64,000 nt of DNA from Desulfomicrobium macestii (GTDB lineage: Bacteria > Desulfobacterota > Desulfovibrionia > Desulfovibrionales > Desulfomicrobiaceae), in NCBI RefSeq assembly GCF_014873765.1, contig NZ_JADBGG010000003.1, positions 1 to 64,000 on the forward strand, in the 5' to 3' direction. The position numbers and the translations under genes are program-made. Positions 1 to 64,000 of this stretch are shown one piece after another. The notes beneath the pieces are model-generated. The model had not been told where the DNA came from. It ran no database searches and saw only the letters and a list, made by a program, of their open reading frames with translations. Position 1 is the stretch's first letter. Every line of letters begins with the position of its first letter.

Positions 1-66
1 GGCGACTCATAAACACGTAATCAGACGAGGTCGTCCGAGCGAAAATCTCTCACTTTTGCTGGATCT

Positions 67-105
67 ATTAGGGTGCCGATCGGTGGCTCCATTAGGGTGC
101 TGATC
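67..105. repeat. Two 15-bp direct repeats near the left edge
   Basis: The sequence ATTAGGGTGCCGATC occurs at 67-81 and again at 91-105 with one change (14 of 15 match), a period of 24 bp. A shorter related piece (CTAGGGTACA) follows at 111. The repeats lie just beyond the stop of the small zinc-ribbon gene. They may be binding sites belonging to the inserted element; nothing in the window shows what binds them. Confidence 0.5.
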
Positions 106-508
106 AACAACTAGGGTACACATAATCTGGGTTTTTGTAATTTGAATCACAGACAGAACAAATATACCCCCGATCAGAAGCTGTCATCGGGACAAGATTC
201 CCATCTTTCTTCCAGCATTTTGTACAATACGCAAGCCTGCTTACATCTTCTCGCATAAAAAATACGCCAATCTTACTGTCAAAATCAAGCCGATCATCTG
301 TTTCCTTGCGCTTGCGCAGTTCGGCAAGCTCTGTCCGCAGGTCAACTATTTCATGCTTAGCATCCAAAACAGTTTGACGAAGATCTAATATCTTCTCAAG
401 CAAATCACAAAGCTCTGAATTTTGTTTGATCTCCTGTACTTTCTTAAATGCTGCATGGGTGTCTTTTAGAACCTGCCCTCCGGCTGCCAACAATGCGAGA
501 TCAATCAC
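104..508 (-). CDS. Small coiled-coil protein with C-terminal zinc ribbon, function unknown
   Basis: This is a 134-residue cytoplasmic protein of unknown function. The middle (about residues 20-70) is a charged heptad-like helix, probably a coiled coil. The C-terminal third carries two CxxC pairs (CTKC and CSVC) typical of a zinc ribbon. The start is a GTG at 508, chosen because a good GGAGG lies 8 bases upstream. It reads away from the neighbouring serine recombinase and sits inside the region that interrupts comM, so it is probably cargo of that element. Proteins of this shape occur as accessory genes on islands; no specific function can be assigned. Confidence 0.6.
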   Translation of the reverse strand: MIDLALLAAGGQVLKDTHAAFKKVQEIKQNSELCDLLEKILDLRQTVLDAKHEIVDLRTELAELRKRKETDDRLDFDSKIGVFFMREDVSRLAYCTKCWKKDGNLVPMTASDRGYICSVCDSNYKNPDYVYPSC

Positions 509-739
509 TTCGCAATCCTCCAGTGCTGAATTTTTATAGGAAACCTTACAAGCATATCACAACAAATCAAGACCGATTTCGGGGTAAAAACCTGAAAGCC
601 CATATATACGATATATCAATACCAAGTTCCCCCATACCTTCAGTCCGCTTCAGATTCTTGGAGAAATCGTCAGCGCCATAATCATCATCCAGCCCTTGCT
701 TCAATAGATAGGCCGTCACCATCCTGGCCACCCTGCTAC

Positions 740-776
740 ACCAGCAACCCCTTGACACCAGCAACCCCTTGACACC
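740..776. repeat. Perfect 18-bp tandem duplication upstream of the recombinase
   Basis: CCAGCAACCCCTTGACAC is present twice head to tail (741-758 and 759-776). Each copy contains a TTGACA hexamer, and the second copy supplies the -35 box of the candidate recombinase promoter. Such a repeat could be an operator for autoregulation, a recombinase subsite, or a simple slippage duplication that doubled a -35 box. Confidence 0.6.
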
Positions 777-797
777 TGCCTTACCCTCTATTACAAA
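769..797 (+). promoter_or_regulatory. Candidate sigma70 promoter of the serine recombinase
   Basis: A consensus TTGACA (769-774) is followed after 17 bases by TACAAA (792-797), a moderate -10 hexamer. The recombinase start lies 46 bases downstream of the -10, with AGGAG at 831-835. The -35 lies in the tandem 18-bp repeat. Confidence 0.5.
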
Positions 798-843
798 ACC
801 TCCTAACGAACGTAAGCGGGATTTGTAATCAGGAGTAAAGGAC

Positions 844-1527
844 ATGGCTGAAGGGAAGTTCATCTCATATCTGCGGGTATCCACCGCTAAGCAGGGGCTG
901 TCAGGACTTGGCCTTGAGGCGCAGAGGAAGGCTGTCACCGACTACCTGAACGGCGGGAACTGGACCCTGTTGACTGAATACGTGGAGGTTGAGAGCGGGA
1001 AGAAGAACGACAGACCAGAACTGACCAAGGCCCTAGCCCATTGCCACCTCACAGGGGCCACGCTTGTCATTGCCAAGCTGGACCGCCTGTCACGCAATGC
1101 CCGTTTCTTGTTAGGCCTTCAGGAAGCTGGGGTTCACTTCATCGCCACCGACATGCCGACAGCAAACGAGCTTACAGTGGGCATCATGGCCCTTGTGGCA
1201 CAGGAGGAACGGAAGGCCATCTCTGCCAGGACCAAGGCCGCTCTTGCTGCCGCCAAGGAGCGAGGGGTAAAGCTCGGATGCCCCAAGGGAGCCGCTCACC
1301 TCCGGCAGTACGGGAACGAGCTTGGTGTAGAAGCAGTGAAGCGTAATGCCGATGAGCGAGCCGGGAAGTTGGTTGATGTGGTCAGAGAGATTCAGGAAGC
1401 CCAAGGCATCACCAGCTTGAAAGGTATAGCTGATAAACTGAACAAGATGGGAGTGACCACGCCCAGGGGCGGGGCTTGGCATGCGTCTAGTGTGAAGAAC
1501 CTACTGGCAAGGCTTGAATCGAGGTAG
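844..1527 (+). CDS. Small serine recombinase (resolvase/invertase family)
   Basis: A 227-residue site-specific recombinase that would cut DNA through a serine-phosphate link. The N-terminal catalytic domain has the YLRVSTAKQ motif (R11, nucleophile S13) and the KLDRLSRN motif with the conserved arginines. The C-terminal part (about 175-227) resembles the short helix-turn-helix recombinase domain with a TPRGG..WHASSV motif. AGGAG 8 bases upstream supports the ATG. Its position inside the material that breaks comM makes it the likely integrase or resolvase of the element. Whether it made this insertion or only resolves cointegrates cannot be told, because the rest of the element is off the left edge. 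Confidence 0.85.
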   Translation: MAEGKFISYLRVSTAKQGLSGLGLEAQRKAVTDYLNGGNWTLLTEYVEVESGKKNDRPELTKALAHCHLTGATLVIAKLDRLSRNARFLLGLQEAGVHFIATDMPTANELTVGIMALVAQEERKAISARTKAALAAAKERGVKLGCPKGAAHLRQYGNELGVEAVKRNADERAGKLVDVVREIQEAQGITSLKGIADKLNKMGVTTPRGGAWHASSVKNLLARLESR

Positions 1528-1546
1528 GCGGATGGCCTGTCCTTGT

Positions 1547-1574
1547 TTATGTTTCACAAATTATGTTTCACAAA
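1547..1574. repeat. Perfect 14-bp tandem repeat downstream of the recombinase
   Basis: TTATGTTTCACAAA occurs at 1547-1560 and immediately again at 1561-1574. A third related copy with one extra base (TTATCGTTTCACAG) is at 1701-1714. They lie between the recombinase stop and the comM junction near 1915, where element-end binding sites would be expected. The 14-bp spacing puts the copies on different faces of the helix. Function is inferred only from position. Confidence 0.6.
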
Positions 1575-1708
1575 CAAACAGTAATCATCTGTTTTATTTT
1601 TTTCCGCTTGAGCCCCAAGGACCATCCAACGACCTAGACTGAACCAAGGGCCTCCCTCCTGGCCAAGTCAGGTTACTGGCCTAACAGGATCACCGGGCGG
1701 TTATCGTT

Positions 1709-1786
1709 TCACAGACCACAATAGGGGCATCGGACAAACGCCCCGGCCTTTCCTTCACCGCAGAACAAACAGACAGCCCGTGTCAT
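1709..1786 (-). CDS. Possible 25-residue zinc-knuckle microprotein
   Basis: A very short open frame encodes 25 residues of which most form CLFCGEG...CPYCGL, two CxxC pairs that could hold one zinc ion. The ATG at 1786 is preceded by GGAGGG about 9 bases upstream. It lies inside the inserted element between the recombinase and the comM junction. The cysteine spacing makes it more protein-like than chance, but at this length it could be a gene remnant. Confidence 0.3.
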   Translation of the reverse strand: MTRAVCLFCGEGKAGAFVRCPYCGL

Positions 1787-1824
1787 GATGGCTTGCCCTC
1801 CTTGGTCTCTCCTTCTTCTCTCTC

Positions 1825-2574
1825 TCACATACCACGGGAGGGAGCAACGGGAAGAGAGGGCCTTGGCGTGTGCTGGCTGGGCGTAAGAAAAGCCACGGGG
1901 CATTCACGCCTTAACATGAGCATGTTGTGCGAGCCTGCACAGGCGATCTCTATGGCCCGCTTGGCCCGCTCCTGGCCCTTGACCTCCGAGAAGTCCCGCC
2001 GGAACTGTTCCTGCTCGCCCCACAGCCCCGCAACGTCGCAGACCAAAGGAGCGGTATCCTCTTCGCCGAGCACGAAACGCACAACCTGAGCCAGGCTTCT
2101 GCACCCGTACACCGGCAAACCCTGCACCACGGCGGCCTCCCTGCCGTTGGCCTCGGGCACGATCATGCCCCGGGCACCGGCTTCGCGGGCCCGGAGTGCC
2201 AGGGGCAAGGCACCCGGCACGGGTTTGAGTTCCCCGGAAAGTGAAAGCTCTCCGGCCAGATAAAGGCCGGAGAGCTTTTCTCCGGGGATGACTTCGGCCC
2301 CGGCCAAAAGGCCAAGGGCCAGGGGGAGGTCGTAGCCCGAGCCCTCCTTGCGGATGTCGGCAGGGGCGATGTTCACCGTGATGCGGCTGGGCGGCAGCTT
2401 GAAGCCCGAATTCTTGAGCGCCGAAAAAACGCGCTCCTTGGCCTCGCGCACCGCGCCTTCGGCCAGCCCAACCATGATGAAGGCGGGCATGCCCGAACGC
2501 GCCAGGTCCACCTCTAGCTCGATGGAGAATCCGTCGATTCCCAGCAAGGCGGCGGTGGAGACCTTGGCGATCAT
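1825..2574 (-). pseudogene. comM: comM/yifB Mg-chelatase-like gene, 5' half only, broken by insertion
   Basis: The first 220 or so residues match the N-terminal LonC-like domain of ComM (YifB), a hexameric AAA+ helicase that extends strand exchange in natural transformation. The usual length is about 500 residues. Here the AAA+ Walker A, Walker B and C-terminal Mg-chelatase domains are missing. After GSHNMLM the frame runs 29 more residues through foreign DNA and stops at 1825. The start directly follows lepB (two bases after its stop), so it is the last gene of lepA-lepB-comM. The product lacks the ATPase and is almost certainly inactive. Confidence 0.88.
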
Positions 2575-2576
2575 GC

Positions 2577-3179
2577 CTATTCCACCAGCTGCCCGATGCG
2601 TTCCCAGCGGATGTCGGTCAGGCTGGCCCAGGACCAGTACAGGATGAGCGCCTTGCCTTCGATGGTGTTGCGCTCGACAAAACCCCAGAATCGCGAATCG
2701 TAGGATTCGTCGCGGTTGTCGCCCATGACGAAGTATTTGTTCTCGGGCACCATGACCGGTCCGAAATTGTCCCGCCGGGGCACGGACGTCGAGGTGTCGA
2801 CATGCTGGATGTAGGGCTCCTGAAGTTCCACGCCGTTGCGAAAGACCTTCTTTTCCCGGACCTCGATGACGTCACCCGGCAGGCCTATGACCCGCTTGAT
2901 GAAGTCCTTGGAAGGATCCTCGGGAAACTCAAACACGATGATGTCCCCGTGCTCGGGACCTTCGCGCTCGATGATCATGGTGTTGGTGAAGGGAATCTTC
3001 ACGCCGTATGCGAACTTGGTGACCAGCAGATGGTCGCCGATCTGCAAGGTCTGGAGCATGGATCCGGACGGAATCTTGAACGCCTGGACCACGAAAGAAC
3101 GAATGAAAAACGCCAGGATGAGCGCCACGATAAGGGCTTCGGCGTATTCCTTGAGCATTGTCTGCCAACGAGGGTTCAT
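2577..3179 (-). CDS. lepB: Signal peptidase I
   Basis: A 200-residue inner-membrane serine protease that removes signal peptides from secreted proteins. A single N-terminal membrane helix (about 16-33) is followed by PSGSM with nucleophile S40, the general-base lysine in FIKRVIGLPGD (K95), and the conserved GDNRDES.DSRFWG box. The length is typical for short LepB enzymes with one anchor. It lies 56 bases after lepA and directly before the broken comM, the common lepA-lepB order. Confidence 0.95.
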   Translation of the reverse strand: MNPRWQTMLKEYAEALIVALILAFFIRSFVVQAFKIPSGSMLQTLQIGDHLLVTKFAYGVKIPFTNTMIIEREGPEHGDIIVFEFPEDPSKDFIKRVIGLPGDVIEVREKKVFRNGVELQEPYIQHVDTSTSVPRRDNFGPVMVPENKYFVMGDNRDESYDSRFWGFVERNTIEGKALILYWSWASLTDIRWERIGQLVE

Positions 3180-3235
3180 GTGTTTACCTGCCTGATACGT
3201 AATCTGCCAATGCAGTTGTTATCGAAAGTAAGAGT

Positions 3236-5038
3236 CTATTCGTCCGACTGGAGGGCAGCCAGGAATGCTTCCTGCGGAATCTCCACGCTGCCCATGCGCT
3301 TCATGCGCTTTTTGCCTTCTTTCTGCTTTTCCAGGAGCTTGCGCTTTCTGGTAATGTCACCGCCGTAACATTTGGCCGTGACGTTCTTGCGCATGGGCGA
3401 AACCCGCTCACGCGCGATGATCTTGCTGCCCACGGCCGCCTGGATGATGATCTCGAACAGCTGGCGGTGGATGACCCGCTTGAGCTTCAGCGCCAGGGCG
3501 CGGCCCCGGTACGCCGCGTTGGAGCGGTGCACGATGACGGCCATGGCGTCCACGGGTTCGCTGTTGATGAGCACATCCAGCTTGACCAGATCGGCCACCC
3601 GGTAGTCAATGACCTCGTAGTCCAGGGAGGCGAAGCCCTTGGTCACCGACTTGAGGCGGTCGAAGAAGTCATAGACGATCTCCGAGAAGGGCAGCTCGTA
3701 GCTGATGACCACGCGGGTGGACGTCATGTAGCGCATGTCCTTCTGGATGCCGCGCTTCTCCTCGCAAAGGCCCAGCACGTTGCCGACATAATCGTTCGGG
3801 ACGTGAATCTCCATGCGGACAAAGGGTTCGGCAATGGACTGGATCTTCTCCTGCGGCGGCAGGTTGCTCGGATTGTCGATGTCAAAGGTCACGCCGTCAA
3901 TACGGGTCACTCGGTAGATGACCGAAGGAGCCGTGGCGATGAGCTTGGCCTGAAACTCGCGCTCAAGCCGTTCCTGGATGACCTCCATGTGCAGAAGCCC
4001 CAGAAACCCGCAACGGAACCCGAAACCGAGCGCCTGCGAGGTCTCGGGCTCGTAGTACAGGGCGGCGTCGTTGAGTTGCAGCTTCTCCAGCGCGGACTTC
4101 AGGGTGTCGTATTCCGCCGGCTCCACAGGATAGAGACCACAGAAAACCATGGGCTTGATGGTCTTGAATCCGGGGAAAGGGGAGGCTGTGGGATTGTCGG
4201 GGTCGGTGATGGTATCGCCGACCTGGGCATCTTTAAGCTCCTTGATGGCTCCGCACATGAAGCCGACCTCGCCCGCCGCGAGCTGTTTTATGTCCGTGGG
4301 CTCCGGCGAAAAAACGCCGAGCTTGGTGACCTCGAACTTCTTGCCCGTGGCGCACATCTGCACGCGCTGCCCGGTCTTGATCCGCCCTTCCAGAATCCTG
4401 AAAAGCACGACCACGCCCTGATACGAATCGTACCAGGAGTCGAAGATCAGGGCCTTGAGCGGCGCGTCAGTGTCGCCTTTCGGCGGTGGTACCCGTTCGA
4501 CAAGACGTTCGAGCAGGTCTTCCACGCCAAGCCCGGACTTGGCCGAAACCTTGATGATGTCGGTGCAATCGATGCCGATGACTTCCTCGATCTCCTCAGC
4601 CACCCGTTCGGGTTCGGCGCTGGGCAGATCGATCTTGTTCAGGACCGGCAGCACTTCGAGGTCATTGTCCAGGGCCATGTAGACGTTGGCCAGGGTCTGG
4701 GCTTCCACGCCCTGGGTGGCGTCGACAACCAGCAGCGCCCCGTCGCACGCGGCCAGACTGCGCGAAACCTCATAGGAAAAGTCGACATGACCGGGCGTGT
4801 CGATGAGATTGAGGATATAGTTGCGGCCATCTTTCGCCTTGTACGGAATGCGTACGCTCTGGGCCTTGATGGTGATGCCGCGCTCCTGTTCCAGCTCCAT
4901 GCGATCCAGATACTGATCCTTTTTCTGGCGATCGGAGATAAGCCCCGTCTTTTCCATAATCCGGTCGGCCAGGGTGGACTTTCCGTGATCTATGTGGGCT
5001 ATAATACTGAAATTTCTGATATTTTCTTGTGTAGCCAT
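3236..5038 (-). CDS. lepA: Elongation factor 4 (LepA), back-translocating GTPase
   Basis: A 600-residue translational GTPase that acts on stalled or mis-translocated ribosomes. The start at 5038 ([20 protein letters not shown]) is chosen over an upstream in-frame extension because LepA begins here and AGGA precedes it. The G1 motif [10 protein letters not shown]3 DTPGHVDF and G4 NKIDLP are intact, and the LepA-specific C-terminal domain ends in [16 protein letters not shown]. First gene of lepA-lepB-comM. The roughly 270-bp space to the divergent LytTR gene must hold its promoter. Confidence 0.97.
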
Positions 5039-5308
5039 ATGTCCTGTGTTGGGAGAGAGACTTGCGTTCGTTACGGGTAAAACGTTTATTGATATTTGAT
5101 TTTCTTTGGGATGTCCATTGAACGCAAGGAGGGACAAAATTCGGCGGAAAGAAACAAAAAGTAATAGATTCAATTGCTTAAAATATGGAGACACAAGCAA
5201 AAACAAGCCCGCTCCAAGGCCGGCATCGAAAGCGGGAACAGCGCTTGAGAACTTTTGAAATCAAGGATATATGATCGTTTTCCCACTACCTGCGACCAGG
5301 CTGGCGCC

Positions 5309-6166
5309 ATGTCCAAACTCAAAGCGTTGCTTCTTCACCCGGATCCCGAAGTCAGGTCTCAATTGCGAGACATGCTCTCTCCTGTCAAGGAGATTGCCGT
5401 GCTCGGGGAGGCCGTGTCCTCGTTCGAGGCCCTGGAGATGCTGGCTTTCATTCCCTACGATGTCTTTTTCATGGGCACCGATCTCCCGCATGGAGTCAGC
5501 GGCATGGAACTGGCCGCGCATCTGGCCCAGGGCGACGACCCGCCCGCGCTCATTTTTCTGGCCACGGAAGAGGATCAGGCCTTCACCGCCTTCGAACTCG
5601 GTGCCGCCGACTACCTGCTCTGGCCCGCCAACGCGAACCGCTTCGCGCGCTCCATCGAGCGCCTGCGCCCGCTGCTTCCGCGCAAGAAGGCATCGCCGCC
5701 GACCCAGCCCCTGCAGGCCCGTCAGCACATAAGTGAAGAGACCGTGCAATTGTCCATGGGCGACGACGAGGAAGAGGTCTTCGTCAACGCCCTGCGCCAG
5801 GCGTGGGACATGAGCCGGGAGCGCTCTCCGGAGATCGAGAAGCTGCCTGTCAATCAGGAAGGTCGCCACATCCTCATTCCCTACACGCAGATCGTGTATG
5901 TGGAAGCCTACGAGGACTACAGCTTCGTGCACACGGCCCAGGACCGCTTCCTGACATCTTACCGTCTCAAGAACCTGGAAGCGCGCCTGCGGCCACATCG
6001 CTTCTGCAGGGTGCACCGCAAGTATCTGGTCAATCTGGACATGGTCACGGAGATCGCATCCATGCCAGGCGGCAATTTCATGCTGCGCACGGCCGGGCGC
6101 AAGAAGATCGAGCTTCCGGTCAGCAGGCGGCGCATCGGTGAACTGAAGAAAATTTTGCAGCTCTAG
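5309..6166 (+). CDS. LytTR regulator with degenerate pseudo-receiver domain
   Basis: A 285-residue DNA-binding regulator. Residues about 1-120 align along the whole length of a CheY-like receiver, but the phosphorylation residues are all replaced: HP at 10-11 for the acidic pair, G56 for the phospho-acceptor Asp, A85 for the Thr/Ser, and W105 for the Lys. Residues about 190-285 form a clear LytTR domain (YTQIVYVEAYEDYSFVHT, then FCRVHRKYLVN). The start at 5309 is preferred because receiver homology begins there; an upstream in-frame TTG at 5255 is less likely. No histidine kinase is adjacent. It probably acts without phosphorylation or responds to another signal. Confidence 0.85.
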   Translation: MSKLKALLLHPDPEVRSQLRDMLSPVKEIAVLGEAVSSFEALEMLAFIPYDVFFMGTDLPHGVSGMELAAHLAQGDDPPALIFLATEEDQAFTAFELGAADYLLWPANANRFARSIERLRPLLPRKKASPPTQPLQARQHISEETVQLSMGDDEEEVFVNALRQAWDMSRERSPEIEKLPVNQEGRHILIPYTQIVYVEAYEDYSFVHTAQDRFLTSYRLKNLEARLRPHRFCRVHRKYLVNLDMVTEIASMPGGNFMLRTAGRKKIELPVSRRRIGELKKILQL

Positions 6167-6289
6167 CGGCGCTTACCTGCCCCAAAAGGCCACTAGCCGA
6201 GAATGGGCTTTCCCCGAATACTAAAACGAGTACACAATATGGAACGACGCACCGGCATGAAACGCGGCCTGCCGCGCAAGGAGAACGCC

Positions 6290-8203
6290 ATGAAAGAAAC
6301 CGACATGGCCTATGGCGAAGAACTCGTCTTCCGCCCCCTGCCCCAACTGGTCATCGAGGCCAATGTCAATCCGCAGGAATTTGCCACGGCCCAGGCATCG
6401 GCCAAGGCCGACAACCTGGGGTATTGGGAAGACGCGGCCCAGGAGCTGGACTGGTTCAACAAGTGGGATGTGGTTATGGATGACTCCGAGGCCCCTCGCT
6501 ACCAGTGGTTCAAGGGCGCCCAGTGCAACATCGTGTACAACGCCCTCGACCGGCACATCGCCACGGCCAACAAGAACAAGCTGGCCCTGATCTGGGAAGG
6601 CGAGGCCGGGGACACAAAAAAATACACCTATTATGAACTCTACCGCGAGGTGAACAAGCTGGCCAACGCCATGCGTTCACTGGGCCTTGGCAAGGGCGAT
6701 CGGGTGGTGCTCTACATGCCGCTCATCCCCCAGACCATGATGGCCATGCTCGCCTGCGCCAAGATCGGGGCCGTGCATTGCGCGGTCTTCGCCGGCTTTT
6801 CGGCCAAGGCCCTGCGCCAGCGCATCACCGAGGTCGAGGCCAAGCTGGTCGTCACGGCCGACGGGTTCTACCGCAACGGGCGCATCGTCAACCTCAAAGC
6901 CACCGTGGACGAGGCGCTGGTGGGCGGGTGCGACTGCGTGGAGACCGTGGTCGTGGTCAACCGCGCCAAGCTGGACGTGGACATGGGCGAGGCCCGCGAC
7001 ATCTGGTACGACGCCCTGGTCCGCCAGGAGCGCTCCGACGCGGCCACGGAGATCATGAACTCCGATGATCCGCTCTTCATCCTGCACACCTCCGGGACCA
7101 CGGGTGAGCCCAAGGGCATCGTGCACGGCCACGCCGGATACATGGTCGGACTGCACCGCTCGCTGGACTGGGTCTTCGACATCAAGCCCACGGACATCTT
7201 CTGGTGCACCGGCGACATGGGCTGGATCACCGGCCACAGCTACGTGGTCTATGGCCCGCTCATCGCCGGGACGACCACGGTCATGTACGAAGGGCACCCC
7301 CTCTATCCCCAGGCCGACCGCATGTGGGACATCGTGGCCCGTTACGGCGTGACCATCCTGTACACCGCGCCCACGGTCATCCGCATGCTCATGCGCTACG
7401 GCAACCAGTATCCGCGCATGCACGACCTCTCGACCCTGCGCCTCCTGGCCAGCGTGGGCGAACCCATTTCACCCGACACGTGGCTCTGGTTCTACAAATT
7501 CATCGGCCACTCCCAATGCCCCATCCTCGACACCTGGTGGCAGACCGAAACCGGCGGATGCATGATCAGCCCCTTTCCGGTCTCGGTCCTGAAACCGGGC
7601 TCCGTGCACCGCCCCATGCCCGGCATAGAGGTGGACATCGTCGATGAGGACGGCAATCCCGTGGAAGCCGGAGTCGCGGGCAATCTCATCGTGACCAAAC
7701 CCTGGCCGTCCATGCTGCTTGATATTTTCGGCAAGCCCGAACTCCGCGACGCGACCTACTGGCCCCTGGGTCCCGGCAAATACTGGGCGGGCGATATCGC
7801 CACCCGCGACGAAGACGGCCTGATCTGGATCCACGGCCGCTCCGACGACGTCATGAACATAGCCGGGCACCGCATCGGCAACGTCGAACTCGAAAACGCC
7901 TTCCTGACCCACAAGGCCGTGGCCGATGCGGCCGTGATCGGCATCCCGGACAAGATCAAGGGGGAGGTGGCCAAGGCCTACATCGTGCTGCAGGCGGAAT
8001 TCGCGGCCCTGGACGACCGCAACGAGATCATCCGCATGCTCAAGACCCATATCCGCAAGGAAGTGGGTCCCGTGGCCGTGATCCGGTCCATGGAATTCGT
8101 GGAGACCCTGCCCCGGACCAGCAGCGGCAAGATCGTGCGCCGGGTCTTGAAGGCCAGGGAGGCCGGGGTTCAGGTAGATCTGGCGGCAGTCGTGGAAGAC
8201 TAG
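6290..8203 (+). CDS. acs: Acetyl-CoA synthetase, AMP-forming
   Basis: A 637-residue cytoplasmic enzyme that activates acetate (or a close short acid) with ATP and CoA through an acyl-adenylate. Visible motifs are the adenylate loop [10 protein letters not shown], the TWWQTETGG segment whose Trp limits the pocket to acetate or propionate in known enzymes, and the hinge [14 protein letters not shown]. The C-terminal [10 protein letters not shown] contains the adenylation lysine, a site of acetyl regulation in known Acs. The ATG at 6290 is chosen because AAGGAG lies 6 bases upstream; in-frame ATGs from 6203 lack this. A second acyl-CoA synthetase, ADP-forming, lies close by on the other strand. 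Confidence 0.93.
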
Positions 8204-8218
8204 GCCGCACAGAAGGTC

Positions 8219-8905
8219 ATGGTCGAAGCGCTCATTCCAAAGCACGGCGGGTAGCGAAGCCTCAAAAGTTTTCAGGTAGCGCTACTGGCCTACGACGTGA
8301 CAGTGCTATTCTGTGAAAAATTCGTGGCCAAACGCAGCCGCACCCACGACCAGATGGTCCAGGCCGCACGCTCCGGCGTCCAGAACATCGCCGAAGGCAG
8401 CCAGGCATCGGGCACGTCGAAAAAGATGGAGCTCAAGCTCACCAACGTGGCCCGTGCCAGCCTGGAAGAGTTGCGCCTGGACTATGAAGATTTCCTGCGC
8501 CAGCGCGGTTTGCCACTGCTGGAACCTGAGCATCCGGCGCTGAAGCGATTCAAAGAGAAGCGCTGCGCGAAGCTGGATGATGTTCGGCGGTGGGTGAAAG
8601 AAGAAACAGAAAGACAGAAAGCGGTGGGCGAACACGGACTTTCAAGGCTCCCCACGGACAAAGCACAAAACATCCAGTCAGGTCCGGGGTCCGTGCCCGT
8701 CCGTGTCAGTCAGTGCCAGTCCACCACACCCTTCAGCCCTCTTTCCCCCGAAACCCTGGCCGCCAACGCCGCCCTTTCCCTCCTGAACCTGGCCTGCCAT
8801 CTCCTGGATCGACAGCTTGCTGCCCAGGCTAAGGCCTTTATTCAAGAGGGCGGCTTCACCGAGCGGTTGCACCGCGTCCGATCACGGCAGCGCAGTTCCA
8901 AATAA
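8219..8905 (+). pseudogene. Four-helix-bundle protein gene with in-frame amber codon near the start
   Basis: From ATG 8219 the frame reads MVEALIPKHGG, then TAG at 8252-8254, then RSLKSFQVALLAYDVTVLF and an intact body to 8905. The body matches the four-helix-bundle (S23/IVP-like) family with DQMVQAARSGVQNIAEGSQ and a C-terminal suffix ending GGFTERLHRVRS. Family members continue through the stop position, usually with Tyr as HGGYR, so TAC or TAT seems to have become TAG. A GTG at 8297 could restart translation but has no Shine-Dalgarno and would lose part of helix 1. Probably a recent pseudogene, or a nonsense suppression case. It follows acs by 15 bases. Confidence 0.7.
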
Positions 8906-8910
8906 CAAAC

Positions 8911-11313
8911 CTACCCCAACCCGCCCCTTAGCAGATCGGCATAAAGCCGAGCCTGAATATATTGGGCCAAGGCGGACACCGCGCGGTCGCAGACCGGGAA
9001 AACAGGCACGCCCTCGGCCATGAGCACGTCTCGCAAGGGATCATAAAGGCGGCCGCCGTCGATGACGCCGATAATCGGCTTGTCGCTCTGCCGGACCACT
9101 TCCGGCAGCAAGCGTGCAATGCTGCCTTCGGCGTGCAGGTCAAAAGCCGCGACATCGGTATCGGCCAGCGTGTGCATGGCCGGGGAAAGCGGGTCCAGAC
9201 CCAGAACCACGGCGTCCACACCAGTATCGGCGGCCAGGATGGCGGCAATGCGGGCGTGGGCGTCATCGTCGGCGGCGGGGTTGATGTCCAGCGGGTTGAC
9301 GATGCTGACCAGTGCGTCCAGCCGCTTCTCCCGCAACACCCCGGCGATCTCCTCCACGCTTTCCGGGGCGAATGGCGCAAGCTGCATGGAATAATCGTCG
9401 CTCTGGATGGAATCTGCCATGCCCACCGCCTCGAATCCCGCGCCGCTCACGGCCGCCAGCCGATTGCCCCGGATCTTCTTGCCGTTCAGGGTTTCAGCCA
9501 GCAGAAAAAGATCCTGAAACTGGTTGAAATTCTGGGCCACGATGGCTCCGGCCTGACGCACGCAGCTCTCGCAGACCATGAAGTCCCCGGCCAGTGAAGC
9601 GGTGTGCCCGCTGGTGGCGGACTTGCCTTCGGGTGTACGGCCCGCCTTGTAGAAGACCACCTCCTTGCCTGCCATGACCGCCTCACGCACGGCCCGGCAA
9701 AAAGCCAGTCCGTCAAGATCGCTGAAGCCTTCGGCATAGACCGCGATGACATCCACCTGATCCGAATCCTTGAAATAGCTGACCATGTCGCCAAGGGTCA
9801 GATCGGTCTGGTTCCCCATTGAAATCATGTAGGCTGGCACCAGTTCCGGGCACTGACTGCTGCGGTGCAGCATGAAGGCTCCGCTCTGACTGACCAGGGC
9901 CGCGCGGCGGTAGGGCTTGCCCCGGTCGCGGGGCAGCTTCTCCTCGGGGATGAACCAGGTGTCGTAGCGCCCGGGGCGGGAGACCACGCCCATGCAGTTG
10001 GCTCCGAGGAAAATCGGCCCGCCGTCGCCTTCCCCGTGGGCCTGATTGATCCGCGCCACCACCTGCGCGGCCCGCTCGCGGCTGTCCTCGGTCTCACCCA
10101 TGCCGCCGGGAATGAGCATGACCGCGTGGGCCGCGTCCCTGCTGATGATTTCCTCCACCAGATCAGGCACCTGAGCCGCGCCGACGGCCACGACCAAAAG
10201 ATCGAGCTTGTGCGGCAGCGCGGCCAGATCAGGCACGCACCGCACCCCGCTCTGATCCGGGACACCTTCGCGCAGGATGGTCACGTTTTCCGGGGCAAAG
10301 CCCTGGGCCAGGATGTTTTCCACAATGATGCGCCCGAAATTTCTGCGCGAAGACGAAACCCCGACAATGCCGATACGCTCCGGGTGTAGCAGCTTGTGGA
10401 TTTTGCCCACCGGCCGACATGCGGGTTGCGACTCGGGCAGGGAAAAACGACACATGCCGTCCAAGGGTACCATCAGATAATCGGTGAAGGCGAAGGGATT
10501 GACCTCCAGTTCCTCGATGATGAAGGGCGCGTCCGGATTGTCCGGCGAATAAAAATTGGCCATGGCCACGAAACTTTCAAAGCACTCGATGAGCTGCTCG
10601 TCAGTGACGATGCGGCGCTGTCCCCGGGTCAGCCCGGCCAGTTTCTTGTAGGAGATGGTCTGGCGGAAAAGTTCGAAAAATGTCTGTCCATCGGTCATGG
10701 CCGTGGACGCCGCCACAATGGCCTGCCCCTTGCGAAAGCGTTGGGCGTAAAGCTCGGTGTCGGTCCCGCCGAGCCCGGCGCTTAAAACCATGCCGAACTC
10801 CCGCGTCCGCCGCAGGCCCACGATGAGCTCATGGCCAAAGGTGTCAGAGTCGGGAGGCATAAACTGCACCTGCAGCACACCCTTCAAATCCCGGCTGATG
10901 GCGGCAACCAGAGCCTGCCCGCCAAGTCCCCGGTAGGAGGGCGGCGCGGCGTCAGGATTGCGCCCGATCCAGGCTGCATAGTTCTCGGGCACCTCATAGA
11001 GCATGCGCCGCTGAGCCGACCGAACCCCCTGCGCCGTCTTACCCACAATCCGCACCCCGCCGACCTCGGTCTTGTGCACGATGGTCGGAGAAACGATCTT
11101 GAGCACCGCCTTCTCCCCGGGAATGGCCATCAACTCCTCATCCGAAACCCGCGCCCCACGGACAAGCAAATGGGCCCGAGGAGGAGTCTCGGCGCCGGAT
11201 TTGGAGAGAAGGGAATAGACTTCGTATTCGTAAAGGAAGTTTCGGGATTCGGCGTGGGCGTGCTGAAACAGGGCCGTGATGGCCTTAAAGTCGATATAGT
11301 CGGGTGATTTCAC
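8911..11313 (-). CDS. ADP-forming acyl-CoA synthetase, fused with the ATP-grasp subunit first
   Basis: An 800-residue single-chain NDP-forming acyl-CoA synthetase (acetate-CoA ligase type), which makes ATP from acyl-CoA or activates acids reversibly. Residues about 10-290 are the ATP-grasp (beta) part with AVLKIVSPTIVHKTEVGGV. About 310-440 is the CoA-binding Rossmann part (IGIVGVSSSRRNFG), and the rest is the succinyl-CoA-ligase-like part with SATSGHTASLAG, whose His is expected to be phosphorylated. The order beta then alpha is the reverse of many fused enzymes. It converges on the broken four-helix-bundle gene with only 5 bases between stops. Substrate not determinable. Confidence 0.85.
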   Translation of the reverse strand: MKSPDYIDFKAITALFQHAHAESRNFLYEYEVYSLLSKSGAETPPRAHLLVRGARVSDEELMAIPGEKAVLKIVSPTIVHKTEVGGVRIVGKTAQGVRSAQRRMLYEVPENYAAWIGRNPDAAPPSYRGLGGQALVAAISRDLKGVLQVQFMPPDSDTFGHELIVGLRRTREFGMVLSAGLGGTDTELYAQRFRKGQAIVAASTAMTDGQTFFELFRQTISYKKLAGLTRGQRRIVTDEQLIECFESFVAMANFYSPDNPDAPFIIEELEVNPFAFTDYLMVPLDGMCRFSLPESQPACRPVGKIHKLLHPERIGIVGVSSSRRNFGRIIVENILAQGFAPENVTILREGVPDQSGVRCVPDLAALPHKLDLLVVAVGAAQVPDLVEEIISRDAAHAVMLIPGGMGETEDSRERAAQVVARINQAHGEGDGGPIFLGANCMGVVSRPGRYDTWFIPEEKLPRDRGKPYRRAALVSQSGAFMLHRSSQCPELVPAYMISMGNQTDLTLGDMVSYFKDSDQVDVIAVYAEGFSDLDGLAFCRAVREAVMAGKEVVFYKAGRTPEGKSATSGHTASLAGDFMVCESCVRQAGAIVAQNFNQFQDLFLLAETLNGKKIRGNRLAAVSGAGFEAVGMADSIQSDDYSMQLAPFAPESVEEIAGVLREKRLDALVSIVNPLDINPAADDDAHARIAAILAADTGVDAVVLGLDPLSPAMHTLADTDVAAFDLHAEGSIARLLPEVVRQSDKPIIGVIDGGRLYDPLRDVLMAEGVPVFPVCDRAVSALAQYIQARLYADLLRGGLG

Positions 11314-11361
11314 GGGCGCTCCTTGGAGGGGATGATGCAGCGCATCATGCCCGGAGCAAGA

Positions 11362-11859
11362 TTATCGATCAAGGGCGGACTTAAGATCTTTCAGAAGTAA
11401 AAAAAGATGATACGGGTCCGTCATGCTCGGCTCGAAATCCCAGGAAGCATACCATTCCCGGGCCTGTGCGTCCTTGGCATGCACAAGAACCGCCCTGATC
11501 CCCGCGATGTCCGCTGCCTGCAGCGTTCGCAGCAATGCATTTTTGAGAAGCGCCCGTCCCAGACCGTTACGCTGATACTCCACATCCACCGCCAGCCTGG
11601 CCAGAATCATGACCGGCACGGGGTGTCGGGCCAGCCCTTTGGCAACCCGGCACGGTGCATCCGCAGGTGATACGCTCCCAACGGCAAGGGAATAGAAGCC
11701 GGCCACGCGCCCCTTTGCAATGCTAACGTAGGTCTGGGCACAGCTGGCCTTCTGATTCATCAGCGCAAACCGCTGCAGAAACTGATTCAGCGCAGGCTGA
11801 CCACAGTCGAACCCGTCGAGATCGTCACCGGCTTGGAGCTTGCGCACTGGTTCGAACAT
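11362..11859 (-). CDS. GNAT-family toxin, TacT-like (type II toxin-antitoxin)
   Basis: A 165-residue GNAT acetyltransferase. In the TacT family such proteins acetylate the amino group of charged tRNA and stop translation. Visible features are the acetyl-CoA loop QRNGLGRALL after the LARLAVDVEY strand, and a C-terminal YASWDFEP with the Tyr used by this family. The ATG overlaps the antitoxin stop by one base (TGATG), the usual toxin-antitoxin coupling. The family of the upstream DUF1778 gene and its operators support a TA role rather than a metabolic acetyltransferase. Confidence 0.85.
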   Translation of the reverse strand: MFEPVRKLQAGDDLDGFDCGQPALNQFLQRFALMNQKASCAQTYVSIAKGRVAGFYSLAVGSVSPADAPCRVAKGLARHPVPVMILARLAVDVEYQRNGLGRALLKNALLRTLQAADIAGIRAVLVHAKDAQAREWYASWDFEPSMTDPYHLFLLLKDLKSALDR

Positions 11860-12137
11860 CAGTCAAGCACTCCGAATTCGGTAATGAGCCTGCGAAGTCG
11901 AGCCTTGGCTTGAACCGGTCTGTCGAGAGCCTGCTCGAAGGCTTCCCACTGAACCTCATCAAGCACGAAATGGCGGCGATCGGAAAGAGCCTGGTTTGCA
12001 GCATTGATACCTGCGTCCAACAAAAATTCGCTGACGCTCTTATGACTGGCGTGTGCGGCTTCCTGCAGCAGTTGCTTCACAGAAATACTGGCCCGCACAT
12101 CGATCCTTTCGGTTTTGGACAATGTCGTGGTTGCCAT
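11859..12137 (-). CDS. DUF1778 antitoxin, TacA-like ribbon-helix-helix
   Basis: A 92-residue antitoxin. The N-terminal half (ERIDVRASISVKQLLQEAA) is a ribbon-helix-helix DNA-binding fold, and the C-terminal helix (WEAFEQALDRPVQ) matches the toxin-neutralising segment of TacA proteins. A strong GGAGG lies just upstream of the ATG. First gene of the TA operon. The promoter upstream is packed with an 11-bp repeat, pointing to repression by the TacA-TacT complex. Confidence 0.88.
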   Translation of the reverse strand: MATTTLSKTERIDVRASISVKQLLQEAAHASHKSVSEFLLDAGINAANQALSDRRHFVLDEVQWEAFEQALDRPVQAKARLRRLITEFGVLD

Positions 12138-12158
12138 AACCCCTCCTTAGTTCCTCTC

Positions 12159-12195
12159 TCTATAACGTCATGACAACGTCATGACAATACGTGAC
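12159..12195 (-). promoter_or_regulatory. TA operon promoter overlapped by 11-bp tandem operators
   Basis: On the minus strand TTGTCA (12187-12182) and TATAGA (12164-12159) are spaced 17 bases apart. The same stretch contains AACGTCATGAC twice in tandem (12164-12174, 12175-12185) and a third degenerate copy (AATACGTGAC, 12186-12195). Each full copy holds the 8-bp palindrome GTCATGAC. One helical turn between copies is what cooperative ribbon-helix-helix dimers need, so binding would cover both -10 and -35 boxes. Confidence 0.75.
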
Positions 12196-12209
12196 CGCAA
12201 AAAAGCCAT

Positions 12210-12233
12210 AAGGGGTCAAGTCTTCTTTTGACT
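12210..12233 (+). repeat. Left inverted repeat of the RAYT unit
   Basis: 24-bp sequence, perfectly complementary to 13229-13252. It contains GTCAAGTCTTCTTTTGAC, which itself has GTCAA...TTGAC half-sites able to form a small hairpin, as REP-type transposase substrates do. Confidence 0.8.
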
Positions 12234-12262
12234 AAACTATCCCAAGCTGGCACTTTGCTCCC

Positions 12263-13246
12263 ATGGCACGACCACTAAGAATCGATTTTAACGGCGCATG
12301 GCATCATGTCATGAACCGGGGACGGCAGCGGGAGAACATTTTCCGCGACGCCCAAGACTACAAGACATTTACCGACCTGCTCAAAAGCATATCGGAGATG
12401 TTCCGGATGAACGTCGCAGCTTATTGCCTGATGTCCAACCACTACCATATTCTGGTCCAGTCTTCCGAGGGCAACTTGGCGCGCGCCATGCGGCATCTCG
12501 GCGGCGTATACACGCAGTGGTTCAATCGGCGTTACGGTCTGGACGGGCAGCTTTTCAAAGGCAGATACAAGGCGATCTTGATCGGCGAAGACGAATATCT
12601 TCAAGGATTAATCCGGTACATCCACCACAATCCTTTGAAGGCCGGGTTGACCAAGTCACTGTCGGAATATCCCTGGAGCAGCCACGTTGGCTATCTCCGG
12701 CGTGGGGACGCATGGAAATGGCTGCATACCGAGACGCTGCTTTCGCAATTCTCCGACGATCCGGCCAAGGCGCGCGCCGAATATCGTCGCTTCATGGCCC
12801 GGGACGAAGACGAGGAGATCGAAAGGATTTTCTCCCTTAAGAAATTGCCCGCGATTCTAGGGAATTCGGACTTCGTCCAGACCATCAAAGACCGTTTTTT
12901 CGTAGCCAAGCTCAGCCCCGAAGTCCCGGAATCAAAGCAACTTGCGCCGGTCACAGTGGAGGCGATCAAAAAGGTCGTCTGCGAAGCCCATGGCGTCACC
13001 GAAAACGTCCTGGCCTCGTCAGTGCGAGGAGTCAATAACGATCCCCGTGACATCTCCATATATCTCTCCAGAATCCTCAAGGGAGACAGCCTGAAACAAA
13101 TCGGGGAGCACTTCAAAATCGAGAAGTACAGCACCGTCGCCAGCGCCATCGCACGAGTGAAAAGGAAGGTTGATACAGATAAAAAAGAGGCTGAAAGAAT
13201 TGAGAATATCATCAGGAGAATTAATAAAAGTCAAAAGAAGACTTGA
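12263..13246 (+). CDS. REP-associated tyrosine transposase (RAYT, Y1/HUH family) with DnaA-like C-terminal domain
   Basis: A 327-residue single-strand DNA transposase. The N-terminal Y1 domain has the HUH motif in SNHYHILVQS, the GxWHHVMNRG opening strand, and the Tyr in VYTQWFNRRYG expected to carry the covalent DNA link. The region about 230-310 (KVVCEAHGV...ISIYLSRIL...KQIGEHF...STVASAI) resembles the DnaA domain IV helix-turn-helix found in a RAYT subgroup. Such enzymes act on REP palindromes; REP-like repeats occur in this window at 13893 and 18245-18987. The last six codons and stop lie inside the right inverted repeat. Confidence 0.88.
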   Translation: MARPLRIDFNGAWHHVMNRGRQRENIFRDAQDYKTFTDLLKSISEMFRMNVAAYCLMSNHYHILVQSSEGNLARAMRHLGGVYTQWFNRRYGLDGQLFKGRYKAILIGEDEYLQGLIRYIHHNPLKAGLTKSLSEYPWSSHVGYLRRGDAWKWLHTETLLSQFSDDPAKARAEYRRFMARDEDEEIERIFSLKKLPAILGNSDFVQTIKDRFFVAKLSPEVPESKQLAPVTVEAIKKVVCEAHGVTENVLASSVRGVNNDPRDISIYLSRILKGDSLKQIGEHFKIEKYSTVASAIARVKRKVDTDKKEAERIENIIRRINKSQKKT

Positions 13247-13252
13247 CCCCTT
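13229..13252 (-). repeat. Right inverted repeat of the RAYT unit
   Basis: Perfect 24-bp inverted copy of 12210-12233. It overlaps the 3' end of the transposase gene, whose stop is 13244-13246. Confidence 0.8.
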
Positions 13253-13276
13253 TTCTTCGGGATAGCCAAACGCGAG

Positions 13277-13302
13277 AAACCCTCGTCAATTGACGAGGGT
13301 TT
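13277..13302. terminator. 26-bp perfect palindrome, probable bidirectional terminator
   Basis: AAACCCTCGTCAATTGACGAGGGTTT is perfectly self-complementary. It lies between the ends of the converging transposase and pilA genes. The stem is strong, but the T tracts are only three bases on each strand, with a seven-A run beyond it on the plus strand. It could end both transcripts weakly, or be a protein-binding palindrome. Confidence 0.55.
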
Positions 13303-13335
13303 AAAAAAAGACTTTGTCATGAAAATAATTTCGAA

Positions 13336-13713
13336 CTAATTAATCGTACAATTTGCTCTTTGGTCTACAAGTGCAGGAGTAGCCGTAAATCCGCCATATT
13401 GCCCAGTACCTACTCGGCCGGCGACAAAGTCAATTTCGCCTGTATCTTCATCAATTGATACTTCTGTTGCGTTAAGGCCATTACCCGCAAGATCACTGCA
13501 ATTAAACGCTTGTACAGCAGAATTATTTGCAAACTGTGCAGCCATCTCATTCATACAATTCCGCAAATCAGAGTTACAACCCTGTACAGCCGCATTTTTC
13601 TTATACTTCGTAAACTGCGGAATCGCGATCGCTGCCAAAATACCGATGATCGCCACAACGATCAAAAGTTCGACTAGGGTGAAGCCTTTTTCATTCTTTC
13701 TGAACCGGTTCAT
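13336..13713 (-). CDS. pilA: Type IV pilin, major-pilin-like
   Basis: A 125-residue type IVa prepilin. After a short charged leader, MNRFRKNEKG, the prepilin peptidase would cut before the N-methylated Phe of FTLVELLIVVAIIGILAAIAIPQ; Glu+5 is present. The C-terminal part has four cysteines (QGCNSDLRNCMNE, FNCSD, ANCTIN) able to form disulfides. GGAGG 6-7 bases upstream fixes the start at 13713. It stands alone; the matching prepilin peptidase gene is at 36632-37414. Confidence 0.93.
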   Translation of the reverse strand: MNRFRKNEKGFTLVELLIVVAIIGILAAIAIPQFTKYKKNAAVQGCNSDLRNCMNEMAAQFANNSAVQAFNCSDLAGNGLNATEVSIDEDTGEIDFVAGRVGTGQYGGFTATPALVDQRANCTIN

Positions 13714-13763
13714 ACAATCCTCCAATAAAGTTGGGTTGAGATATCCATGCTTGTAATGGGCTA

Positions 13764-13782
13764 CTATCATTATCCGTGCCAA
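13764..13782 (-). promoter_or_regulatory. Possible sigma54 promoter of pilA
   Basis: The minus strand reads TTGGCACGGATAATGATAG, a good -24 element (TGGCACG) with GG-N10-GA instead of GG-N10-GC at -12. Many pilA genes depend on sigma54 and PilR, which makes this site plausible, but the -12 mismatch is at an important base. Confidence 0.35.
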
Positions 13783-13892
13783 GGTGTCATTTCTTTTGTT
13801 TTGGGTTGGGCGGCGGTCTGGCGCAGAGTTAATCCTGCGGGGCGGGCCATGTTGGGTTTTGGCGGGAAACTCTTTTTTTTCATGATGTTGGG

Positions 13893-13925
13893 AAAGGCAT
13901 GGATCCCCGCCTTCGCGGGGATGAC
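13893..13925. repeat. REP-like palindromic repeat
   Basis: AAAGGCATGGATCCCCGCC followed by TTCGCGGGGATGAC forms a GC-rich hairpin. It belongs to the same family as the copies at 18245-18575 and 18952-18987. Such repeats are extragenic in many proteobacteria and are RAYT substrates in studied cases. The rest of the 13783-14212 gap holds a 17-bp palindrome and the promoter region of the next gene. Confidence 0.75.
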
Positions 13926-14019
13926 CGAGGTGTGGCGGGAGGATTTTTTTTTGCGAAGGGATCTCTGTGTGCTTTCCTGGTCGCCGGAACAGGCAAACTG
14001 ATGCGAATTCATGGTAGGG

Positions 14020-14036
14020 CTGACAAAATTTGTCAG
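14020..14036. promoter_or_regulatory. 17-bp palindrome, candidate operator upstream of the Bax-inhibitor-like gene
   Basis: CTGACAAA-A-TTTGTCAG is a perfect 8+1+8 palindrome without a T tract, so more like a dimeric regulator site than a terminator. Forty bases further on is a promoter-like TTGACT (14072-14077), 16 bases, TAAATC (14094-14099). The regulator is unknown. Confidence 0.4.
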
Positions 14037-14212
14037 TTCAAACCCATTTTTGGGCCCACGAGCGCCAATCCTTGACTTGCGCCCCAGATGACCTAAATCA
14101 GAAGGGCTGATTTCTGGCATCGGGCCGAGCAGGTCGAAGCACTTTTTTGAAGCTCTGGATACTTGCGAGGCTGTCGGAATTCATCCAAAAACAACCATAA
14201 TGAGGAGGAACA

Positions 14213-14917
14213 ATGAACTTCCAGACTGTTTCCCAGACCCGCACCGATGTGCAGGCAACGAACCTTTTCCTGCGCGGGGTCTACAATTGGATGAGCCTGG
14301 GCCTGGGGCTGACCGCTGTGGTCGCCTACGCCGTGGCCACCACGCCCGCCATCGCGCAAGTCATCTTTGCCAATCCCATAATTTTCTGGGGCCTGATCAT
14401 CGCCCAGTTCGGCCTGGTGCTGGCCATATCCGGGGGCGTTCATCGCATGTCCGCCGGAACCGCCACGGGACTTTTTCTGCTGTACAGCGCCTTGACCGGC
14501 GCCACGCTGTCGTCCATCCTGCTGGTCTACACGGCGGCCTCCATCTTCAAGGCCTTCATCGTCTGCACCGGCATGTTCGCGGCCATGAGCGTCTACGGCG
14601 CCACTACCAAGAAGGACCTGACCGGCTGGGGCAGCTTCTTATTCATGGGGCTCATCGGCATCATCATCGCCTCCATCGTGAACATCTTCATGGCCAGCTC
14701 CGCCCTTGATTTCGTCATCAGCGGCATTGGCGTGCTCATCTTCACCGGCCTGACCGCCTACGACACCCAGAAGCTTAAAGTCATGGGCGAGTCCGCGCCC
14801 ATGGACGATACCGTGGCCGTCCGTCGCGGCACCATCCTCGGCGCGCTGACCCTTTACCTGGACTTTATCAATCTGTTTCTCTTTTTGCTGCGATTCTTCG
14901 GATCTTCCCGAAACTAA
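14213..14917 (+). CDS. Bax inhibitor-1/YccA family membrane protein
   Basis: A 234-residue inner-membrane protein with about seven membrane helices between residues 25 and 230. It matches the BI-1/YccA group, which includes calcium-leak channels and the FtsH modulator YccA. The conserved acidic residues are in LTAYDTQKLK and in the last helix LYLDFINLFLFLLRFFG. GAGGAGG just upstream supports the start. It is a single gene with its own terminator. Confidence 0.9.
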   Translation: MNFQTVSQTRTDVQATNLFLRGVYNWMSLGLGLTAVVAYAVATTPAIAQVIFANPIIFWGLIIAQFGLVLAISGGVHRMSAGTATGLFLLYSALTGATLSSILLVYTAASIFKAFIVCTGMFAAMSVYGATTKKDLTGWGSFLFMGLIGIIIASIVNIFMASSALDFVISGIGVLIFTGLTAYDTQKLKVMGESAPMDDTVAVRRGTILGALTLYLDFINLFLFLLRFFGSSRN

Positions 14918-14922
14918 TCCAG

Positions 14923-14952
14923 GGGCGGCTGCTAGCCGCCCTTTTCCTTTTT
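14923..14952 (+). terminator. Intrinsic terminator after the BI-1 gene
   Basis: Stem GGGCGGCT / AGCCGCCC with a three-base loop (14923-14941), followed by TTTTCCTTTTT. Six bases after the stop codon. lpxK begins 14 bases later. Confidence 0.8.
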
Positions 14953-14965
14953 CGGCGCCCATACC

Positions 14966-16054
14966 ATGACTCCTGACCGCATCTCTCGTCTGCAAAGCCA
15001 GTTCCCACACATACTGGGCCCCTTAAGCAAGGCCTACGCCCGGCTCATGCGCCTGCGCGCCAGGCTCTACGCCTCAGGCAAACGCGTGTCCTGGCGGCCC
15101 CCGGCTCCCTGCATCAGCGTGGGCAACATCTCCTGGGGAGGCACGGGCAAGACACCGGTCGTATCCTGGCTGCTGGACTGGGCCCGTGACGAGGGGCTCC
15201 GCCCCACGGTGCTGACTCGCGGCTACGGCGGCAAACCGCCGCACCTGCCCTATGCGGTCCAACTTTTGAGTCCGCCTCACGAGGCGGGTGACGAACCGCT
15301 GCTGCTCAAACGCACGCACCCCCAGGCCCAAATCCTGGTCGATCCCAACCGCGTCCGGGCGGGCAAGATCGCGGCCAGAAAAATGGCCGATCTCTTTGTC
15401 CTCGACGACGGGTACCAGCACCTGCGCATCCAGCGCGACCTGAACCTGTGCCTCCTGTGCCCGCGCGATCTGGATGAGGAATGGAACCGGGTCATCCCCG
15501 CCGGATCATGGCGCGAGGACACCTCGGCCCTAGCCAGGGCCGATGCGTTTCTGATCAACACCATGTTCGACGATGACGGGTGCCTTGAGACCATCGCCCA
15601 CATCAAGCTGGCGATCCTGGGCAAGCCCATCTTCTTTTTTCGGGTCACCGCCCGGGGCGTGGCCAACGCCTTGACCGGCGAGACACAGGACACGCTGGAC
15701 GGCCAGCGCTTTATGCTCGTCACGGCCATCGCCAATCCGGACAAAGTGTGTCAGACTTGCAAGACCGATCTCGGAGAAAAGCCGGTCCGTCACCTGATCT
15801 ATCCCGATCATCACCCCTTTGGCATCTCCGACTGGCAGGCCATTGTCGCGGCCGCCGAACGCAACAACTGCGCGCACATCGTCTGCACGCCCAAGGACGC
15901 CGTCAAACTGGCGCCCTTTGCCGATGAACGGCTGTGGACTCCGCAGCTGACGACATCCTTTTCAACCGCTGGCCCTCTGTCGTTTCGCGACTGGCTCGGC
16001 GATCGTTTTCACAACCTACCATGGACTTTACATGCCCCCGAAAAAGCAAGCTAA
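14966..16054 (+). CDS. lpxK: Tetraacyldisaccharide 4'-kinase
   Basis: A 362-residue inner-membrane-associated kinase that adds the 4'-phosphate to the lipid A precursor, so the organism makes lipid A. The Walker A region ISVGNISWGGTGKTP is at residues 50-64, followed by the LTRGYGG motif and the catalytic-base segment FVLDDGYQHLRIQRD. The C-terminal CTPKDAVKL is typical of LpxK. No clear Shine-Dalgarno precedes the ATG. It overlaps the next gene (rnr) by 23 bases. Confidence 0.95.
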   Translation: MTPDRISRLQSQFPHILGPLSKAYARLMRLRARLYASGKRVSWRPPAPCISVGNISWGGTGKTPVVSWLLDWARDEGLRPTVLTRGYGGKPPHLPYAVQLLSPPHEAGDEPLLLKRTHPQAQILVDPNRVRAGKIAARKMADLFVLDDGYQHLRIQRDLNLCLLCPRDLDEEWNRVIPAGSWREDTSALARADAFLINTMFDDDGCLETIAHIKLAILGKPIFFFRVTARGVANALTGETQDTLDGQRFMLVTAIANPDKVCQTCKTDLGEKPVRHLIYPDHHPFGISDWQAIVAAAERNNCAHIVCTPKDAVKLAPFADERLWTPQLTTSFSTAGPLSFRDWLGDRFHNLPWTLHAPEKAS

Positions 16055-18137
16055 ACAAACCAAATTTTCCAAGAAAAACCTCCTTACCGCCCTGCACCAG
16101 GCCGGTGCGCCCATGCGCAGCAAGAACATCTACGACCTGTTCGACGCCGACGCCTCCCTCAAGAAGGTCATCAAATCAACGCTGGCCCAGATGGTCGAGG
16201 GCGGCGAAATCGTGCAGATGGGCAAGAGCTACGGGCTCCTGGACAACCTGCCGCGCATGACCGGCACCCTCGACGTGCGCCGCTCCGGAGTGGGCTACCT
16301 CATTTCCGAAGACAAAAAGCAGAAGGATCTCTTCATCCACCCCAGCAACTTCGGCGGAGCCTGGCCCGGCGACAGGGTCGTCGCCGTCATCGACACCTCG
16401 CGCAAGAAGGACTCCCCGGAAGGACGCGTCGTCGAGGTTCTGGACCGGGCCACGCGTGAGCTTCTGGTCAGGGTCAGCCGACGCATCCATCAGGACAGCT
16501 ATTTCTGCCATCCCACGGACTCGCGCATGCCCTTTTACACTGTGGTCGATACCAGCGGCATCCCCAACCCCGAGAAAGGCGATATCCTGAGCGTCGCGCC
16601 GGTGGAGGAGCAGGAAAAGGGACTTTGGCGCTGCACGGCCCTGCGCCGTCTGGGAGAAGAGCGGGATCTGGCCACGCAGGAGCTGCTCGTCAAGACCGGC
16701 TATTCCATTCCCGAAGTCTTTCCGGTTCCGGCGCTGCGGCAGGCCGAAGCCCTGCCGGATGCCCCCTCTCCCGAGGACTGGGCGGGCCGAAATGACCTGC
16801 GCCGCCTCGCACTGGTGACCATCGACGGCGAGACGGCCAAGGATTTCGACGACGCGGTCTACGTCGAACGGCAGGAGAACGGATACCGCCTGGTCGTGGC
16901 CATTGCCGACGTGGCCCACTACGTGCCCGAAGGCTCCCCGCTGGACGTCGAGGCGCTGGCCCGGGGCAATTCCTATTATTTCCCGCTCTCGGTGGAACCC
17001 ATGTTCCCCGAGGCCCTGTCCAACGGACTGTGCAGCCTGCGGCCGATGGTTCCTCGACTGGCCATGGTCGTGGACACGCCCTATTCGCTTGACGGAGAAC
17101 CCGGCGCGCCAAGCCTCTACAACGCCGTGATCATGAGTCAGGCCCGCCTGACCTATAATCAGGTGCAGGCCGCCCTGGACGGCTCGCCGGACCAGGACAC
17201 GGCCCCGCTTCTGCCCATGCTACGCGACGCCGAGGAACTGGCCAGAATTTTCATGAAGCGCCGCATGGATCGCGGCTGCCTGGATTTCGACATCCCCGAG
17301 GCCCAGGTCCGCGTGGTCGAGGACATCATCAGCGTCCACGCCGGAACCCGACTCTTCAGCCACCGCCTGATCGAGGAGTTCATGATCGCGGCCAATGAAC
17401 GCGTGGCCGAATACATGGGCGCGCGCCAGCGCGTCTTCCCGTACCGCATCCATCCCCAGCCCGACGAAAAAAAGCTGGAGACCCTGCTGCGCATGCTCTC
17501 GCACACCAGCCTGGTGGACCGCCTGCCCAAGGAAATGAACCAGATGGGCCTGCAGCAGATCTCGCATGCGGCCAAGGGCACGGACATCGAATATCTGGTC
17601 AACCGCCTCATCCTGCGCACCATGATGCAGGCGCAATATTCGCCGGACAACGACGGCCATTACGGACTGGCCTCGGTCGCCTACTGTCATTTCACCTCGC
17701 CCATCCGCCGCTACGCGGATCTTCTGGTGCACAGGTCACTCAAAAGGTTGTTGGCGGGCGAAGCGGAAACAATGAGCGTGGGAGACGTGCAAGGCATCTG
17801 CGAAGGACTGAACGCCCTTGAACGCAAGGCCATGGAGGCGGAGCGGGAGATTCAGAAGAGATCGGCCATTCTGGCCCTTGAGGATCGGATTGGAGAGGAG
17901 ATGCGCGGGGTTGTTTCCGGAGTGGCCGATTTCGGCTTCTGGGTGGAGCTTCTGGACATGCCCGTGGACGGGCTGGTGCGACTCGCCACCCTGGACGACT
18001 TCTTCGTCTTCGACCCGGAACGCCAGGACCTGCTCGGCCAGCGCACCGGAAAAACCTTCGCCATGGGCCAGACCTTGAACGTGATTCTTGAGGCCGTAAG
18101 TCTGGAGAGGGTGGAAATCAACTTCACGTTGCCCTGA
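16032..18137 (+). CDS. rnr: Ribonuclease R, 3'-5' exoribonuclease
   Basis: A 701-residue RNase II/R family enzyme that degrades structured RNA. Residues 1-70 hold a winged-helix-like start, then cold-shock/S1-like domains, the RNB catalytic domain with IDGETAKDFDDAV (D265, D271, D273, D274), and a C-terminal S1 domain (RGVVSGVADFGFWVEL). Most family members have IDGEDA; here the residue after Glu is Thr, while the four metal-binding aspartates remain. It starts 23 bases inside lpxK, suggesting translational coupling. Confidence 0.93.
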   Translation: MPPKKQAKQTKFSKKNLLTALHQAGAPMRSKNIYDLFDADASLKKVIKSTLAQMVEGGEIVQMGKSYGLLDNLPRMTGTLDVRRSGVGYLISEDKKQKDLFIHPSNFGGAWPGDRVVAVIDTSRKKDSPEGRVVEVLDRATRELLVRVSRRIHQDSYFCHPTDSRMPFYTVVDTSGIPNPEKGDILSVAPVEEQEKGLWRCTALRRLGEERDLATQELLVKTGYSIPEVFPVPALRQAEALPDAPSPEDWAGRNDLRRLALVTIDGETAKDFDDAVYVERQENGYRLVVAIADVAHYVPEGSPLDVEALARGNSYYFPLSVEPMFPEALSNGLCSLRPMVPRLAMVVDTPYSLDGEPGAPSLYNAVIMSQARLTYNQVQAALDGSPDQDTAPLLPMLRDAEELARIFMKRRMDRGCLDFDIPEAQVRVVEDIISVHAGTRLFSHRLIEEFMIAANERVAEYMGARQRVFPYRIHPQPDEKKLETLLRMLSHTSLVDRLPKEMNQMGLQQISHAAKGTDIEYLVNRLILRTMMQAQYSPDNDGHYGLASVAYCHFTSPIRRYADLLVHRSLKRLLAGEAETMSVGDVQGICEGLNALERKAMEAEREIQKRSAILALEDRIGEEMRGVVSGVADFGFWVELLDMPVDGLVRLATLDDFFVFDPERQDLLGQRTGKTFAMGQTLNVILEAVSLERVEINFTLP

Positions 18138-18244
18138 AACTTGCTCAGTAGAATGTCACGTAATTGCTGAAGTGCAACTTGCATTCATACTGCGTTATGC
18201 CCATTCACATGGATTTCCTCTGAGGGTAGACGCCAATTCACCGA

Positions 18245-18575
18245 GTCATTCCCGCGCAGGCGGGAATCCATCTTCCGGCCATAAAAAGAACAAAGGCATG
18301 GATCCCCGCCTGCGGGGATGACTCGAGTGGGGTGCTAGCGTAGCGCGTGCACGCTAGCATGGATCCCCGCCTTTTCAGAGGTCACTGCAAAAAATCGTCA
18401 TCCCCTTGAAGAAGGGGATCTACGCCTTTCTAAGTATTTGAAAAGAATGGATTCCCGCCTTCGCGGGAATGACACTCAGGTTCATCCACGACTTTTTGCA
18501 GGTGCGTCTGAAGAAGGGGAACCCTACCTTTTTTAACTACATGAAAAGAATGGATTTACACTTTCACGGGAATGA
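18245..18575. repeat. Cluster of REP-like palindromes in the rnr to GIY-YIG gap
   Basis: At least six copies of the same palindromic motif fill the gap: 18245-18271 (reverse), 18292-18322, 18358-18371 (half copy), 18397-18420 (reverse, diverged loop), 18441-18473 and 18544-18575 (decayed). Good copies share GGAT(C/T)CCCGC-loop-GCGGG(A/G)ATGAC. The last two sit in a roughly 100-bp unit repeated imperfectly in tandem. Apart from these repeats nothing gene-like is seen in 18138-18571. Confidence 0.8.
18333..18359. repeat. 9-bp inverted repeat within the REP cluster
   Basis: TGCTAGCGT and ACGCTAGCA (18333-18341, 18351-18359) are perfectly complementary around a nine-base GC-rich loop. The sequence differs from the REP family around it and seems inserted between two REP copies. 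No T tract follows. Confidence 0.5.
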
Positions 18576-18643
18576 CATGCAGGTTCTTTCGCTACTTTTT
18601 TGCAGTGCAGTCTTTTCATGAAGACGGCAAAAACGAAGTCGCA

Positions 18644-18946
18644 ATGAAACGACAAAATACGTATTTCGTTTACATCCTCGCCAGCAAACTGAACGGAACC
18701 CTTTACACAGGAATTACTTCAAACCTTTCCGCCCGCGTATGGCAGCACAAAAACAATGTTGTGGAAGGGTTCACCCAAAAACACTTCGTCCATAAACTTG
18801 TCTATTTCGAAGAGCATTCGTCACCAAGTGACGCAATCTTGCGGGAAAAGCAGATCAAAAAATGGAACAGGAGCTGGAAAATCCGATTGATAGAGGAGAA
18901 AAATCCTGAATGGAAGGATTTTTGGGAAGACATTACGTCATTCTAA
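18644..18946 (+). CDS. GIY-YIG nuclease-domain protein (YhbQ/UPF0213-like)
   Basis: A 100-residue protein consisting of one GIY-YIG domain. The signature appears as YFVYILASKLNGTLYTGITS, followed by the conserved Arg (SARVWQHK) and the Glu in LREKQIKKW. The start at 18644 is chosen because homology begins there; no strong ribosome site is visible. Small stand-alone proteins of this kind are widespread, with little known about their job. It is flanked on both sides by REP-like palindromes (18245-18575 and 18952-18987). Confidence 0.85.
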   Translation: MKRQNTYFVYILASKLNGTLYTGITSNLSARVWQHKNNVVEGFTQKHFVHKLVYFEEHSSPSDAILREKQIKKWNRSWKIRLIEEKNPEWKDFWEDITSF

Positions 18947-18951
18947 AACAT

Positions 18952-18987
18952 AAAAAAGGCAGGGATCCCCGCCTGCGCGGGGATGAC
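18952..18987. repeat. REP-like palindrome after the GIY-YIG gene
   Basis: AGGGATCCCCGCCTGCGCGGGGATGAC, after a run of A, matches the family at 13893 and 18245-18575. It sits between two converging genes and could also help end transcription. The remaining 140 bases before mnmE hold nothing recognisable. Confidence 0.75.
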
Positions 18988-19130
18988 TTCGAGAGAATGC
19001 GGATGGTTATTTCAAGAAATCTGCATGCCTCAACGCCGACAACGCTGAGCGTTAACCAACACTATCCGTACATCACAATGTGCATATTCCCGCAAAGACT
19101 TGCTTGTGTCCGAAGATTGCCATTCCCCGT

Positions 19131-20504
19131 TCACTTCCCGATGCAAAATCCGTCGAACACGGCGCTCAGCACCTCCTGGGAGGAAATCTCACCCGTGATT
19201 TCCGCCAGAAGGACGCAGGCCGTGTCCAGACGGACGGAGAGGATGTCATAGGGCTGTCCGTCCGCGAGTTCGTCCAGCATTTGCGCAAGCTCTTCGCCAG
19301 CACGGACCAGGGCCGTGTGCTGGCGCAGGTTGGGCACCAGCGCACCGGCTTCTGGAGCGCCCGTGGCGGCCACGATCCGGCGGATTGCCGCCAGCAGGTC
19401 AGACACGCCCTGGCCATGCTTGGCGGATAGCGGACACAACTCCCGTTCATTCCATGGGCTCTCCCCAAGCCAGGCAGGCTCGCCGCCCACAAGATCCATC
19501 TTGTTGGCCACAACGAGCAGATTGTCCGTATTCAGGGCCAGGTCCAGATCCTCGGCTCCGGGCCCGAGCTCGGAATCGATGACCAGCAAAACCAGATCGG
19601 CCCTTCCGAGAAGTTCGCGGCTGCGCTCGATGCCCAGGAGTTCAACGCTGTCGAGAGACGCGCGCAGGCCCGCCGTGTCCACCAGCCGCACAGGCAGGCC
19701 GTCAATCTGCACGGATTCCTCCAGATAGTCCCGCGTCGTACCCGGAATGTCGGTCACTATGGCCCGGTTGATCCCGAGAATCGCGTTCATAAGGCTCGAC
19801 TTGCCCGCGTTGACCTGCCCCGCCAGAACCACCAGGGCCCCGTCGCGCCAGCAGCGGCCGCGATCGTAATTGTCGGCCAGCTCGGCCATGGCCTCGCGGA
19901 CCTCGGCAACACCTGCAGCCAGATCCTCGGGGGCCAGGCACTCGACCTCGTCCTCGGGAAAATCCACAGCCACGCAAAGTTGCACGCGCAAGGCTTCAAG
20001 ACCGGCCCGAAGCTCGCCGATACGACGCGCCAGCAAACCCTCAAGCTTGCTCCCGGCCAGACCAACGGCAACGGCCGTGGGCGCGCCAACCAGCTCCATG
20101 ATGGCCTCGGCCTGGGTCAGATCCATGCGTGAATTGAGAAAGGCCCGCTTGGAAAATTCGCCCGGCGCCGCCAGCCGCGCGCCATGCTCCAGACATTCCT
20201 CCACCACCCGGCGCAGAACGGCGCCGCCGCCATGACACTGCAGCTCGACGACGTCCTCTCCTGTGAAAGAACCCGGACCTGGCATGAAAGCCGCCAGCAC
20301 CTCATCCAGAAAATTCCCTCCAGCGTCTCGCAGTTGCCCGTGATGCAGATGGTAGGGTCTAAAAGCCGTGAAGCCCGGACGAGAGGAATGAAAAAGACCG
20401 CGCGCGATTTCCCCGGCGGCCGGGCCGCTCAGGCGGACAATGCCGATGGCGCCCTGGCCGGGAGGAGTGGCGATGGCCACGATGGTGTCGGAATTTGTGT
20501 TCAT
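19131..20504 (-). CDS. mnmE: tRNA modification GTPase MnmE
   Basis: A 457-residue GTPase that, with MnmG, modifies the wobble uridine of certain tRNAs. The N-terminal folate-binding domain starts TIVAIATPPGQGAIGIVRLSG. The GTPase domain has P-loop GQVNAGKSS (229-237), DIPGTTRD, DTAGLR and NKMDL, and the protein ends in the diagnostic FCIGK with the catalytic Cys. Last gene of the rpmH block. Unusually, the ATG lies only three bases after the T tract of a strong terminator, and no Shine-Dalgarno can fit between them. Confidence 0.96.
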   Translation of the reverse strand: MNTNSDTIVAIATPPGQGAIGIVRLSGPAAGEIARGLFHSSRPGFTAFRPYHLHHGQLRDAGGNFLDEVLAAFMPGPGSFTGEDVVELQCHGGGAVLRRVVEECLEHGARLAAPGEFSKRAFLNSRMDLTQAEAIMELVGAPTAVAVGLAGSKLEGLLARRIGELRAGLEALRVQLCVAVDFPEDEVECLAPEDLAAGVAEVREAMAELADNYDRGRCWRDGALVVLAGQVNAGKSSLMNAILGINRAIVTDIPGTTRDYLEESVQIDGLPVRLVDTAGLRASLDSVELLGIERSRELLGRADLVLLVIDSELGPGAEDLDLALNTDNLLVVANKMDLVGGEPAWLGESPWNERELCPLSAKHGQGVSDLLAAIRRIVAATGAPEAGALVPNLRQHTALVRAGEELAQMLDELADGQPYDILSVRLDTACVLLAEITGEISSQEVLSAVFDGFCIGK

Positions 20505-20507
20505 GAT

Positions 20508-20533
20508 AAAAAAAAAGCGGGCCGAAGGCCCGC
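20508..20533 (-). terminator. Strong intrinsic terminator between jag and mnmE
   Basis: Minus strand: GCGGGCC-TTC-GGCCCGC (20533-20517) followed by nine T (20516-20508), five bases after the jag stop and three bases before the mnmE ATG. It should stop most transcripts of the rpmH operon before mnmE, unless it is read through or controlled. Confidence 0.88.
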
Positions 20534-20538
20534 AAAGT

Positions 20539-21417
20539 TTAGGATTGACGAGCCTGGGCGGCTTCCTGACGTCTGGGTGGCCGACCGCCGGGTTTGCCGC
20601 GCTTGACCGGCAGGATGAGAACCCGCTTCATGTGCCCTTCGCCCTTGCTGCGCGTCTGCACGCCACGATCGTCCTGCAAGGCCATGTGCACGACCCGGCG
20701 ATGGAAGGACGACAAAGGCCGGGTACTCTGTACTCTTCCGGATTTCTTGGCTTTCTCCGAAAGAAACTGAGCAATGCCGAGAAGCTGCTCCTCCTGTTTC
20801 TGGCGATAGTCGCCCGCATCCAGCTGGATGCGCGGACTCTGGGGCCAAGATTTGGAGACGATGCGGTTGGCCAGATACTGGAGCGCGGTGATGGTCTGCC
20901 CGTCGCGGCCAATGATCAGGCCCGAGTTGTCCTCGTCCTCGATGAGCACGGTGATGGGGCTTGACGCCACGTCGATGGCCAGGGTCACGTTGACCGCGAT
21001 GGGCTTTATGAGGGCGGTCATGATCGTTCGGATATCCGCTTCCAACCGGACCATCTCCTCGGGGGAAAGCGTCGTGACGGGGCGAGGCTCATCTTCCTCG
21101 TCGAAATCAATGACTGCATCCGTCTCAAGGGCGGCATCGTCGGCCAGGACCACTTCCTCATGCAAAGCCGGAGCGGCTGCCTGTACGGCACGCACCGGTT
21201 CGGCCACAGCGGGCACTATAGGCTCGTCCACAGCCGGATACAGGCGACGCCTTTTGGCCCGGATGGTCGCCTTTTTGGCGCCAAGGCCGAATATTCCGGA
21301 TGATCCGCCACTGACGATTTCAATTTCCAGTGCCTCGCGCTGAGTGGCGAAAAACCGGCATGCGTCATCAATGGCCTGGTCCACGGTCTTGGCCTGAAAA
21401 TCCTTGTATGTATTCAT
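20539..21417 (-). CDS. jag: Jag/KhpB RNA-binding protein
   Basis: A 292-residue cytoplasmic RNA-binding protein (SpoIIIJ-associated, KhpB). The Jag_N domain (about 1-50) has the VSGGSSGIFGLGAKKA motif. A low-complexity linker rich in Ala, Val and Glu follows, then a KH domain with GLIIGRDGQTITALQYLANRI, and an R3H domain (RPLSSFHRRVVHMAL). A basic tail ends the protein. The start at 21417 is fixed by AAGGAGAG and by the Jag_N homology. It lies directly downstream of yidC as in most bacteria. Confidence 0.93.
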   Translation of the reverse strand: MNTYKDFQAKTVDQAIDDACRFFATQREALEIEIVSGGSSGIFGLGAKKATIRAKRRRLYPAVDEPIVPAVAEPVRAVQAAAPALHEEVVLADDAALETDAVIDFDEEDEPRPVTTLSPEEMVRLEADIRTIMTALIKPIAVNVTLAIDVASSPITVLIEDEDNSGLIIGRDGQTITALQYLANRIVSKSWPQSPRIQLDAGDYRQKQEEQLLGIAQFLSEKAKKSGRVQSTRPLSSFHRRVVHMALQDDRGVQTRSKGEGHMKRVLILPVKRGKPGGRPPRRQEAAQARQS

Positions 21418-21512
21418 CCAGCTCTCCTTCACGTTCCTGAAAAAATCAAAAAACGCATCACGGCATGCCCGGCGGCGTCCACGAACGGACGCCGCCGGGC
21501 ATGATCTCAATG

Positions 21513-23117
21513 CTACTTCGACTTTTTGATCATGTACGACTGCTGAGCGATGGACAGCAGGTTGTTGATCAACCAGTACACGACCAGACCGGAAGGAAAG
21601 TTCAGGAAAAGGAAGGTGAATATGACAGGCATGAACATCATGATCTTGGCCTGCATCGGATCGCCCATGGGCGGAGACAGACGCTGCTGCAGGAACATGG
21701 TCGCGCCCATGATCAGCGGCGTGATGTAGTAGGGGTCCTTGGCTGAGAGGTCGGCCAGCCAGACCAGATCCGTGAAGGGCAGGGTCGGGATGAAGGCCGC
21801 ATGCCTGAGCTCGATGGCGCCGAGCAGGGCCTGGTACAGGGCGAAAAACACGGGAATCTGCAGCAGCATGGGCACACAACCGCCAGCCGGGTTGACCTTG
21901 TAGGTCTTGTAGAGCTGCATGATCTCGGAGTTCATCTTTTCGCGGTCGTCGGCGTACTTTTCACGAATCTTGGCCATCATGGGCTGCAACTTCTTCATCT
22001 GCTCCATGGACTTGTAGCTCTTGTGCGACAAGGGCCAGAAGAGGAGCTTGATGATGATGGTCAGGATGATGATCGCGATACCGTAGTTGCCTACATAACC
22101 GTACAGAAATTTCAGAAACTGATTGAGCGGCTTGGCGATGATGTCGAAAAAGCCGTAGTGCATGCTGCCTTTGAGGTCCTTAGGCATGATGGCCAGGTCC
22201 TTGTCCGTCTTGGGCCCGAAATAGTAGGACACAGTGCGCAGCTGCGTGATGCCTGGATCAAGCAGGACCTGATCGGCGACGGTCATGCGGTAGACATTGT
22301 CCTCAAGCTTGGCGCGGGCAAACATGTCCGAAGAGGTCGGCACCATGGCCAGCAGGAAGTAGTTACTCTCGATGCCGCCCCACTGGGCCGGAGTGGGGGA
22401 TTCAACACCGATCTGCAGATCCTTCTGGCTATCTTCCTCGGTCAGGCTTCCGGCGGCCATGTAGGCGATCTTTGTCATGTTGTACTTGTCGCTCTCGGCC
22501 GTGAGCGGAACGCTGGACACGGAAAAGGCCAGATGTCCCTGAACCTGTGCCGCGGTGACGTTGGTGATCTTGACCTCTTCCTTGACCTCGTACGTGCCGC
22601 CGGTGAAGGTCAGCACCCGGTCCATCTGCACGCCGCCGACGACGCCGCTCAGCTGGATGGTACCGCTCTGACCGTCGGAAAGATCCAGATCTCCGCCCTG
22701 TACGGTCCATTCGCCCTGGGCCCAGGTCGGCATGGAATTCCAGATCAGACCCATGGGTGCCTTGGTCACGGACTGCGCCGTGACCAGATCGATGTTTTTG
22801 GCGCCCGGATCAATGGTTTCCTTGTAATCCTTGAGCTCGAAACTCTCCAGCACGCCACCGGAAGCGTTGATCACGGCGTGATACAGGGGCGTTTCAATGG
22901 AAATCTTTTCCCCTGTGGAAGGAGCGAACTGCACGGTTGGCGAGGAAGGCATCACCGGCGTCCCATCCTGGGGAGCGGGAGCCTCGGTCTGATTGGGTGA
23001 CGTAATATTCTGGGGTGCCGTTTCCAGGGGCGTGACCGGCGGAAACATGTAATTCCAGCCCAGAAGCACCAGCAGCGACAGGGAAACAGCGAGGATGACG
23101 CGTTTATTGCTATCCAT
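21513..23117 (-). CDS. yidC: Membrane protein insertase YidC
   Basis: A 534-residue inner-membrane insertase (Oxa1/Alb3 family) of the Gram-negative type. The N-terminal helix (VILAVSLSLLVLLGWNYMF) is followed by a large periplasmic domain (about 50-340) and the conserved five-helix core, including YGNYGIAIIILTIIIKLLFWPLSHKS with the hydrophilic-groove Lys/Arg region. The start at 23117 (MDSNKR) fits the family better than an in-frame TTG nine bases earlier. It sits five bases after yidD. Confidence 0.95.
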   Translation of the reverse strand: MDSNKRVILAVSLSLLVLLGWNYMFPPVTPLETAPQNITSPNQTEAPAPQDGTPVMPSSPTVQFAPSTGEKISIETPLYHAVINASGGVLESFELKDYKETIDPGAKNIDLVTAQSVTKAPMGLIWNSMPTWAQGEWTVQGGDLDLSDGQSGTIQLSGVVGGVQMDRVLTFTGGTYEVKEEVKITNVTAAQVQGHLAFSVSSVPLTAESDKYNMTKIAYMAAGSLTEEDSQKDLQIGVESPTPAQWGGIESNYFLLAMVPTSSDMFARAKLEDNVYRMTVADQVLLDPGITQLRTVSYYFGPKTDKDLAIMPKDLKGSMHYGFFDIIAKPLNQFLKFLYGYVGNYGIAIIILTIIIKLLFWPLSHKSYKSMEQMKKLQPMMAKIREKYADDREKMNSEIMQLYKTYKVNPAGGCVPMLLQIPVFFALYQALLGAIELRHAAFIPTLPFTDLVWLADLSAKDPYYITPLIMGATMFLQQRLSPPMGDPMQAKIMMFMPVIFTFLFLNFPSGLVVYWLINNLLSIAQQSYMIKKSK

Positions 23118-23122
23118 TGATT

Positions 23123-23356
23123 TCAATCTCTCTTTGACAAGTTAGGGGAGGGAACCGGATCGTAACCACCGGCACACAGGGGATGACAACGCAACAACCG
23201 CCAGATGGCAAGGCCCATCCCCCGAAAAATTCCATGAGACAAGACGGCTTGCCGGGCATATTCGGAACACGAAGGAGTGAAACGGCAACAGGGAGAATAG
23301 AGCGGGGATATCAGATACTGATACAGGGAAAGGATGTATACGAAGGCTTGGCGCAT
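23123..23356 (-). CDS. yidD: YidD membrane protein insertion efficiency factor
   Basis: A 77-residue small protein that aids YidC-dependent insertion. The family signature is clear: YQYLISPLY..CCRFTPSCSEYA..A, then RLLRCHPLCAGGYDPVP, with the conserved cysteines. It starts 17 bases after the rnpA stop. An upstream in-frame extension over rnpA is rejected, because homology begins at MRQAFVYILSLYQ. Confidence 0.93.
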   Translation of the reverse strand: MRQAFVYILSLYQYLISPLYSPCCRFTPSCSEYARQAVLSHGIFRGMGLAIWRLLRCHPLCAGGYDPVPSPNLSKRD

Positions 23357-23373
23357 GAAAACTCCGGAAAGGC

Positions 23374-23745
23374 CTAGGCCGCTCCAACCCGGGACACGAT
23401 TTTTGTCATCAGTGGACCAAGTTCCGAGGACACCTGCGCAAGGTCCATGGAATCCACGCAAACGCCCCGCTTGGGCACCACGACAATGTCCGCGCGCAGG
23501 TGAAAATCATGCCTGTGAAGCCGGAAGTACTCCCGGACCAAACGCTTGACCCGATTGCGCCGCACGGACTTGCCAATTTTTCTGCTCACCGTAAGCCCAA
23601 GACGCCAGGACTCCCCGGCATCTTCCCGCTCGAGCACAAAGAGGGTGAAACTCTTTGAAAAAAAACGACGGCCCCGGTCATAACAGCTACAAAACTGGGG
23701 CCGTCTCTTCAGTCGATACGAGGGAGGGTAGGCTAGACGGCTAAT
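23374..23745 (-). CDS. rnpA: Ribonuclease P protein component, probable ATT start
   Basis: The protein subunit of RNase P, which matures tRNA 5' ends. The RNP motif [16 protein letters not shown] is clear. The first conventional start in this frame (GTG 23637) would give only 87 residues and cut off [28 protein letters not shown], which is in frame and belongs to the family. No ATG, GTG or TTG exists between the upstream stop and that GTG. The best full-length start is ATT at 23745, with AAGGGA about 8 bases upstream, giving 123 residues and a 13-base overlap with rpmH. CTG further in is the alternative. Confidence 0.8.
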
Positions 23746-23870
23746 CTTTTTCTTCCCTTTGCTCTTCTGCGGCGCAGCACGGCCTGGCCGTTCTTGGTCC
23801 GTGAACGAACCAGAAACCCGTGACTTCTCTTACGCTTGGTGGTGCTCGGTTGATATGTTCTCTTGCTCAT
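23733..23870 (-). CDS. rpmH: Large ribosomal subunit protein bL34
   Basis: A 45-residue, very basic ribosomal protein. [19 protein letters not shown] and [20 protein letters not shown] match the bL34 family throughout; the C-terminus is RLAV. GGAG precedes the ATG. First gene of the rpmH-rnpA-yidD-yidC-jag block; its 3' end overlaps the proposed rnpA start. Confidence 0.97.
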
Positions 23871-23901
23871 TTCATTTCTCCTTCAAAAAAAGTAAACTGG
23901 G

Positions 23902-23930
23902 AATGTAGCCGCAAATACTTAACGCGTCAA
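23902..23930 (-). promoter_or_regulatory. Candidate sigma70 promoter of the rpmH operon
   Basis: Minus strand TTGACG (23930-23925), 17 bases, TACATT (23907-23902), placing transcription start about 25 bases upstream of rpmH. The strong -35 and spacing fit a highly expressed ribosomal gene. Confidence 0.65.
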
Positions 23931-24002
23931 GATGCATTGCGCTCTTGCCCGCTGGACAATTCCGCCCGCATCCACCAAACTGGCCAGACCAAGGAGGAGT
24001 AC

Positions 24003-24590
24003 ATGTTTTTTCATACCCCTGACTGGGAAATGACCCTGTTTCGGTGGATCAATCAGAGCTGGCAAAACCCGCCCTTCGATTATCTCATGCCCCTGTTCTC
24101 AAGCTCGGCCTTCCTGTGGGTCCTGGCCATCACCATGGTCGCCTTCGGCCTCAGACAGGGGCGCGTGTCCATGGTCGTCGTGCTTGCCCTGGCCGCAAGC
24201 ATCGGCGTCTCCGACCTGACCTGTTCCCTGATCAAGGACAGCGTGGGCCGCGTGCGCCCCTACAAGAGCATCGGCGAAACCCGCTACCAGGATTCGGGAT
24301 CATGGGCGACCCTGCCGCAGGACTTCACGACCACCAAACAACGGGGCTCGTCCTTTCCTTCCGCCCACGCGGCCAACTCCGCAGCGGCTGCTCTCGTCCT
24401 TTTCGCCACATTCCGCAAGAAGGCAATATGGGCCCTTCCGCTGGTCATCGGATACTCGCGGATCTATCTTGGAAAACACTTCCCCATGGACGTTCTGGCG
24501 GGCTGGGCCACGGGACTGGCCGTGGCCGGAGTCCTGCTCCCGCTCTATCCGTTGCTCTGGAGCCGCTTGCGCTCTCGATGGATCAGATAG
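24003..24590 (+). CDS. PAP2-superfamily membrane phosphatase
   Basis: A 195-residue membrane phosphatase of the PAP2 type, which in bacteria removes phosphate from undecaprenyl diphosphate or lipid A. The three catalytic motifs are visible: KDSVGRVRP, PSAHAAN, and SRIYLGKHFPMDVLAG. About five membrane helices. AAGGAGGAG upstream fixes the ATG at 24003. Its last 46 bases overlap the end of the converging LAB_N gene, and a GT2 gene follows, so a lipid-carrier or lipid A role is likely. Confidence 0.85.
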   Translation: MFFHTPDWEMTLFRWINQSWQNPPFDYLMPLFSSSAFLWVLAITMVAFGLRQGRVSMVVVLALAASIGVSDLTCSLIKDSVGRVRPYKSIGETRYQDSGSWATLPQDFTTTKQRGSSFPSAHAANSAAAALVLFATFRKKAIWALPLVIGYSRIYLGKHFPMDVLAGWATGLAVAGVLLPLYPLLWSRLRSRWIR

Positions 24591-24832
24591 AGGTTCCGGG
24601 TATAAATGATGGAACCCGTCGACTGGCCGACAATGAAAACGATGTCCTTGCGCAGAATGGCATAGGTCAGCAGAAAAAAACTGCCCAGCAAGCTGAAGTA
24701 CCAGAAACTTATGGGGATGACGCTTTTCTTCTCCCTCTCGGAGACGATCCACTGCCAGAAAAAACGCATGAAGAAAAATCCCTGGCCCGTAAAACCGATG
24801 GCCAGCAACCACCACTGTGTCGTTAATTCCAT
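24545..24832 (-). CDS. LAB_N domain membrane protein (lipid-A-disaccharide-synthase N-terminal-like)
   Basis: A 95-residue membrane protein made only of the LAB_N domain: three hydrophobic helices with the conserved GFTGQGFFFMRFFWQWIVSE and VPISFWYFSLLGS segments (here IPISFWYFSLLGS). Such proteins occur beside GT2 dolichyl/undecaprenyl-phosphate glycosyltransferases, and their biochemical role is unclear. The start at 24832 is based on domain homology; a GTG at 24883 is possible. It follows the GT2 gene by 122 bases and overlaps the PAP2 gene tail to tail. Confidence 0.78.
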   Translation of the reverse strand: MELTTQWWLLAIGFTGQGFFFMRFFWQWIVSEREKKSVIPISFWYFSLLGSFFLLTYAILRKDIVFIVGQSTGSIIYTRNLYLIHRERKRLQSNG

Positions 24833-24954
24833 GTTCCGCCCAAGGCGCACCTGCGCCGTATAAAAAAATCTTCCCGTCTCCACCGTTCGCCCCTATCCAT
24901 ATAATGCAGGACGCGCCGGCAAAGGCGCGAGAAAAAAGGGTCAAGCCCGAAATG

Positions 24955-25686
24955 TCATTTCACGTTCGTATCGGAGACCACGTATCCGATATGCCGCTTC
25001 TGCATCCAGCGCACCGCGAGCAGATCATAGGCAGATGACCAGGCCCGGTCCCATATGCCGTACTTGGAGACGCCCTTGCTGCGTGGACGATGGTTGACGC
25101 GCACCTCCGCCACCCGTGCCCCCTCAAGCTTCATGAGAGTGGGCAAAAAGCGGTGCATGCCCGTGAACATGGGAATCCGCTTGACCATCTGCGCACGCAT
25201 TACTTTAAGAGAGCAGCCCGTGTCACGGACAGTTTCACGGCTGATCCTGTTGCGCACCCAGTTGGCAAAACGCGAGGCGTAGCGCTTGACCACGCTGTCC
25301 TGACGCTTGGCCCTCCAGCCGATGACCATGTCGACGCCCTGAGCATAGACCTGAAGCATGGCCGGAATGTCGGCGGGATCGTTCTGCAGGTCCGCGTCCA
25401 GGGTCACGACCACGTCGCCGGAGGCATAGCGAAAGCCGGCGGCAAAGGCGGCGGACTGCCCGCAGTTCCGGGCAAAGGACAAGAAGCGGACACGCTCATC
25501 CGCCCCGGCCAGGTCCCGAATGACGGCCAGACTGGAGTCCGTGCTGCCGTCATCCACCAGGACAAGCTCCCAAGGGTAGGTCAATCCTGACAGGCTGCGG
25601 GTTATCTCGGAGTACAGATCACGAAGATTTTCTTCTTCGTTATACACTGGAATAATTAAAGAAATTTTATTAATTGTGTTTTTCAT
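24955..25686 (-). CDS. GT2 glycosyltransferase, polyprenyl-phosphate sugar transferase type
   Basis: A 243-residue family 2 glycosyltransferase, close to the DPM1/ArnC group that loads a sugar onto undecaprenyl phosphate. Motifs are SLIIPVYNEEENL, the nucleotide-sugar VLVDDGSTD, the metal-binding TLDADLQND (DxD equivalent) and a basic C-terminus. No membrane helices are evident, unlike ArnC. The start at 25686 (MKNTINKISL) is set by domain homology, although no clear Shine-Dalgarno is present. Probably works with the LAB_N protein downstream. Confidence 0.85.
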   Translation of the reverse strand: MKNTINKISLIIPVYNEEENLRDLYSEITRSLSGLTYPWELVLVDDGSTDSSLAVIRDLAGADERVRFLSFARNCGQSAAFAAGFRYASGDVVVTLDADLQNDPADIPAMLQVYAQGVDMVIGWRAKRQDSVVKRYASRFANWVRNRISRETVRDTGCSLKVMRAQMVKRIPMFTGMHRFLPTLMKLEGARVAEVRVNHRPRSKGVSKYGIWDRAWSSAYDLLAVRWMQKRHIGYVVSDTNVK

Positions 25687-25752
25687 AAGAAAAAAGTGAA
25701 TATAGCATTTGACAAGGCTTGTAAACCTACATAGAAAGCTCTTCTCACATGG

Positions 25753-25829
25753 CGCGGGGTGGAGCAGCATGGTAGCTCGTCGGGCTCATAACCCGAAGGC
25801 CGTAGGTTCAAATCCTGCCCCCGCTACCA
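25753..25829 (+). tRNA. Initiator tRNA-fMet (anticodon CAT)
   Basis: A 77-base cloverleaf with encoded CCA. Acceptor strand CGCGGGG faces CCCCGCT, leaving position 1-72 (C-U) unpaired. The anticodon stem is TCGGG/CCCGA with three consecutive G-C pairs and loop CTCATAA, and the T arm contains GGTTCAAATCC. The unpaired 1-72 and the three G-C pairs are the identity marks of the initiator. A terminator follows. Confidence 0.97.
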
Positions 25830-25840
25830 AAGAAATCTAA

Positions 25841-25875
25841 GGCTTAAGAGCAAAACTCTTAAGCCTTTTTCTTTT
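25841..25875 (+). terminator. Intrinsic terminator of the initiator tRNA gene
   Basis: Stem GGCTTAAGAG / CTCTTAAGCC with loop CAAAA (25841-25865), followed by TTTTTCTTTT. Eleven bases after the tRNA CCA end. Confidence 0.88.
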
Positions 25876-26131
25876 GTGCCCCTCTTGCCATCCAGAGATT
25901 TTCCGCTTTTTTGTTCACCGCCCGAAATAATATCTTCTCCTTTGCACGATGCTTGACGAAGCCGTTCACGGTGAATTTGCCATGACGAATTCGGCCCGAG
26001 CCTGGGGGCGGGCAGGCAAATTCAGCCAGGAGAACCAATCATGGCCCGCCATGAGCAAAAAGGCATGCCCCATCTTCGGCCGGTATTTGCCCGTTCTGTA
26101 AATGCGCGAGGCAAAAAATCCGGGCCGCCGG
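25876..26131. other. Gap between tRNA-fMet and DMT gene, possible decayed gene
   Basis: No intact gene is recognised. On the minus strand two overlapping frames read in a protein-like way: one ends at 25966 (contains FFASRIYRTGKYRPKMGHAF), the other ends at 25859 (contains KFTVNGFVKHRAKEKILF). A frameshift near 25970-25990 would join them. Neither has a convincing start. On the plus strand a 43-codon frame begins at the ATG at 26041 behind CAGGAG. Sequence next to a tRNA often holds remnants, but nothing identifies a family. Confidence 0.3.
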
Positions 26132-26977
26132 TCAGCTTAGTCTCCTCCCGGCAAAGGCCGCCGCAAGAATGACCGCCATGCCGATCACGGCGTGCGGGGT
26201 CACGGTGGCGCCCCGGATCAGGGCGGCCAGCAGCACGGCCAGAGGCGGGGTCAGGTATGAAAGATAGCCGATGAGGGTCATGTTGCCTGTGGTCACGGCA
26301 CGGTTCCAGAGCGTGAAGGATAGCCCCAGCGGCACCAGGCCCAGATAAAGGGCCGAGAACAGGGCCCCCGCCGGAGGCAGGGCCTGCGGAGCGCTTGCGG
26401 CGTAGACCAGGGTGGAAAAGAGGGCGGCCAGGACCGTGAAGGCAGGCATGTAGTCACGGGTGAGTCGAAGACGGGACAGCGCAACCGAGAAGCTGCTCCA
26501 GACCAGTCCGCAACCGAGGGCCATGAGGTAGCCGGGCAGATAGCGCGTTTCAAAATGCAGGCCTTTGCCTCCGGACACGACCAGGCCCGCACCCACGAGT
26601 CCGACCAGCGCCACGCCCAGAACAGGAAGGGACAGGCGCTTGTTGGCCAGAATGGAGGACATGACGACTATCCAGAAAGACCAGGTCGTGGTCAGAATGG
26701 CTCCCTCCACCAGGGGCGCGTGGTCGAGGGCCAGGTAGTACAGCGCGTGGTAGCCGAAGATGCCGGCCACGCCCAGCGCCGTGAGCTTCAGGTCCGGCCA
26801 GGGGATGGCCCGCCGCCGGGAGATGATCATCTCCTGCGCCACGAGATAAAGCGCCGCCGGGACAAAGCTGAAAAAAAGCAGCTCCGTGACATCGAGCCCG
26901 TCCAGACCGCTGCCCGTGGCCGCCGGCAGACTCGCCCAGCACAGCACCGCGCCGAATGCGTAGAGATAGGGTTTCAT
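26132..26977 (-). CDS. DMT-family (EamA) transporter
   Basis: A 281-residue inner-membrane permease of the drug/metabolite transporter superfamily. Ten membrane helices in two EamA repeats (about 1-135 and 145-281) are evident, the first repeat containing FGYHALYYLALDHAPLVEGAIL. Substrate unknown; relatives export amino acids or metabolites. The start at 26977 (MKPYLYAF) has AGGA upstream. It follows the CsaA-like gene by seven bases, so the two are probably co-transcribed. Confidence 0.85.
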   Translation of the reverse strand: MKPYLYAFGAVLCWASLPAATGSGLDGLDVTELLFFSFVPAALYLVAQEMIISRRRAIPWPDLKLTALGVAGIFGYHALYYLALDHAPLVEGAILTTTWSFWIVVMSSILANKRLSLPVLGVALVGLVGAGLVVSGGKGLHFETRYLPGYLMALGCGLVWSSFSVALSRLRLTRDYMPAFTVLAALFSTLVYAASAPQALPPAGALFSALYLGLVPLGLSFTLWNRAVTTGNMTLIGYLSYLTPPLAVLLAALIRGATVTPHAVIGMAVILAAAFAGRRLS

Positions 26978-26984
26978 GGTCGTC

Positions 26985-27344
26985 CTAGAAAAGCTTGCTG
27001 CCGATCTTGGCGTTGACCGCCGGGGAGACAAAGGTCGCTTCGCCGCTGTCCCTTCCCGGGTACTGCACGCCAAGGACCAGCACTTCGGAGACAACCTCCC
27101 CCATCCGGCGCGGCGGGAAGTTGAGCACCGCGAGCACCAGCCGGCCTGCCACCTCTTCCGGCGGATGCGCGGTGAAGCGACCGTAACTGACGCGTCGGCC
27201 GTATTTTCCGAAATCGACGACCATCCTGTAGGTGGGCTTTGGCGTCGCGTCGCAGGGTTCAGCCGAAACGACACGCCCGACGCGAATGTCCAAAAGTCCC
27301 AGGGATTCTTCAAAATTCACTGACGGTTTGAGTTCCGAAGCCAC
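26985..27344 (-). CDS. csaA: CsaA-like tRNA-binding-domain protein
   Basis: A 119-residue protein consisting of one OB-fold tRNA-binding domain, like B. subtilis CsaA (a proposed export chaperone) and the C-terminus of MetG. Features include LDIRVGRVV, the central DFGKYGRRVSYGRF, and VLAVLNFPPRRMGEVVSEVLVLG. It starts with GTG at 27344 behind a near-perfect AAGGAGG. Cytoplasmic, probably dimeric. First of two genes with the DMT transporter. Confidence 0.85.
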   Translation of the reverse strand: MASELKPSVNFEESLGLLDIRVGRVVSAEPCDATPKPTYRMVVDFGKYGRRVSYGRFTAHPPEEVAGRLVLAVLNFPPRRMGEVVSEVLVLGVQYPGRDSGEATFVSPAVNAKIGSKLF

Positions 27345-27380
27345 AAAAATCCTCCTTGGCTGATGAACACAGAGTCAAGG

Positions 27381-27494
27381 GGCCACCCCACGCGAACGTG
27401 GCCAGGGCCAGATCAACCCTGATGGAACATGCCCGCCTGAAGGGCAAGTTCTTACGCCCTGGCCCGTGCCTAGCGCAAGCCCAGGGTTCTTGCG
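27381..27494. ncRNA. Unidentified structured intergenic region
   Basis: The 190 bases between the divergent csaA and GGDEF genes fold strongly. GGCCAGGGC (27400-27408) pairs perfectly with GCCCTGGCC (27456-27464), enclosing two hairpins: ATCA/TGAT (27412-27415, 27420-27423) and GAACATGCCC/GGGCAAGTTC (27425-27434, 27442-27451; nine of ten pairs). A hairpin CCACG-CGAA-CGTGG (27388-27401) lies before it and CGCAAG/CTTGCG (27474-27479, 27489-27494) after it. No known riboswitch or 6S/SRP signature is recognised. It could be a small RNA or leader; the strand is not settled. Confidence 0.45.
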
Positions 27495-27496
27495 GC

Positions 27497-27525
27497 TTGT
27501 ACCTGTCAAGGAACTCGGGTAATCT
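27497..27525 (+). promoter_or_regulatory. Candidate promoter of the GGDEF gene
   Basis: TTGTAC (27497-27502), 17 bases, TAATCT (27520-27525), about 40 bases before the ATG at 27565. If used, the structured region just upstream would not be part of this transcript. Confidence 0.45.
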
Positions 27526-27564
27526 TTATCGTTATTGATTGCATCGTCGGTTCAAGGAGTCTTC

Positions 27565-29202
27565 ATGTCCGTCCGCGCCAAAGTGTTCACCATCATCCTT
27601 GTCCTGTTCGCCTCTCTGGGCGTGGCGGATTTTTTCGTCCAGCGTTTCGTCGTCTACCCCAGCTTTCTGGAGCTCGAACATCAGCAGGCGGGACAGAACC
27701 TCCAACGCATATTTCACGCCATCGACAGGGAAAACTACCATCTGGAGCGCATCTGCCGCGACTGGGCGACCTGGGACGACACCTACGACTTCATGAACAC
27801 ACGTTCCGAGACCTACAAAACAAGCAATCTCTACGACGAAGCGCTGGACAGCATCTCGGTGAATGTAATGATCTATTGCGCGCAGGATGGAACGATCGTC
27901 TGGAGCAATGCCCGCGACACGATTCAAAAAAGTGCCATCTCTCTTGACCTGCTGACGCAGAGACGCATCGCCCCGGACCACCCACTGCTGAAAATTCCTG
28001 GGGCGGAAGAAGGACAAAAAGGCATAACCGGAGTCGTCAATACCGAGCTTGGCCCCCTGCTTTTTGCCACACGTCAGATCCTGCGTTCGGATGGAAGCGG
28101 TCCCGGCAACGGCTTCCTGGTCATTGGACGAATCTTGAACCAGGACATGGTCAAAACCCTGGGCGAACAGACCCGCATCGCCTTTGAAATCGTCTATCCC
28201 TACGCAAAAGAACAGACGCTGTGCGGAAAAAAAGAAGTCACTTACGCCAGCATCGACAACCTCGATTACTTCACCCTGGACGAAGGCGAATTCGTCAAGG
28301 TTTGCGGGGCATATCTCGATCCGACAGGGTCGCCCGTCTTCGGCATCCACTACCTGTTCCCCCGGGATATTACCCAAAAGGGCATCTCGAGCATCCGCTA
28401 CGCCATGGTCCTGGTGGTCTCGTCCGGACTTTTGGTGCTCGTATTGCTGAATGTTTTGCTGCAGGCCGTTGTGCTCAGGCCCCTGCAAAGGCTGACCAGG
28501 CATGCGGCCAGGCTGCAACAGGATGGGGATTATTCCCTGCGCATCGATCTGCGGCGCAACGACGAGGTCGGAATCCTGGCCAAAAGCTTCGACAACATGG
28601 TGCAAACCATCCGCGAACGCACCGAGGATCTCAAGCGCGCCAACGAACAGCTGAAGCAGCTGTCCCTCCTGGACGGCTTGACGGGAGTCGCCAACCGCCG
28701 CATGTTTGACAATTGCCTGAAGCAGGAATGGCGGCGGGCCATGCGCGATCAGACTCCCATCGGCATCATCCTGGCAGATGTTGATTTTTTCAAGGATTAC
28801 AACGATAAACATGGACATCTGCAGGGTGATCAGTGCCTTATCGCCGTGGCGGCAGTCATGCAGCGCATGATGCAGCGCCCGGCGGATCTGGTCACACGCT
28901 TCGGCGGCGAGGAATTTGCCGTCATCCTGGCCGACACTGACGCCGAGGGCGTGACGCATGTGGCCGAGGCCATGCGCCAGGCGGTGCTGGACCTGCACCT
29001 GGAGCATGGCGCATCCCAGGTGGGGCCCTTCGTGACCGTGAGCTTTGGCGTGGCCTCCATGACCCCTCGGCTTGAAGACGGTGATGACGGCATGGCGAAG
29101 CTGCTGCAGAAGGCGGACAATGCCATGTACCAGGCCAAAAGATCGGGGCGCAACCGGGTCGTGGCTTCGAGTGATGACCAACCCGCCATGCCTTCCGAAT
29201 GA
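27565..29202 (+). CDS. CHASE4-HAMP-GGDEF diguanylate cyclase
   Basis: A 545-residue membrane-bound enzyme making cyclic di-GMP. An N-terminal helix (about 5-25) is followed by a periplasmic CHASE4-type sensor with ERICRDWATWDDTYDF, a second helix (about 275-300), HAMP (about 300-350) and a GGDEF domain. The active site is GGEEF (447-451). An inhibitory I-site RPAD lies five residues before it (438-441), so product feedback is expected. ATG 27565 is chosen for its AAGGAG. The signal sensed by CHASE4 is unknown. Confidence 0.92.
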   Translation: MSVRAKVFTIILVLFASLGVADFFVQRFVVYPSFLELEHQQAGQNLQRIFHAIDRENYHLERICRDWATWDDTYDFMNTRSETYKTSNLYDEALDSISVNVMIYCAQDGTIVWSNARDTIQKSAISLDLLTQRRIAPDHPLLKIPGAEEGQKGITGVVNTELGPLLFATRQILRSDGSGPGNGFLVIGRILNQDMVKTLGEQTRIAFEIVYPYAKEQTLCGKKEVTYASIDNLDYFTLDEGEFVKVCGAYLDPTGSPVFGIHYLFPRDITQKGISSIRYAMVLVVSSGLLVLVLLNVLLQAVVLRPLQRLTRHAARLQQDGDYSLRIDLRRNDEVGILAKSFDNMVQTIRERTEDLKRANEQLKQLSLLDGLTGVANRRMFDNCLKQEWRRAMRDQTPIGIILADVDFFKDYNDKHGHLQGDQCLIAVAAVMQRMMQRPADLVTRFGGEEFAVILADTDAEGVTHVAEAMRQAVLDLHLEHGASQVGPFVTVSFGVASMTPRLEDGDDGMAKLLQKADNAMYQAKRSGRNRVVASSDDQPAMPSE

Positions 29203-29277
29203 TTTTTCCTCCGCTCCGGATGTTCCGGCGCGGTTCCTTTTCTTCATCGTCACGGCTCCATGCCGACAAGGATATAT

Positions 29278-30669
29278 ATGTCTTTTGATTCCCTTGGGCT
29301 CCCGCCCGCTCTGGTTCAGGCCCTGCAGACCCGCAAGCTCGACACGCCCCTGCCCGTGCAGGAGGCCGCGCTGCCGGTGCTGATGGCCGGAAAATCGGCC
29401 ATGCTCGTTTCTCGAACCGGTTCGGGCAAGACGCTTGCCTATCTGCTGCCCATTCTGGCGGGCATCAACGCCGAGAGCATGCACGTGCAGGCCGTGGTGC
29501 TGGCTCCCACCCACGAGCTGGCCATGCAGATCCACCGCGTGGCCACGGACCTGTCCCGCGACGCCGGCCTTGGCGTGCGGGTGCAGTCCCTCATCGGCGG
29601 GGCAGCGGTCAGCCGCCAGATCGAGGGGCTCAAGAAAAAACCCCATCTGGTGATCGGCTCCGCCGGCCGCATGACGCACCTCATGGAGCTTGGAAAACTC
29701 AAGCTGAAAGAAACCGTATGGCTGGTCCTCGACGAAGCGGATCGTCTGCTCATCGAGGAAGGGTTGGAGCACATCCGCAAGATCACGGGCCAGCTTGGTC
29801 CCGAGACCCGTTTCGTCTTCGTCTCCGCCACCGAGGGCCCGGCCACGACCCGCATCGCTCGCGGGCTGGCCCCGAACCTTGAATTCGTGCGCGCGCAGGA
29901 CGGAATCAGCCCGGCCATCCGGCACTGCTATCTGGTCTGCGAGGAACGCGACAAGACCGACTGGCTGCGCAAGGTGCTGCGCGGCCTTTCCCCCGAGCGG
30001 GCCCTGGTCTTCGTGCACCGGGGAGCCAGCGCCGAACGCATGTCCGAACGCCTGGAACATCACCAGCTGGCCGTGGCCGATCTGCACGGCGCGCACGACA
30101 AGTTCGAACGCCAGGCCGCCCTGGACGATTTCCGCAAAGGCAAGGCCCAGACGCTCATCGCTTCGGACATCGCAGCCCGGGGGCTCGATATTTTCGGGGT
30201 GGAACTGGTGGTCAACGTGGACGTGCCAAGCCAGAGCCGCGATTATCTGCACCGCGCCGGGCGCACGGGACGAGCCGGCGCCGAGGGCCTTGTGCTGTCC
30301 CTCATGACCGAAGCTGAGAGCCGTCTGGCCAAGCGTTACGCCCAGGATCTGGATATCATCCTGGAACAGGTACAGCTCGTGCGCGGCGCCCTTGTCCCGG
30401 CCACGGGCGACTCCGCACAGACCCTGCGCCCGGCTCCGCGTCCTTTCGGCTCCGGCCGGGGCGGCAAAAAAAGACCAGCCCCCGCAGGCCCTGAAACCCG
30501 CAAGGAATCCGCCGCTACGACCCCGCCCGCTTCCGCCAGGCAACCGCAGTCCCACGACAAGGCCGCGCCCCCCGTGGCCCGCAAACGCGGGCCCGCGCTC
30601 CCCGGCGCAAAGTCCGGCAAGACCGGACAAAAAGCATGGTCGGGACCCAAGCGGAACAAACCCGCCTGA
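29278..30669 (+). CDS. DEAD-box ATP-dependent RNA helicase
   Basis: A 463-residue RNA helicase of the RhlE/DeaD type. The Q motif (TPLPVQEAAL), Walker A SRTGSGKT, PTHELAMQ, DEAD (152-155), SAT, and motifs V-VI (DIAARGLDI, HRAGRTGRAG) are present. After about residue 375 comes a long basic low-complexity tail rich in Arg, Lys, Pro and Ala, typical of RNA-binding extensions. The ATG at 29278 is preferred to one 18 bases earlier, because family homology starts with FDSLGLPP. Confidence 0.92.
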   Translation: MSFDSLGLPPALVQALQTRKLDTPLPVQEAALPVLMAGKSAMLVSRTGSGKTLAYLLPILAGINAESMHVQAVVLAPTHELAMQIHRVATDLSRDAGLGVRVQSLIGGAAVSRQIEGLKKKPHLVIGSAGRMTHLMELGKLKLKETVWLVLDEADRLLIEEGLEHIRKITGQLGPETRFVFVSATEGPATTRIARGLAPNLEFVRAQDGISPAIRHCYLVCEERDKTDWLRKVLRGLSPERALVFVHRGASAERMSERLEHHQLAVADLHGAHDKFERQAALDDFRKGKAQTLIASDIAARGLDIFGVELVVNVDVPSQSRDYLHRAGRTGRAGAEGLVLSLMTEAESRLAKRYAQDLDIILEQVQLVRGALVPATGDSAQTLRPAPRPFGSGRGGKKRPAPAGPETRKESAATTPPASARQPQSHDKAAPPVARKRGPALPGAKSGKTGQKAWSGPKRNKPA

Positions 30670-30678
30670 TCCTTGCCC

Positions 30679-30711
30679 GCCCGGCGCGAAACACGCGCGC
30701 CGGGCCCTTTC
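30679..30711 (+). terminator. GC-rich hairpin terminator after the helicase
   Basis: GCCCGGCGCG pairs with CGCGCCGGGC around a seven-base loop (30679-30705), followed by CCTTTCT. The stem is very stable but the T tract is short. Confidence 0.6.
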
Positions 30712-30867
30712 TGCCTGCACCGTCCTTAAGCCGCCTTCGACAAACCAAGCCCCTCCAAATATCTTCGCATCCAGACTGCCAATAAAATCCGGTTGTTGAC
30801 AAAAATATGGATTCCCGGATAGCTACGGCCATTGATGTTATTATTTTTCAATTAGTGCTATTCTTGA

Positions 30868-30936
30868 GGCCGGTTTTCCAATTCCATAGTTTCAACTCGC
30901 AAATCCTGGCGCGATCCGTATTGCCAAAGACCGGCC
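30868..30936 (+). promoter_or_regulatory. Possible structured leader of the nickel operon
   Basis: GGCCGGT (30868-30874) is complementary to ACCGGCC (30930-30936), closing a 55-base loop. The Shine-Dalgarno of nikK (AGGAGGGG, 30937-30944) starts at the next base. A TTGACA at 30796-30801 could be part of the promoter. The paired region fits a leader that could expose or hide the ribosome site, but no known nickel or cobalamin riboswitch core is recognised. Confidence 0.3.
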
Positions 30937-30956
30937 AGGAGGGGAGGTGCATTTCC

Positions 30957-31727
30957 ATGTTCAGAACTCTCGCGCTTTGTCTCACCATGCTTTTCTGCCT
31001 TTCGGGCGTGGCCCTGGCCCATTTCGGAATGGTCATCCCTTCATCAAGCATCGTCATGGAGAAAAAGGATGCGACCGTCTCCTTTGCCCTGTCCTTTTCC
31101 CATCCCATGGAAATGGTCGGCATGCCTCTTGTCGCTCCGGCCTCGTTCAAGGTTTTCGTGGACGGAGAGGCGCAGGAGATGAAGGATGCCCTGAAGCCCG
31201 CCACGATCATGGAACATCCATCCTGGACCGCCGAGTACATGATCAAAAGACCCGGCGTGTACCAGTTTGTCATGGAACCCACCCCTTACTGGGAACCGGC
31301 CGAGGACTGCTTCATCGTCCATTACACCAAGACCGTCATCGCCGCCTTCGGCGAGGAAGAGGGCTGGGGCGAACCCCTTGGCCTCAAGACCGAAATCGTC
31401 CCCCTGACCAGGCCCTTCGGCAACTATGCCGGCAATGTCTTCCAGGGCCGGGTGCTCCTCGACGGTAAACCCGTTGCGGGCGCGGACGTCGAGGTGGAAT
31501 TCTACAACAAGGACAAAAAGTACGAAGCGCCAAGCGACTACATGATCACCCAGGTAGTCAGGACCGACGCCGACGGCGTATTCACCTATGCCGTGCCTTT
31601 CGCCGGATGGTGGGGTTTTGCGGCCCTCAATACGGCGGCTGAAAAGATGGATCACGAAGGTACGCCCAAGGATGTGGAGCTGGGCGCAGTGCTGTGGGCC
31701 CAGTTTTTCGATCCCGTGCGCAAATAG
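30957..31727 (+). CDS. nikK: NikK-type periplasmic component of a nickel ECF transporter (DUF4198)
   Basis: A 256-residue exported protein of the DUF4198 family. A signal peptide (FRTLALCLTMLFCLSGVALA) would be cut before HFGMVIPS, leaving an N-terminal His, a common metal-site feature in this family. The rest is beta-rich with RVLLDGKPVAGADVEVEF, a carboxypeptidase-regulatory-like fold. In the NikKMLQO systems of deltaproteobacteria, NikK is the extra periplasmic nickel-binding part. The ATG at 30957 is fixed by AGGAGGGG. First gene of the operon. Confidence 0.82.
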   Translation: MFRTLALCLTMLFCLSGVALAHFGMVIPSSSIVMEKKDATVSFALSFSHPMEMVGMPLVAPASFKVFVDGEAQEMKDALKPATIMEHPSWTAEYMIKRPGVYQFVMEPTPYWEPAEDCFIVHYTKTVIAAFGEEEGWGEPLGLKTEIVPLTRPFGNYAGNVFQGRVLLDGKPVAGADVEVEFYNKDKKYEAPSDYMITQVVRTDADGVFTYAVPFAGWWGFAALNTAAEKMDHEGTPKDVELGAVLWAQFFDPVRK

Positions 31728-31728
31728 G

Positions 31729-31796
31729 GGGTCCATGCCGGGGCCCGCTCCGGGACCCGTAACATGTGCCGGGCATGGACACATGCCCGGCTTTTT
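31729..31796 (+). terminator. Terminator/attenuator between nikK and nikM
   Basis: GCCGGGCATG-GACA-CATGCCCGGC (31768-31791) followed by TTTTT is a textbook terminator inside the operon. Upstream, CCATGCC (31733-31739) can pair with GGCATGG (31772-31778) and break it, while GGGTCC/GGACCC (31729-31734, 31753-31758) would hold that upstream strand away. The mutually exclusive pairings resemble an attenuator that sets how much of nikMLQO is made relative to nikK. The terminator is clear; the switching is inferred. Confidence 0.7.
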
Positions 31797-31835
31797 GTCA
31801 TGCCTCGCCGAACCACGCGAAGAGAGGGCAGAAAA

Positions 31836-32462
31836 GTGCACATTTCCGAAGGGGTTCTATCTCCCGCCATACTGGGCCTGGGCGCGGTCCTGACCGTCGG
31901 CGGCACGGCTCTTGGCCTGCGCCGTCTCGATTACGACAGGCTCATGACCGTGGCCATCCTGGCTGCGGCCTTTTTCGTCGGCTCGCTCATCCACATTCCC
32001 ATCGGGCCCTCCAGCGCCCACCTGATCCTGAACGGCCTCCTCGGGGCTATTCTCGGCTGGGCCGCTTTTCCGGCCATCCTGGTGGCGCTCATGCTGCAAT
32101 CCGTGCTCTTTCAGTACGGAGGGTTCACGGTGCTGGGCGTGAACGCCTTCAACATGGCTTTTCCGGCCGTGCTTTGCTTTTTGCTCCTGCGGCCGCTCTT
32201 GTCCCGTCCAGGGCGGATACGCACGGTGGCGGCGTTTTGCTGCGGGGCCCTGTCCGTGGCCGGCGCAGGCCTGTTCACGGCCCTCTCGCTGGCCTACACG
32301 GACGAAGGCTTCCTGCAGGCCGCACGGCTGCTCTTTCTGGCCCATGTCCCGGTCATGATCGTCGAGGGCATCGTGACCACGCTGGCCGTATCCTTTCTGT
32401 CCAGGGTCCGACCCGAACTCCTGCATTTTGCATCAAATTTTGAAGGAGGAACACGTGCGTAG
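31836..32462 (+). CDS. nikM: NikM/CbiM-type substrate-binding membrane protein of the nickel ECF transporter
   Basis: A 208-residue inner-membrane protein with about six helices. The start is GTG at 31836, chosen because the mature N-terminus (M)HISEGVLSP is diagnostic: the first residues with His2 enter the membrane and bind Ni or Co. IPIGPSSAHLILNGLLGAILGW carries the further conserved His. GAGAGGG precedes the GTG. Neighbouring nikK and nikL point to nickel rather than cobalt. It overlaps nikL by eight bases. Confidence 0.88.
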   Translation: MHISEGVLSPAILGLGAVLTVGGTALGLRRLDYDRLMTVAILAAAFFVGSLIHIPIGPSSAHLILNGLLGAILGWAAFPAILVALMLQSVLFQYGGFTVLGVNAFNMAFPAVLCFLLLRPLLSRPGRIRTVAAFCCGALSVAGAGLFTALSLAYTDEGFLQAARLLFLAHVPVMIVEGIVTTLAVSFLSRVRPELLHFASNFEGGTRA

Positions 32463-33069
32463 CCTTTTCCTGCTCCTTGTCTTCGCCTTGCTGGCTTCGG
32501 GCCCGGCCCTGGCGCACCGGGTCAACATTTTCGCCTACGTGGAAGGCAACGAGATTGTCGCCGAGTGCAGCTACAGCAAATCCAAACGGGTCAGGCACGG
32601 CACCATCGAAGTCCGTGACGCCGTCACCGGACGGACGCTGCTGCAGGGAACGACCGACGAGGAGGGACTCTTCCGTTTCCCCGTCCCGGACCAGGCGCGA
32701 AAAGCAGGAGCCGACCTGCGCATCCTGCTTCAGGCCGGAGAAGGGCATCAAAACGAGTGGATCGTGGAAGCAGCTGAATTCATGGACGCGCCGGTTCCCA
32801 GGGCCCCTGCGCCGGATGCGGGAAAAGCCGCTGAGCCCGCCGCTGCGGGGAGTCCGGATGACTCAGGCACAAAGACGCGGGCGCTATCGCGGGCCGACGT
32901 GGAAGAAGTGGTGAGCGCCGCCCTCGACGCCAAGCTTGCCCCCATCAAGCGCACTCTGCTCGAACAAAGCCAGGCCGGGCCGAGAATGCGGGAAATTATC
33001 GGCGGCATCGGCTGGATTTTCGGACTGGTCGGCATAGCCGCCTATTTCAAGAGCCGCCCCCGTGTTTGA
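32455..33069 (+). CDS. nikL: NikL-type accessory component of the nickel ECF transporter
   Basis: A 204-residue protein with signal peptide (RSLFLLLVFALLASGPALA) cut before HRVNIFAYVEG. The beta-rich periplasmic domain (about 20-100) is followed by an Ala/Pro-rich linker, a short helical region and a C-terminal membrane helix (IIGGIGWIFGLVGIAAYF). This matches NikL, which replaces the NikN/CbiN subunit in NikMLQO systems. The start is GTG 32455 behind AAGGAGG, inside the end of nikM. It overlaps nikQ by eight bases. Confidence 0.8.
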   Translation: MRSLFLLLVFALLASGPALAHRVNIFAYVEGNEIVAECSYSKSKRVRHGTIEVRDAVTGRTLLQGTTDEEGLFRFPVPDQARKAGADLRILLQAGEGHQNEWIVEAAEFMDAPVPRAPAPDAGKAAEPAAAGSPDDSGTKTRALSRADVEEVVSAALDAKLAPIKRTLLEQSQAGPRMREIIGGIGWIFGLVGIAAYFKSRPRV

Positions 33070-33829
33070 CGAACCTTTTGCCCGTGGCCGCTCCCTGGTG
33101 CACGATCTCGACCCCAGGATGCGCCTGGCCATGGCGGCGCTTTTCTCCGTCTGCGTGGCCCTGCTCAAGGACCCTTTCGCGGCCGGCGCGGCGCTGATTC
33201 CGGCCGTGACTGTCCTGAGCCTGAGCGCGCCGCCCCTGCACGTGCTTTGCAAACGCGTGGCCCTGGTCAACGTCTTCATTCTTTTCCTGTGGCTGACCGT
33301 GCCCCTGACCATGCCCGGCACGCCCTTGGCGACCCTTGGCCCGCTGACGGCAAGCCGTGAGGGCGCCGAGCTGGTTTTGCTCGTCACACTCAAGTCCAAC
33401 GCCATCCTGCTGACCTTCCTGGCCCTGGTCACGACCATGGATTCTCCGACCATGGGGCACGCCCTGGACCGCCTCGGCGTGCCGTCCAAGCTGGTATTCC
33501 TGTTCCTTTTCACTTACCGCTACCTGCACGTCATCGCCGACGAATGGCAGCGGCTGGTCACGGCGGCCAGGTTGCGCGGGTTCACTCCCCGCACCGGCAT
33601 GCACACCTACCGCACCATCGGGAACCTTCTGGCCATGGTCCTGGTCAACAGCTTCGACCGTTCGAGCCGGGTCTATCAGGCCATGGTCCTGCGCGGATTT
33701 CAGGGCCGTTTCGTCTCCGTGGTCCGCTTCAAGGCGCAACCTAAAGACGCGATCTTTGCCTTTTTGTGGATGGCGGCCACGGCCAGCATCGTGCTCATGG
33801 ACTTTTTTCCGGAGATACTCCTTGTCTGA
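33062..33829 (+). CDS. nikQ: NikQ/CbiQ-type ECF transmembrane coupling protein
   Basis: A 255-residue EcfT-family membrane protein that connects the ATPase to NikM. About five helices; the two EcfT signatures with Ala-Arg-Gly are visible as AARLRGF and AMVLRGF, which dock into the ATPase grooves. The start is GTG 33062. It overlaps nikL upstream and nikO downstream by eight bases each. Confidence 0.88.
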   Translation: MFDEPFARGRSLVHDLDPRMRLAMAALFSVCVALLKDPFAAGAALIPAVTVLSLSAPPLHVLCKRVALVNVFILFLWLTVPLTMPGTPLATLGPLTASREGAELVLLVTLKSNAILLTFLALVTTMDSPTMGHALDRLGVPSKLVFLFLFTYRYLHVIADEWQRLVTAARLRGFTPRTGMHTYRTIGNLLAMVLVNSFDRSSRVYQAMVLRGFQGRFVSVVRFKAQPKDAIFAFLWMAATASIVLMDFFPEILLV

Positions 33830-34550
33830 AACGCCCATTTTCGCCCTGCAGGACGTGTCCTTTGCCTATCCTTCCGGCCACGCGGTGCTGCACGACGTGA
33901 ACTTCGCCTTTGAACCCGGACAGCAAATCGGGCTCTACGGGACCAACGGCAGCGGCAAGACCACTCTTTTCCACATTGTCATGGGCCTCATGGCTCCGCA
34001 ACGCGGCAAGGTCCTCTTCCATGGCAGGCCGGTGCGCGGTGAAAAGGAATTTCAGGCCCTGCGCCGCGAGGTCGGCATGGTCCTGCAGAACGCCGAAGAC
34101 CAGCTCTTCAACCCCACAGTGCTCGACGACGTGGCTTTTGGCCCGCTGAATCTTGGAATGTCCGTGGACGAAGCACGGGAGAGGTCTCTTGCGACCCTGA
34201 AGGAGTTGGGCCTGGACGGGTTCGAGGATCGCCTGACCCACCGCCTGTCCGGAGGAGAAAAGAAGCTGGTGTCGCTGGCCACGATCCTGTCCATGCAGCC
34301 CAAAGTTCTGCTGCTGGACGAGCCCACCAACGGCCTGGACCCGCAGACCAGGGAGCGCATCATCGAGATCCTTGCCGCCCTGCCCACGGCCCGCATCATC
34401 ATTTCGCATGACTGGGACTTTCTGGCGCAAACAACCTCGCGGTTCATGACCATAAAGGACGGCCGCCTCGTAACCGACGTGCCGCACTTGCCGCACCGGC
34501 ATGTGCATGCCCACCCCCTGGGCGACGAGCCGCATCATCACCACGACTAG
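33822..34550 (+). CDS. nikO: NikO-type ATPase of the nickel ECF transporter, His-rich tail
   Basis: A 242-residue ABC ATPase. Walker A GTNGSGKTT, Q-loop MVLQNAEDQLF, signature LSGGEKKL, Walker B VLLLDEPTNGLD and switch His (ISHDWD) are all present. The C-terminus is histidine-rich (HRHVHAHPLGDEPHHHHD), likely to bind nickel or help sense it. The start is TTG at 33822 with GGAG seven bases upstream. A later start would lose the first conserved strand. Last gene of nikKMLQO. Confidence 0.88.
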   Translation: MSETPIFALQDVSFAYPSGHAVLHDVNFAFEPGQQIGLYGTNGSGKTTLFHIVMGLMAPQRGKVLFHGRPVRGEKEFQALRREVGMVLQNAEDQLFNPTVLDDVAFGPLNLGMSVDEARERSLATLKELGLDGFEDRLTHRLSGGEKKLVSLATILSMQPKVLLLDEPTNGLDPQTRERIIEILAALPTARIIISHDWDFLAQTTSRFMTIKDGRLVTDVPHLPHRHVHAHPLGDEPHHHHD

Positions 34551-34632
34551 AGCGCTCGCCATGCGGGCGCGAATGGGCATTTCTTCGGGCTGCCCGGCGC
34601 AGGAGGGAAAAGCCCCGGGAACGATGGAGACT

Positions 34633-34944
34633 TCAGAAGAATTTCAAGGCAGGGCGGAGCCTTGCGTAAACGGCGCGCGCCTCTTCCATGCGTCCGCGCT
34701 TGCCGGCCAGCTCCATGTCCCGGGCCAGATCCCCGAGTTCCAGCAGCCCCATGTTGAAAAGAGCCCCTTTGAGCATGTGTCCCGCGTCCGCGATCTCCCG
34801 CGCGTCCCCCTCGCCGGAAAAGGCGATTTCAAGGCGGCTCAGCGTGGCGCCCACCGTCTGACAACCAATACCGTAAAGTTCATCGATGTCATCCATGCCC
34901 AACCCATAGACCCTGCATAAATGTTCCTTGACCCGCTGCTTCAT
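34633..34944 (-). CDS. Stand-alone Hpt phosphotransfer protein
   Basis: A 103-residue all-helical protein. AGHMLKGALFNMGL contains the expected phospho-accepting His (H56) of an Hpt domain. It would pass phosphate between response regulators in a phosphorelay. No hybrid kinase lies nearby; a CheX gene is divergent on the other side of the promoter region. Confidence 0.8.
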   Translation of the reverse strand: MKQRVKEHLCRVYGLGMDDIDELYGIGCQTVGATLSRLEIAFSGEGDAREIADAGHMLKGALFNMGLLELGDLARDMELAGKRGRMEEARAVYARLRPALKFF

Positions 34945-34962
34945 GCTTTTCTCCGCGCATAG

Positions 34963-34976
34963 TTTGTCCGGACAAA
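34963..34976. promoter_or_regulatory. 14-bp palindrome upstream of hpt
   Basis: TTTGTCCGGACAAA is perfectly palindromic and lies 19 bases upstream of the hpt start, where a repressor would act. No T tract follows on either strand. The regulator is unknown. Confidence 0.4.
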
Positions 34977-35167
34977 ATCCTTTAAATGTTGAATCAGCAC
35001 CATGTAGAGAGCCTGGGAGCGACTGACAAGCATCTCGTCAAAACGAAGACCGAGCCCCCATCATGCCCGCCCAGAAGCGAGACGAAGAGTCCCTGGCCTG
35101 AAGTGTTTCGCGGACATCGAAACCTTTCTGCCCGCCAAAAAATCCAGGACTTGCTCCCGTCTTGTGG

Positions 35168-35196
35168 TTGACCCCGGCCACAAATTTTCTTTATGA
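35168..35196 (+). promoter_or_regulatory. Candidate promoter of the cheX-like gene
   Basis: TTGACC (35168-35173), 17 bases, TTATGA (35191-35196), about 50 bases before the ATG. The rest of the 34977-35247 gap has no gene-like frame on either strand. Confidence 0.5.
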
Positions 35197-35247
35197 AATT
35201 CCACGGTGTGAAGTTTTTCCACCCACGCACCCCCCAAGGAGAATCAC

Positions 35248-35706
35248 ATGGACCCTTCGCTGGCCAAACCCTTCATAAAAGCAACGAAAGATGTTCTCGC
35301 CGCCATGGCCGCCCTCGAAGTCGTGGCCGGCACGCCTTACGTCAAAAAAGACAAGATGGCCCGGGGCGATGTTTCCGCCGTGATCGGCATCACCGGAGAC
35401 AAGCAGGGCACCTTCTCCATATCCTTTGACCGCAAGACCGCCGTGCACATCGTCAAGCAGATGCTCGGCGACGCCATCGAGGACATCCTCCAGGACGTGC
35501 AGGACGCCATGGGCGAGATCACGAACATGATCTCCGGCCAGGCCCGCGTCGGACTGGTGGACATGGGCCTCAAGCTGCAGGGCTCCACCCCTTCGGTCAT
35601 CATGGGCGACAACCACACCATCGCGCACATGAGCTCGGCCCTGGCCATCGCCATCCCCTTCTCCTGCGAAGCCGGGACCTTCACCCTGGAATTCTGCTTC
35701 GAATAG
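35248..35706 (+). CDS. CheX-like phosphatase domain protein
   Basis: A 152-residue CheX/CheC-family protein that would remove phosphate from CheY-like regulators. The phosphatase helix carries the E..N pattern in DAMGEITNMISGQAR, and the fold ends with IAIPFSCEAGTFTLEFCFE. AAGGAG upstream supports the ATG. It is followed after four bases by an uncharacterised helical protein, so the two are one unit. Confidence 0.88.
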   Translation: MDPSLAKPFIKATKDVLAAMAALEVVAGTPYVKKDKMARGDVSAVIGITGDKQGTFSISFDRKTAVHIVKQMLGDAIEDILQDVQDAMGEITNMISGQARVGLVDMGLKLQGSTPSVIMGDNHTIAHMSSALAIAIPFSCEAGTFTLEFCFE

Positions 35707-35710
35707 GCCC

Positions 35711-36526
35711 ATGAACGGCGCGGGCAACATCAATGAACAGGTTGCCGAGCTTCTGCTCGGGGCCAGTGCCAGGTCGCTGACGGCTCCCAAGGAATTCGAC
35801 CTCATGGAGATGCCGCTGGAGGGAGTGGCCGCTTTTTGGCTGTCTGTTAAAAAAACCATGGACTCCAAGAAAAAGGGCGACGAATTCCTGCTTGAGGAGG
35901 CAAAACACACCCGCGAACCCCACGTCAGATTTCTCCTGGAACTGGCCGCCTCCTCGTTTTCGCCCGCCCGCTGCGAAGAGCTGGCTCAGGTCAGAAAGAA
36001 AAACATCCTGGGCGAGCTACACCGCAAATACGTACTCATGGCCATCGGCCTCTTGGGCATCGTGTCCAAGGAAAACCCGCAAAAGGTGATGGTCCGCTTT
36101 TTGTCCAAATTTCACATCGCGCCCATTTTCGAGAAACAGGTCTTCGAGGTCGCCCAGCTCATGCTCAGGAATCTGGACAACGCCGAGCTGAACAAGACCA
36201 AGTTTCTCAATATCGACCACAAGCTAAAAATCGAGGCGCTCATCATAAACCTCATCTTCTACTGCATGCTGGCCAGAAGAAACGGGGTGGAGCATCTCCT
36301 TGGGTTTCAGGAATACATCTCCTCCCAGTATTTCAAGGACGGCCTGATGCTCATCCATGACGGATTCGACTACGACTTCGTCAAATTCCGGCTCAATCTG
36401 GTCAAGAAAGAAATCCTCGAAGCCACGGAAACAAAGATGGACCTGTCCATGCAGATGATGTCCGCCATCAAATCCGGGACGCCCTTCAACGACCTCTACC
36501 TCATCGCCAAGGCCTTCCTGCCCTGA
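35711..36526 (+). CDS. Uncharacterised helical protein coupled to CheX
   Basis: A 271-residue soluble protein with no recognised domain. It is almost wholly helical by composition, with Lys/Glu-rich helices, no signal peptide and no membrane helix. The region about 100-230 (GELHRKYVLMAIGLLGIVSKENP through YCMLARRNGVEHLLGFQEYI) looks like a compact core, and only two cysteines occur. The start lies four bases after the cheX stop, so translation is probably coupled. The context suggests a role in chemotaxis or phosphorelay control, but none of the usual signalling motifs is present. Confidence 0.7.
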   Translation: MNGAGNINEQVAELLLGASARSLTAPKEFDLMEMPLEGVAAFWLSVKKTMDSKKKGDEFLLEEAKHTREPHVRFLLELAASSFSPARCEELAQVRKKNILGELHRKYVLMAIGLLGIVSKENPQKVMVRFLSKFHIAPIFEKQVFEVAQLMLRNLDNAELNKTKFLNIDHKLKIEALIINLIFYCMLARRNGVEHLLGFQEYISSQYFKDGLMLIHDGFDYDFVKFRLNLVKKEILEATETKMDLSMQMMSAIKSGTPFNDLYLIAKAFLP

Positions 36527-36631
36527 CCTGTCCGCAAAACAGATCCAAATTGCATTATGGCGGCGTACGCTCCTCCACGACCCGGCCATGCCGGACTTAT
36601 CCTCTTGCGCGCCAAAGACGTGTGCCCCGCT

Positions 36632-37414
36632 TCAAAGATCCATGATCAGAAGTAGCAGCTCCTCTCCCCAGAGCAGCGTCAGGACCGCCCCGAGACAGAG
36701 AAACGGACCGAAGGGGATCGCTGTGCGCAGCCCCTGCCCTTCGGGACGGCGCAGGTAGACCACGGCGAGCGCAAGGGCGCACAGGGCGGATAGAAGGATC
36801 ATGAGCGGCAGCAGGGACAGCCCGACCAACGCACCAAGACTGAGCATGAGCTTTATGTCGCCGGTGCCCAGGGCATCGATCCCGCGCAGACGCAGGTAGG
36901 CCTGCTGCAGGAGAAGAAATATCCCCGCGCCGAAAAGAGCGCCAAGCACGGTTTCAAGCCAGTCGACTGGCAGAAAGAGCGGGGTCGCCAAGGCCAGGAC
37001 GGCCGCCGGATAGGTCAGGACGTCGGGCAGGATGAAGACCTCCAGATCGATGAAGGAAGCCACCAGAAAAATTCCCAGAAAGACCATGTAGGTCAGCCAC
37101 TCGCCCGTCGGGCCGAATTTGACCGCAAAGAGCAGCGCCAGGACTCCAGAGAGAAGCTCCACGGCCGGATAGCGCCAGTGGATCTTCCCCTTGCAGGAGC
37201 GGCATTTGGCTCCAAGCAGAAAGTAGGACAGGACCGGGATGTTTTCCCACCAGGACAGCACGTGACCGCAGGCCGGACAATGCGAGCCGGGGCTGATCAC
37301 GGACTTGCCCACCAGATAGCGGTGCACGCAGACGTTGTAGAAGCTGCCCAGGCACAGTCCCAGAATGAGGGCCATGGTGTAAAAAAACGCGGGGTACGAA
37401 AAAAGCTCAACCAT
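36632..37414 (-). CDS. pilD: Prepilin peptidase (PilD/GspO)
   Basis: A 260-residue inner-membrane aspartic protease that cuts and N-methylates type IV prepilins. The N-terminal methylase part has GSFYNVCVHR and a zinc site from two CxxC pairs (CPAC and CRSC). The two catalytic aspartates are in FIDLEVFILPD and GTGDIKL. Eight membrane helices are expected. It serves the pilin at 13336-13713 and perhaps others elsewhere. Confidence 0.95.
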   Translation of the reverse strand: MVELFSYPAFFYTMALILGLCLGSFYNVCVHRYLVGKSVISPGSHCPACGHVLSWWENIPVLSYFLLGAKCRSCKGKIHWRYPAVELLSGVLALLFAVKFGPTGEWLTYMVFLGIFLVASFIDLEVFILPDVLTYPAAVLALATPLFLPVDWLETVLGALFGAGIFLLLQQAYLRLRGIDALGTGDIKLMLSLGALVGLSLLPLMILLSALCALALAVVYLRRPEGQGLRTAIPFGPFLCLGAVLTLLWGEELLLLIMDL

Positions 37415-37482
37415 GCGAACACCTTGGAAGATAATTAAATATGGGATAATTGTAAATTCTTACGCATTTCATGGGCACGAGC

Positions 37483-38724
37483 TCAGCTCGTGACCCAGAC
37501 CGCCCAGATCGAGGCTTCGGCGGATAGCCTGTTGACGAGGGTGATGGGCACCCCGAGCTGCTCGGCCTTCCTGTTCAGACGTCTCCAGTTGCAGCGGTCT
37601 ATTTCATCAAGCAGGGCTAGCCAGACCGCGTTGGTGTCGTCCGGATCGGTCAACGCCCGCTTGATGGCGGGGTCCAGGGGGATCTCCTCCAGCACCAGGT
37701 CCATGGACTGGTCCAGAATGGCGTCGAGCAGGGAAAAAAAGCCCAGAAGAAACATGCCGTCCCGGTCGAACACCGTAGGACGGCTCATTGCCAAAAGATG
37801 CAGAAAGCGGGCCCGCTGCACGGAAATGCGGACCAGCTCTTGAGCCTTGTCCTCGGTGCCGACATCGGACAGGACGACCACCTGAAGCCACTGCCGCAGG
37901 TTCCGGGAACCGAGCATGGAAGCCGCGCGCGGGATGGAGGTGATCTTGACCTGCAGGCCGAAGAATGCGGAATTTATGTATCTGAGCAACCTGTAGGAAA
38001 TGGACAGATCCGTCTGGATGATTTCCACCAGCCGGGAAGAATCCACGTCCGGGGCGCTCAATTCCTTTAACAGCTTGACCTTGTTGATTTGCGAGGCGGA
38101 AAGTTTTCGACCGGGTATAAGCTCGGGACGATTGAAGAAAAAGCCTTGAAAATACGTAAAGCCCAGCTTCCTGCACACCTTGAAGACGTCGTGGTTCTCC
38201 ACTTTCTCGGCCAACAGCAGCGCATCGAATTTTTTGACCCCCGTGGCGATGGCCTCGACCTGCGCCGGAGTCTTGCCGAGGACGTCGACCTTGATGATAT
38301 CGACGATCTCGCACAGGGGTTCAAGGCCCGGGTCCCCTTCGAAATCGTCCAGGGCCAGCATGTAGCCGCGCCTCTTGAGCTCCCGACAGGCGCTGATGAC
38401 TTCGGCTTCCGGCAGGACGGTTTCAAGGATCTCCACCACGCACTGGTCGGCAGGCAGAACATAGGGAGCCTCGCCGAGGAGCACGCTGCGGGGAAAATTG
38501 ACCAGCGCCCTGGCTCCCTGACGCAACCCCTGCACCGCGAGATTGTAGCCGTCGGCTATGATCTGTGTCGTGGCCTGATCCCCATCGGCGAACACGGCCT
38601 CCTGGATGTTTTCGCCGTGCCGGAAAAGAAGCTCGTAGCCCCATATCTGCATCCGTGCCGTGAATATGGGCTGCCGGGCGACAAAAAACTTGTCGTAAAG
38701 CTGTTCCGGATACGTCTCTTCCAT
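37483..38724 (-). CDS. EAL-HDOD signalling protein (YuxH-like), downstream copy
   Basis: A 413-residue cytoplasmic protein. Residues about 1-205 resemble the EAL fold: FVARQPIFTARMQIWGYELLFR, where ELL stands in for EAL, with many metal ligands lost, so c-di-GMP hydrolysis is unlikely. Residues about 205-400 form an HDOD domain without the HD catalytic pair (SYRLLRYINSAFFGL). It is a close paralogue of the gene at 38831-40078. Start 38724 is chosen to match its paralogue (MEETYPEQLYDKFFVARQP against MTEQMPEQFYDKIFVARQP). Confidence 0.88.
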   Translation of the reverse strand: MEETYPEQLYDKFFVARQPIFTARMQIWGYELLFRHGENIQEAVFADGDQATTQIIADGYNLAVQGLRQGARALVNFPRSVLLGEAPYVLPADQCVVEILETVLPEAEVISACRELKRRGYMLALDDFEGDPGLEPLCEIVDIIKVDVLGKTPAQVEAIATGVKKFDALLLAEKVENHDVFKVCRKLGFTYFQGFFFNRPELIPGRKLSASQINKVKLLKELSAPDVDSSRLVEIIQTDLSISYRLLRYINSAFFGLQVKITSIPRAASMLGSRNLRQWLQVVVLSDVGTEDKAQELVRISVQRARFLHLLAMSRPTVFDRDGMFLLGFFSLLDAILDQSMDLVLEEIPLDPAIKRALTDPDDTNAVWLALLDEIDRCNWRRLNRKAEQLGVPITLVNRLSAEASIWAVWVTS

Positions 38725-38830
38725 CACCGGGTCCTCTTTGAAAGGCGCATGGTGCGCCCCCTGCCGCTTCACAGACCTTGAACAGTGAAAGGCTCCCAAA
38801 AAATCAAACCGCAAGTATCCAAAGCCCTCC

Positions 38831-40078
38831 CTAGGACGCACCTCCCATGACTTCATCGGTCCACATCGCGGCCTCGATGGCGGCGTTGTCGACCAGCTCC
38901 ATGGGAATGCCCATCTGTCCCGCCTTGTCCTCAAGTCCGGCCCAACTGCCGCGATCAAGCTCGTTCAAGAGCTCGATCCAGACGGCATGCTCGCTTTGAG
39001 GATCGACCAGGCTGGCCTTGATGTCCGGGTCAAGAGAAATATCGTCGAGAACCTGCGCCATTTGCTGATCGAGGATGGCGTCGAGCACGGAAAAAAAGCC
39101 CATCACGAACATGCTGTCCGGCGAAAACGGCGCGGCGCCGGATGTCGCCAGAAGCTGGAGGAAGCGGCCACGCAGCACGGATATGCGGACCAGCTCCTGG
39201 CCCTTGTCCGTTGAATTGACATCGGACAAAATGACCACCTGCAGCCATTGGCGCAGATTCTGACGACCGAGCATGTTCACGGCGCGCTGGATGGATTCGA
39301 TCTTGCCGCGCAGGCTGAAGCGGGCGGAATTGATGTATTTGAGCAGACGATAGGAAATGGACAGGTCCGTCTGAATGATTTCCACCAATCGGGACAGCTC
39401 CGCCTCGGATTCGTTGAGTTCCTTAAGGAGCTTGATCTTGGTACTCTGGCTGGCGGAGAGCTTGCGCCCGGGGACGATCTCGGGCTTGCTGAAGAAATAC
39501 CCCTGAAAATATTCGAAGCCAAGGCGCTTGCAGACGTTGAACATGTTGATGTTCTCGACTTTCTCGGCCAGGAGCCGGGCCTTGTACCCTTTCAGGCCGT
39601 TGACGATGGACATGACCTCGGTCGGCGTCTTGCCCAGGATATCGACCTTTATGATGTCCGCTATCTCGCACAACGGCTCAAAACCCGGATCTCCCACGAA
39701 ATCATCCAGGGCCAGGGTGTAGCCGTTTGCCTTCAGCTCCCGGCACGCCTCCATGACATCATCCTCGGGCAGCACCGTCTCCAGGATCTCCACCACGCAA
39801 CGCTCGGATGGAAGTACGTATGGCGCTTGGCCAAGAAGGACATTGCGCGGAAAATTGATCAGCGCCTTGACCTTGCTCCCCATGCCCCGGACTCCCAGAG
39901 CGAAGCCGTCGGCGATGACCTGTGTCGTGGCCTGGTCGCCGTCCGTGAACACGGCGGACGGAGTTTCTCCATGCCGAAAAAGGAGCTCGTAGCCCCAAAT
40001 CTTCATTTCTGCAGTGAAAATGGGCTGCCTGGCGACAAAGATCTTGTCGTAAAACTGTTCAGGCATTTGCTCTGTCAT
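38831..40078 (-). CDS. EAL-HDOD signalling protein (YuxH-like), upstream copy
   Basis: A 415-residue protein with the same degenerate EAL (about 1-205) plus HDOD (about 205-400) layout as its neighbour and similar sequence along the full length. The conserved HDOD motif is SYRLLKYINSARFSL. The EAL domain keeps the fold but shows ELL for EAL. The pair arose by tandem duplication. It follows argC by nine bases, so it may be expressed from the long operon upstream. Confidence 0.88.
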   Translation of the reverse strand: MTEQMPEQFYDKIFVARQPIFTAEMKIWGYELLFRHGETPSAVFTDGDQATTQVIADGFALGVRGMGSKVKALINFPRNVLLGQAPYVLPSERCVVEILETVLPEDDVMEACRELKANGYTLALDDFVGDPGFEPLCEIADIIKVDILGKTPTEVMSIVNGLKGYKARLLAEKVENINMFNVCKRLGFEYFQGYFFSKPEIVPGRKLSASQSTKIKLLKELNESEAELSRLVEIIQTDLSISYRLLKYINSARFSLRGKIESIQRAVNMLGRQNLRQWLQVVILSDVNSTDKGQELVRISVLRGRFLQLLATSGAAPFSPDSMFVMGFFSVLDAILDQQMAQVLDDISLDPDIKASLVDPQSEHAVWIELLNELDRGSWAGLEDKAGQMGIPMELVDNAAIEAAMWTDEVMGGAS

Positions 40079-40087
40079 TAAACGCCT

Positions 40088-41137
40088 CTAAGGCATGAGT
40101 GGCGCAAAAGGAAGACCGGCACCCTCTTCCAGGCCCAGCATGAGGTTGGCATTGGCAACGGCCTGACCCGAAGCGCCGCGGCAAAGGTTGTCTATGGCCG
40201 AAACCACGATGAGTCTGTCCGTGCGCGGGTCCGTGACCAGCCCGAGATCGCAGAAATTGGTGCCGCGCACCCATCTGGTTTCAGGCAGGGTGCCCTGGGG
40301 CAGAAGGCGGACCCACCGTTTGCCCGCATAAAACTCCTGGTAGCAGACCCGGATTTGTTCCAGATCCGCACCGGGGGAAAGTTTGGCGTAGGCGGTGGTC
40401 AGGATGCCGCGATTGATGGGCAGCAGGTGCGTGTTGAAGGAGAGGCGTATTTCCCGCCCGACGGCCACGCCCAGCTCCTGCTCAATCTCAGGGGTGTGAC
40501 GGTGTTTGGTCAGGTTGTAGGCCCGAAACGTGTCCGAGACCTCGCAGAAGAGAGTGCCGACCCCGGCCTTGCGTCCGGCCCCGGTGGTTCCGGACTTGGA
40601 ATCGACGACCAGATCCTCGGGCGAGATGAGCCCCGCGGCCAGCGCCGGATACAGGGCCAGGATGGCGGATGTCGGATAACAGCCGGGATTGGCCACCAAC
40701 CCGGCCCCGGCGATGCGTTCGGCGTAGAGTTCGGGCAGTCCGTAAACGGCCTCGGCCAGCAGGGCGGACTGCGTGTGCGGGACCTGATACCAGCTCTCGT
40801 AGACCGCGTGGTCGCGCAGACGAAAATCCGCGCTCAAGTCAACGACCCTGGTGCCGAGCCCGCGCAGCTCGGCGGCCATCTCCATGGCCGTGCAGTGAGG
40901 GACGGCCAGGAAGACGAGGTCGCACTCAGCGGCCAGCACCGTGCAGTCCGGGGCTGATATCTCAAGATCGCCAAGCTTTGTGCCCTGCAGGAAGGGATAA
41001 ATCTTTTGCAGGGGCTGCCCGGCCTCCTTGCGTGACGTGACCTTGGTCAGGCGCAGGCCGGGATGGCCAAGCAGGATGCGGGTCAACTCCATTCCCGTGT
41101 AGCCGGTAACCCCGACCAGACCGACGCGCTTCATCAT
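40088..41137 (-). CDS. argC: N-acetyl-gamma-glutamyl-phosphate reductase
   Basis: A 349-residue NADP-dependent reductase of arginine synthesis. The Rossmann motif VGLVGVTGYTGMEL is at the N-terminus and the catalytic Cys is in LVANPGCYPTSAIL. The C-terminal His-containing motif HRHTPEIEQEL is present. No other arg gene is adjacent. It lies 11 bases after DUF1844 in the leftward run. Confidence 0.95.
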   Translation of the reverse strand: MMKRVGLVGVTGYTGMELTRILLGHPGLRLTKVTSRKEAGQPLQKIYPFLQGTKLGDLEISAPDCTVLAAECDLVFLAVPHCTAMEMAAELRGLGTRVVDLSADFRLRDHAVYESWYQVPHTQSALLAEAVYGLPELYAERIAGAGLVANPGCYPTSAILALYPALAAGLISPEDLVVDSKSGTTGAGRKAGVGTLFCEVSDTFRAYNLTKHRHTPEIEQELGVAVGREIRLSFNTHLLPINRGILTTAYAKLSPGADLEQIRVCYQEFYAGKRWVRLLPQGTLPETRWVRGTNFCDLGLVTDPRTDRLIVVSAIDNLCRGASGQAVANANLMLGLEEGAGLPFAPLMP

Positions 41138-41148
41138 CCTCGATCCCC

Positions 41149-41454
41149 CTATTTCGCCTTCTGCACGTATTTCATGCGCAGTTCAAAAAGCATGTCCCGA
41201 AGCAGCCGGGCTTCCTGATCCGTCAGATTGCCCCTAGTCTTGCTTTCGAGCATGCACAGGATGTCGATGGTCTGCTTGGCGGCCAGCACGTTTTCCATAA
41301 CCTGACCGGTCTCGGGCTCTGGTACCTCGCCCAGATAGACCAGGGCGGAAGAGCTCATGGACAGGACAAAGGTCCCAAAATCCAGCTGAGGCATTTCCGG
41401 ACAGGAACAGGACAATTCCTCATATTCTTCGGCCAATTTCTTCTCTTCGCTCAT
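41149..41454 (-). CDS. DUF1844 protein
   Basis: A 101-residue small protein of the DUF1844 family: LDFGTFVLSMSSSALVYLGEVPEPETG and AKQTIDILCMLESKTRGNL are its hallmarks. The family is helical and uncharacterised. AAGGAG five bases before the ATG at 41454 fixes the start over a GTG two codons earlier. It lies ten bases after the aminotransferase gene. Confidence 0.85.
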   Translation of the reverse strand: MSEEKKLAEEYEELSCSCPEMPQLDFGTFVLSMSSSALVYLGEVPEPETGQVMENVLAAKQTIDILCMLESKTRGNLTDQEARLLRDMLFELRMKYVQKAK

Positions 41455-41463
41455 ATTCACTCC

Positions 41464-42636
41464 TTACGCCCGAATTTCGGGGCAACCGTCGCGCAGCGCT
41501 TCTTCATAGGCATTCACGGCATCTTCCAGATACGTCCTGGCGGCGCAATATCCACCGGCCGCATGCAAGCCCACGCGCAGGGCGTGAAGTCCCGCCAGGA
41601 CGTCGCTCCAATCCACATGGCCCATGTGGCCGAGCCTTACGAGGCTCTTCTTGAGTTCGCCCTGGCCCCCGGCCATGATCACTCCGCAGCGTTCCGCCGC
41701 CACCTTGAGCACTTCGCTTCCATCGACGCCCACCGGCAGCTTGATGGAGGTCAGACCCCAGGTGAAATGTGTCTTGGCCAGAAGTTCAAGGCCCATGCTC
41801 ACCGCTCCGGCCCGGGCCATGGAGGTCAGGGCCCATTGCTTGGCGTACACAGCCTCAAGGGTCTGTTCCCTGAACAGATCGAGGCTCACGGCCAGCCCTT
41901 GCAGCAGGTTGACCGGGGACGTGAAGAGGGTCTGGTGGCCCAGACTCTTGTCCCGCTCGGCCAGCAGGTTGAAATAGAAATTGGAGGAACCGACCGCGCG
42001 CACCCTGTCCCAGGCGCGCTCGCTTAGGGCGAGCAAGGCCAGGCCGGGCGGAAGCATGAGGCCCTTCTGGGACCCGGTCAGCAGGCAGTCGATGCTCCAG
42101 GCGTCCATGGGGCAAGGCGAAATTCCGACAGCCGAGATGCCGTCGACGACAAGAAGCACGTCTTTGTCCCTAGTCACCGCGCCAAGCTCGTGCACGGGAT
42201 GCAGCACCCCGGTGGAGGTCTCCGAGGCCTGGACCAGCACGCCGCGAAGCGAGGGGTCCGCCTCCAAGGCCGCTCGCACATCCCCGGCGGCAACGGCGTC
42301 GCCGTTTTCAAGGACCAGGGAGGTGACCACAAGGCCATGAGCCTCGGCGATCTCGCGCCAGCGCTCTCCGAACTTCCCGCCCTCGACAACGAGCACCTTT
42401 TCGCCGGGCGCGAAGAGGTTGGTCACGGCCGCGTGCATGGCTCCCGTGCCGGAACAGGACAGAGGCAGGACCTGCTGCGTGGTGCCGAAGAGATACTTGA
42501 GGCCGGGCTGAATGCGCTCCATGACCTGCACGAAATCGCGCTTGCGGTGATGGACCATGTCCTTGGCCAGGGCCAGGCGAACCTCCTCCGGCAAGGGAGT
42601 GGGGCCGGGTGTCAGCAATCTTGATTTATTGAGCAT
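41464..42636 (-). CDS. Class V aminotransferase, serine-pyruvate/alanine-glyoxylate type
   Basis: A 390-residue PLP enzyme of the small AGXT/PucG group. The lysine that binds PLP is in CLLTGSQKGLMLPPGLALL, the cofactor aspartate in LLVVDGISAVG, and the N-terminal LTPGPTPLP is typical. Likely reactions are serine or alanine with glyoxylate or pyruvate; some relatives act on sulfonates. The precise substrate cannot be read from sequence. It lies between polA and DUF1844. Confidence 0.85.
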   Translation of the reverse strand: MLNKSRLLTPGPTPLPEEVRLALAKDMVHHRKRDFVQVMERIQPGLKYLFGTTQQVLPLSCSGTGAMHAAVTNLFAPGEKVLVVEGGKFGERWREIAEAHGLVVTSLVLENGDAVAAGDVRAALEADPSLRGVLVQASETSTGVLHPVHELGAVTRDKDVLLVVDGISAVGISPCPMDAWSIDCLLTGSQKGLMLPPGLALLALSERAWDRVRAVGSSNFYFNLLAERDKSLGHQTLFTSPVNLLQGLAVSLDLFREQTLEAVYAKQWALTSMARAGAVSMGLELLAKTHFTWGLTSIKLPVGVDGSEVLKVAAERCGVIMAGGQGELKKSLVRLGHMGHVDWSDVLAGLHALRVGLHAAGGYCAARTYLEDAVNAYEEALRDGCPEIRA

Positions 42637-42666
42637 ATCGTATCCGCAAAAGATGTTTGCAAATGT

Positions 42667-45255
42667 TTATTGATGAGCCGCGCTCCAGTCCTCGCCAACG
42701 CCCCAATCAACCACGAGGGGCACGGAGAGGCTGTACACGGAGGACATGATCCCGGCGACGGCCTGGCCCACTTCCCGGGCCTTTGCCGCCGGGGCTTCGA
42801 GCAGAAGTTCGTCGTGAATCTGCAGGATCAGGCTCGCGTCTAATTCGCCAATAACCGGGCTCTTGTCCACTTCGAGCATGGCCTTTTTGATGATATCCGC
42901 CGCCGAGCCCTGGACCACGGTGTTGATGGCCATGCGCCTAGCCTGCTGCGCCATGTTCACGTTGCGGGAATTGATCCCGGGCAGCATGCGCCTTCTCCCG
43001 GCCAGGGTGGTGACATAGCCCAGAGATCTGGCCCCGGCCTCGATCTCCTCGTAGAACTCCCGCACGCGGGACAGTTTGCTGAAGTAGACCGCGATGAACT
43101 CCTTGGCCTCCTTCAGGCTGATGCCAAGCTCCCGCCCCAGCTTCTGCGGGCCCATGCCGTAGAGCAGGCCGAAATTGATGGTCTTGGCCTTGCGCCGCTC
43201 GTCGGCGCTGACCTCGGCCTTGTCGAAGAGAATCCCGGCCGTGCGGGCGTGGATGTCGTGACCGGCGGCAAAGGCGTCCGTGAGGGTCGGATCCCCGGAC
43301 ATGTGCGCCAGCACCCTGAGCTCGACCTGCGAATAGTCCGCGGCCACAAGCCGGTTTCCCGGCGCGGCCACGAAACAGGAGCGCATGCGCGGACCGAGCA
43401 CTCCCCTGATGGGTATGTTCTGCAGGTTGGGATTGCTGCTCGAAAGGCGGCCGGTGGCCGTGGCCAGCTGGTTGAAGGTGGTGTGGATGCGCCCGTTCTT
43501 GTCGGCCAGCCGGGGCATGGGCTCAAGATATGTGGAGCGCAGCTTCTCGTACATCCTGAATTCAAGCACGTCGGCGACGATGGGATGCTCCCCGGCCAAC
43601 CCTTCAAGCACGCTGCTGGACGTGGATTGAGCCCCGCCCGGAGTCTTCTGCTTGCTGGCCAGGCCCAGCCTTGAAAAAAGCACCTCGCCCAATTGCTGGC
43701 TGGAGCGGATGTTGAACTCTTCTCCGGCCTGCTCATGAATTTTCTGCGTCAGCCGATCCAGCTCGGTCTGGACCATGGAAAGAAAATCCTGGAATCTGGC
43801 CTCGTCGATGCGGATGCCGCGTTTCTGCATGCGCACCAGCACCTCGGTCAGGGGCAGCTCAAGGTCCTGCATGAGTCCGAGCAGCTCCGAACCGGCAAGC
43901 CGCGCACGCAGCAGGCGGCCTACGGCAAGCACTGCCTGTCCGTGATTTTCACGGTGCACGTCGATCTCGTCACCCAGGCCGTCGCGAATCCGCTCCAGGG
44001 TGTAATTGCGCTCTTCAGGGCTCAAAAGATATGCGGCAAGCTCTATGTCGAAGACTTCGGCGCAGGCCGAGAGATCAAGACGGCCCTGTTCGAGCACGCC
44101 CTTGTAGGAAGTCACGAACACATGCGCCCCGGTCAGCGCACGGCACAGATCCGAGGCCGCGCCCATGTACAGGAGCTCTTCGGCATCCGTGCCCAGAATC
44201 CATTTTTCGCCCTCGGCATAAAGGCCCACGTCCTTGCCGGCCATGGCCTCAAGACTTGGAACCAGACGCGGTTCAACCCGCGCCGGGCCGGGTTTTTCAT
44301 CACCGTCCGGGACCGGATCGGTCTTGACGGCCGCTTCCGGCTGGGTACCGGCCGTATTGGCGCGCCCGTTCTTGCGGGCCAGGGCCTGAAATTCCGACAA
44401 CAGGGAGCGGAACTCATATTCCTTGAAAAAATCCAGCGCCCCGCCGTCAACCTCGCCCACGGCCAGATCGTCAAGACCGTACTCCATGCACATGTCCGTG
44501 CGCAGGGTGGTCAGCTCCCGATACACGAAGACCTGCTCCATGTGCGGGGCGAGCAGGGTCTGCTCCTTGGCCGTGAGCCGGTCGAAATTTTTCTTGAGCT
44601 CATCAAGGCTCGGAAAGCGCCGCAGAAAGCCCATGGCCGTCTTCGGGCCCACTTTCGGGATGCCGGGGATGTTGTCCGCCGCGTCACCGGTCATGGCCTG
44701 AAAATCCGCCCACTGGTCCGGCTTGAGGCCCGTCTCCTCCACAAAGCCTTCGCGGGTGATGAGCTTCTCCTTACCCTGGGCGGGGTCCCACATGACCACG
44801 TTCTCATCCAGGCACTGCCGCAGATCCTTGTCCGCGCCGACAATGACCACGCTGCGGTCTTCCTTGAAACGGGCGGCCAGGGAGGCGATGCAATCGTCGG
44901 CCTCTCCGCCTTCGGCTTCAAGCACGCGAATGCCCAAAAGCCTGAGTCCGGCCTTCAAGGGTTCGAGCTGCGCGGCAAGCCCTTCGGGCATGCGGGGCCG
45001 ATTGGCCTTGTAGGAGGGCAGAAGCTCGTGTCTGAAGGTGGGGGCACGGCCGTCGGTGACAAAAACGAGGTGGGACGGGTTCTCTTCGCGCAGGAGTTTC
45101 AGGACCAGCTTGAAGACGATATACATGGCGCTGGTCGGAAACCCGTCGGAGCGCTTGAAATCGGGATAGGCGTAAAAACCGCGATAGATGAAGGCGTGGC
45201 CGTCGATCAAAAAAAGCGGCTCGGTTTTGAGTCCGAGCCTTGTTTGCAAACTCAT
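42667..45255 (-). CDS. polA: DNA polymerase I
   Basis: An 862-residue repair and replication polymerase. The N-terminal 5' nuclease domain (about 10-290) is intact (FLIDGHAFIYRGFYA, GGEADDCIASLA, GDAADNIPGIPKVGPKTA). The 3'-5' exonuclease domain is present but decayed: the DxE motif reads LYAEG, and the second and third motifs lack their aspartates, so proofreading is unlikely. The polymerase domain has DYSQVELRVLAH, RRKAKTINFGLLYGMG and QIHDELLLE. The ATG follows GGAGGGC. Confidence 0.96.
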   Translation of the reverse strand: MSLQTRLGLKTEPLFLIDGHAFIYRGFYAYPDFKRSDGFPTSAMYIVFKLVLKLLREENPSHLVFVTDGRAPTFRHELLPSYKANRPRMPEGLAAQLEPLKAGLRLLGIRVLEAEGGEADDCIASLAARFKEDRSVVIVGADKDLRQCLDENVVMWDPAQGKEKLITREGFVEETGLKPDQWADFQAMTGDAADNIPGIPKVGPKTAMGFLRRFPSLDELKKNFDRLTAKEQTLLAPHMEQVFVYRELTTLRTDMCMEYGLDDLAVGEVDGGALDFFKEYEFRSLLSEFQALARKNGRANTAGTQPEAAVKTDPVPDGDEKPGPARVEPRLVPSLEAMAGKDVGLYAEGEKWILGTDAEELLYMGAASDLCRALTGAHVFVTSYKGVLEQGRLDLSACAEVFDIELAAYLLSPEERNYTLERIRDGLGDEIDVHRENHGQAVLAVGRLLRARLAGSELLGLMQDLELPLTEVLVRMQKRGIRIDEARFQDFLSMVQTELDRLTQKIHEQAGEEFNIRSSQQLGEVLFSRLGLASKQKTPGGAQSTSSSVLEGLAGEHPIVADVLEFRMYEKLRSTYLEPMPRLADKNGRIHTTFNQLATATGRLSSSNPNLQNIPIRGVLGPRMRSCFVAAPGNRLVAADYSQVELRVLAHMSGDPTLTDAFAAGHDIHARTAGILFDKAEVSADERRKAKTINFGLLYGMGPQKLGRELGISLKEAKEFIAVYFSKLSRVREFYEEIEAGARSLGYVTTLAGRRRMLPGINSRNVNMAQQARRMAINTVVQGSAADIIKKAMLEVDKSPVIGELDASLILQIHDELLLEAPAAKAREVGQAVAGIMSSVYSLSVPLVVDWGVGEDWSAAHQ

Positions 45256-45286
45256 GCGCCCTCCGGTTTGGTGGAAGCGGGGCCGG

Positions 45287-46312
45287 TTACGAGGCCCCGT
45301 TCGGTGCTGTCTCCAGCTCTTTCTTCTTTTTCTTCACATCCGCTCCGCCATGCAGGCGCTCCCACACAAACTGGCTGGCATGCTGACAGCCCAGCTTCTC
45401 CATGGGAATCTCGGCCCGGGCCATGGACTTGTGTCCTCCGGCCGAACCCACGTCGCCGAAAAGGCGCTTGGCGAACTTGCCCATGTCACGGCGCAGGCCG
45501 TCACCACGAAACACGACAACGAGCTTGTCCTCGCTGATGCCGCTGATCATGGTCGTAGACAGCCCGTGCACGCGCAGGAAAAAATCGGCCAGGACGACCA
45601 GGATGTCGGAAGAATCGACCTTGCCCATGAAAATGGTGATGGTCTTGCCGGTGACGCGCATCTTGCGGAAAGCCTGGGTGAAGTACTTGAGCCACTCCAG
45701 GCGGAATTCCGAGCGGATGATCTTGTGCAGCAGGGGTTTGTTGTAGAATTTCGAGAGATAGCGAAAAGCCTTCATGTCGTTGTCATGAAACTCGCGCTCG
45801 AAACTCTGGGTGTCGGTCTTGATCCCGTACAAAAGGGCGGTGGCCAGCAGCTTCCCCGGACGCAGGCCCAGATTGTAGAGATACTCGGTCATGATGGTCG
45901 CGTTGGAACCGTACTCGGAAACGATCTCGACGAAATCGGCTTCCACGGGCGTCCCCGCGACCTTGGGATGATGGTCGATGACCACGGAAAAATGGATGTT
46001 CGCGAAATCCGGGTGGTGGTGCGGCTGGGAATCGACCAGCGCAAAGCGGTCGTACTGGGCCAGAAGAAGCGGATTGAGCTTCTTGGTCGCGATGCGCAAA
46101 AGACGGATCATGGCCAGGTTGTCGGGCCTGGTGATCTCGTTGACATGGGCGATGGCGACCTGCTCCACACGACCGGCGAGGATGCGCTTCAATGCCATGG
46201 CCGAAGCCAAGGCGTCAGGATCGGCATTGATGAGGATCAGCCAGCGCTCATTTTTATTCAGCAATTCTTGAAGCTTGGCTAGCTTCGGATCCAGCTTTCG
46301 AAAATAGGCCAT
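45287..46312 (-). CDS. DHH-family phosphoesterase (NrnA-like)
   Basis: A 341-residue DHH-DHHA1 phosphoesterase. Metal-binding motifs are INADPDALASAMAL, ALVDSQPHHH and VIDHHPK, and the DHHA1 part ends GSAGGHKSMARAEIP. Relatives degrade nano-RNA or pAp, or hydrolyse cyclic dinucleotides. A long region between the two domains (about 165-215) is ordinary for the family. The start at 46312 is chosen for homology and GAGAAGG. It is seven bases after cobU. Confidence 0.85.
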   Translation of the reverse strand: MAYFRKLDPKLAKLQELLNKNERWLILINADPDALASAMALKRILAGRVEQVAIAHVNEITRPDNLAMIRLLRIATKKLNPLLLAQYDRFALVDSQPHHHPDFANIHFSVVIDHHPKVAGTPVEADFVEIVSEYGSNATIMTEYLYNLGLRPGKLLATALLYGIKTDTQSFEREFHDNDMKAFRYLSKFYNKPLLHKIIRSEFRLEWLKYFTQAFRKMRVTGKTITIFMGKVDSSDILVVLADFFLRVHGLSTTMISGISEDKLVVVFRGDGLRRDMGKFAKRLFGDVGSAGGHKSMARAEIPMEKLGCQHASQFVWERLHGGADVKKKKKELETAPNGAS

Positions 46313-46319
46313 GACCTTC

Positions 46320-46829
46320 TCACTTGAGTTTTTGGGCCAACCCGGCAACGACCAGATACACACTTGTACTGACACTGGCAATTTCACGGTTGAGTTGGCC
46401 CAGATCACGGGCAAATGCCCGTATTTCGCCATCGAATGCAAGAGGCCCAAGCCCCATTTCAGTCGAGACTAAAATCAGATTTCCGCCTTCGTGGAACTGA
46501 AGGCGGGCAAAAAAATCATCTCTCTTGCGCCTGGCGTCTTCCCGGCTTTGGCCCGCCAGCGAAAACATCCAGAAATCAAGACTGTCCACCAGGACACTGC
46601 CGCCAAGGGGGGCCAGGGCTCCAAGCGCGCCTGCCAGGTCGGTGTCCACTTCCTGTACCGCTATTTCCGCATCCCGGCTCAGACGATGGGTAATGATCTG
46701 CCGCCGAAAGGCAAGGTCCCGGGATTTCCCCGTGGCCACAAGCGTCCAGGGGCGCGGCCCCCGGCACAACAGCTCAAGTCCGAAATCGGATTTGCCGGAC
46801 TTGTTCCCGCCAAGGATCAGATCAATCAT
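46320..46829 (-). CDS. cobU: Adenosylcobinamide kinase/guanylyltransferase (CobU-like)
   Basis: A 169-residue nucleotide kinase that phosphorylates adenosylcobinamide and adds GMP in the nucleotide-loop assembly of B12. The Walker A is ILGGNKSGKS, close to the CobU GGARSGKS. VLVDSLDFWMFSL and ILVSTEMGLGPLAF correspond to the Walker B and V(S/N)xEVG motifs. Sequence is more divergent than in standard CobU. It starts inside the CbiR-like gene (eight-base overlap), supporting a shared cobamide role. Confidence 0.8.
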   Translation of the reverse strand: MIDLILGGNKSGKSDFGLELLCRGPRPWTLVATGKSRDLAFRRQIITHRLSRDAEIAVQEVDTDLAGALGALAPLGGSVLVDSLDFWMFSLAGQSREDARRKRDDFFARLQFHEGGNLILVSTEMGLGPLAFDGEIRAFARDLGQLNREIASVSTSVYLVVAGLAQKLK

Positions 46830-47532
46830 GATGCATGCCCCACCCAAGCAGCCAGGACCGAAGCAGATTCAGGGAACGCCCGAGCTCTTCAAGGGAAAAG
46901 ATTTCAACCACCAGCGTTTCATCCCCCTTCAGGCGTAACAGGATATCGCGCAACAGGTTCGGATCGGGCAACTGCCCAAGGCCCGCATGTCCGCGCTCCG
47001 ATTCTCCGCCGTAAATGTGGAGAATGCGCACGCGCTCGAAAAATCCTGGCAGGTCCATCACTCTTTCCTGCCCGTAACTGACCATGTGCCCCACATCCAG
47101 ACAGACTCCAAGCCCAAGGGCGCCTATCTCGTCCCAGAGCTCGCAAAGATCCCTCTCGCGCGTGTTTTCCAGCCAGAGCCTGGAAGACAGGCCGGGCCTG
47201 TGCCGCAGCAGTCCGGAAAGGTCCCCGGGCTCAGGAGGATGGAGCACATAACCGCGTGGGCGCAGAAAGGCAATTTTTTGCTCAAGAGCGAAAATGACGT
47301 CGCCGACGGCGGCCGGACCGTCCTTCCAGGGCAGGTCGAGGGGCAGATGGGCATGATAGCCAAGGCCAAGCCCTGGCAGATCCGCGGGCAGATCAAGCTC
47401 ATCGTACTCCAGGCAACCGCGAGTCTCAAGAAGCATGAGCGCGACCTCCCCCACCATGGAAGAAAGTGCCCGGCAATTGGGCCCGACCCGGTCGGGAATG
47501 ACGCAGGATGGGGCGGCCAGTCGAAATCGCAT
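46822..47532 (-). CDS. cbiR: CbiR-like cobamide remodelling phosphodiesterase
   Basis: A 236-residue TIM-barrel protein of the AP-endonuclease-2/sugar-phosphate-isomerase superfamily. Metal-ligand candidates are in YHAHLPLDLPW, LHPPEPG, LWLENTR, CLDVGHMV, LHIYGGE and LVVEIFS. CbiR enzymes of this superfamily cleave the nucleotide loop of incoming cobamides, so that a new lower ligand can be attached, which then needs CobU. The eight-base overlap with cobU is the main support. ATG 47532 is chosen over a TTG at 47541; the ribosome site is weak. Confidence 0.72.
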   Translation of the reverse strand: MRFRLAAPSCVIPDRVGPNCRALSSMVGEVALMLLETRGCLEYDELDLPADLPGLGLGYHAHLPLDLPWKDGPAAVGDVIFALEQKIAFLRPRGYVLHPPEPGDLSGLLRHRPGLSSRLWLENTRERDLCELWDEIGALGLGVCLDVGHMVSYGQERVMDLPGFFERVRILHIYGGESERGHAGLGQLPDPNLLRDILLRLKGDETLVVEIFSLEELGRSLNLLRSWLLGWGMHHD

Positions 47533-47537
47533 GGGGG

Positions 47538-50500
47538 TCAAAAGAGACTCAGCTGCCGTTCACTCAGGCGCACATGACGCTTGATGGCGCTCTTGCGCAG
47601 CATGTCCTGGGGCAAACGGCGCACCAGGGACGACAGGGCGAGTTTCAGGGTCTTGCCGAAAACGCGCCGGCTGGCGCAATGGCTGAGAAAGAGCATGGAC
47701 TTGGCCCGGGTCAGGCCGACGTAGAAGAGGCGGCGTTCCTCGTCCATGTCGAGCACATTGTCGTCGCCGGGCTTGCCAAGGAGCATGTCCATGCCCGCAA
47801 AGGGCAGGATGCCCTCTTCAAGGCCAGGCAGAAACACGACCTCGAATTCAAGCCCCTTGGCCCCGTGCATGGTCATGATCTGTACTTTCTGCGCCTTGGC
47901 CCTGATGGCGCAGAGCTCGGTTTCAAGCCTGACCATGTTCAAAAGCCCGCGCCAGCCCGAGCAGACCTGGAAGGTCTTGACCAGGTCCACGAAAGCCTTG
48001 CTCTTCCAGAACAGCGCGTCAAAAGGCGGGGTCGCGGAGAAATGGACGGCCATGGCCAGCGGGCCCTTCTCGACCACGTCCTCGGGACAGGACGGGATCT
48101 GTTCGTCCAGGGCGTCGGGCAGCCCGAGCACGTTTCCGGCAATACGCAAGATGAGGTCCACCCGGGCATCGACAAAAAAGGATTCCTGTTCGGGCACGGA
48201 AACGGGTATCCCGGCACCCTCCAGAGCCTTGGCGATGGGCGGGATGAGAGCCTTGAAGCGCACCAGAACGGCGATGTCGCCGGGGGAAATGTTCTTTCCC
48301 TCGTGCGTGTCGGCCTGCCAGTGCCCCGTGCCCCCCAGAAGCTCGCGCACCCGCCCCGCGATCCAGCCCGCCTCCTGCTCGGCGCCCTGGGCTTCGAACA
48401 GCACAAGGGACGCCGACAGGGATTTCCGGGCCACCAGGGTCTGCCTCTCCGTGAATAGATGCGCCGCAAGGCTCAGGATCTGCTGCGCCGAGCGGTAGTT
48501 GTGCACCAGCCTGATCCTCTTGAGATCCGGCCACAGATCGCGCAGCCTGGCCTCGACATTGCGCACCGCGCCACGAAATCCGTAAATGGCCTGGTTCGGG
48601 TCCCCGATGGCAAAAAAACCCCGCCCGCCCTGGGAGCAAAGCATCGTGACCAGTCCGAGCTGCAGCGCGGAGAGATCCTGCACCTCGTCGATCAGAACGT
48701 GATCGTAGTCCGGGACGCATTGGCCAAGCTCCAGGTGTTCAAACCAGAATTCGAGCAGGTCGGTGTAATCGACCAGATTGAAGCGGACCTTGTCGTCCAG
48801 ATAGCGTCTGGTGTGTTCGCCGGGAATGCGCACCCCGTCTTCGCGGGCCAGGGATTGCTCGTTCCACGCGGTCCTTAGCTCCTTGCCCTGCAGATCGGGA
48901 TTGGCCGCCGCGAAAAGCCTGCGGCTGCTCTCCTCGGAAAGAAGGATCGGGGCCTCTCCCATGACGGAGGTCCAGTACTCAAGCCCTAGGGCGTGCAGGG
49001 TGTCGGTCTTGGGCAGCACGGGCAGGCCTGGACAAAGCCGCTGCAGGCGGTCTTTCAATTCCCGCGCGGCCTTGCGGGTGAAGGTCAGGATCAGGATTCG
49101 CGCCGGATCGGCGCCCTGTTCGAGCAGGTGCCGCACCCGTCCCATGAGGGTCTGGGTCTTGCCCGTGCCGGGACCGGCCAGGACCAGCACCGGCCCGGGT
49201 CCGGCAAGAATCGCGGCCATCTGCATTTCATTGGCCGCCAGGACCGTGTCCTCCGGCAAGGGGGACGCCTCCGCGCTGGTCTTCCGCCAGCGCTGTCCCA
49301 AGACTTCCGGCGGCGCGGACCGGGCGGCCATGGACAACATGCGTCCGTGTTTGAATTCGAGCAGTTCCTGAGGGGCGAACATGGAAATGCGCCCATACTC
49401 GCCGTCATAGCCCGAATGCCTGTGCACCACGCCCTGACGCATCCTGCGCACTGCCTCGGCCAAAACCGTGGAGGAGCGCCGCAGATCCTCTTCGGGGACG
49501 CAGCGCAATATGTTGAACTCTGAACCGAAATCCCGCACCAGTTGATTGTACATGCCGAGCACTTTCTTTGTGCCTGGGCCCACTCCCAGAATTTCCGAAA
49601 GGACTTCGGTCAGGGGCACCAGGGACGAGAATCCCGGATGATGGGCGGGCCGCACGGGCAGATCCCGGTCCGAGAGGGCAAAGATGCGATTGAGCACGCC
49701 GATTGTCAGAGGTTTGCCGCAGACCGGACAAAGCCCCCGATGCGCGGCCGTCTCCTGGGGTTCAAGCACCACCCCGCATTTACGGTGGCCGTCGAGATGG
49801 TATTTCCCTTCCTCGGGATAGAATTCAAGGGTGCCTTCAAAACGCGTCGTTTCGCTCTTGCGCCCCAGGGCGGCGCGAATGCCCGCAAAAGACATTTCCC
49901 CTGAAAAAATATTGACTTCCCGTCCCAGTTTTTCCCCGGAATGGGCATCGGAATTCGACACCAGTGTGAAACGATCCAGGGCGCTGACCATCCAGTTCAT
50001 TTCGGGATCGGAGGACAGGCCGGTTTCCAGGGCGAAGATTTCTGCACTCAAATCCTCGAAACAGTCTTCGATACGATCAAAGCCGGACTTCGAGCCGAAA
50101 AGGGAAAACCACGGAGTCCAGATATGGGCGGGAATGAGATAGGCCAGCGGATCGGTTTCCAGAACCATTTCAAGAAGATCATGCGCATCGAGTCCGAGAA
50201 TGGGGCGGCCGTCCGAAGCGAGATTGCCGACCTGCGCCAGACGGGTGTTGAACCTGAGGGCCGCGTCGATGCTCGGCATGAAGACCAGATTGTGGATTTT
50301 GCGGACCTTGCCCCTCTTCTTGTAGATGGAGCTGATTTCGGTGCAGAGCATGAACCGGATGTGCGCCGTGTTCATGCTCCCGGAATACCAGGGCAGTTCC
50401 TGTTCGAGGGCCTTGTCATCGCGCAGGCGCAGCAGTCCGCTTTCCTCGGCTTCGAGCTGTCCGGTGATGATGTCCATCCAGCCCGGGTGGGTGAAGTCGC

Positions 50501-50624
50501 CCGTGGCCAGGATGTCGATGCCCTTGATCCCGGCCCAGGCCACCAGATTTCTCGGTGTGAGGTTCTTGCTCGTGGCCCGGGAAAATTTGGAATGAATGTG
50601 CAGGTCGGCGATGAAATTGTTCAC
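47538..50624 (-). CDS. EndoQ-like PHP endonuclease fused to a UvrD/Rep helicase
   Basis: A 1028-residue fusion. Residues about 1-400 match EndoQ (COG1379), an endonuclease that cuts 5' of deaminated bases: PHP motif FIADLHIHSKFSRATS, ATGDFTHPGW, HIWTPWFSLFGSKSGFD, LVSNSDAHS and a four-Cys zinc ribbon ending GLCPVCGKPLT. Residues about 440-1028 are an SF1A helicase with VLAGPGTGKTQTL, VLIDEVQDLSALQ, FAIGDPNQAIYGFRG, MHGAKGLEFEVVFLPG and VGLTRAKSMLFLS. It probably couples nicking at uracil or hypoxanthine to unwinding. It overlaps the histidine kinase by four bases. Confidence 0.9.
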   Translation of the reverse strand: MNNFIADLHIHSKFSRATSKNLTPRNLVAWAGIKGIDILATGDFTHPGWMDIITGQLEAEESGLLRLRDDKALEQELPWYSGSMNTAHIRFMLCTEISSIYKKRGKVRKIHNLVFMPSIDAALRFNTRLAQVGNLASDGRPILGLDAHDLLEMVLETDPLAYLIPAHIWTPWFSLFGSKSGFDRIEDCFEDLSAEIFALETGLSSDPEMNWMVSALDRFTLVSNSDAHSGEKLGREVNIFSGEMSFAGIRAALGRKSETTRFEGTLEFYPEEGKYHLDGHRKCGVVLEPQETAAHRGLCPVCGKPLTIGVLNRIFALSDRDLPVRPAHHPGFSSLVPLTEVLSEILGVGPGTKKVLGMYNQLVRDFGSEFNILRCVPEEDLRRSSTVLAEAVRRMRQGVVHRHSGYDGEYGRISMFAPQELLEFKHGRMLSMAARSAPPEVLGQRWRKTSAEASPLPEDTVLAANEMQMAAILAGPGPVLVLAGPGTGKTQTLMGRVRHLLEQGADPARILILTFTRKAARELKDRLQRLCPGLPVLPKTDTLHALGLEYWTSVMGEAPILLSEESSRRLFAAANPDLQGKELRTAWNEQSLAREDGVRIPGEHTRRYLDDKVRFNLVDYTDLLEFWFEHLELGQCVPDYDHVLIDEVQDLSALQLGLVTMLCSQGGRGFFAIGDPNQAIYGFRGAVRNVEARLRDLWPDLKRIRLVHNYRSAQQILSLAAHLFTERQTLVARKSLSASLVLFEAQGAEQEAGWIAGRVRELLGGTGHWQADTHEGKNISPGDIAVLVRFKALIPPIAKALEGAGIPVSVPEQESFFVDARVDLILRIAGNVLGLPDALDEQIPSCPEDVVEKGPLAMAVHFSATPPFDALFWKSKAFVDLVKTFQVCSGWRGLLNMVRLETELCAIRAKAQKVQIMTMHGAKGLEFEVVFLPGLEEGILPFAGMDMLLGKPGDDNVLDMDEERRLFYVGLTRAKSMLFLSHCASRRVFGKTLKLALSSLVRRLPQDMLRKSAIKRHVRLSERQLSLF

Positions 50625-52270
50625 GTTGTATCCTGGGGATCCTTTTGGGTCCGGAAAAAGGAGAGGTCCTGAACCAGCACGGCCCGGGTTCCTCCCGAGG
50701 GAATATTGACAAGATCAATGAATGTTCCGTTCTGAGCCGCGAGCCTGCGGGCGATGGCCAGGCCCAGACCCGAGCCCACGGCCTTGCTGGTCACGAACGG
50801 ATCGAAGCACTTGTCCAGCATGTCCGGCGCCAGCCCCGGACCATTGTCGGCAATGATCAGGGTTCTGCTGTCCTGCCCGTGCGTCTCACGGATGCTGATC
50901 TTCGGATTTTCCGTATTTTCAAGAGCCTGCAAGGCATTGACCAAAAGATTTATGAGGATCTGGTGCAACTGGTTGCGATCAAAATAAAACGGCTCGTCCC
51001 CGACTTCAATTTCGATTGCAACTCCTTGATATTGAAGGCGAAGTGGCATGAGCACATGCTCCAGCTCCCTTGCCAGATCAAGGGCTGCCAGCTCGGGCGC
51101 CTTGGGGCGGGCAAAGATCAGGAAATCCTTGAGCAGAAAATCAAGTCGGTCGATATCGCGCAGTATGACCCGTGAGAGCCTGTCGGAAAATTCCTTTTCC
51201 AGATCATCCGAGAGAAGAAGCTGAAGACTGGTCTTGATCCCGGCCAGCGGGTTCTTCATTTCATGGGCCAGACCGGCTGCCAGTTCGCCGACGCTGGCCA
51301 GCTTCTCCATTTCCTTGACCTGCCGTTCGAGTCTTTGCACTTCGGTGATGTCGGAAAAAAGAATCATCCAGCCCTGATTTTCGGGCAATTCGGTGATCTT
51401 GAACCCGAAAACCAGTCCACGCTCATTGCTTATGACCATGTTCCGTCGCAGACAGGCAAGTTCGCGATCATTCCAGAAGGGAAGAAACTCGGGGAAATAG
51501 ACATCGAATCTGGTGCCGATCATCTCGTTGCGATCGTGTCCGGGAAGCCAGTTCAGGGTGCGTTGATTCACGGTCGTGATTCTGCCGTCATTATTCACGA
51601 CCAGAAGTCCGGCATCGATCCAGTCAAAAACGCGGTATTTAATCTCCTCGGCTTTGCGCAGGGCTTCTTCCTGCTCAATGATCCTGTATAAAAGACGATT
51701 CTCCGCCGTGCGGCTCAATTTGACCAGCGAGCTGACCAGAATGAGCGCAAGCGTCAGCAAGCTGTAATTATAGGCAAGGTCGGAACCGCGAATGTGAGCC
51801 TGATCCCAATAGTGCGGAAAGTAGAATTGAAAACAGGATATTATGAAAAGAAGAACCCAGACAAGAAAAGAGGAAATTATTATCGTTTTAAATCCGATTA
51901 TCCGGCCATAGAAAAAAAGGCATAATATATAAAGAAAAACAAAAGAGCTAAATGATCCACCAGTTAATACAACCCACCAAGTCGTTAGAAAAATATCTGC
52001 AAAAAGCTGAATTCTGAATAATAGAAAAGAGCTGATGAATCTTTTTGCTGCCAGAAGATATATGATACTTAATGAAAAACCGCTTATGAAAAACAGAATA
52101 TACTGAAAATCTCTGTTTAATTCTAGCCTCATGCCTCTATCCGAGATATTGACGATCTCGGCCAAGGCCAAAACCAAAAGAAAGACCATGATCCCGAGAC
52201 GGATCACGGAGAATTTGATGTAGAAATTTTTGAATTCGTCGGAAGGTTTCAGTACAGGGTTATTGTCCAC
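50621..52270 (-). CDS. Membrane PAS sensor histidine kinase
   Basis: A 549-residue kinase. About six membrane helices (residues 20-190) are followed by a PAS domain (about 210-320), a HisKA with phospho-His in AAGLAHEMKNPLAGIKTSL (about residue 337) and an HATPase with NLLVNALQAL, DNGPGL and GSGLGLAIA. It resembles NtrB-type kinases that act on sigma54 regulators. The start is taken as GTG 52270 behind AGGGA, overlapping the end of mog by 11 bases. No response regulator is adjacent. Confidence 0.82.
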   Translation of the reverse strand: MDNNPVLKPSDEFKNFYIKFSVIRLGIMVFLLVLALAEIVNISDRGMRLELNRDFQYILFFISGFSLSIIYLLAAKRFISSFLLFRIQLFADIFLTTWWVVLTGGSFSSFVFLYILCLFFYGRIIGFKTIIISSFLVWVLLFIISCFQFYFPHYWDQAHIRGSDLAYNYSLLTLALILVSSLVKLSRTAENRLLYRIIEQEEALRKAEEIKYRVFDWIDAGLLVVNNDGRITTVNQRTLNWLPGHDRNEMIGTRFDVYFPEFLPFWNDRELACLRRNMVISNERGLVFGFKITELPENQGWMILFSDITEVQRLERQVKEMEKLASVGELAAGLAHEMKNPLAGIKTSLQLLLSDDLEKEFSDRLSRVILRDIDRLDFLLKDFLIFARPKAPELAALDLARELEHVLMPLRLQYQGVAIEIEVGDEPFYFDRNQLHQILINLLVNALQALENTENPKISIRETHGQDSRTLIIADNGPGLAPDMLDKCFDPFVTSKAVGSGLGLAIARRLAAQNGTFIDLVNIPSGGTRAVLVQDLSFFRTQKDPQDTT

Positions 52271-53015
52271 AATCCCTAGGATCTCCCTGCAGTTTTTCCA
52301 CCGCATGCTTGAGCGCGGGCAAGATGGCGTGCAGATTTTCGCGCACGGCCTTGGGGCTTCCCGGCAGATTGACAATCAGGGAGAGTCCCATGACTCCGGC
52401 CACGGCGCGGGAAATCATGGCATGCGGAGTCTTGGCAAGGGAGGTTTGGGTCATGGCGCGTTCAAATCCTGGAAGGCGCTTGTCCAAAAGAGGCAGGGTC
52501 ACTTCGGGCGTGATGTCGCGGGGGCCTACTCCGGTTCCGCCGGTGGTGAAGACAAGATCGAAGCCCTGGAAGAGGCAACAGTCCACAAGGGCTGCTTTCA
52601 GGATTTCAGACTCGTCGGGAATGATCATTCCCCGGGCAAGGTCTATCTCCATGGCTTCCATGGCCGCGTCGCGAATGGCCGGTCCGCTGGCATCGACGCG
52701 CTCGCCCCGAGAACCCTTGTCGCTCAGAGTGATCCAGGCCAGGGAAAAACCCCGCCGGGACCGCGTGCACGAAAATTCTCCCGGTACGAACACGCCCTTT
52801 TCCTTTCGTGCAACCCAGGCAGGCATGAAGAGTCCGTCTTCCCGGCAGAGCCGAATCCGGTTTTCAAGCTGCACGGAGCAGGTTGGGTCATGGATGATGT
52901 CGCCAGCCCGCAGCTTTTCATCAGCATCGAACCAGCCATGAATCAGCGGATGATCCTGTCCCTGACCAATGATCACCGTACCGGCGGTATAGGCATCCTT
53001 CCAGGTAACACGCAT
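52260..53015 (-). CDS. MogA/MoaB-like molybdopterin adenylyltransferase with N-terminal extension
   Basis: A 251-residue protein. Residues about 95-251 match MogA/MoaB: WITLSDKGSRGERVDASGP, and the nucleotide-site FTTGGTGVGPRDITPE. This enzyme adenylylates molybdopterin before metal insertion. The first 95 residues (with LRAGDIIHDPTCSVQLENRIRL) are extra to MogA; they recall a small MOSC-like or OB module but are not identified. Start 53015 has AAGGGG upstream. First gene of the overlapping leftward run. Confidence 0.82.
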   Translation of the reverse strand: MRVTWKDAYTAGTVIIGQGQDHPLIHGWFDADEKLRAGDIIHDPTCSVQLENRIRLCREDGLFMPAWVARKEKGVFVPGEFSCTRSRRGFSLAWITLSDKGSRGERVDASGPAIRDAAMEAMEIDLARGMIIPDESEILKAALVDCCLFQGFDLVFTTGGTGVGPRDITPEVTLPLLDKRLPGFERAMTQTSLAKTPHAMISRAVAGVMGLSLIVNLPGSPKAVRENLHAILPALKHAVEKLQGDPRDCGQ

Positions 53016-53172
53016 GCAGGCCCCTTGTGCTTCGATTTTTTTTTGTATTGACCTGTTTTGCCTACCAAAGCCCGGCGCGGTTGTCATTACCGCAATCAGC
53101 CGGCACTTGTCCGTGAAGTGGGTCTGGAGTAGTGCTTTGCTGTCTTGAAACAGCACCAAAAGGATCAATCCC

Positions 53173-54045
53173 ATGAAAGGAATCATTCTGGCCGGAGGCT
53201 CGGGCACACGCCTCTATCCCTTGACTCTCGGCACCAGCAAACAGCTTCTCCCCGTTTATGACAAACCCCTCATCTACTATCCCCTGTCCATTCTCATGCT
53301 GGCGGGGATAAGGGACATTCTCATCATCTCCACTCCCCAGGACCTGCCGCGCTTCAAGGACGTGCTCGGAGACGGCAGTGAACTTGGCCTTAAGTTCTCC
53401 TATATCGTGCAGCCCTCGCCCGACGGATTGGCCCAGGCCTTCATCCTCGGCGCGGACTTCATCGGTACGGACAGCGTCTGCCTCGTCCTGGGCGACAACA
53501 TCATCTACGGCGAAGGCCTGTCCAAGGTTCTGAAAAGCTGCGCCAGACTCGACAAGGGCGGCATCGTCTTCGGCTATCCGGTCAAGGATCCGCAACGCTA
53601 TGGAGTCGTGGAATTCAACTCCTCGGGCGAGGTGGTCAGCATCGAGGAAAAACCGCAAAAACCAAAATCGAAATACGTTATTCCGGGCATTTATTTCTAT
53701 GACAACGAAGTCGTCGAAATCTCGAAAAACCTGCGCCCCTCCCCGCGCGGGGAGCTTGAGATCACCGATGTCAATCGCGAGTACCTGCGCCGCGGCAGCC
53801 TCAAGGTCGAACTGCTCGGCCGGGGATATGCCTGGCTCGACGCCGGAACCCACGAATCCCTGCAGCAGGCGGGCAGTTTTGTTCAGGCCATCCAGGACAG
53901 ACAGGGTTTCAAGATCGCCTGCATCGAGGAAATCGCTTTTTCGAAAGGGTTCATTGATGCAGGCCAGCTCAAACTGCTGGCCGCTCGATTCAAAAAAAAC
54001 GAGTACGGAAAATATCTCGATGAAATCGCTGATGAGCCTGTTTAA
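53173..54045 (+). CDS. rmlA: Glucose-1-phosphate thymidylyltransferase
   Basis: A 290-residue enzyme that makes dTDP-glucose, the first step to dTDP-rhamnose and other dTDP sugars of surface polysaccharide. [18 protein letters not shown] is the nucleotide-binding start; [37 protein letters not shown] and [12 protein letters not shown] are family motifs. rmlB, C and D are not in the window. It diverges from mog. Confidence 0.95.
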
Positions 54046-54123
54046 ACTCATATAAATCAAAATGTTATCATACAAAGGAACACTTGGTGAAAACTTTGTT
54101 CCAAACATGTCCCCATGTTCCTT

Positions 54124-54160
54124 GTTTTTCAGGAAGCCCGAATCAGGCAACCTGAAAAAC
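54124..54160 (+). terminator. Weak stem-loop after rmlA, in a 370-bp gap
   Basis: GTTTTTCAGG (54124-54133) pairs with CCTGAAAAAC (54151-54160) around 17 bases, without a following T run. The gap 54046-54416 is AT-rich and otherwise holds two more small inverted repeats (AACATG-TCCC-CATGTT near 54107; GCACAT-A-ATGTGC near 54224) that could be regulator sites for nrdJ. No B12 riboswitch core or NrdR box pair is recognised. Confidence 0.35.
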
Positions 54161-54416
54161 AATCAACCTGAAAATTACCAAACTATTAAATTACAAATAT
54201 TTCAATATGTTGATTAAGAAACGCACATAATGTGCCCACTAATAATCCCAATAACCTAATCTTTTCTTTATTTAAGAGGCTCAAAAGACCTTGAAGACTG
54301 AACTCTTTTTCTCACGATTGAAGTCTGGGGCCTTCTCCAGTACAGAGAAAAACCGATCAAGAAGAATCAATTATTTTCAATAGCTATACAATAATTTCAA
54401 GGAAAGTGAGGTATCC

Positions 54417-56651
54417 ATGGACGTTATGAAAATGCCGGCTGATCTGCCCGACGTAAATCTCAATTCCAACGCCGAGTTGGTGCTGAAAAAACGTTATCAG
54501 CGAAAGGGGCTGGATGGGACGCCCATCGAGACCGCCAAGGAAATGTTCTGGAGGGTGGCGGCAAGCATAGCATCCATGGAAAAGAACTACCCCTCTTCGC
54601 CGTTCAAGACCAAGGATCTGGCCCGCACATTCTATACGTTGATGACGCAGTACGATTTTCTGCCCAATTCCCCGACACTCATGAACGCCGGAACTGAACT
54701 GGGACAACTGGCGGCCTGCTTCGTTCTGCCTGTCGGGGACTCCATGGACGAGATTTTCGATGCGGTGAAACACGCGGCGCTGATCCACAAGTCCGGCGGC
54801 GGAACGGGTTTTTCCTTCACTCGCCTGCGCCCCAAGGACAGCCGGGTCGGTTCAACCGGCGGCGTTGCTTCCGGGCCCATCTCCTTTCTCAAGATTTTCA
54901 ACACCGCGACCGAGCAGGTCAAACAGGGTGGAACCAGGCGCGGGGCCAATATGGGCATTCTGCGCGTCGACCATCCCGATATCCTGGAATTCATTCGGGC
55001 CAAGGAACGCGAGGGAGACCTCAACAATTTCAACCTGTCCGTGGCGTTGACCGAAAAATTCATGCAGGCCGTTGAAAACGATGAGGAATATCCCCTTATC
55101 GCCCCGCAATCGCAGGAGGTCATCGAAACGCTGAAGGCACGCGAAGTCTTCGAACTTCTGGTGCGCAAGGCCTGGGAGAGCGGAGATCCGGGGATCATCT
55201 TCATCGACCGCATCAACCGCGACAACCCCAACCCCGACCAGGGCGAGATCGAGAGCACCAATCCGTGCGGCGAGCAGCCCCTGCTGCCTTACGAAGCCTG
55301 CAACCTCGGCTCCATCAATCTGGCCCGGTTCGTGCTCGAAAAGGACGGCGGGATCGAGGTCGACTGGGACAGGTTGCGTGAAGTGGTGCACCTCAGCGTC
55401 CGTTTTCTGGACAACGTCATCGACGCTTCGGAATATCCGCTGGAACGCATCACGGAGACCGTGCGCAAGAACAGGAAGATCGGACTTGGCGTCATGGGCT
55501 GGGCAGATCTTCTGTACCAGCTGGGACTGCCCTACGACAGCCGCCGGGCCATCGTGCTCGCCGAGCAGATGATGGATTTCATCCAGAAGGAATCAAGGTC
55601 GGCGTCCAAGAAACTCGCCATGGAGCGCGGACCCTTTCCGTCCTACGAGACCTCCATCTACAAGGAACAGAATCTGGGGCCCTACCGCCACGCCACGACC
55701 ACGACCATCGCCCCCACGGGCACCCTGTCCATCATCGCCGGATGCTCGTCCGGGGTGGAGCCTCTTTTTGCCCTGTGCTTCGTGCGCCAGGTCATGGACG
55801 GCGAAAAGCTGACCGAGGCCAACAGCTTCTTCGTCAAGGCCTTGCACGATCAGGGCTGTTATTCCGAAAAGCTCATGGCCGAGGTGATTGAAAAGGGCTC
55901 GGTCCGGAACATGGAATTTCTCCCCGAGGAACTGCGCAGTGTCTATGTCACCTCCATGGACATCGATCCGCAGTGGCATCTCAAGATGCAGGCGGCCTTC
56001 CAGAAGCATACCGACAATGCCGTATCCAAGACGGTCAACCTGCCCAATTCGGCCACCCAGGAAGACATCTACAAAATCTACTGGATGGCCTATGAAGAGG
56101 GCTGCAAAGGCGTCACGGTCTACCGCGACGGCTGCAAGAGCGTGCAGGTCCTGTGCACCGGAGAAGGCCAGAAGGATGAAAAGGGCGATGACCATTGCCG
56201 TCCCATGGACCGGCCCGACATCGTCTACGGATTCACGCAGAAGGTGCGCACCGGCCTTGGCGATCTTTACCTGACGGTCAACGAGGTCAACGGCAAGCCC
56301 TTCGAGGTTTTCACCACCATCGGCCGGTCGGGCAGATCCATCACGGCCAAGGCCGAAGCCATTGGACGGCTGGTTTCCCTGGCGCTGCGTTCCGGGGTGC
56401 ATGTTCGTGAAATAGTCAAGCAGCTCAAGGGGATCGGCGGAGAGCATCCTGTTTTTCAGAAAAAGGGCATGCTTCTCTCCATTCCCGACGCCGTGTCCTG
56501 GGTGCTTGAAAACAAGTATCTGCAGGGAACGACACCGAGCAGTTCCTATAAATCCCTGTCCAAGACCGAGTGCCCGGAATGCACCACGGAGCTGGTCTTT
56601 CAGGAAGGGTGTTTTGTCTGTCCGTCCTGCGGCTTCACCAAGTGTGGATGA
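54417..56651 (+). CDS. nrdJ: Adenosylcobalamin-dependent (class II) ribonucleoside-diphosphate reductase
   Basis: A 744-residue class II enzyme that makes deoxyribonucleotides using B12 and needs no oxygen. Substrate-site motifs include FLPNSPTLMNAG, SGGGTGFSFTRLRP, ESTNPCGEQPLLPYEACNLG and the TIAPTGTLSIIAGCSSGVEP loop. The C-terminus is a CPEC...CPSCGFTKC zinc-ribbon-like segment whose Cys pair re-reduces the active site. GAGG precedes the ATG. It depends on cobamide, linking it to cobU/cbiR in this window. Confidence 0.95.
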   Translation: MDVMKMPADLPDVNLNSNAELVLKKRYQRKGLDGTPIETAKEMFWRVAASIASMEKNYPSSPFKTKDLARTFYTLMTQYDFLPNSPTLMNAGTELGQLAACFVLPVGDSMDEIFDAVKHAALIHKSGGGTGFSFTRLRPKDSRVGSTGGVASGPISFLKIFNTATEQVKQGGTRRGANMGILRVDHPDILEFIRAKEREGDLNNFNLSVALTEKFMQAVENDEEYPLIAPQSQEVIETLKAREVFELLVRKAWESGDPGIIFIDRINRDNPNPDQGEIESTNPCGEQPLLPYEACNLGSINLARFVLEKDGGIEVDWDRLREVVHLSVRFLDNVIDASEYPLERITETVRKNRKIGLGVMGWADLLYQLGLPYDSRRAIVLAEQMMDFIQKESRSASKKLAMERGPFPSYETSIYKEQNLGPYRHATTTTIAPTGTLSIIAGCSSGVEPLFALCFVRQVMDGEKLTEANSFFVKALHDQGCYSEKLMAEVIEKGSVRNMEFLPEELRSVYVTSMDIDPQWHLKMQAAFQKHTDNAVSKTVNLPNSATQEDIYKIYWMAYEEGCKGVTVYRDGCKSVQVLCTGEGQKDEKGDDHCRPMDRPDIVYGFTQKVRTGLGDLYLTVNEVNGKPFEVFTTIGRSGRSITAKAEAIGRLVSLALRSGVHVREIVKQLKGIGGEHPVFQKKGMLLSIPDAVSWVLENKYLQGTTPSSSYKSLSKTECPECTTELVFQEGCFVCPSCGFTKCG

Positions 56652-56663
56652 TCGGACAGGATC

Positions 56664-57953
56664 ATGGAGCAGTCTAACGGGATAGAGCAGTTTCTGCGCA
56701 GCATGATGGCCATTCTGGCCAGCAGGGCCATGAGCGCGGCGGAGAAGCTCCATTGCGGGGGCATGCTCATCCAGACGAGGATCAAGAGCCGCAACGCCTC
56801 GGTCATGTTGTTCGACGATGAAAAACGGGGACTCAAGGTCGTTGCGGCCAGCCGGAAGGAGATAGTGGGGCTGACTCAGCCCCTCTCTCCGGAAAGCATT
56901 TCCGGATATGTGTGTACGCACAAGGTTCCGCTTCTGATCGAGGATATCGAAACCGATCATCGTTTTTGCTGCCGTAACGGCAACTACAAGACCAAATCGC
57001 TCATTTCCGTGCCCCTGCTTTCCGATCAGGAACGGGTCATTGGGGTCATAAACGTTTCCGACAAGGAAGGCGGGGGGCCTTTCACCAAGTCCGATTTGTC
57101 CGCCCTCCTCGAATATGCGGCCTGGATCACTCCCCTGATCGAGAGCCTGGCCATGTTCGAAAGACTGGAGGCGGAAAAGGAGCGGTATCAGGAATTGGCG
57201 CAGGAGCTTGAGATCAAGCAAAAAGAGCTGATCATCGCCTCCACCGAGCGCTCCGAACTGGTGCAGATGGTGGTCCACGATTTTAAAAGCCCCCTTTCTG
57301 CCGTCATCTCCAACATGGATCTGTTGTCGTATCTCGGGCCCAGCGAATCCCAGAAACCGATCATCGAGACGGCCTTCAAGGGAGCGAGCAAGCTTCTGGA
57401 AATGATCGACGAATTTCTGCACATAGCGCGTGTCGATGAATGTCAGGAGCGTGGAGTCATCCCCTGTCCGGTCTCTTTTCTGCCCCTTGTGCATGAGCAG
57501 ATTGAAGCTCTCATGCCCTTGGTCCGTGAAAAGAACATGACCATTGAAAATCAGTGCGAGCTTGATGTTCAGGTTCTGGGCGATCCCATGCTGCTTGGAC
57601 ATTTGGTTCAGAATCTGATTTCAAACGCCATAAAGTATACGCCCGTGAATGGGCGGATCAGGGTGGGGATGGGCGCCTGGGAATCGCGCAGAACGGCGGA
57701 TCCCACGCATACGGTGCTCAAGTTCTGGGTCGAGGATGATGGCGAGGGGATCGAGGATCGCTACAAGGAATCCATTTTCGACAAGTTCGTGCGTACGGAA
57801 AAATCAGTTGAAAGCGGGATAAAGGGAACCGGTATCGGACTTTTCATCTGTCGCAAGATAGTGAACATGTTTCAAGGCAAGATCTGGGTGGAGGATGTCA
57901 CTCCGCACGGCAGCAGATTTTGCGTCATTCTTTTCATCCCCGAGGAAAATTGA
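56664..57953 (+). CDS. GAF sensor histidine kinase
   Basis: A 429-residue soluble kinase. A GAF domain (about 15-165) contains a Cys-Cys pair (HRFCCRNGNYKTKSLISVPL) that might sense redox or bind a cofactor. A coiled coil, HisKA with VVHDFKSPLSAVISN (His about 206), and HATPase with NLISNAIKYTP, DDGEGI and GTGIGLFICRKI follow. It starts 12 bases after nrdJ and ends one base before the response-regulator gene, so it is the partner of the REC-TPR protein. Confidence 0.88.
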   Translation: MEQSNGIEQFLRSMMAILASRAMSAAEKLHCGGMLIQTRIKSRNASVMLFDDEKRGLKVVAASRKEIVGLTQPLSPESISGYVCTHKVPLLIEDIETDHRFCCRNGNYKTKSLISVPLLSDQERVIGVINVSDKEGGGPFTKSDLSALLEYAAWITPLIESLAMFERLEAEKERYQELAQELEIKQKELIIASTERSELVQMVVHDFKSPLSAVISNMDLLSYLGPSESQKPIIETAFKGASKLLEMIDEFLHIARVDECQERGVIPCPVSFLPLVHEQIEALMPLVREKNMTIENQCELDVQVLGDPMLLGHLVQNLISNAIKYTPVNGRIRVGMGAWESRRTADPTHTVLKFWVEDDGEGIEDRYKESIFDKFVRTEKSVESGIKGTGIGLFICRKIVNMFQGKIWVEDVTPHGSRFCVILFIPEEN

Positions 57954-57954
57954 G

Positions 57955-59142
57955 ATGGACAAAAATATCACCGTGATGGTGGTTGAAGATATCCTGTCTG
58001 CCAGGGAGACGGTCTTGAACCTTTTGCGGGCCCTTGGCTTCACTCATTTTCTGGAGGCGGAGAACGGCGAGGCGGCTCTTGAAAAAATCAAGGACGGCGT
58101 TCCCGGCCTGATCATTTCCGACTGGAACATGCCGAAGATGAACGGCCTGAGCCTGTTGCGCGCTGTGCGTTCAAGGCCGGAAACTCCCTACATTCCCTTC
58201 ATATTTCTGACTTCCAAATCCGAGGTGGAGGACGTGGCTCTGGCCTCGGACGGCGGCGCTTCGGCCTATCTGGTCAAACCCTTGACCATCAAGGCTTTGT
58301 CCGAGGCCTTGAACACGGTTTTCGATGGGGGCTTTGAACAGGATTTTGAACTGCTCAAAGCGGAGATCCAGAATTTGTGCGCGGCAAAGGAACAGGCCAA
58401 GGCTCTCGATCTTTTGCGCCGCTTTGAATTGCTCTATCCTTCCCAGATGCAGAGGATACGACTTGCGCATGTGCGGGTGCTGACGGAATTTTCCGATTTT
58501 TCCAAGGCCGAGGAGATGCTCTGTGAAATACTGGCCGCGAACCCGCTTTTCGCCAGAGGCTGGGAAACCATGGCCAAGGTCCAGTGCTGGCAGGGAAAAC
58601 CGGATCAGGCTTTGGCCGCCGTGGACAAGGCTGTCTCCATCAGTCCCAACAACACCGAATATTACATTCTGCGCGGCTCCATCAATCTGCACAAGGAAGA
58701 TCTGTACGCGGCCCGGAATAATTTCATGACCGCTCTCAACATCGATCGCAAGAACGATCAGATCAAGCAGGACATCTGGAACGCCTATGTAGATCTGGAT
58801 ATGGTCGATGAAGTGCAGCGCGATTTCGGCTCGTATATTTTCTCTTCCCTGACCTGCGATACCCTGAACAACATGGCCGTGGCCTACCGGCGCAAGGGCG
58901 AACTGGCTCGGGCAATAGAAATCTACCGCGCGGCGCTGGCCAAGGAACCCGACAATCCCAAGATTCTCTTCAACGCCGCCGTGGCCTATGTGAACAGAAA
59001 ACAATACGGCAAGGCCAAGTCGCTTTTGGCCCACGCCCTGGGCAATGATCCTGATTTTGAAAAAGCCAAGGCGCTCCTGAAGCAAATCAGCGCTCATGAG
59101 CACAAACACGACGAAGCCGAGAAATCCGGGGACGAAAAATGA
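57955..59142 (+). CDS. Response regulator with TPR repeats
   Basis: A 395-residue protein. Residues 1-125 are a complete receiver: acidic pair in MVVEDILS, phospho-acceptor D56 in IISDWNMPKMNG, and YLVKPL. Residues about 135-385 are tetratricopeptide repeats (ALAAVDKAVSISPNNTEYYILRG, NNMAVAYRRKGELARAIEIY), so the output is protein binding rather than DNA binding. The adjacent GAF kinase is its likely donor. Its stop overlaps the ftsE start by four bases, which suggests a link with FtsEX. Confidence 0.88.
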   Translation: MDKNITVMVVEDILSARETVLNLLRALGFTHFLEAENGEAALEKIKDGVPGLIISDWNMPKMNGLSLLRAVRSRPETPYIPFIFLTSKSEVEDVALASDGGASAYLVKPLTIKALSEALNTVFDGGFEQDFELLKAEIQNLCAAKEQAKALDLLRRFELLYPSQMQRIRLAHVRVLTEFSDFSKAEEMLCEILAANPLFARGWETMAKVQCWQGKPDQALAAVDKAVSISPNNTEYYILRGSINLHKEDLYAARNNFMTALNIDRKNDQIKQDIWNAYVDLDMVDEVQRDFGSYIFSSLTCDTLNNMAVAYRRKGELARAIEIYRAALAKEPDNPKILFNAAVAYVNRKQYGKAKSLLAHALGNDPDFEKAKALLKQISAHEHKHDEAEKSGDEK

Positions 59143-59819
59143 TCAGCATTTCCAAACTTTCCTACTCCTTCGGCAGGCAACTTGCGTTGAAGGACATAAA
59201 TTTCTGCATGAAGCCCGGCGAGTTCGTCTTTCTTTGCGGTCCATCCGGCGCCGGGAAGACGACCTTCATGCGCATTCTGCACGGCGCGCTTCCGGTGCAA
59301 CGCGGCAAGGCCGATGTGGCCGGCTATGATTTGAACACGTTGGCCGAGAGCCGCAAACATTTGCTCCGCCGCGACGTGAGCGTGGTCTTTCAGGATTTCA
59401 AGATCCTGACCAACCAGACCGTTTTCGCCAATGTGGCCCTGCCGTTGAAGGTACGCGGCATCGGGCAGCACATCATCGAGAAACGTGTCCGGGCGGTGCT
59501 CAGAAGCCTGCACCTCGATCACAAGACCGGGGCGCCCTGCGAGGAACTGTCCGGCGGCGAACAGCAGCGGGTGGCCGTGGCCCGGGCCGTGGTGGTCAAG
59601 CCCAAGCTGCTCCTTGCCGATGAGCCCACCGGGAACCTCGACCACGAACTGTCCATGCGCATGATGGATATTTTTCAACAATTTCATAAGTTTGGAACTT
59701 CAATCATGATAGCGACCCATAACCGTGAAATCATGGAACGCATGGCCGATGCGCGCATCGTGACTCTGGAGGACGGGGTCATGCGCGAAGGTTGCGCCCA
59801 GACCGGAGGGCGGCCATGA
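59139..59819 (+). CDS. ftsE: Cell division ATP-binding protein FtsE
   Basis: A 226-residue ABC ATPase that, with FtsX, controls cell-wall hydrolases at the septum. Walker A CGPSGAGKTT, VVFQDFKILTNQTVFANVALPL (the FtsE-type Q-loop), signature LSGGEQQRVAVARA and Walker B LLLADEPTGNLD are present. It overlaps the response regulator upstream by four bases and ftsX downstream by four. Confidence 0.93.
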   Translation: MISISKLSYSFGRQLALKDINFCMKPGEFVFLCGPSGAGKTTFMRILHGALPVQRGKADVAGYDLNTLAESRKHLLRRDVSVVFQDFKILTNQTVFANVALPLKVRGIGQHIIEKRVRAVLRSLHLDHKTGAPCEELSGGEQQRVAVARAVVVKPKLLLADEPTGNLDHELSMRMMDIFQQFHKFGTSIMIATHNREIMERMADARIVTLEDGVMREGCAQTGGRP

Positions 59820-60688
59820 ACGTATTTTTTCAACTCATCGGGCAAGGCGTGCGGGACCTGTTCCGGGCTCCGTGGTCCCTGTGCATGACCATTGCGGCCA
59901 TCACCCTGGTATCCTTTCTGGGCGGGGCTTTTCTCATGCTTGTGCACAATCTCGATCTGCAGATCGGCAACAGGCAGGGCAATGTCCAGTTCCAGGTCTA
60001 CTGGCAGGCCGATGTCGCTTCGGATCAATTGAAGGAGGTCTGGTCCGGACTGTCCTCCATGGAGGGTGTGGTCAACGTGCGCACTTTCACCCCGGATCAG
60101 GCTCTTGGCGTGCTTGAGGAGTCGTTCCAGAAAAATGTGGACCTGGATTGGATGAAAGGCAGAAGCCCCTTGCCGCCGACGGCTCTGGTCGAATGCGATC
60201 TGCCCGCCGAAGACGGAAAAAAATGGGCCGCAGGCATGGTCAGGCGTCTTGAAGGCTTGCCCAAGGTCGAGAAGGTGACCTTCAATCCCCTGCAGGTCGA
60301 TCTGTTGACCTCTTGGGTCGGATTGACCAAGATGGCTTTCTGGCCGGTGACCGGATTTTTGCTTGTGGTTGTCGGCCTTGTGGTGGGCAACACCATAAAA
60401 CTCGCTCTTCTGGCCCGGCGCGATGAATTGGAAATTCTGCGTTTTGTGGGCGCGAGCCGGGCATACATACAGTTCCCGCTGCTCGTGGGCGGAGCCTTTC
60501 AGGGACTTTTGGGCGCAGGCCTCGCCCTTGGCCTGCTAAAGCTTTTGCACCACGGCATCGAGGACATGTTCAATGTTCCTCCGCTGTGGATCACCATCTC
60601 CTTTCTGCCCCAGATACACAGCCTGGCCATTCTTGCCATTTTGGCGTCAGTTGGAGTTTTGAGCTCCCTGGTCGCTTTTCGCAATTAA
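59816..60688 (+). CDS. ftsX: Cell division protein FtsX
   Basis: A 290-residue inner-membrane protein with four helices (about 25-45, 180-205, 225-250, 265-287) and a periplasmic domain between the first two. The conserved [45 protein letters not shown] matches the FtsX/MacB membrane core. The start (ATG 59816) overlaps the ftsE stop as ATGA, chosen over in-frame codons inside ftsE. Confidence 0.93.
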
Positions 60689-60707
60689 TCTACTCGAGGA
60701 TATTTCA

Positions 60708-62378
60708 ATGAATCGCAGCGATAAAATGATCAAAGGTTTGGAAAAGGCACCGCACCGCTCCCTGCTTTTTGCCCTGGGCATGACCCGCGAGGAGATGAGG
60801 CGCCCACTGATCGGCGTGGTCAATTCGGCCAATGAGATCGTGCCCGGACACATGCATCTTGATATCATCGCCCAGGCCGTCAAGGACGGTGTGCGCATGG
60901 CCGGAGGCACGCCCATGGAGTTTCCCACCATCGGCGTGTGCGACGGGCTGGCCATGAATCATGAAGGCATGAAGATGAGCCTGCCCAGCCGCGAACTCAT
61001 CGCCGACTCCATCGAAATTTCCGCCACGGCCGTGCCTTTCGACGGGTTGGTTTTCATTCCGAATTGCGACAAGATCGTGCCCGGCATGCTCATGGCCATG
61101 CTGCGCCTCAACATCCCCTCGATCATGATCAGCGGCGGCCCCATGCTCCCGGGCAAGTTCGAGGGCCAAACCGTCGATCTGATCACGGTCTTCGAGGGCG
61201 TGGGCAAGGTCAAGAGCGGCAGCATGACCGAAGCGGAACTTGAGCGCATGGAGGAATGCGCCTGTCCCGGCTGCGGTTCCTGCGCGGGCATGTTCACGGC
61301 CAATTCCATGAATTGCCTGTCCGAGGCCCTTGGGTTGTCCCTGCCCGGCAACGGAACCATCCCCGCCCCGACCAGCGCGCGCATCCGTCTGGCCAAGGAT
61401 GCGGGAATGCAGGTCATGAGCCTGGTCGAAAAGAACATTCGCCCGCGCGACATCGTCACCGAAAAGAGCGTGGCCAACGGCGTGACCGTGGACATGGCCC
61501 TTGGCTGCTCCACCAACACGGTCCTGCACCTGCCCGCGATTTTCCGCGAGGCCGAGCTCGATCTGACGCTGGACATTTTTGACAACATCAGCCGCAAGAC
61601 CCCCAATCTTTGCAGGCTTTCCCCCGCCGGACCGCACCATATCGCCGACCTGCACGAGGCGGGCGGCATCCCGGCCGTCATGAACGAATTGGCGCAGAGC
61701 GGGCGCATCGATCTTGATGTCATGACCGTGACCGGCCGGACCCTGGGACAGAACATCGAGGCCCTGAAGCCGCGCATCCTGCGCCCGGAAGTCATCCGCA
61801 CCGTGGCCGATCCGTATTCCCGTGAAGGCGGCATCGCCATCCTGAAGGGCAACCTGGCTCTGGACGGCGCGGTGGTCAAACAGTCCGCCGTGGCGCCTGA
61901 AATGATGCAGCGCACGGGCGTTGCCCGAGTCTTCGAGAGCGAGGAAGACGCCGTGAGCGCGATCATGGGCAACAGGATAAAGGCCGGCGACGTGGTCGTC
62001 ATCCGTAATGAAGGCCCGGTGGGCGGCCCCGGCATGCGCGAGATGCTGACCCCGACCTCGGCCATCTCCGGTCTTGGCCTTGGCGGCGAAGTGGCGCTTT
62101 TGACGGACGGCCGTTTCAGCGGCGGAACGCGTGGGGCGGCCATCGGGCATATCAGTCCCGAAGCGGCCGAAGGCGGGATCATAGGGCTGGTCCAGGAAGG
62201 GGACCTGATCAGGATAGACATTCCTGCACGCAGCCTTGAGCTTCTGGTTGACGAGGCGGAACTTGAAAAGCGCCGCCAGAACTTCAAACCCTTTGTGAAG
62301 GAAATCCGTTCCTCCATTCTGCGTCGCTACAGCCGCATGGCTTCGTCCGCGGCCAAGGGAGCGGTGACCAAAATCTGA
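60708..62378 (+). CDS. ilvD: Dihydroxy-acid dehydratase
   Basis: A 556-residue Fe-S enzyme in valine, isoleucine and leucine synthesis. Cluster cysteines are in [32 protein letters not shown] and [14 protein letters not shown], and the C-terminal [13 protein letters not shown] is conserved. It follows ftsX by 19 bases and shares one base (TGATG) with the methyltransferase gene. Confidence 0.96.
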
Positions 62379-63103
62379 TGCGTTGGAACCGGGAAAGCGC
62401 GGTCCGCTACGACAAATGGGCCGGAACCGTGCGGGGAAGCTTCGCCCTGCAGCAGGAAAAAAAACTGCTGCAGGGAGTCATAGCACCCTGGCCCAGACGC
62501 AAGCAGAAGCTCCTGGACATCGGCTGCGGAACGGGAATGTTTCTGGAGTTTTTCTGGTCCTGCGGGTTTGATCTGACGGGCATGGACAAAAGTCCGGACA
62601 TGCTGGCCCGGGCCCGGGAAAAGATAGGCCATCGCGCCGATCTCCACCTTGGAAGCGCCGAGCATTTGCCCTTCGAGGATCGCGAGTTTGATTACGCCTC
62701 GCTCATGACCGTGTTCGAATTCCTGGAAGATCCGGCCCTGGCCCTGCGTGAAGCGGCGCGTGTGGCGCGTAAGGGCCTTTTGATCTGTTTTTTGAACCGG
62801 ATGTCCCTGTACGGGCTATCCCTAAGGCTGGAAAAAAGAAAATCCCCGCTTGGCGAGGCGCGCTGGTTCACCTGGCCCGAAATGCGCGCGCTGATCCAGC
62901 AAAATCTATCCCCGGGCGGCATCGAAGCCAGGTCCATTCTTCTGGGCCCGCCCTGCACCTGGAATTCTGTTCCGGTCATCCGCTATCTGAACAGCACGCC
63001 CGCCTTTCCATGGATGGGAGCCTTCACGGCGGTGCGCGTCGATCTGACCGCCCCTCGCGCCCAGACTCCCCTCATGGCCTGGAATACCGAACCCACAACG
63101 TAA
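62378..63103 (+). CDS. SAM-dependent methyltransferase
   Basis: A 241-residue class I methyltransferase (UbiE/Methyltransf_11 type). Motif I is LLDIGCGTGMFLEFFW, motif II GMDKSPDMLARARE, and a post-II LGSAEHLPFEDREFDYASLMTVFEFLED. The C-terminal third is variable. The substrate is unknown. The start overlaps the ilvD stop by one base, so it is co-translated. Confidence 0.82.
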   Translation: MRWNRESAVRYDKWAGTVRGSFALQQEKKLLQGVIAPWPRRKQKLLDIGCGTGMFLEFFWSCGFDLTGMDKSPDMLARAREKIGHRADLHLGSAEHLPFEDREFDYASLMTVFEFLEDPALALREAARVARKGLLICFLNRMSLYGLSLRLEKRKSPLGEARWFTWPEMRALIQQNLSPGGIEARSILLGPPCTWNSVPVIRYLNSTPAFPWMGAFTAVRVDLTAPRAQTPLMAWNTEPTT

Positions 63104-63107
63104 TTGC

Positions 63108-63869
63108 CTATGCCTTTCCGTGCACGAGATTGCATATTTCTTCCAGGGCCTTGGCAGGATTTTCCTGCTGGAAGACGTTGCGTCCGATGCACATCCCGGC
63201 CACTCCGGCGTCCAGGCTTTCGCGCACCGAGCGCAGGAAGGATTTGAAATCGCCACTGCGCGGTCCGCCGCCCATGACCACGGGCACGGGACAGGCCGCT
63301 ATGGCCCGGGCGAAGCTCTGGTTGTTCCCGCAATAAGGCACCTTGACCACGTCCGCGCCCAGTTCCGCGCCGATGCGGATGCTGTGCGCGACCAGGGACG
63401 GATCGTTCTCGTTTACGATCTGTCCGCCTCGGGCGTAGATCATGGCCAGCAGCGGCAGGCCGAGCTGGTGCGCCTCTTCAACGCAGGCGCCAAGATCCGA
63501 GAGCATGCGGTCTTCGAGGTCATTGCCGATATTTATGTGCATGGAGACCATGTCCGCGCCAAGCCGTAGCGCTTCCTGCACGGAACAGACCAGGGCCTTG
63601 TTGTACGAGGGCAGGCCGTGCCGGGTTCCGGCAGAGAGATGCACGATCAGGGACTGGTCCAGGCGGATTTCCCCGGCGTGGGCCATGACCATGCCCTTGT
63701 GCAGGATCACGCCCTGGGTGGGCAGATGCCGCACTTCGCGAAGCAGGCTGCCCAGATCTTCCAAACCCGGGATGTTTCCTTCGGAAATTCCATGATCCAG
63801 AGGCAGGATGATGGTTCGTTTGGATCCCGGATGAAAAAGACGGGCCGCCTTGCGCAGGTATCCGATCAT
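63108..63869 (-). CDS. DhnA-type class I aldolase, probable ADH synthase of the DKFP aromatic pathway
   Basis: A 253-residue aldolase of the archaeal fructose-bisphosphate aldolase/ADH synthase group. The Schiff-base lysine is expected in ADVVKVPYCG, and PLDHGISEGNIPGLEDL, MGGGPRSGDFKSFL and GVAGMCIGRNVFQ are family motifs. In Desulfovibrio and methanogens the ADH synthase makes the precursor for aromatic amino acids in place of DAHP synthase; a DHQ synthase II partner would confirm this and is not in the window. AGGAGAG precedes the ATG. Confidence 0.78.
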   Translation of the reverse strand: MIGYLRKAARLFHPGSKRTIILPLDHGISEGNIPGLEDLGSLLREVRHLPTQGVILHKGMVMAHAGEIRLDQSLIVHLSAGTRHGLPSYNKALVCSVQEALRLGADMVSMHINIGNDLEDRMLSDLGACVEEAHQLGLPLLAMIYARGGQIVNENDPSLVAHSIRIGAELGADVVKVPYCGNNQSFARAIAACPVPVVMGGGPRSGDFKSFLRSVRESLDAGVAGMCIGRNVFQQENPAKALEEICNLVHGKA

Positions 63870-63887
63870 GATGCTCTCCTGTTTTTG

Positions 63888-64000
63888 TTATCGATCCGAC
63901 CACAGGCAACGATTGCCCTTGATCGTCAAAAAACCCAAGGGAAGTCCCTTGAAATAGAACGCGAGGCGCTTTCCCGGTCCGGCCCAGGACAGACTTTGCC
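63888..64000 (-). CDS. C-terminal end of a gene cut by the right edge
   Basis: The minus strand is open from the window edge to TAA at 63888-63890, giving about 37 residues that end LAFYFKGLPLGFLTIKGNRCLWSDR. Coding is suggested by the composition and by the position 18 bases before the aldolase gene in the same direction. No family can be named from this fragment. Confidence 0.4.
   Translation of the reverse strand, partial: QSLSWAGPGKRLAFYFKGLPLGFLTIKGNRCLWSDR

Follow-up and report, generated by a model that had tools for sequence, protein, structure and literature searches.

Homologues of the magnesium chelatase/ATP-dependent protease ComM/YifB are a known favourite landing site for large serine recombinases (LSRs), being the target of 12.4% of the predicted site-specific LSRs according to Durrant et al. 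(2022; PMC10083194). Most phage WO sr1 recombinases likewise integrate in the magnesium chelatase gene (PMC9203015), and the same gene is broken by the AbaR/Tn6022-type islands of Acinetobacter baumannii, where Tn7-like transposition leaves a 5-bp duplication, accgc (PMC11472951, PMC3691203), and whose counterparts in the order Desulfovibrionales are located at codon 288 in G215, G291 and G310. The DNA analysed here (the window, 64,000 nucleotides) covers bases 1 to 64,000 of the 240,990-bp contig C3 in the 99-contig draft genome of Desulfomicrobium macestii (G000), and its comM adds a new host and a new element to this list. As in the LSR elements of Durrant et al., an LSR appears to have integrated inside this gene, a likeness that holds at the level of the gene, and the present host and element are an additional case (PMC10083194). 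As in Wolbachia phage WO sr1WO, a serine recombinase is present and parts of the target gene flank the insert; phage WO is a full prophage in an endosymbiont, whereas the present element has a size of some 7 kb, and structural phage genes were not noticed in its sequenced parts (PMC9203015). With attP, attB, an empty site and an intact sister copy at hand, the locus provides a well-resolved case for the pattern of mobile elements in comM.

Table 1. Positions of the features of the broken comM and its inserted element in the window, and codons of the comM breaks detected in genomes of the class
Feature	Position	Strand	Evidence or genomes
One end of the integrated element; remainder on contigs C74 and C13	1..1918		Absent from G002; partly shared with the G006 element end
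Insertion-sequence end	1..109		Nearly identical 94-95 bp at the ends of contigs C38, C6, C41 and C15
Small serine recombinase, resolvase/invertase size, 227 aa	844..1527	+	PF00239; phrog_125, phrog_95; 90% identical copy in G006
Element-coded tail, adding about 28 residues to the broken comM frame before a stop	1825..1918	-	ORF 1825..2574
comM 5' part, start codon to recombination core	1919..2574	-	Pfam; similarity to G002 comM ends at 1919
11-bp recombination core, CACAACATGCT in comM sense	1919..1929	-	Identical at both junctions; centre of attP inverted repeat
Presumed crossover dinucleotide CT	1919-1920	-	Centre of attP inverted repeat
comM break	codon ~34		G064
comM break	codon ~200		G175
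comM break	codon 218		G000, G006, G090, G225
comM break	codon 288		G215, G291, G310
comM break, around NPCPCG motif	codon ~345-372		G293, G313, G283, G317, G318, G325, G328, G198, G195, G081, G225

An earlier note on this DNA had proposed that comM is cut by a mobile element just before the Walker A codons, at a stretch constrained by that motif, and both points are borne out. The ORF at 2574..1825 (minus strand) encodes a complete ChlI domain (PF13541), with the Mg_chelatase domain (PF01078) represented by positions 1-28 of 207 only, so that the 5' part of comM carries no Walker A motif and breaks off just ahead of its codons, immediately downstream of those for His-Asn-Met-Leu. DNA similarity to the intact comM of G002 (L082), a member of the same genus, extends from base 1919 rightwards, with none beyond, which gives a comM part of approximately 219-220 codons; the frame that had been read as intact through GSHNMLM is thus comM as far as GSHNML, the final M being encoded by the insert. 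The ATPase half, which had been taken as gone, is absent from the window and was located at C13:2115-3005 (ComM residues 216-511), near the start of a 105-kb contig of the same genome, in the same sense and past the element, which answers the concern that there might be no 3' half anywhere. When the two flanks were joined in a script, one open comM frame of 511 codons was obtained, with GSHNMLFIGPPGSGK spanning the joint. In G002 the comM site is uninterrupted, with one flank collinear to C3 and the other to C13. An intact comM copy was sought in the window's genome and not found. To judge from the sequence, comM now consists of two fragments, an N-terminal one with ChlI and an ATPase one lacking a start. 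The bulk of the element had been placed to the left of the window; the remainder does lie beyond the window, on C74 and C13, with nothing to its left on the contig, since the window begins at C3 base 1.

The two comM junctions have exactly 11 bp in common (Table 1), and the same two junctions are present in G006, of the same genus. The attP reconstructed from them is an imperfect inverted repeat centred on CT, which lies at the edge of the core, matching at 17 of 24 positions in both G000 and G006 and at 19 of 24 in G090; among 20,000 shuffles, the symmetry scores were reached in 0, 1 and 0 cases for G000, G006 and G090, respectively. The attB examined in the same manner was not significantly palindromic. 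The short core repeated identically at the two junctions, the empty site of the relative G002 and the inverted-repeat arms of attP flanking a central dinucleotide are all LSR-type features, and such attachment-site anatomy is expected of recombination by serine integrases and not of Tn7. Comparison with a relative, as the earlier note had suggested, indeed fixed the empty site; what the junctions share is the 11-bp core and not a Tn7-type target duplication.

On C13, a 158-aa ORF (PF00239) directly adjoining the 3' half of comM encodes the N-terminal portion of a large serine recombinase. In the window's genome this LSR gene is interrupted by an IS21-type istA/istB pair, a C-terminal piece corresponding to G006 residues 378-653 is found on the 4-kb contig C74, and the middle (residues 153-377 of the G006 protein) was sought in the genome and not found. 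The G006 LSR is whole, with 653 aa comprising Resolvase, Recombinase and zinc-ribbon domains, and adjoins comM at the same base; the integrase gene therefore stands beside the attachment site in both genomes, its start abutting the comM 3' half, and all three LSR domains are seen in the intact G006 copy, the window-genome copy being broken and incomplete. At the other end of the G006 element a small resolvase, 90% identical to the window's copy, was observed. G006 carries the same element, whose length, pieced together from both genomes and leaving IS copies aside, is put at about 6.8 kb, an estimate that rests on homology with contig C74 because no overlap joins the G006 contig ends. A complete element of 6.76 kb lies between the comM halves of G090, at the same codons and with the core CACAACCTGCT; identity between the LSRs of G090 and G006 is only about 35%.

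In the window's genome the element is known in pieces on several draft contigs (C3, C74 and C13), and the insertion sequence at the beginning of the window recurs at many contig ends, where the assembly is broken. The cargo is phage-flavoured, G000 encoding a Rha/ANT antirepressor and G006 both a Bro-N protein and a peptidase of IrrE-like type. No tni or tns genes were seen in the ORFs of C3, C13 and C74, on which the element is only partly assembled. A serine recombinase had been pointed out near the break, which is correct (the 227-aa protein at 844-1527), and repeats had been reported beside it, which exist and are of minor note, namely two 22-bp near-repeats at 60-105, inside the IS end, and two perfect 14-bp tandem copies at 1547-1574. 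The element end also contains an ORF of 134 aa (104-508, minus strand) that matches phrog_1244, of unknown function; a Pfam match was sought for it and none was obtained.

These observations indicate that a small phage-like element almost certainly integrated site-specifically into comM through its LSR, by recombination of attP with attB at the CT within the 11-bp core. The His-Asn-Met-Leu codons of comM, just ahead of Walker A, would have served as attB, the LSR encoded against the comM 3' half on C13 would have recombined it with attP, and strand exchange at the CT in the core common to both would have yielded attL and attR; an IS21 copy would have entered the LSR gene of the window's genome later. 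Integration by an LSR rests here on sequence evidence of several kinds, namely the split gene, the core, the empty site, the position of the LSR, the palindromic attP and the occurrence of the same element in G006, from which we also infer catalysis by this particular LSR. With the LSR gene cut by IS21 and incompletely represented in the assembly, self-excision was probably lost, leaving the element stranded and probably immobile in the window's genome. The truncated ComM retains ChlI and lacks Walker A, so its helicase activity is very probably lost. Homologues of comEC type and of dprA are present in the window's genome, which makes a role of ComM in transformation possible, both families matching most control genomes as well, E. 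coli included. We hypothesize, drawing on the literature, that the element may gain from lowered transformation.

The earlier note had attributed the break to a Tn7-like transposon of the AbaR/Tn6022 type, a reading in favour of which stand Acinetobacter comM as a known target of such elements (PMC11472951, PMC3691203) and three genomes of the same order in which Tn7-like elements occupy comM. The junction anatomy speaks strongly against it and it was rejected on that basis: the element ends are not of the TGTGA...ACA type, the junctions share the 11-bp core with no 5-bp duplication, and an LSR adjoins the junction of the element, whereas the Tn7-like insertions of the order are situated at codon 288 and not 218, which leaves a Tn7-like origin very improbable. 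The convergent use of one site that had been envisaged holds only in a weaker sense, insofar as Tn7-like elements do cut comM in those three relatives, but they do so about 70 codons downstream.

Integration by the small serine recombinase at 844-1527 instead of the LSR is comparably improbable. The small recombinase does belong to the element, being conserved along with it in G006, but it is of resolvase size and sits 1.1-1.8 kb off the window junction (844-1527 against 1919), while the other junction is immediately followed by the start of the LSR. Relatives of the LSR in other genomes are also found beside comM at this site, with close relatives of the small recombinase seen in only 6 of 160 loci; the small recombinase is a part of the element and probably not its integrase. 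A misassembly or contig-end artefact, by which an intact comM would only look broken, could be imagined for a 99-contig draft in which C3 and C13 both end in IS sequences. The break, however, lies at a distance from the contig ends, 1.9 kb into C3 and 2.1 kb into C13, G006 has the same two junctions, and the window's genome yielded no whole comM, making such an artefact the least credible of the alternatives to LSR integration, with hardly any probability left to it. Several LSR elements of the same order likewise carry, besides the LSR, a small serine recombinase of resolvase size: L068 (G210, 7558-10231), L069 (G225, 4995-8036) and L070 (G064, 5419-8281).

Beyond the class, the best 80 LSR relatives in named genomes were sampled with fetched flanks of up to 4 kb, one of them (L121) being the same contig as G225. 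A comM fragment was present in the fetched stretch of 52 of these 80, and within 300 bp of the LSR match in 46, with 44 at the same site and 2 at codon 34-35. The hosts include Alpha-, Beta- and Gammaproteobacteria, Thermodesulfobacteriota and a Myxococcota bin, as well as Gemmatimonadota, in which the comM fragment is further from the LSR. In 33 3' junctions aligned on the GPPG codons, divergence starts around the same CAC-AAY-NTG-CT stretch. One broad LSR family thus reuses the pre-Walker A codons as its attB in several phyla. A single LSR clade for the users of this site was rejected on a quick tree (20 label changes versus 29.2 on shuffled labels); site use is clustered yet scattered over the LSR tree, which is limited by long branches and open forks.

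Within the class, 303 of 348 genomes yielded a comM, which by our count is clearly split in at least 19 of these 303, the break positions being listed in Table 1. LSR genes flank the breaks at codons 34 and 218; near codon 355 several breaks are flanked in this way too, some of the matches being weak (E 1e-6 to 1e-13). The codon-288 breaks display TnsA, a TniA-like transposase, TniB, TGTGA...ACA ends and 5-bp duplications, the element domains having been scanned in G310, with G215 and G291 assigned by resemblance. Split comM genes at several sites and through at least two unrelated machineries in one class are suited to a comparative test of whether mobile elements gain by breaking transformation genes. 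Tentatively, and with somewhat less confidence than doubt, we suggest that comM of the Desulfovibrionales may have been broken repeatedly and independently, by serine integrases at about codons 34, 218 and 355 and by Tn7-like elements with defence-type cargo at 288, possibly since loss of ComM spares elements from removal by transformation with heterologous DNA.

The codon-288 elements (L095/L096 in G215, L102/L103 in G291 and L104/L105 in G310) span 20-24 kb with duplications of GCGGG or GGGGG, which, read on the opposite strand, resemble the accgc described for the AbaR islands of A. baumannii; their cargo includes a CBASS-type cyclase and a phospholipase in G310 and a JetD-like gene in G291. 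In G225 (L097, L098 and L099) comM is apparently cut twice, at codon 218 and near codon 355. In G293 (L107 and L074) a single contig carries the two comM halves on opposite strands with about 1.9 Mb between them, suggesting that the chromosome was rearranged through the insertion or after it.
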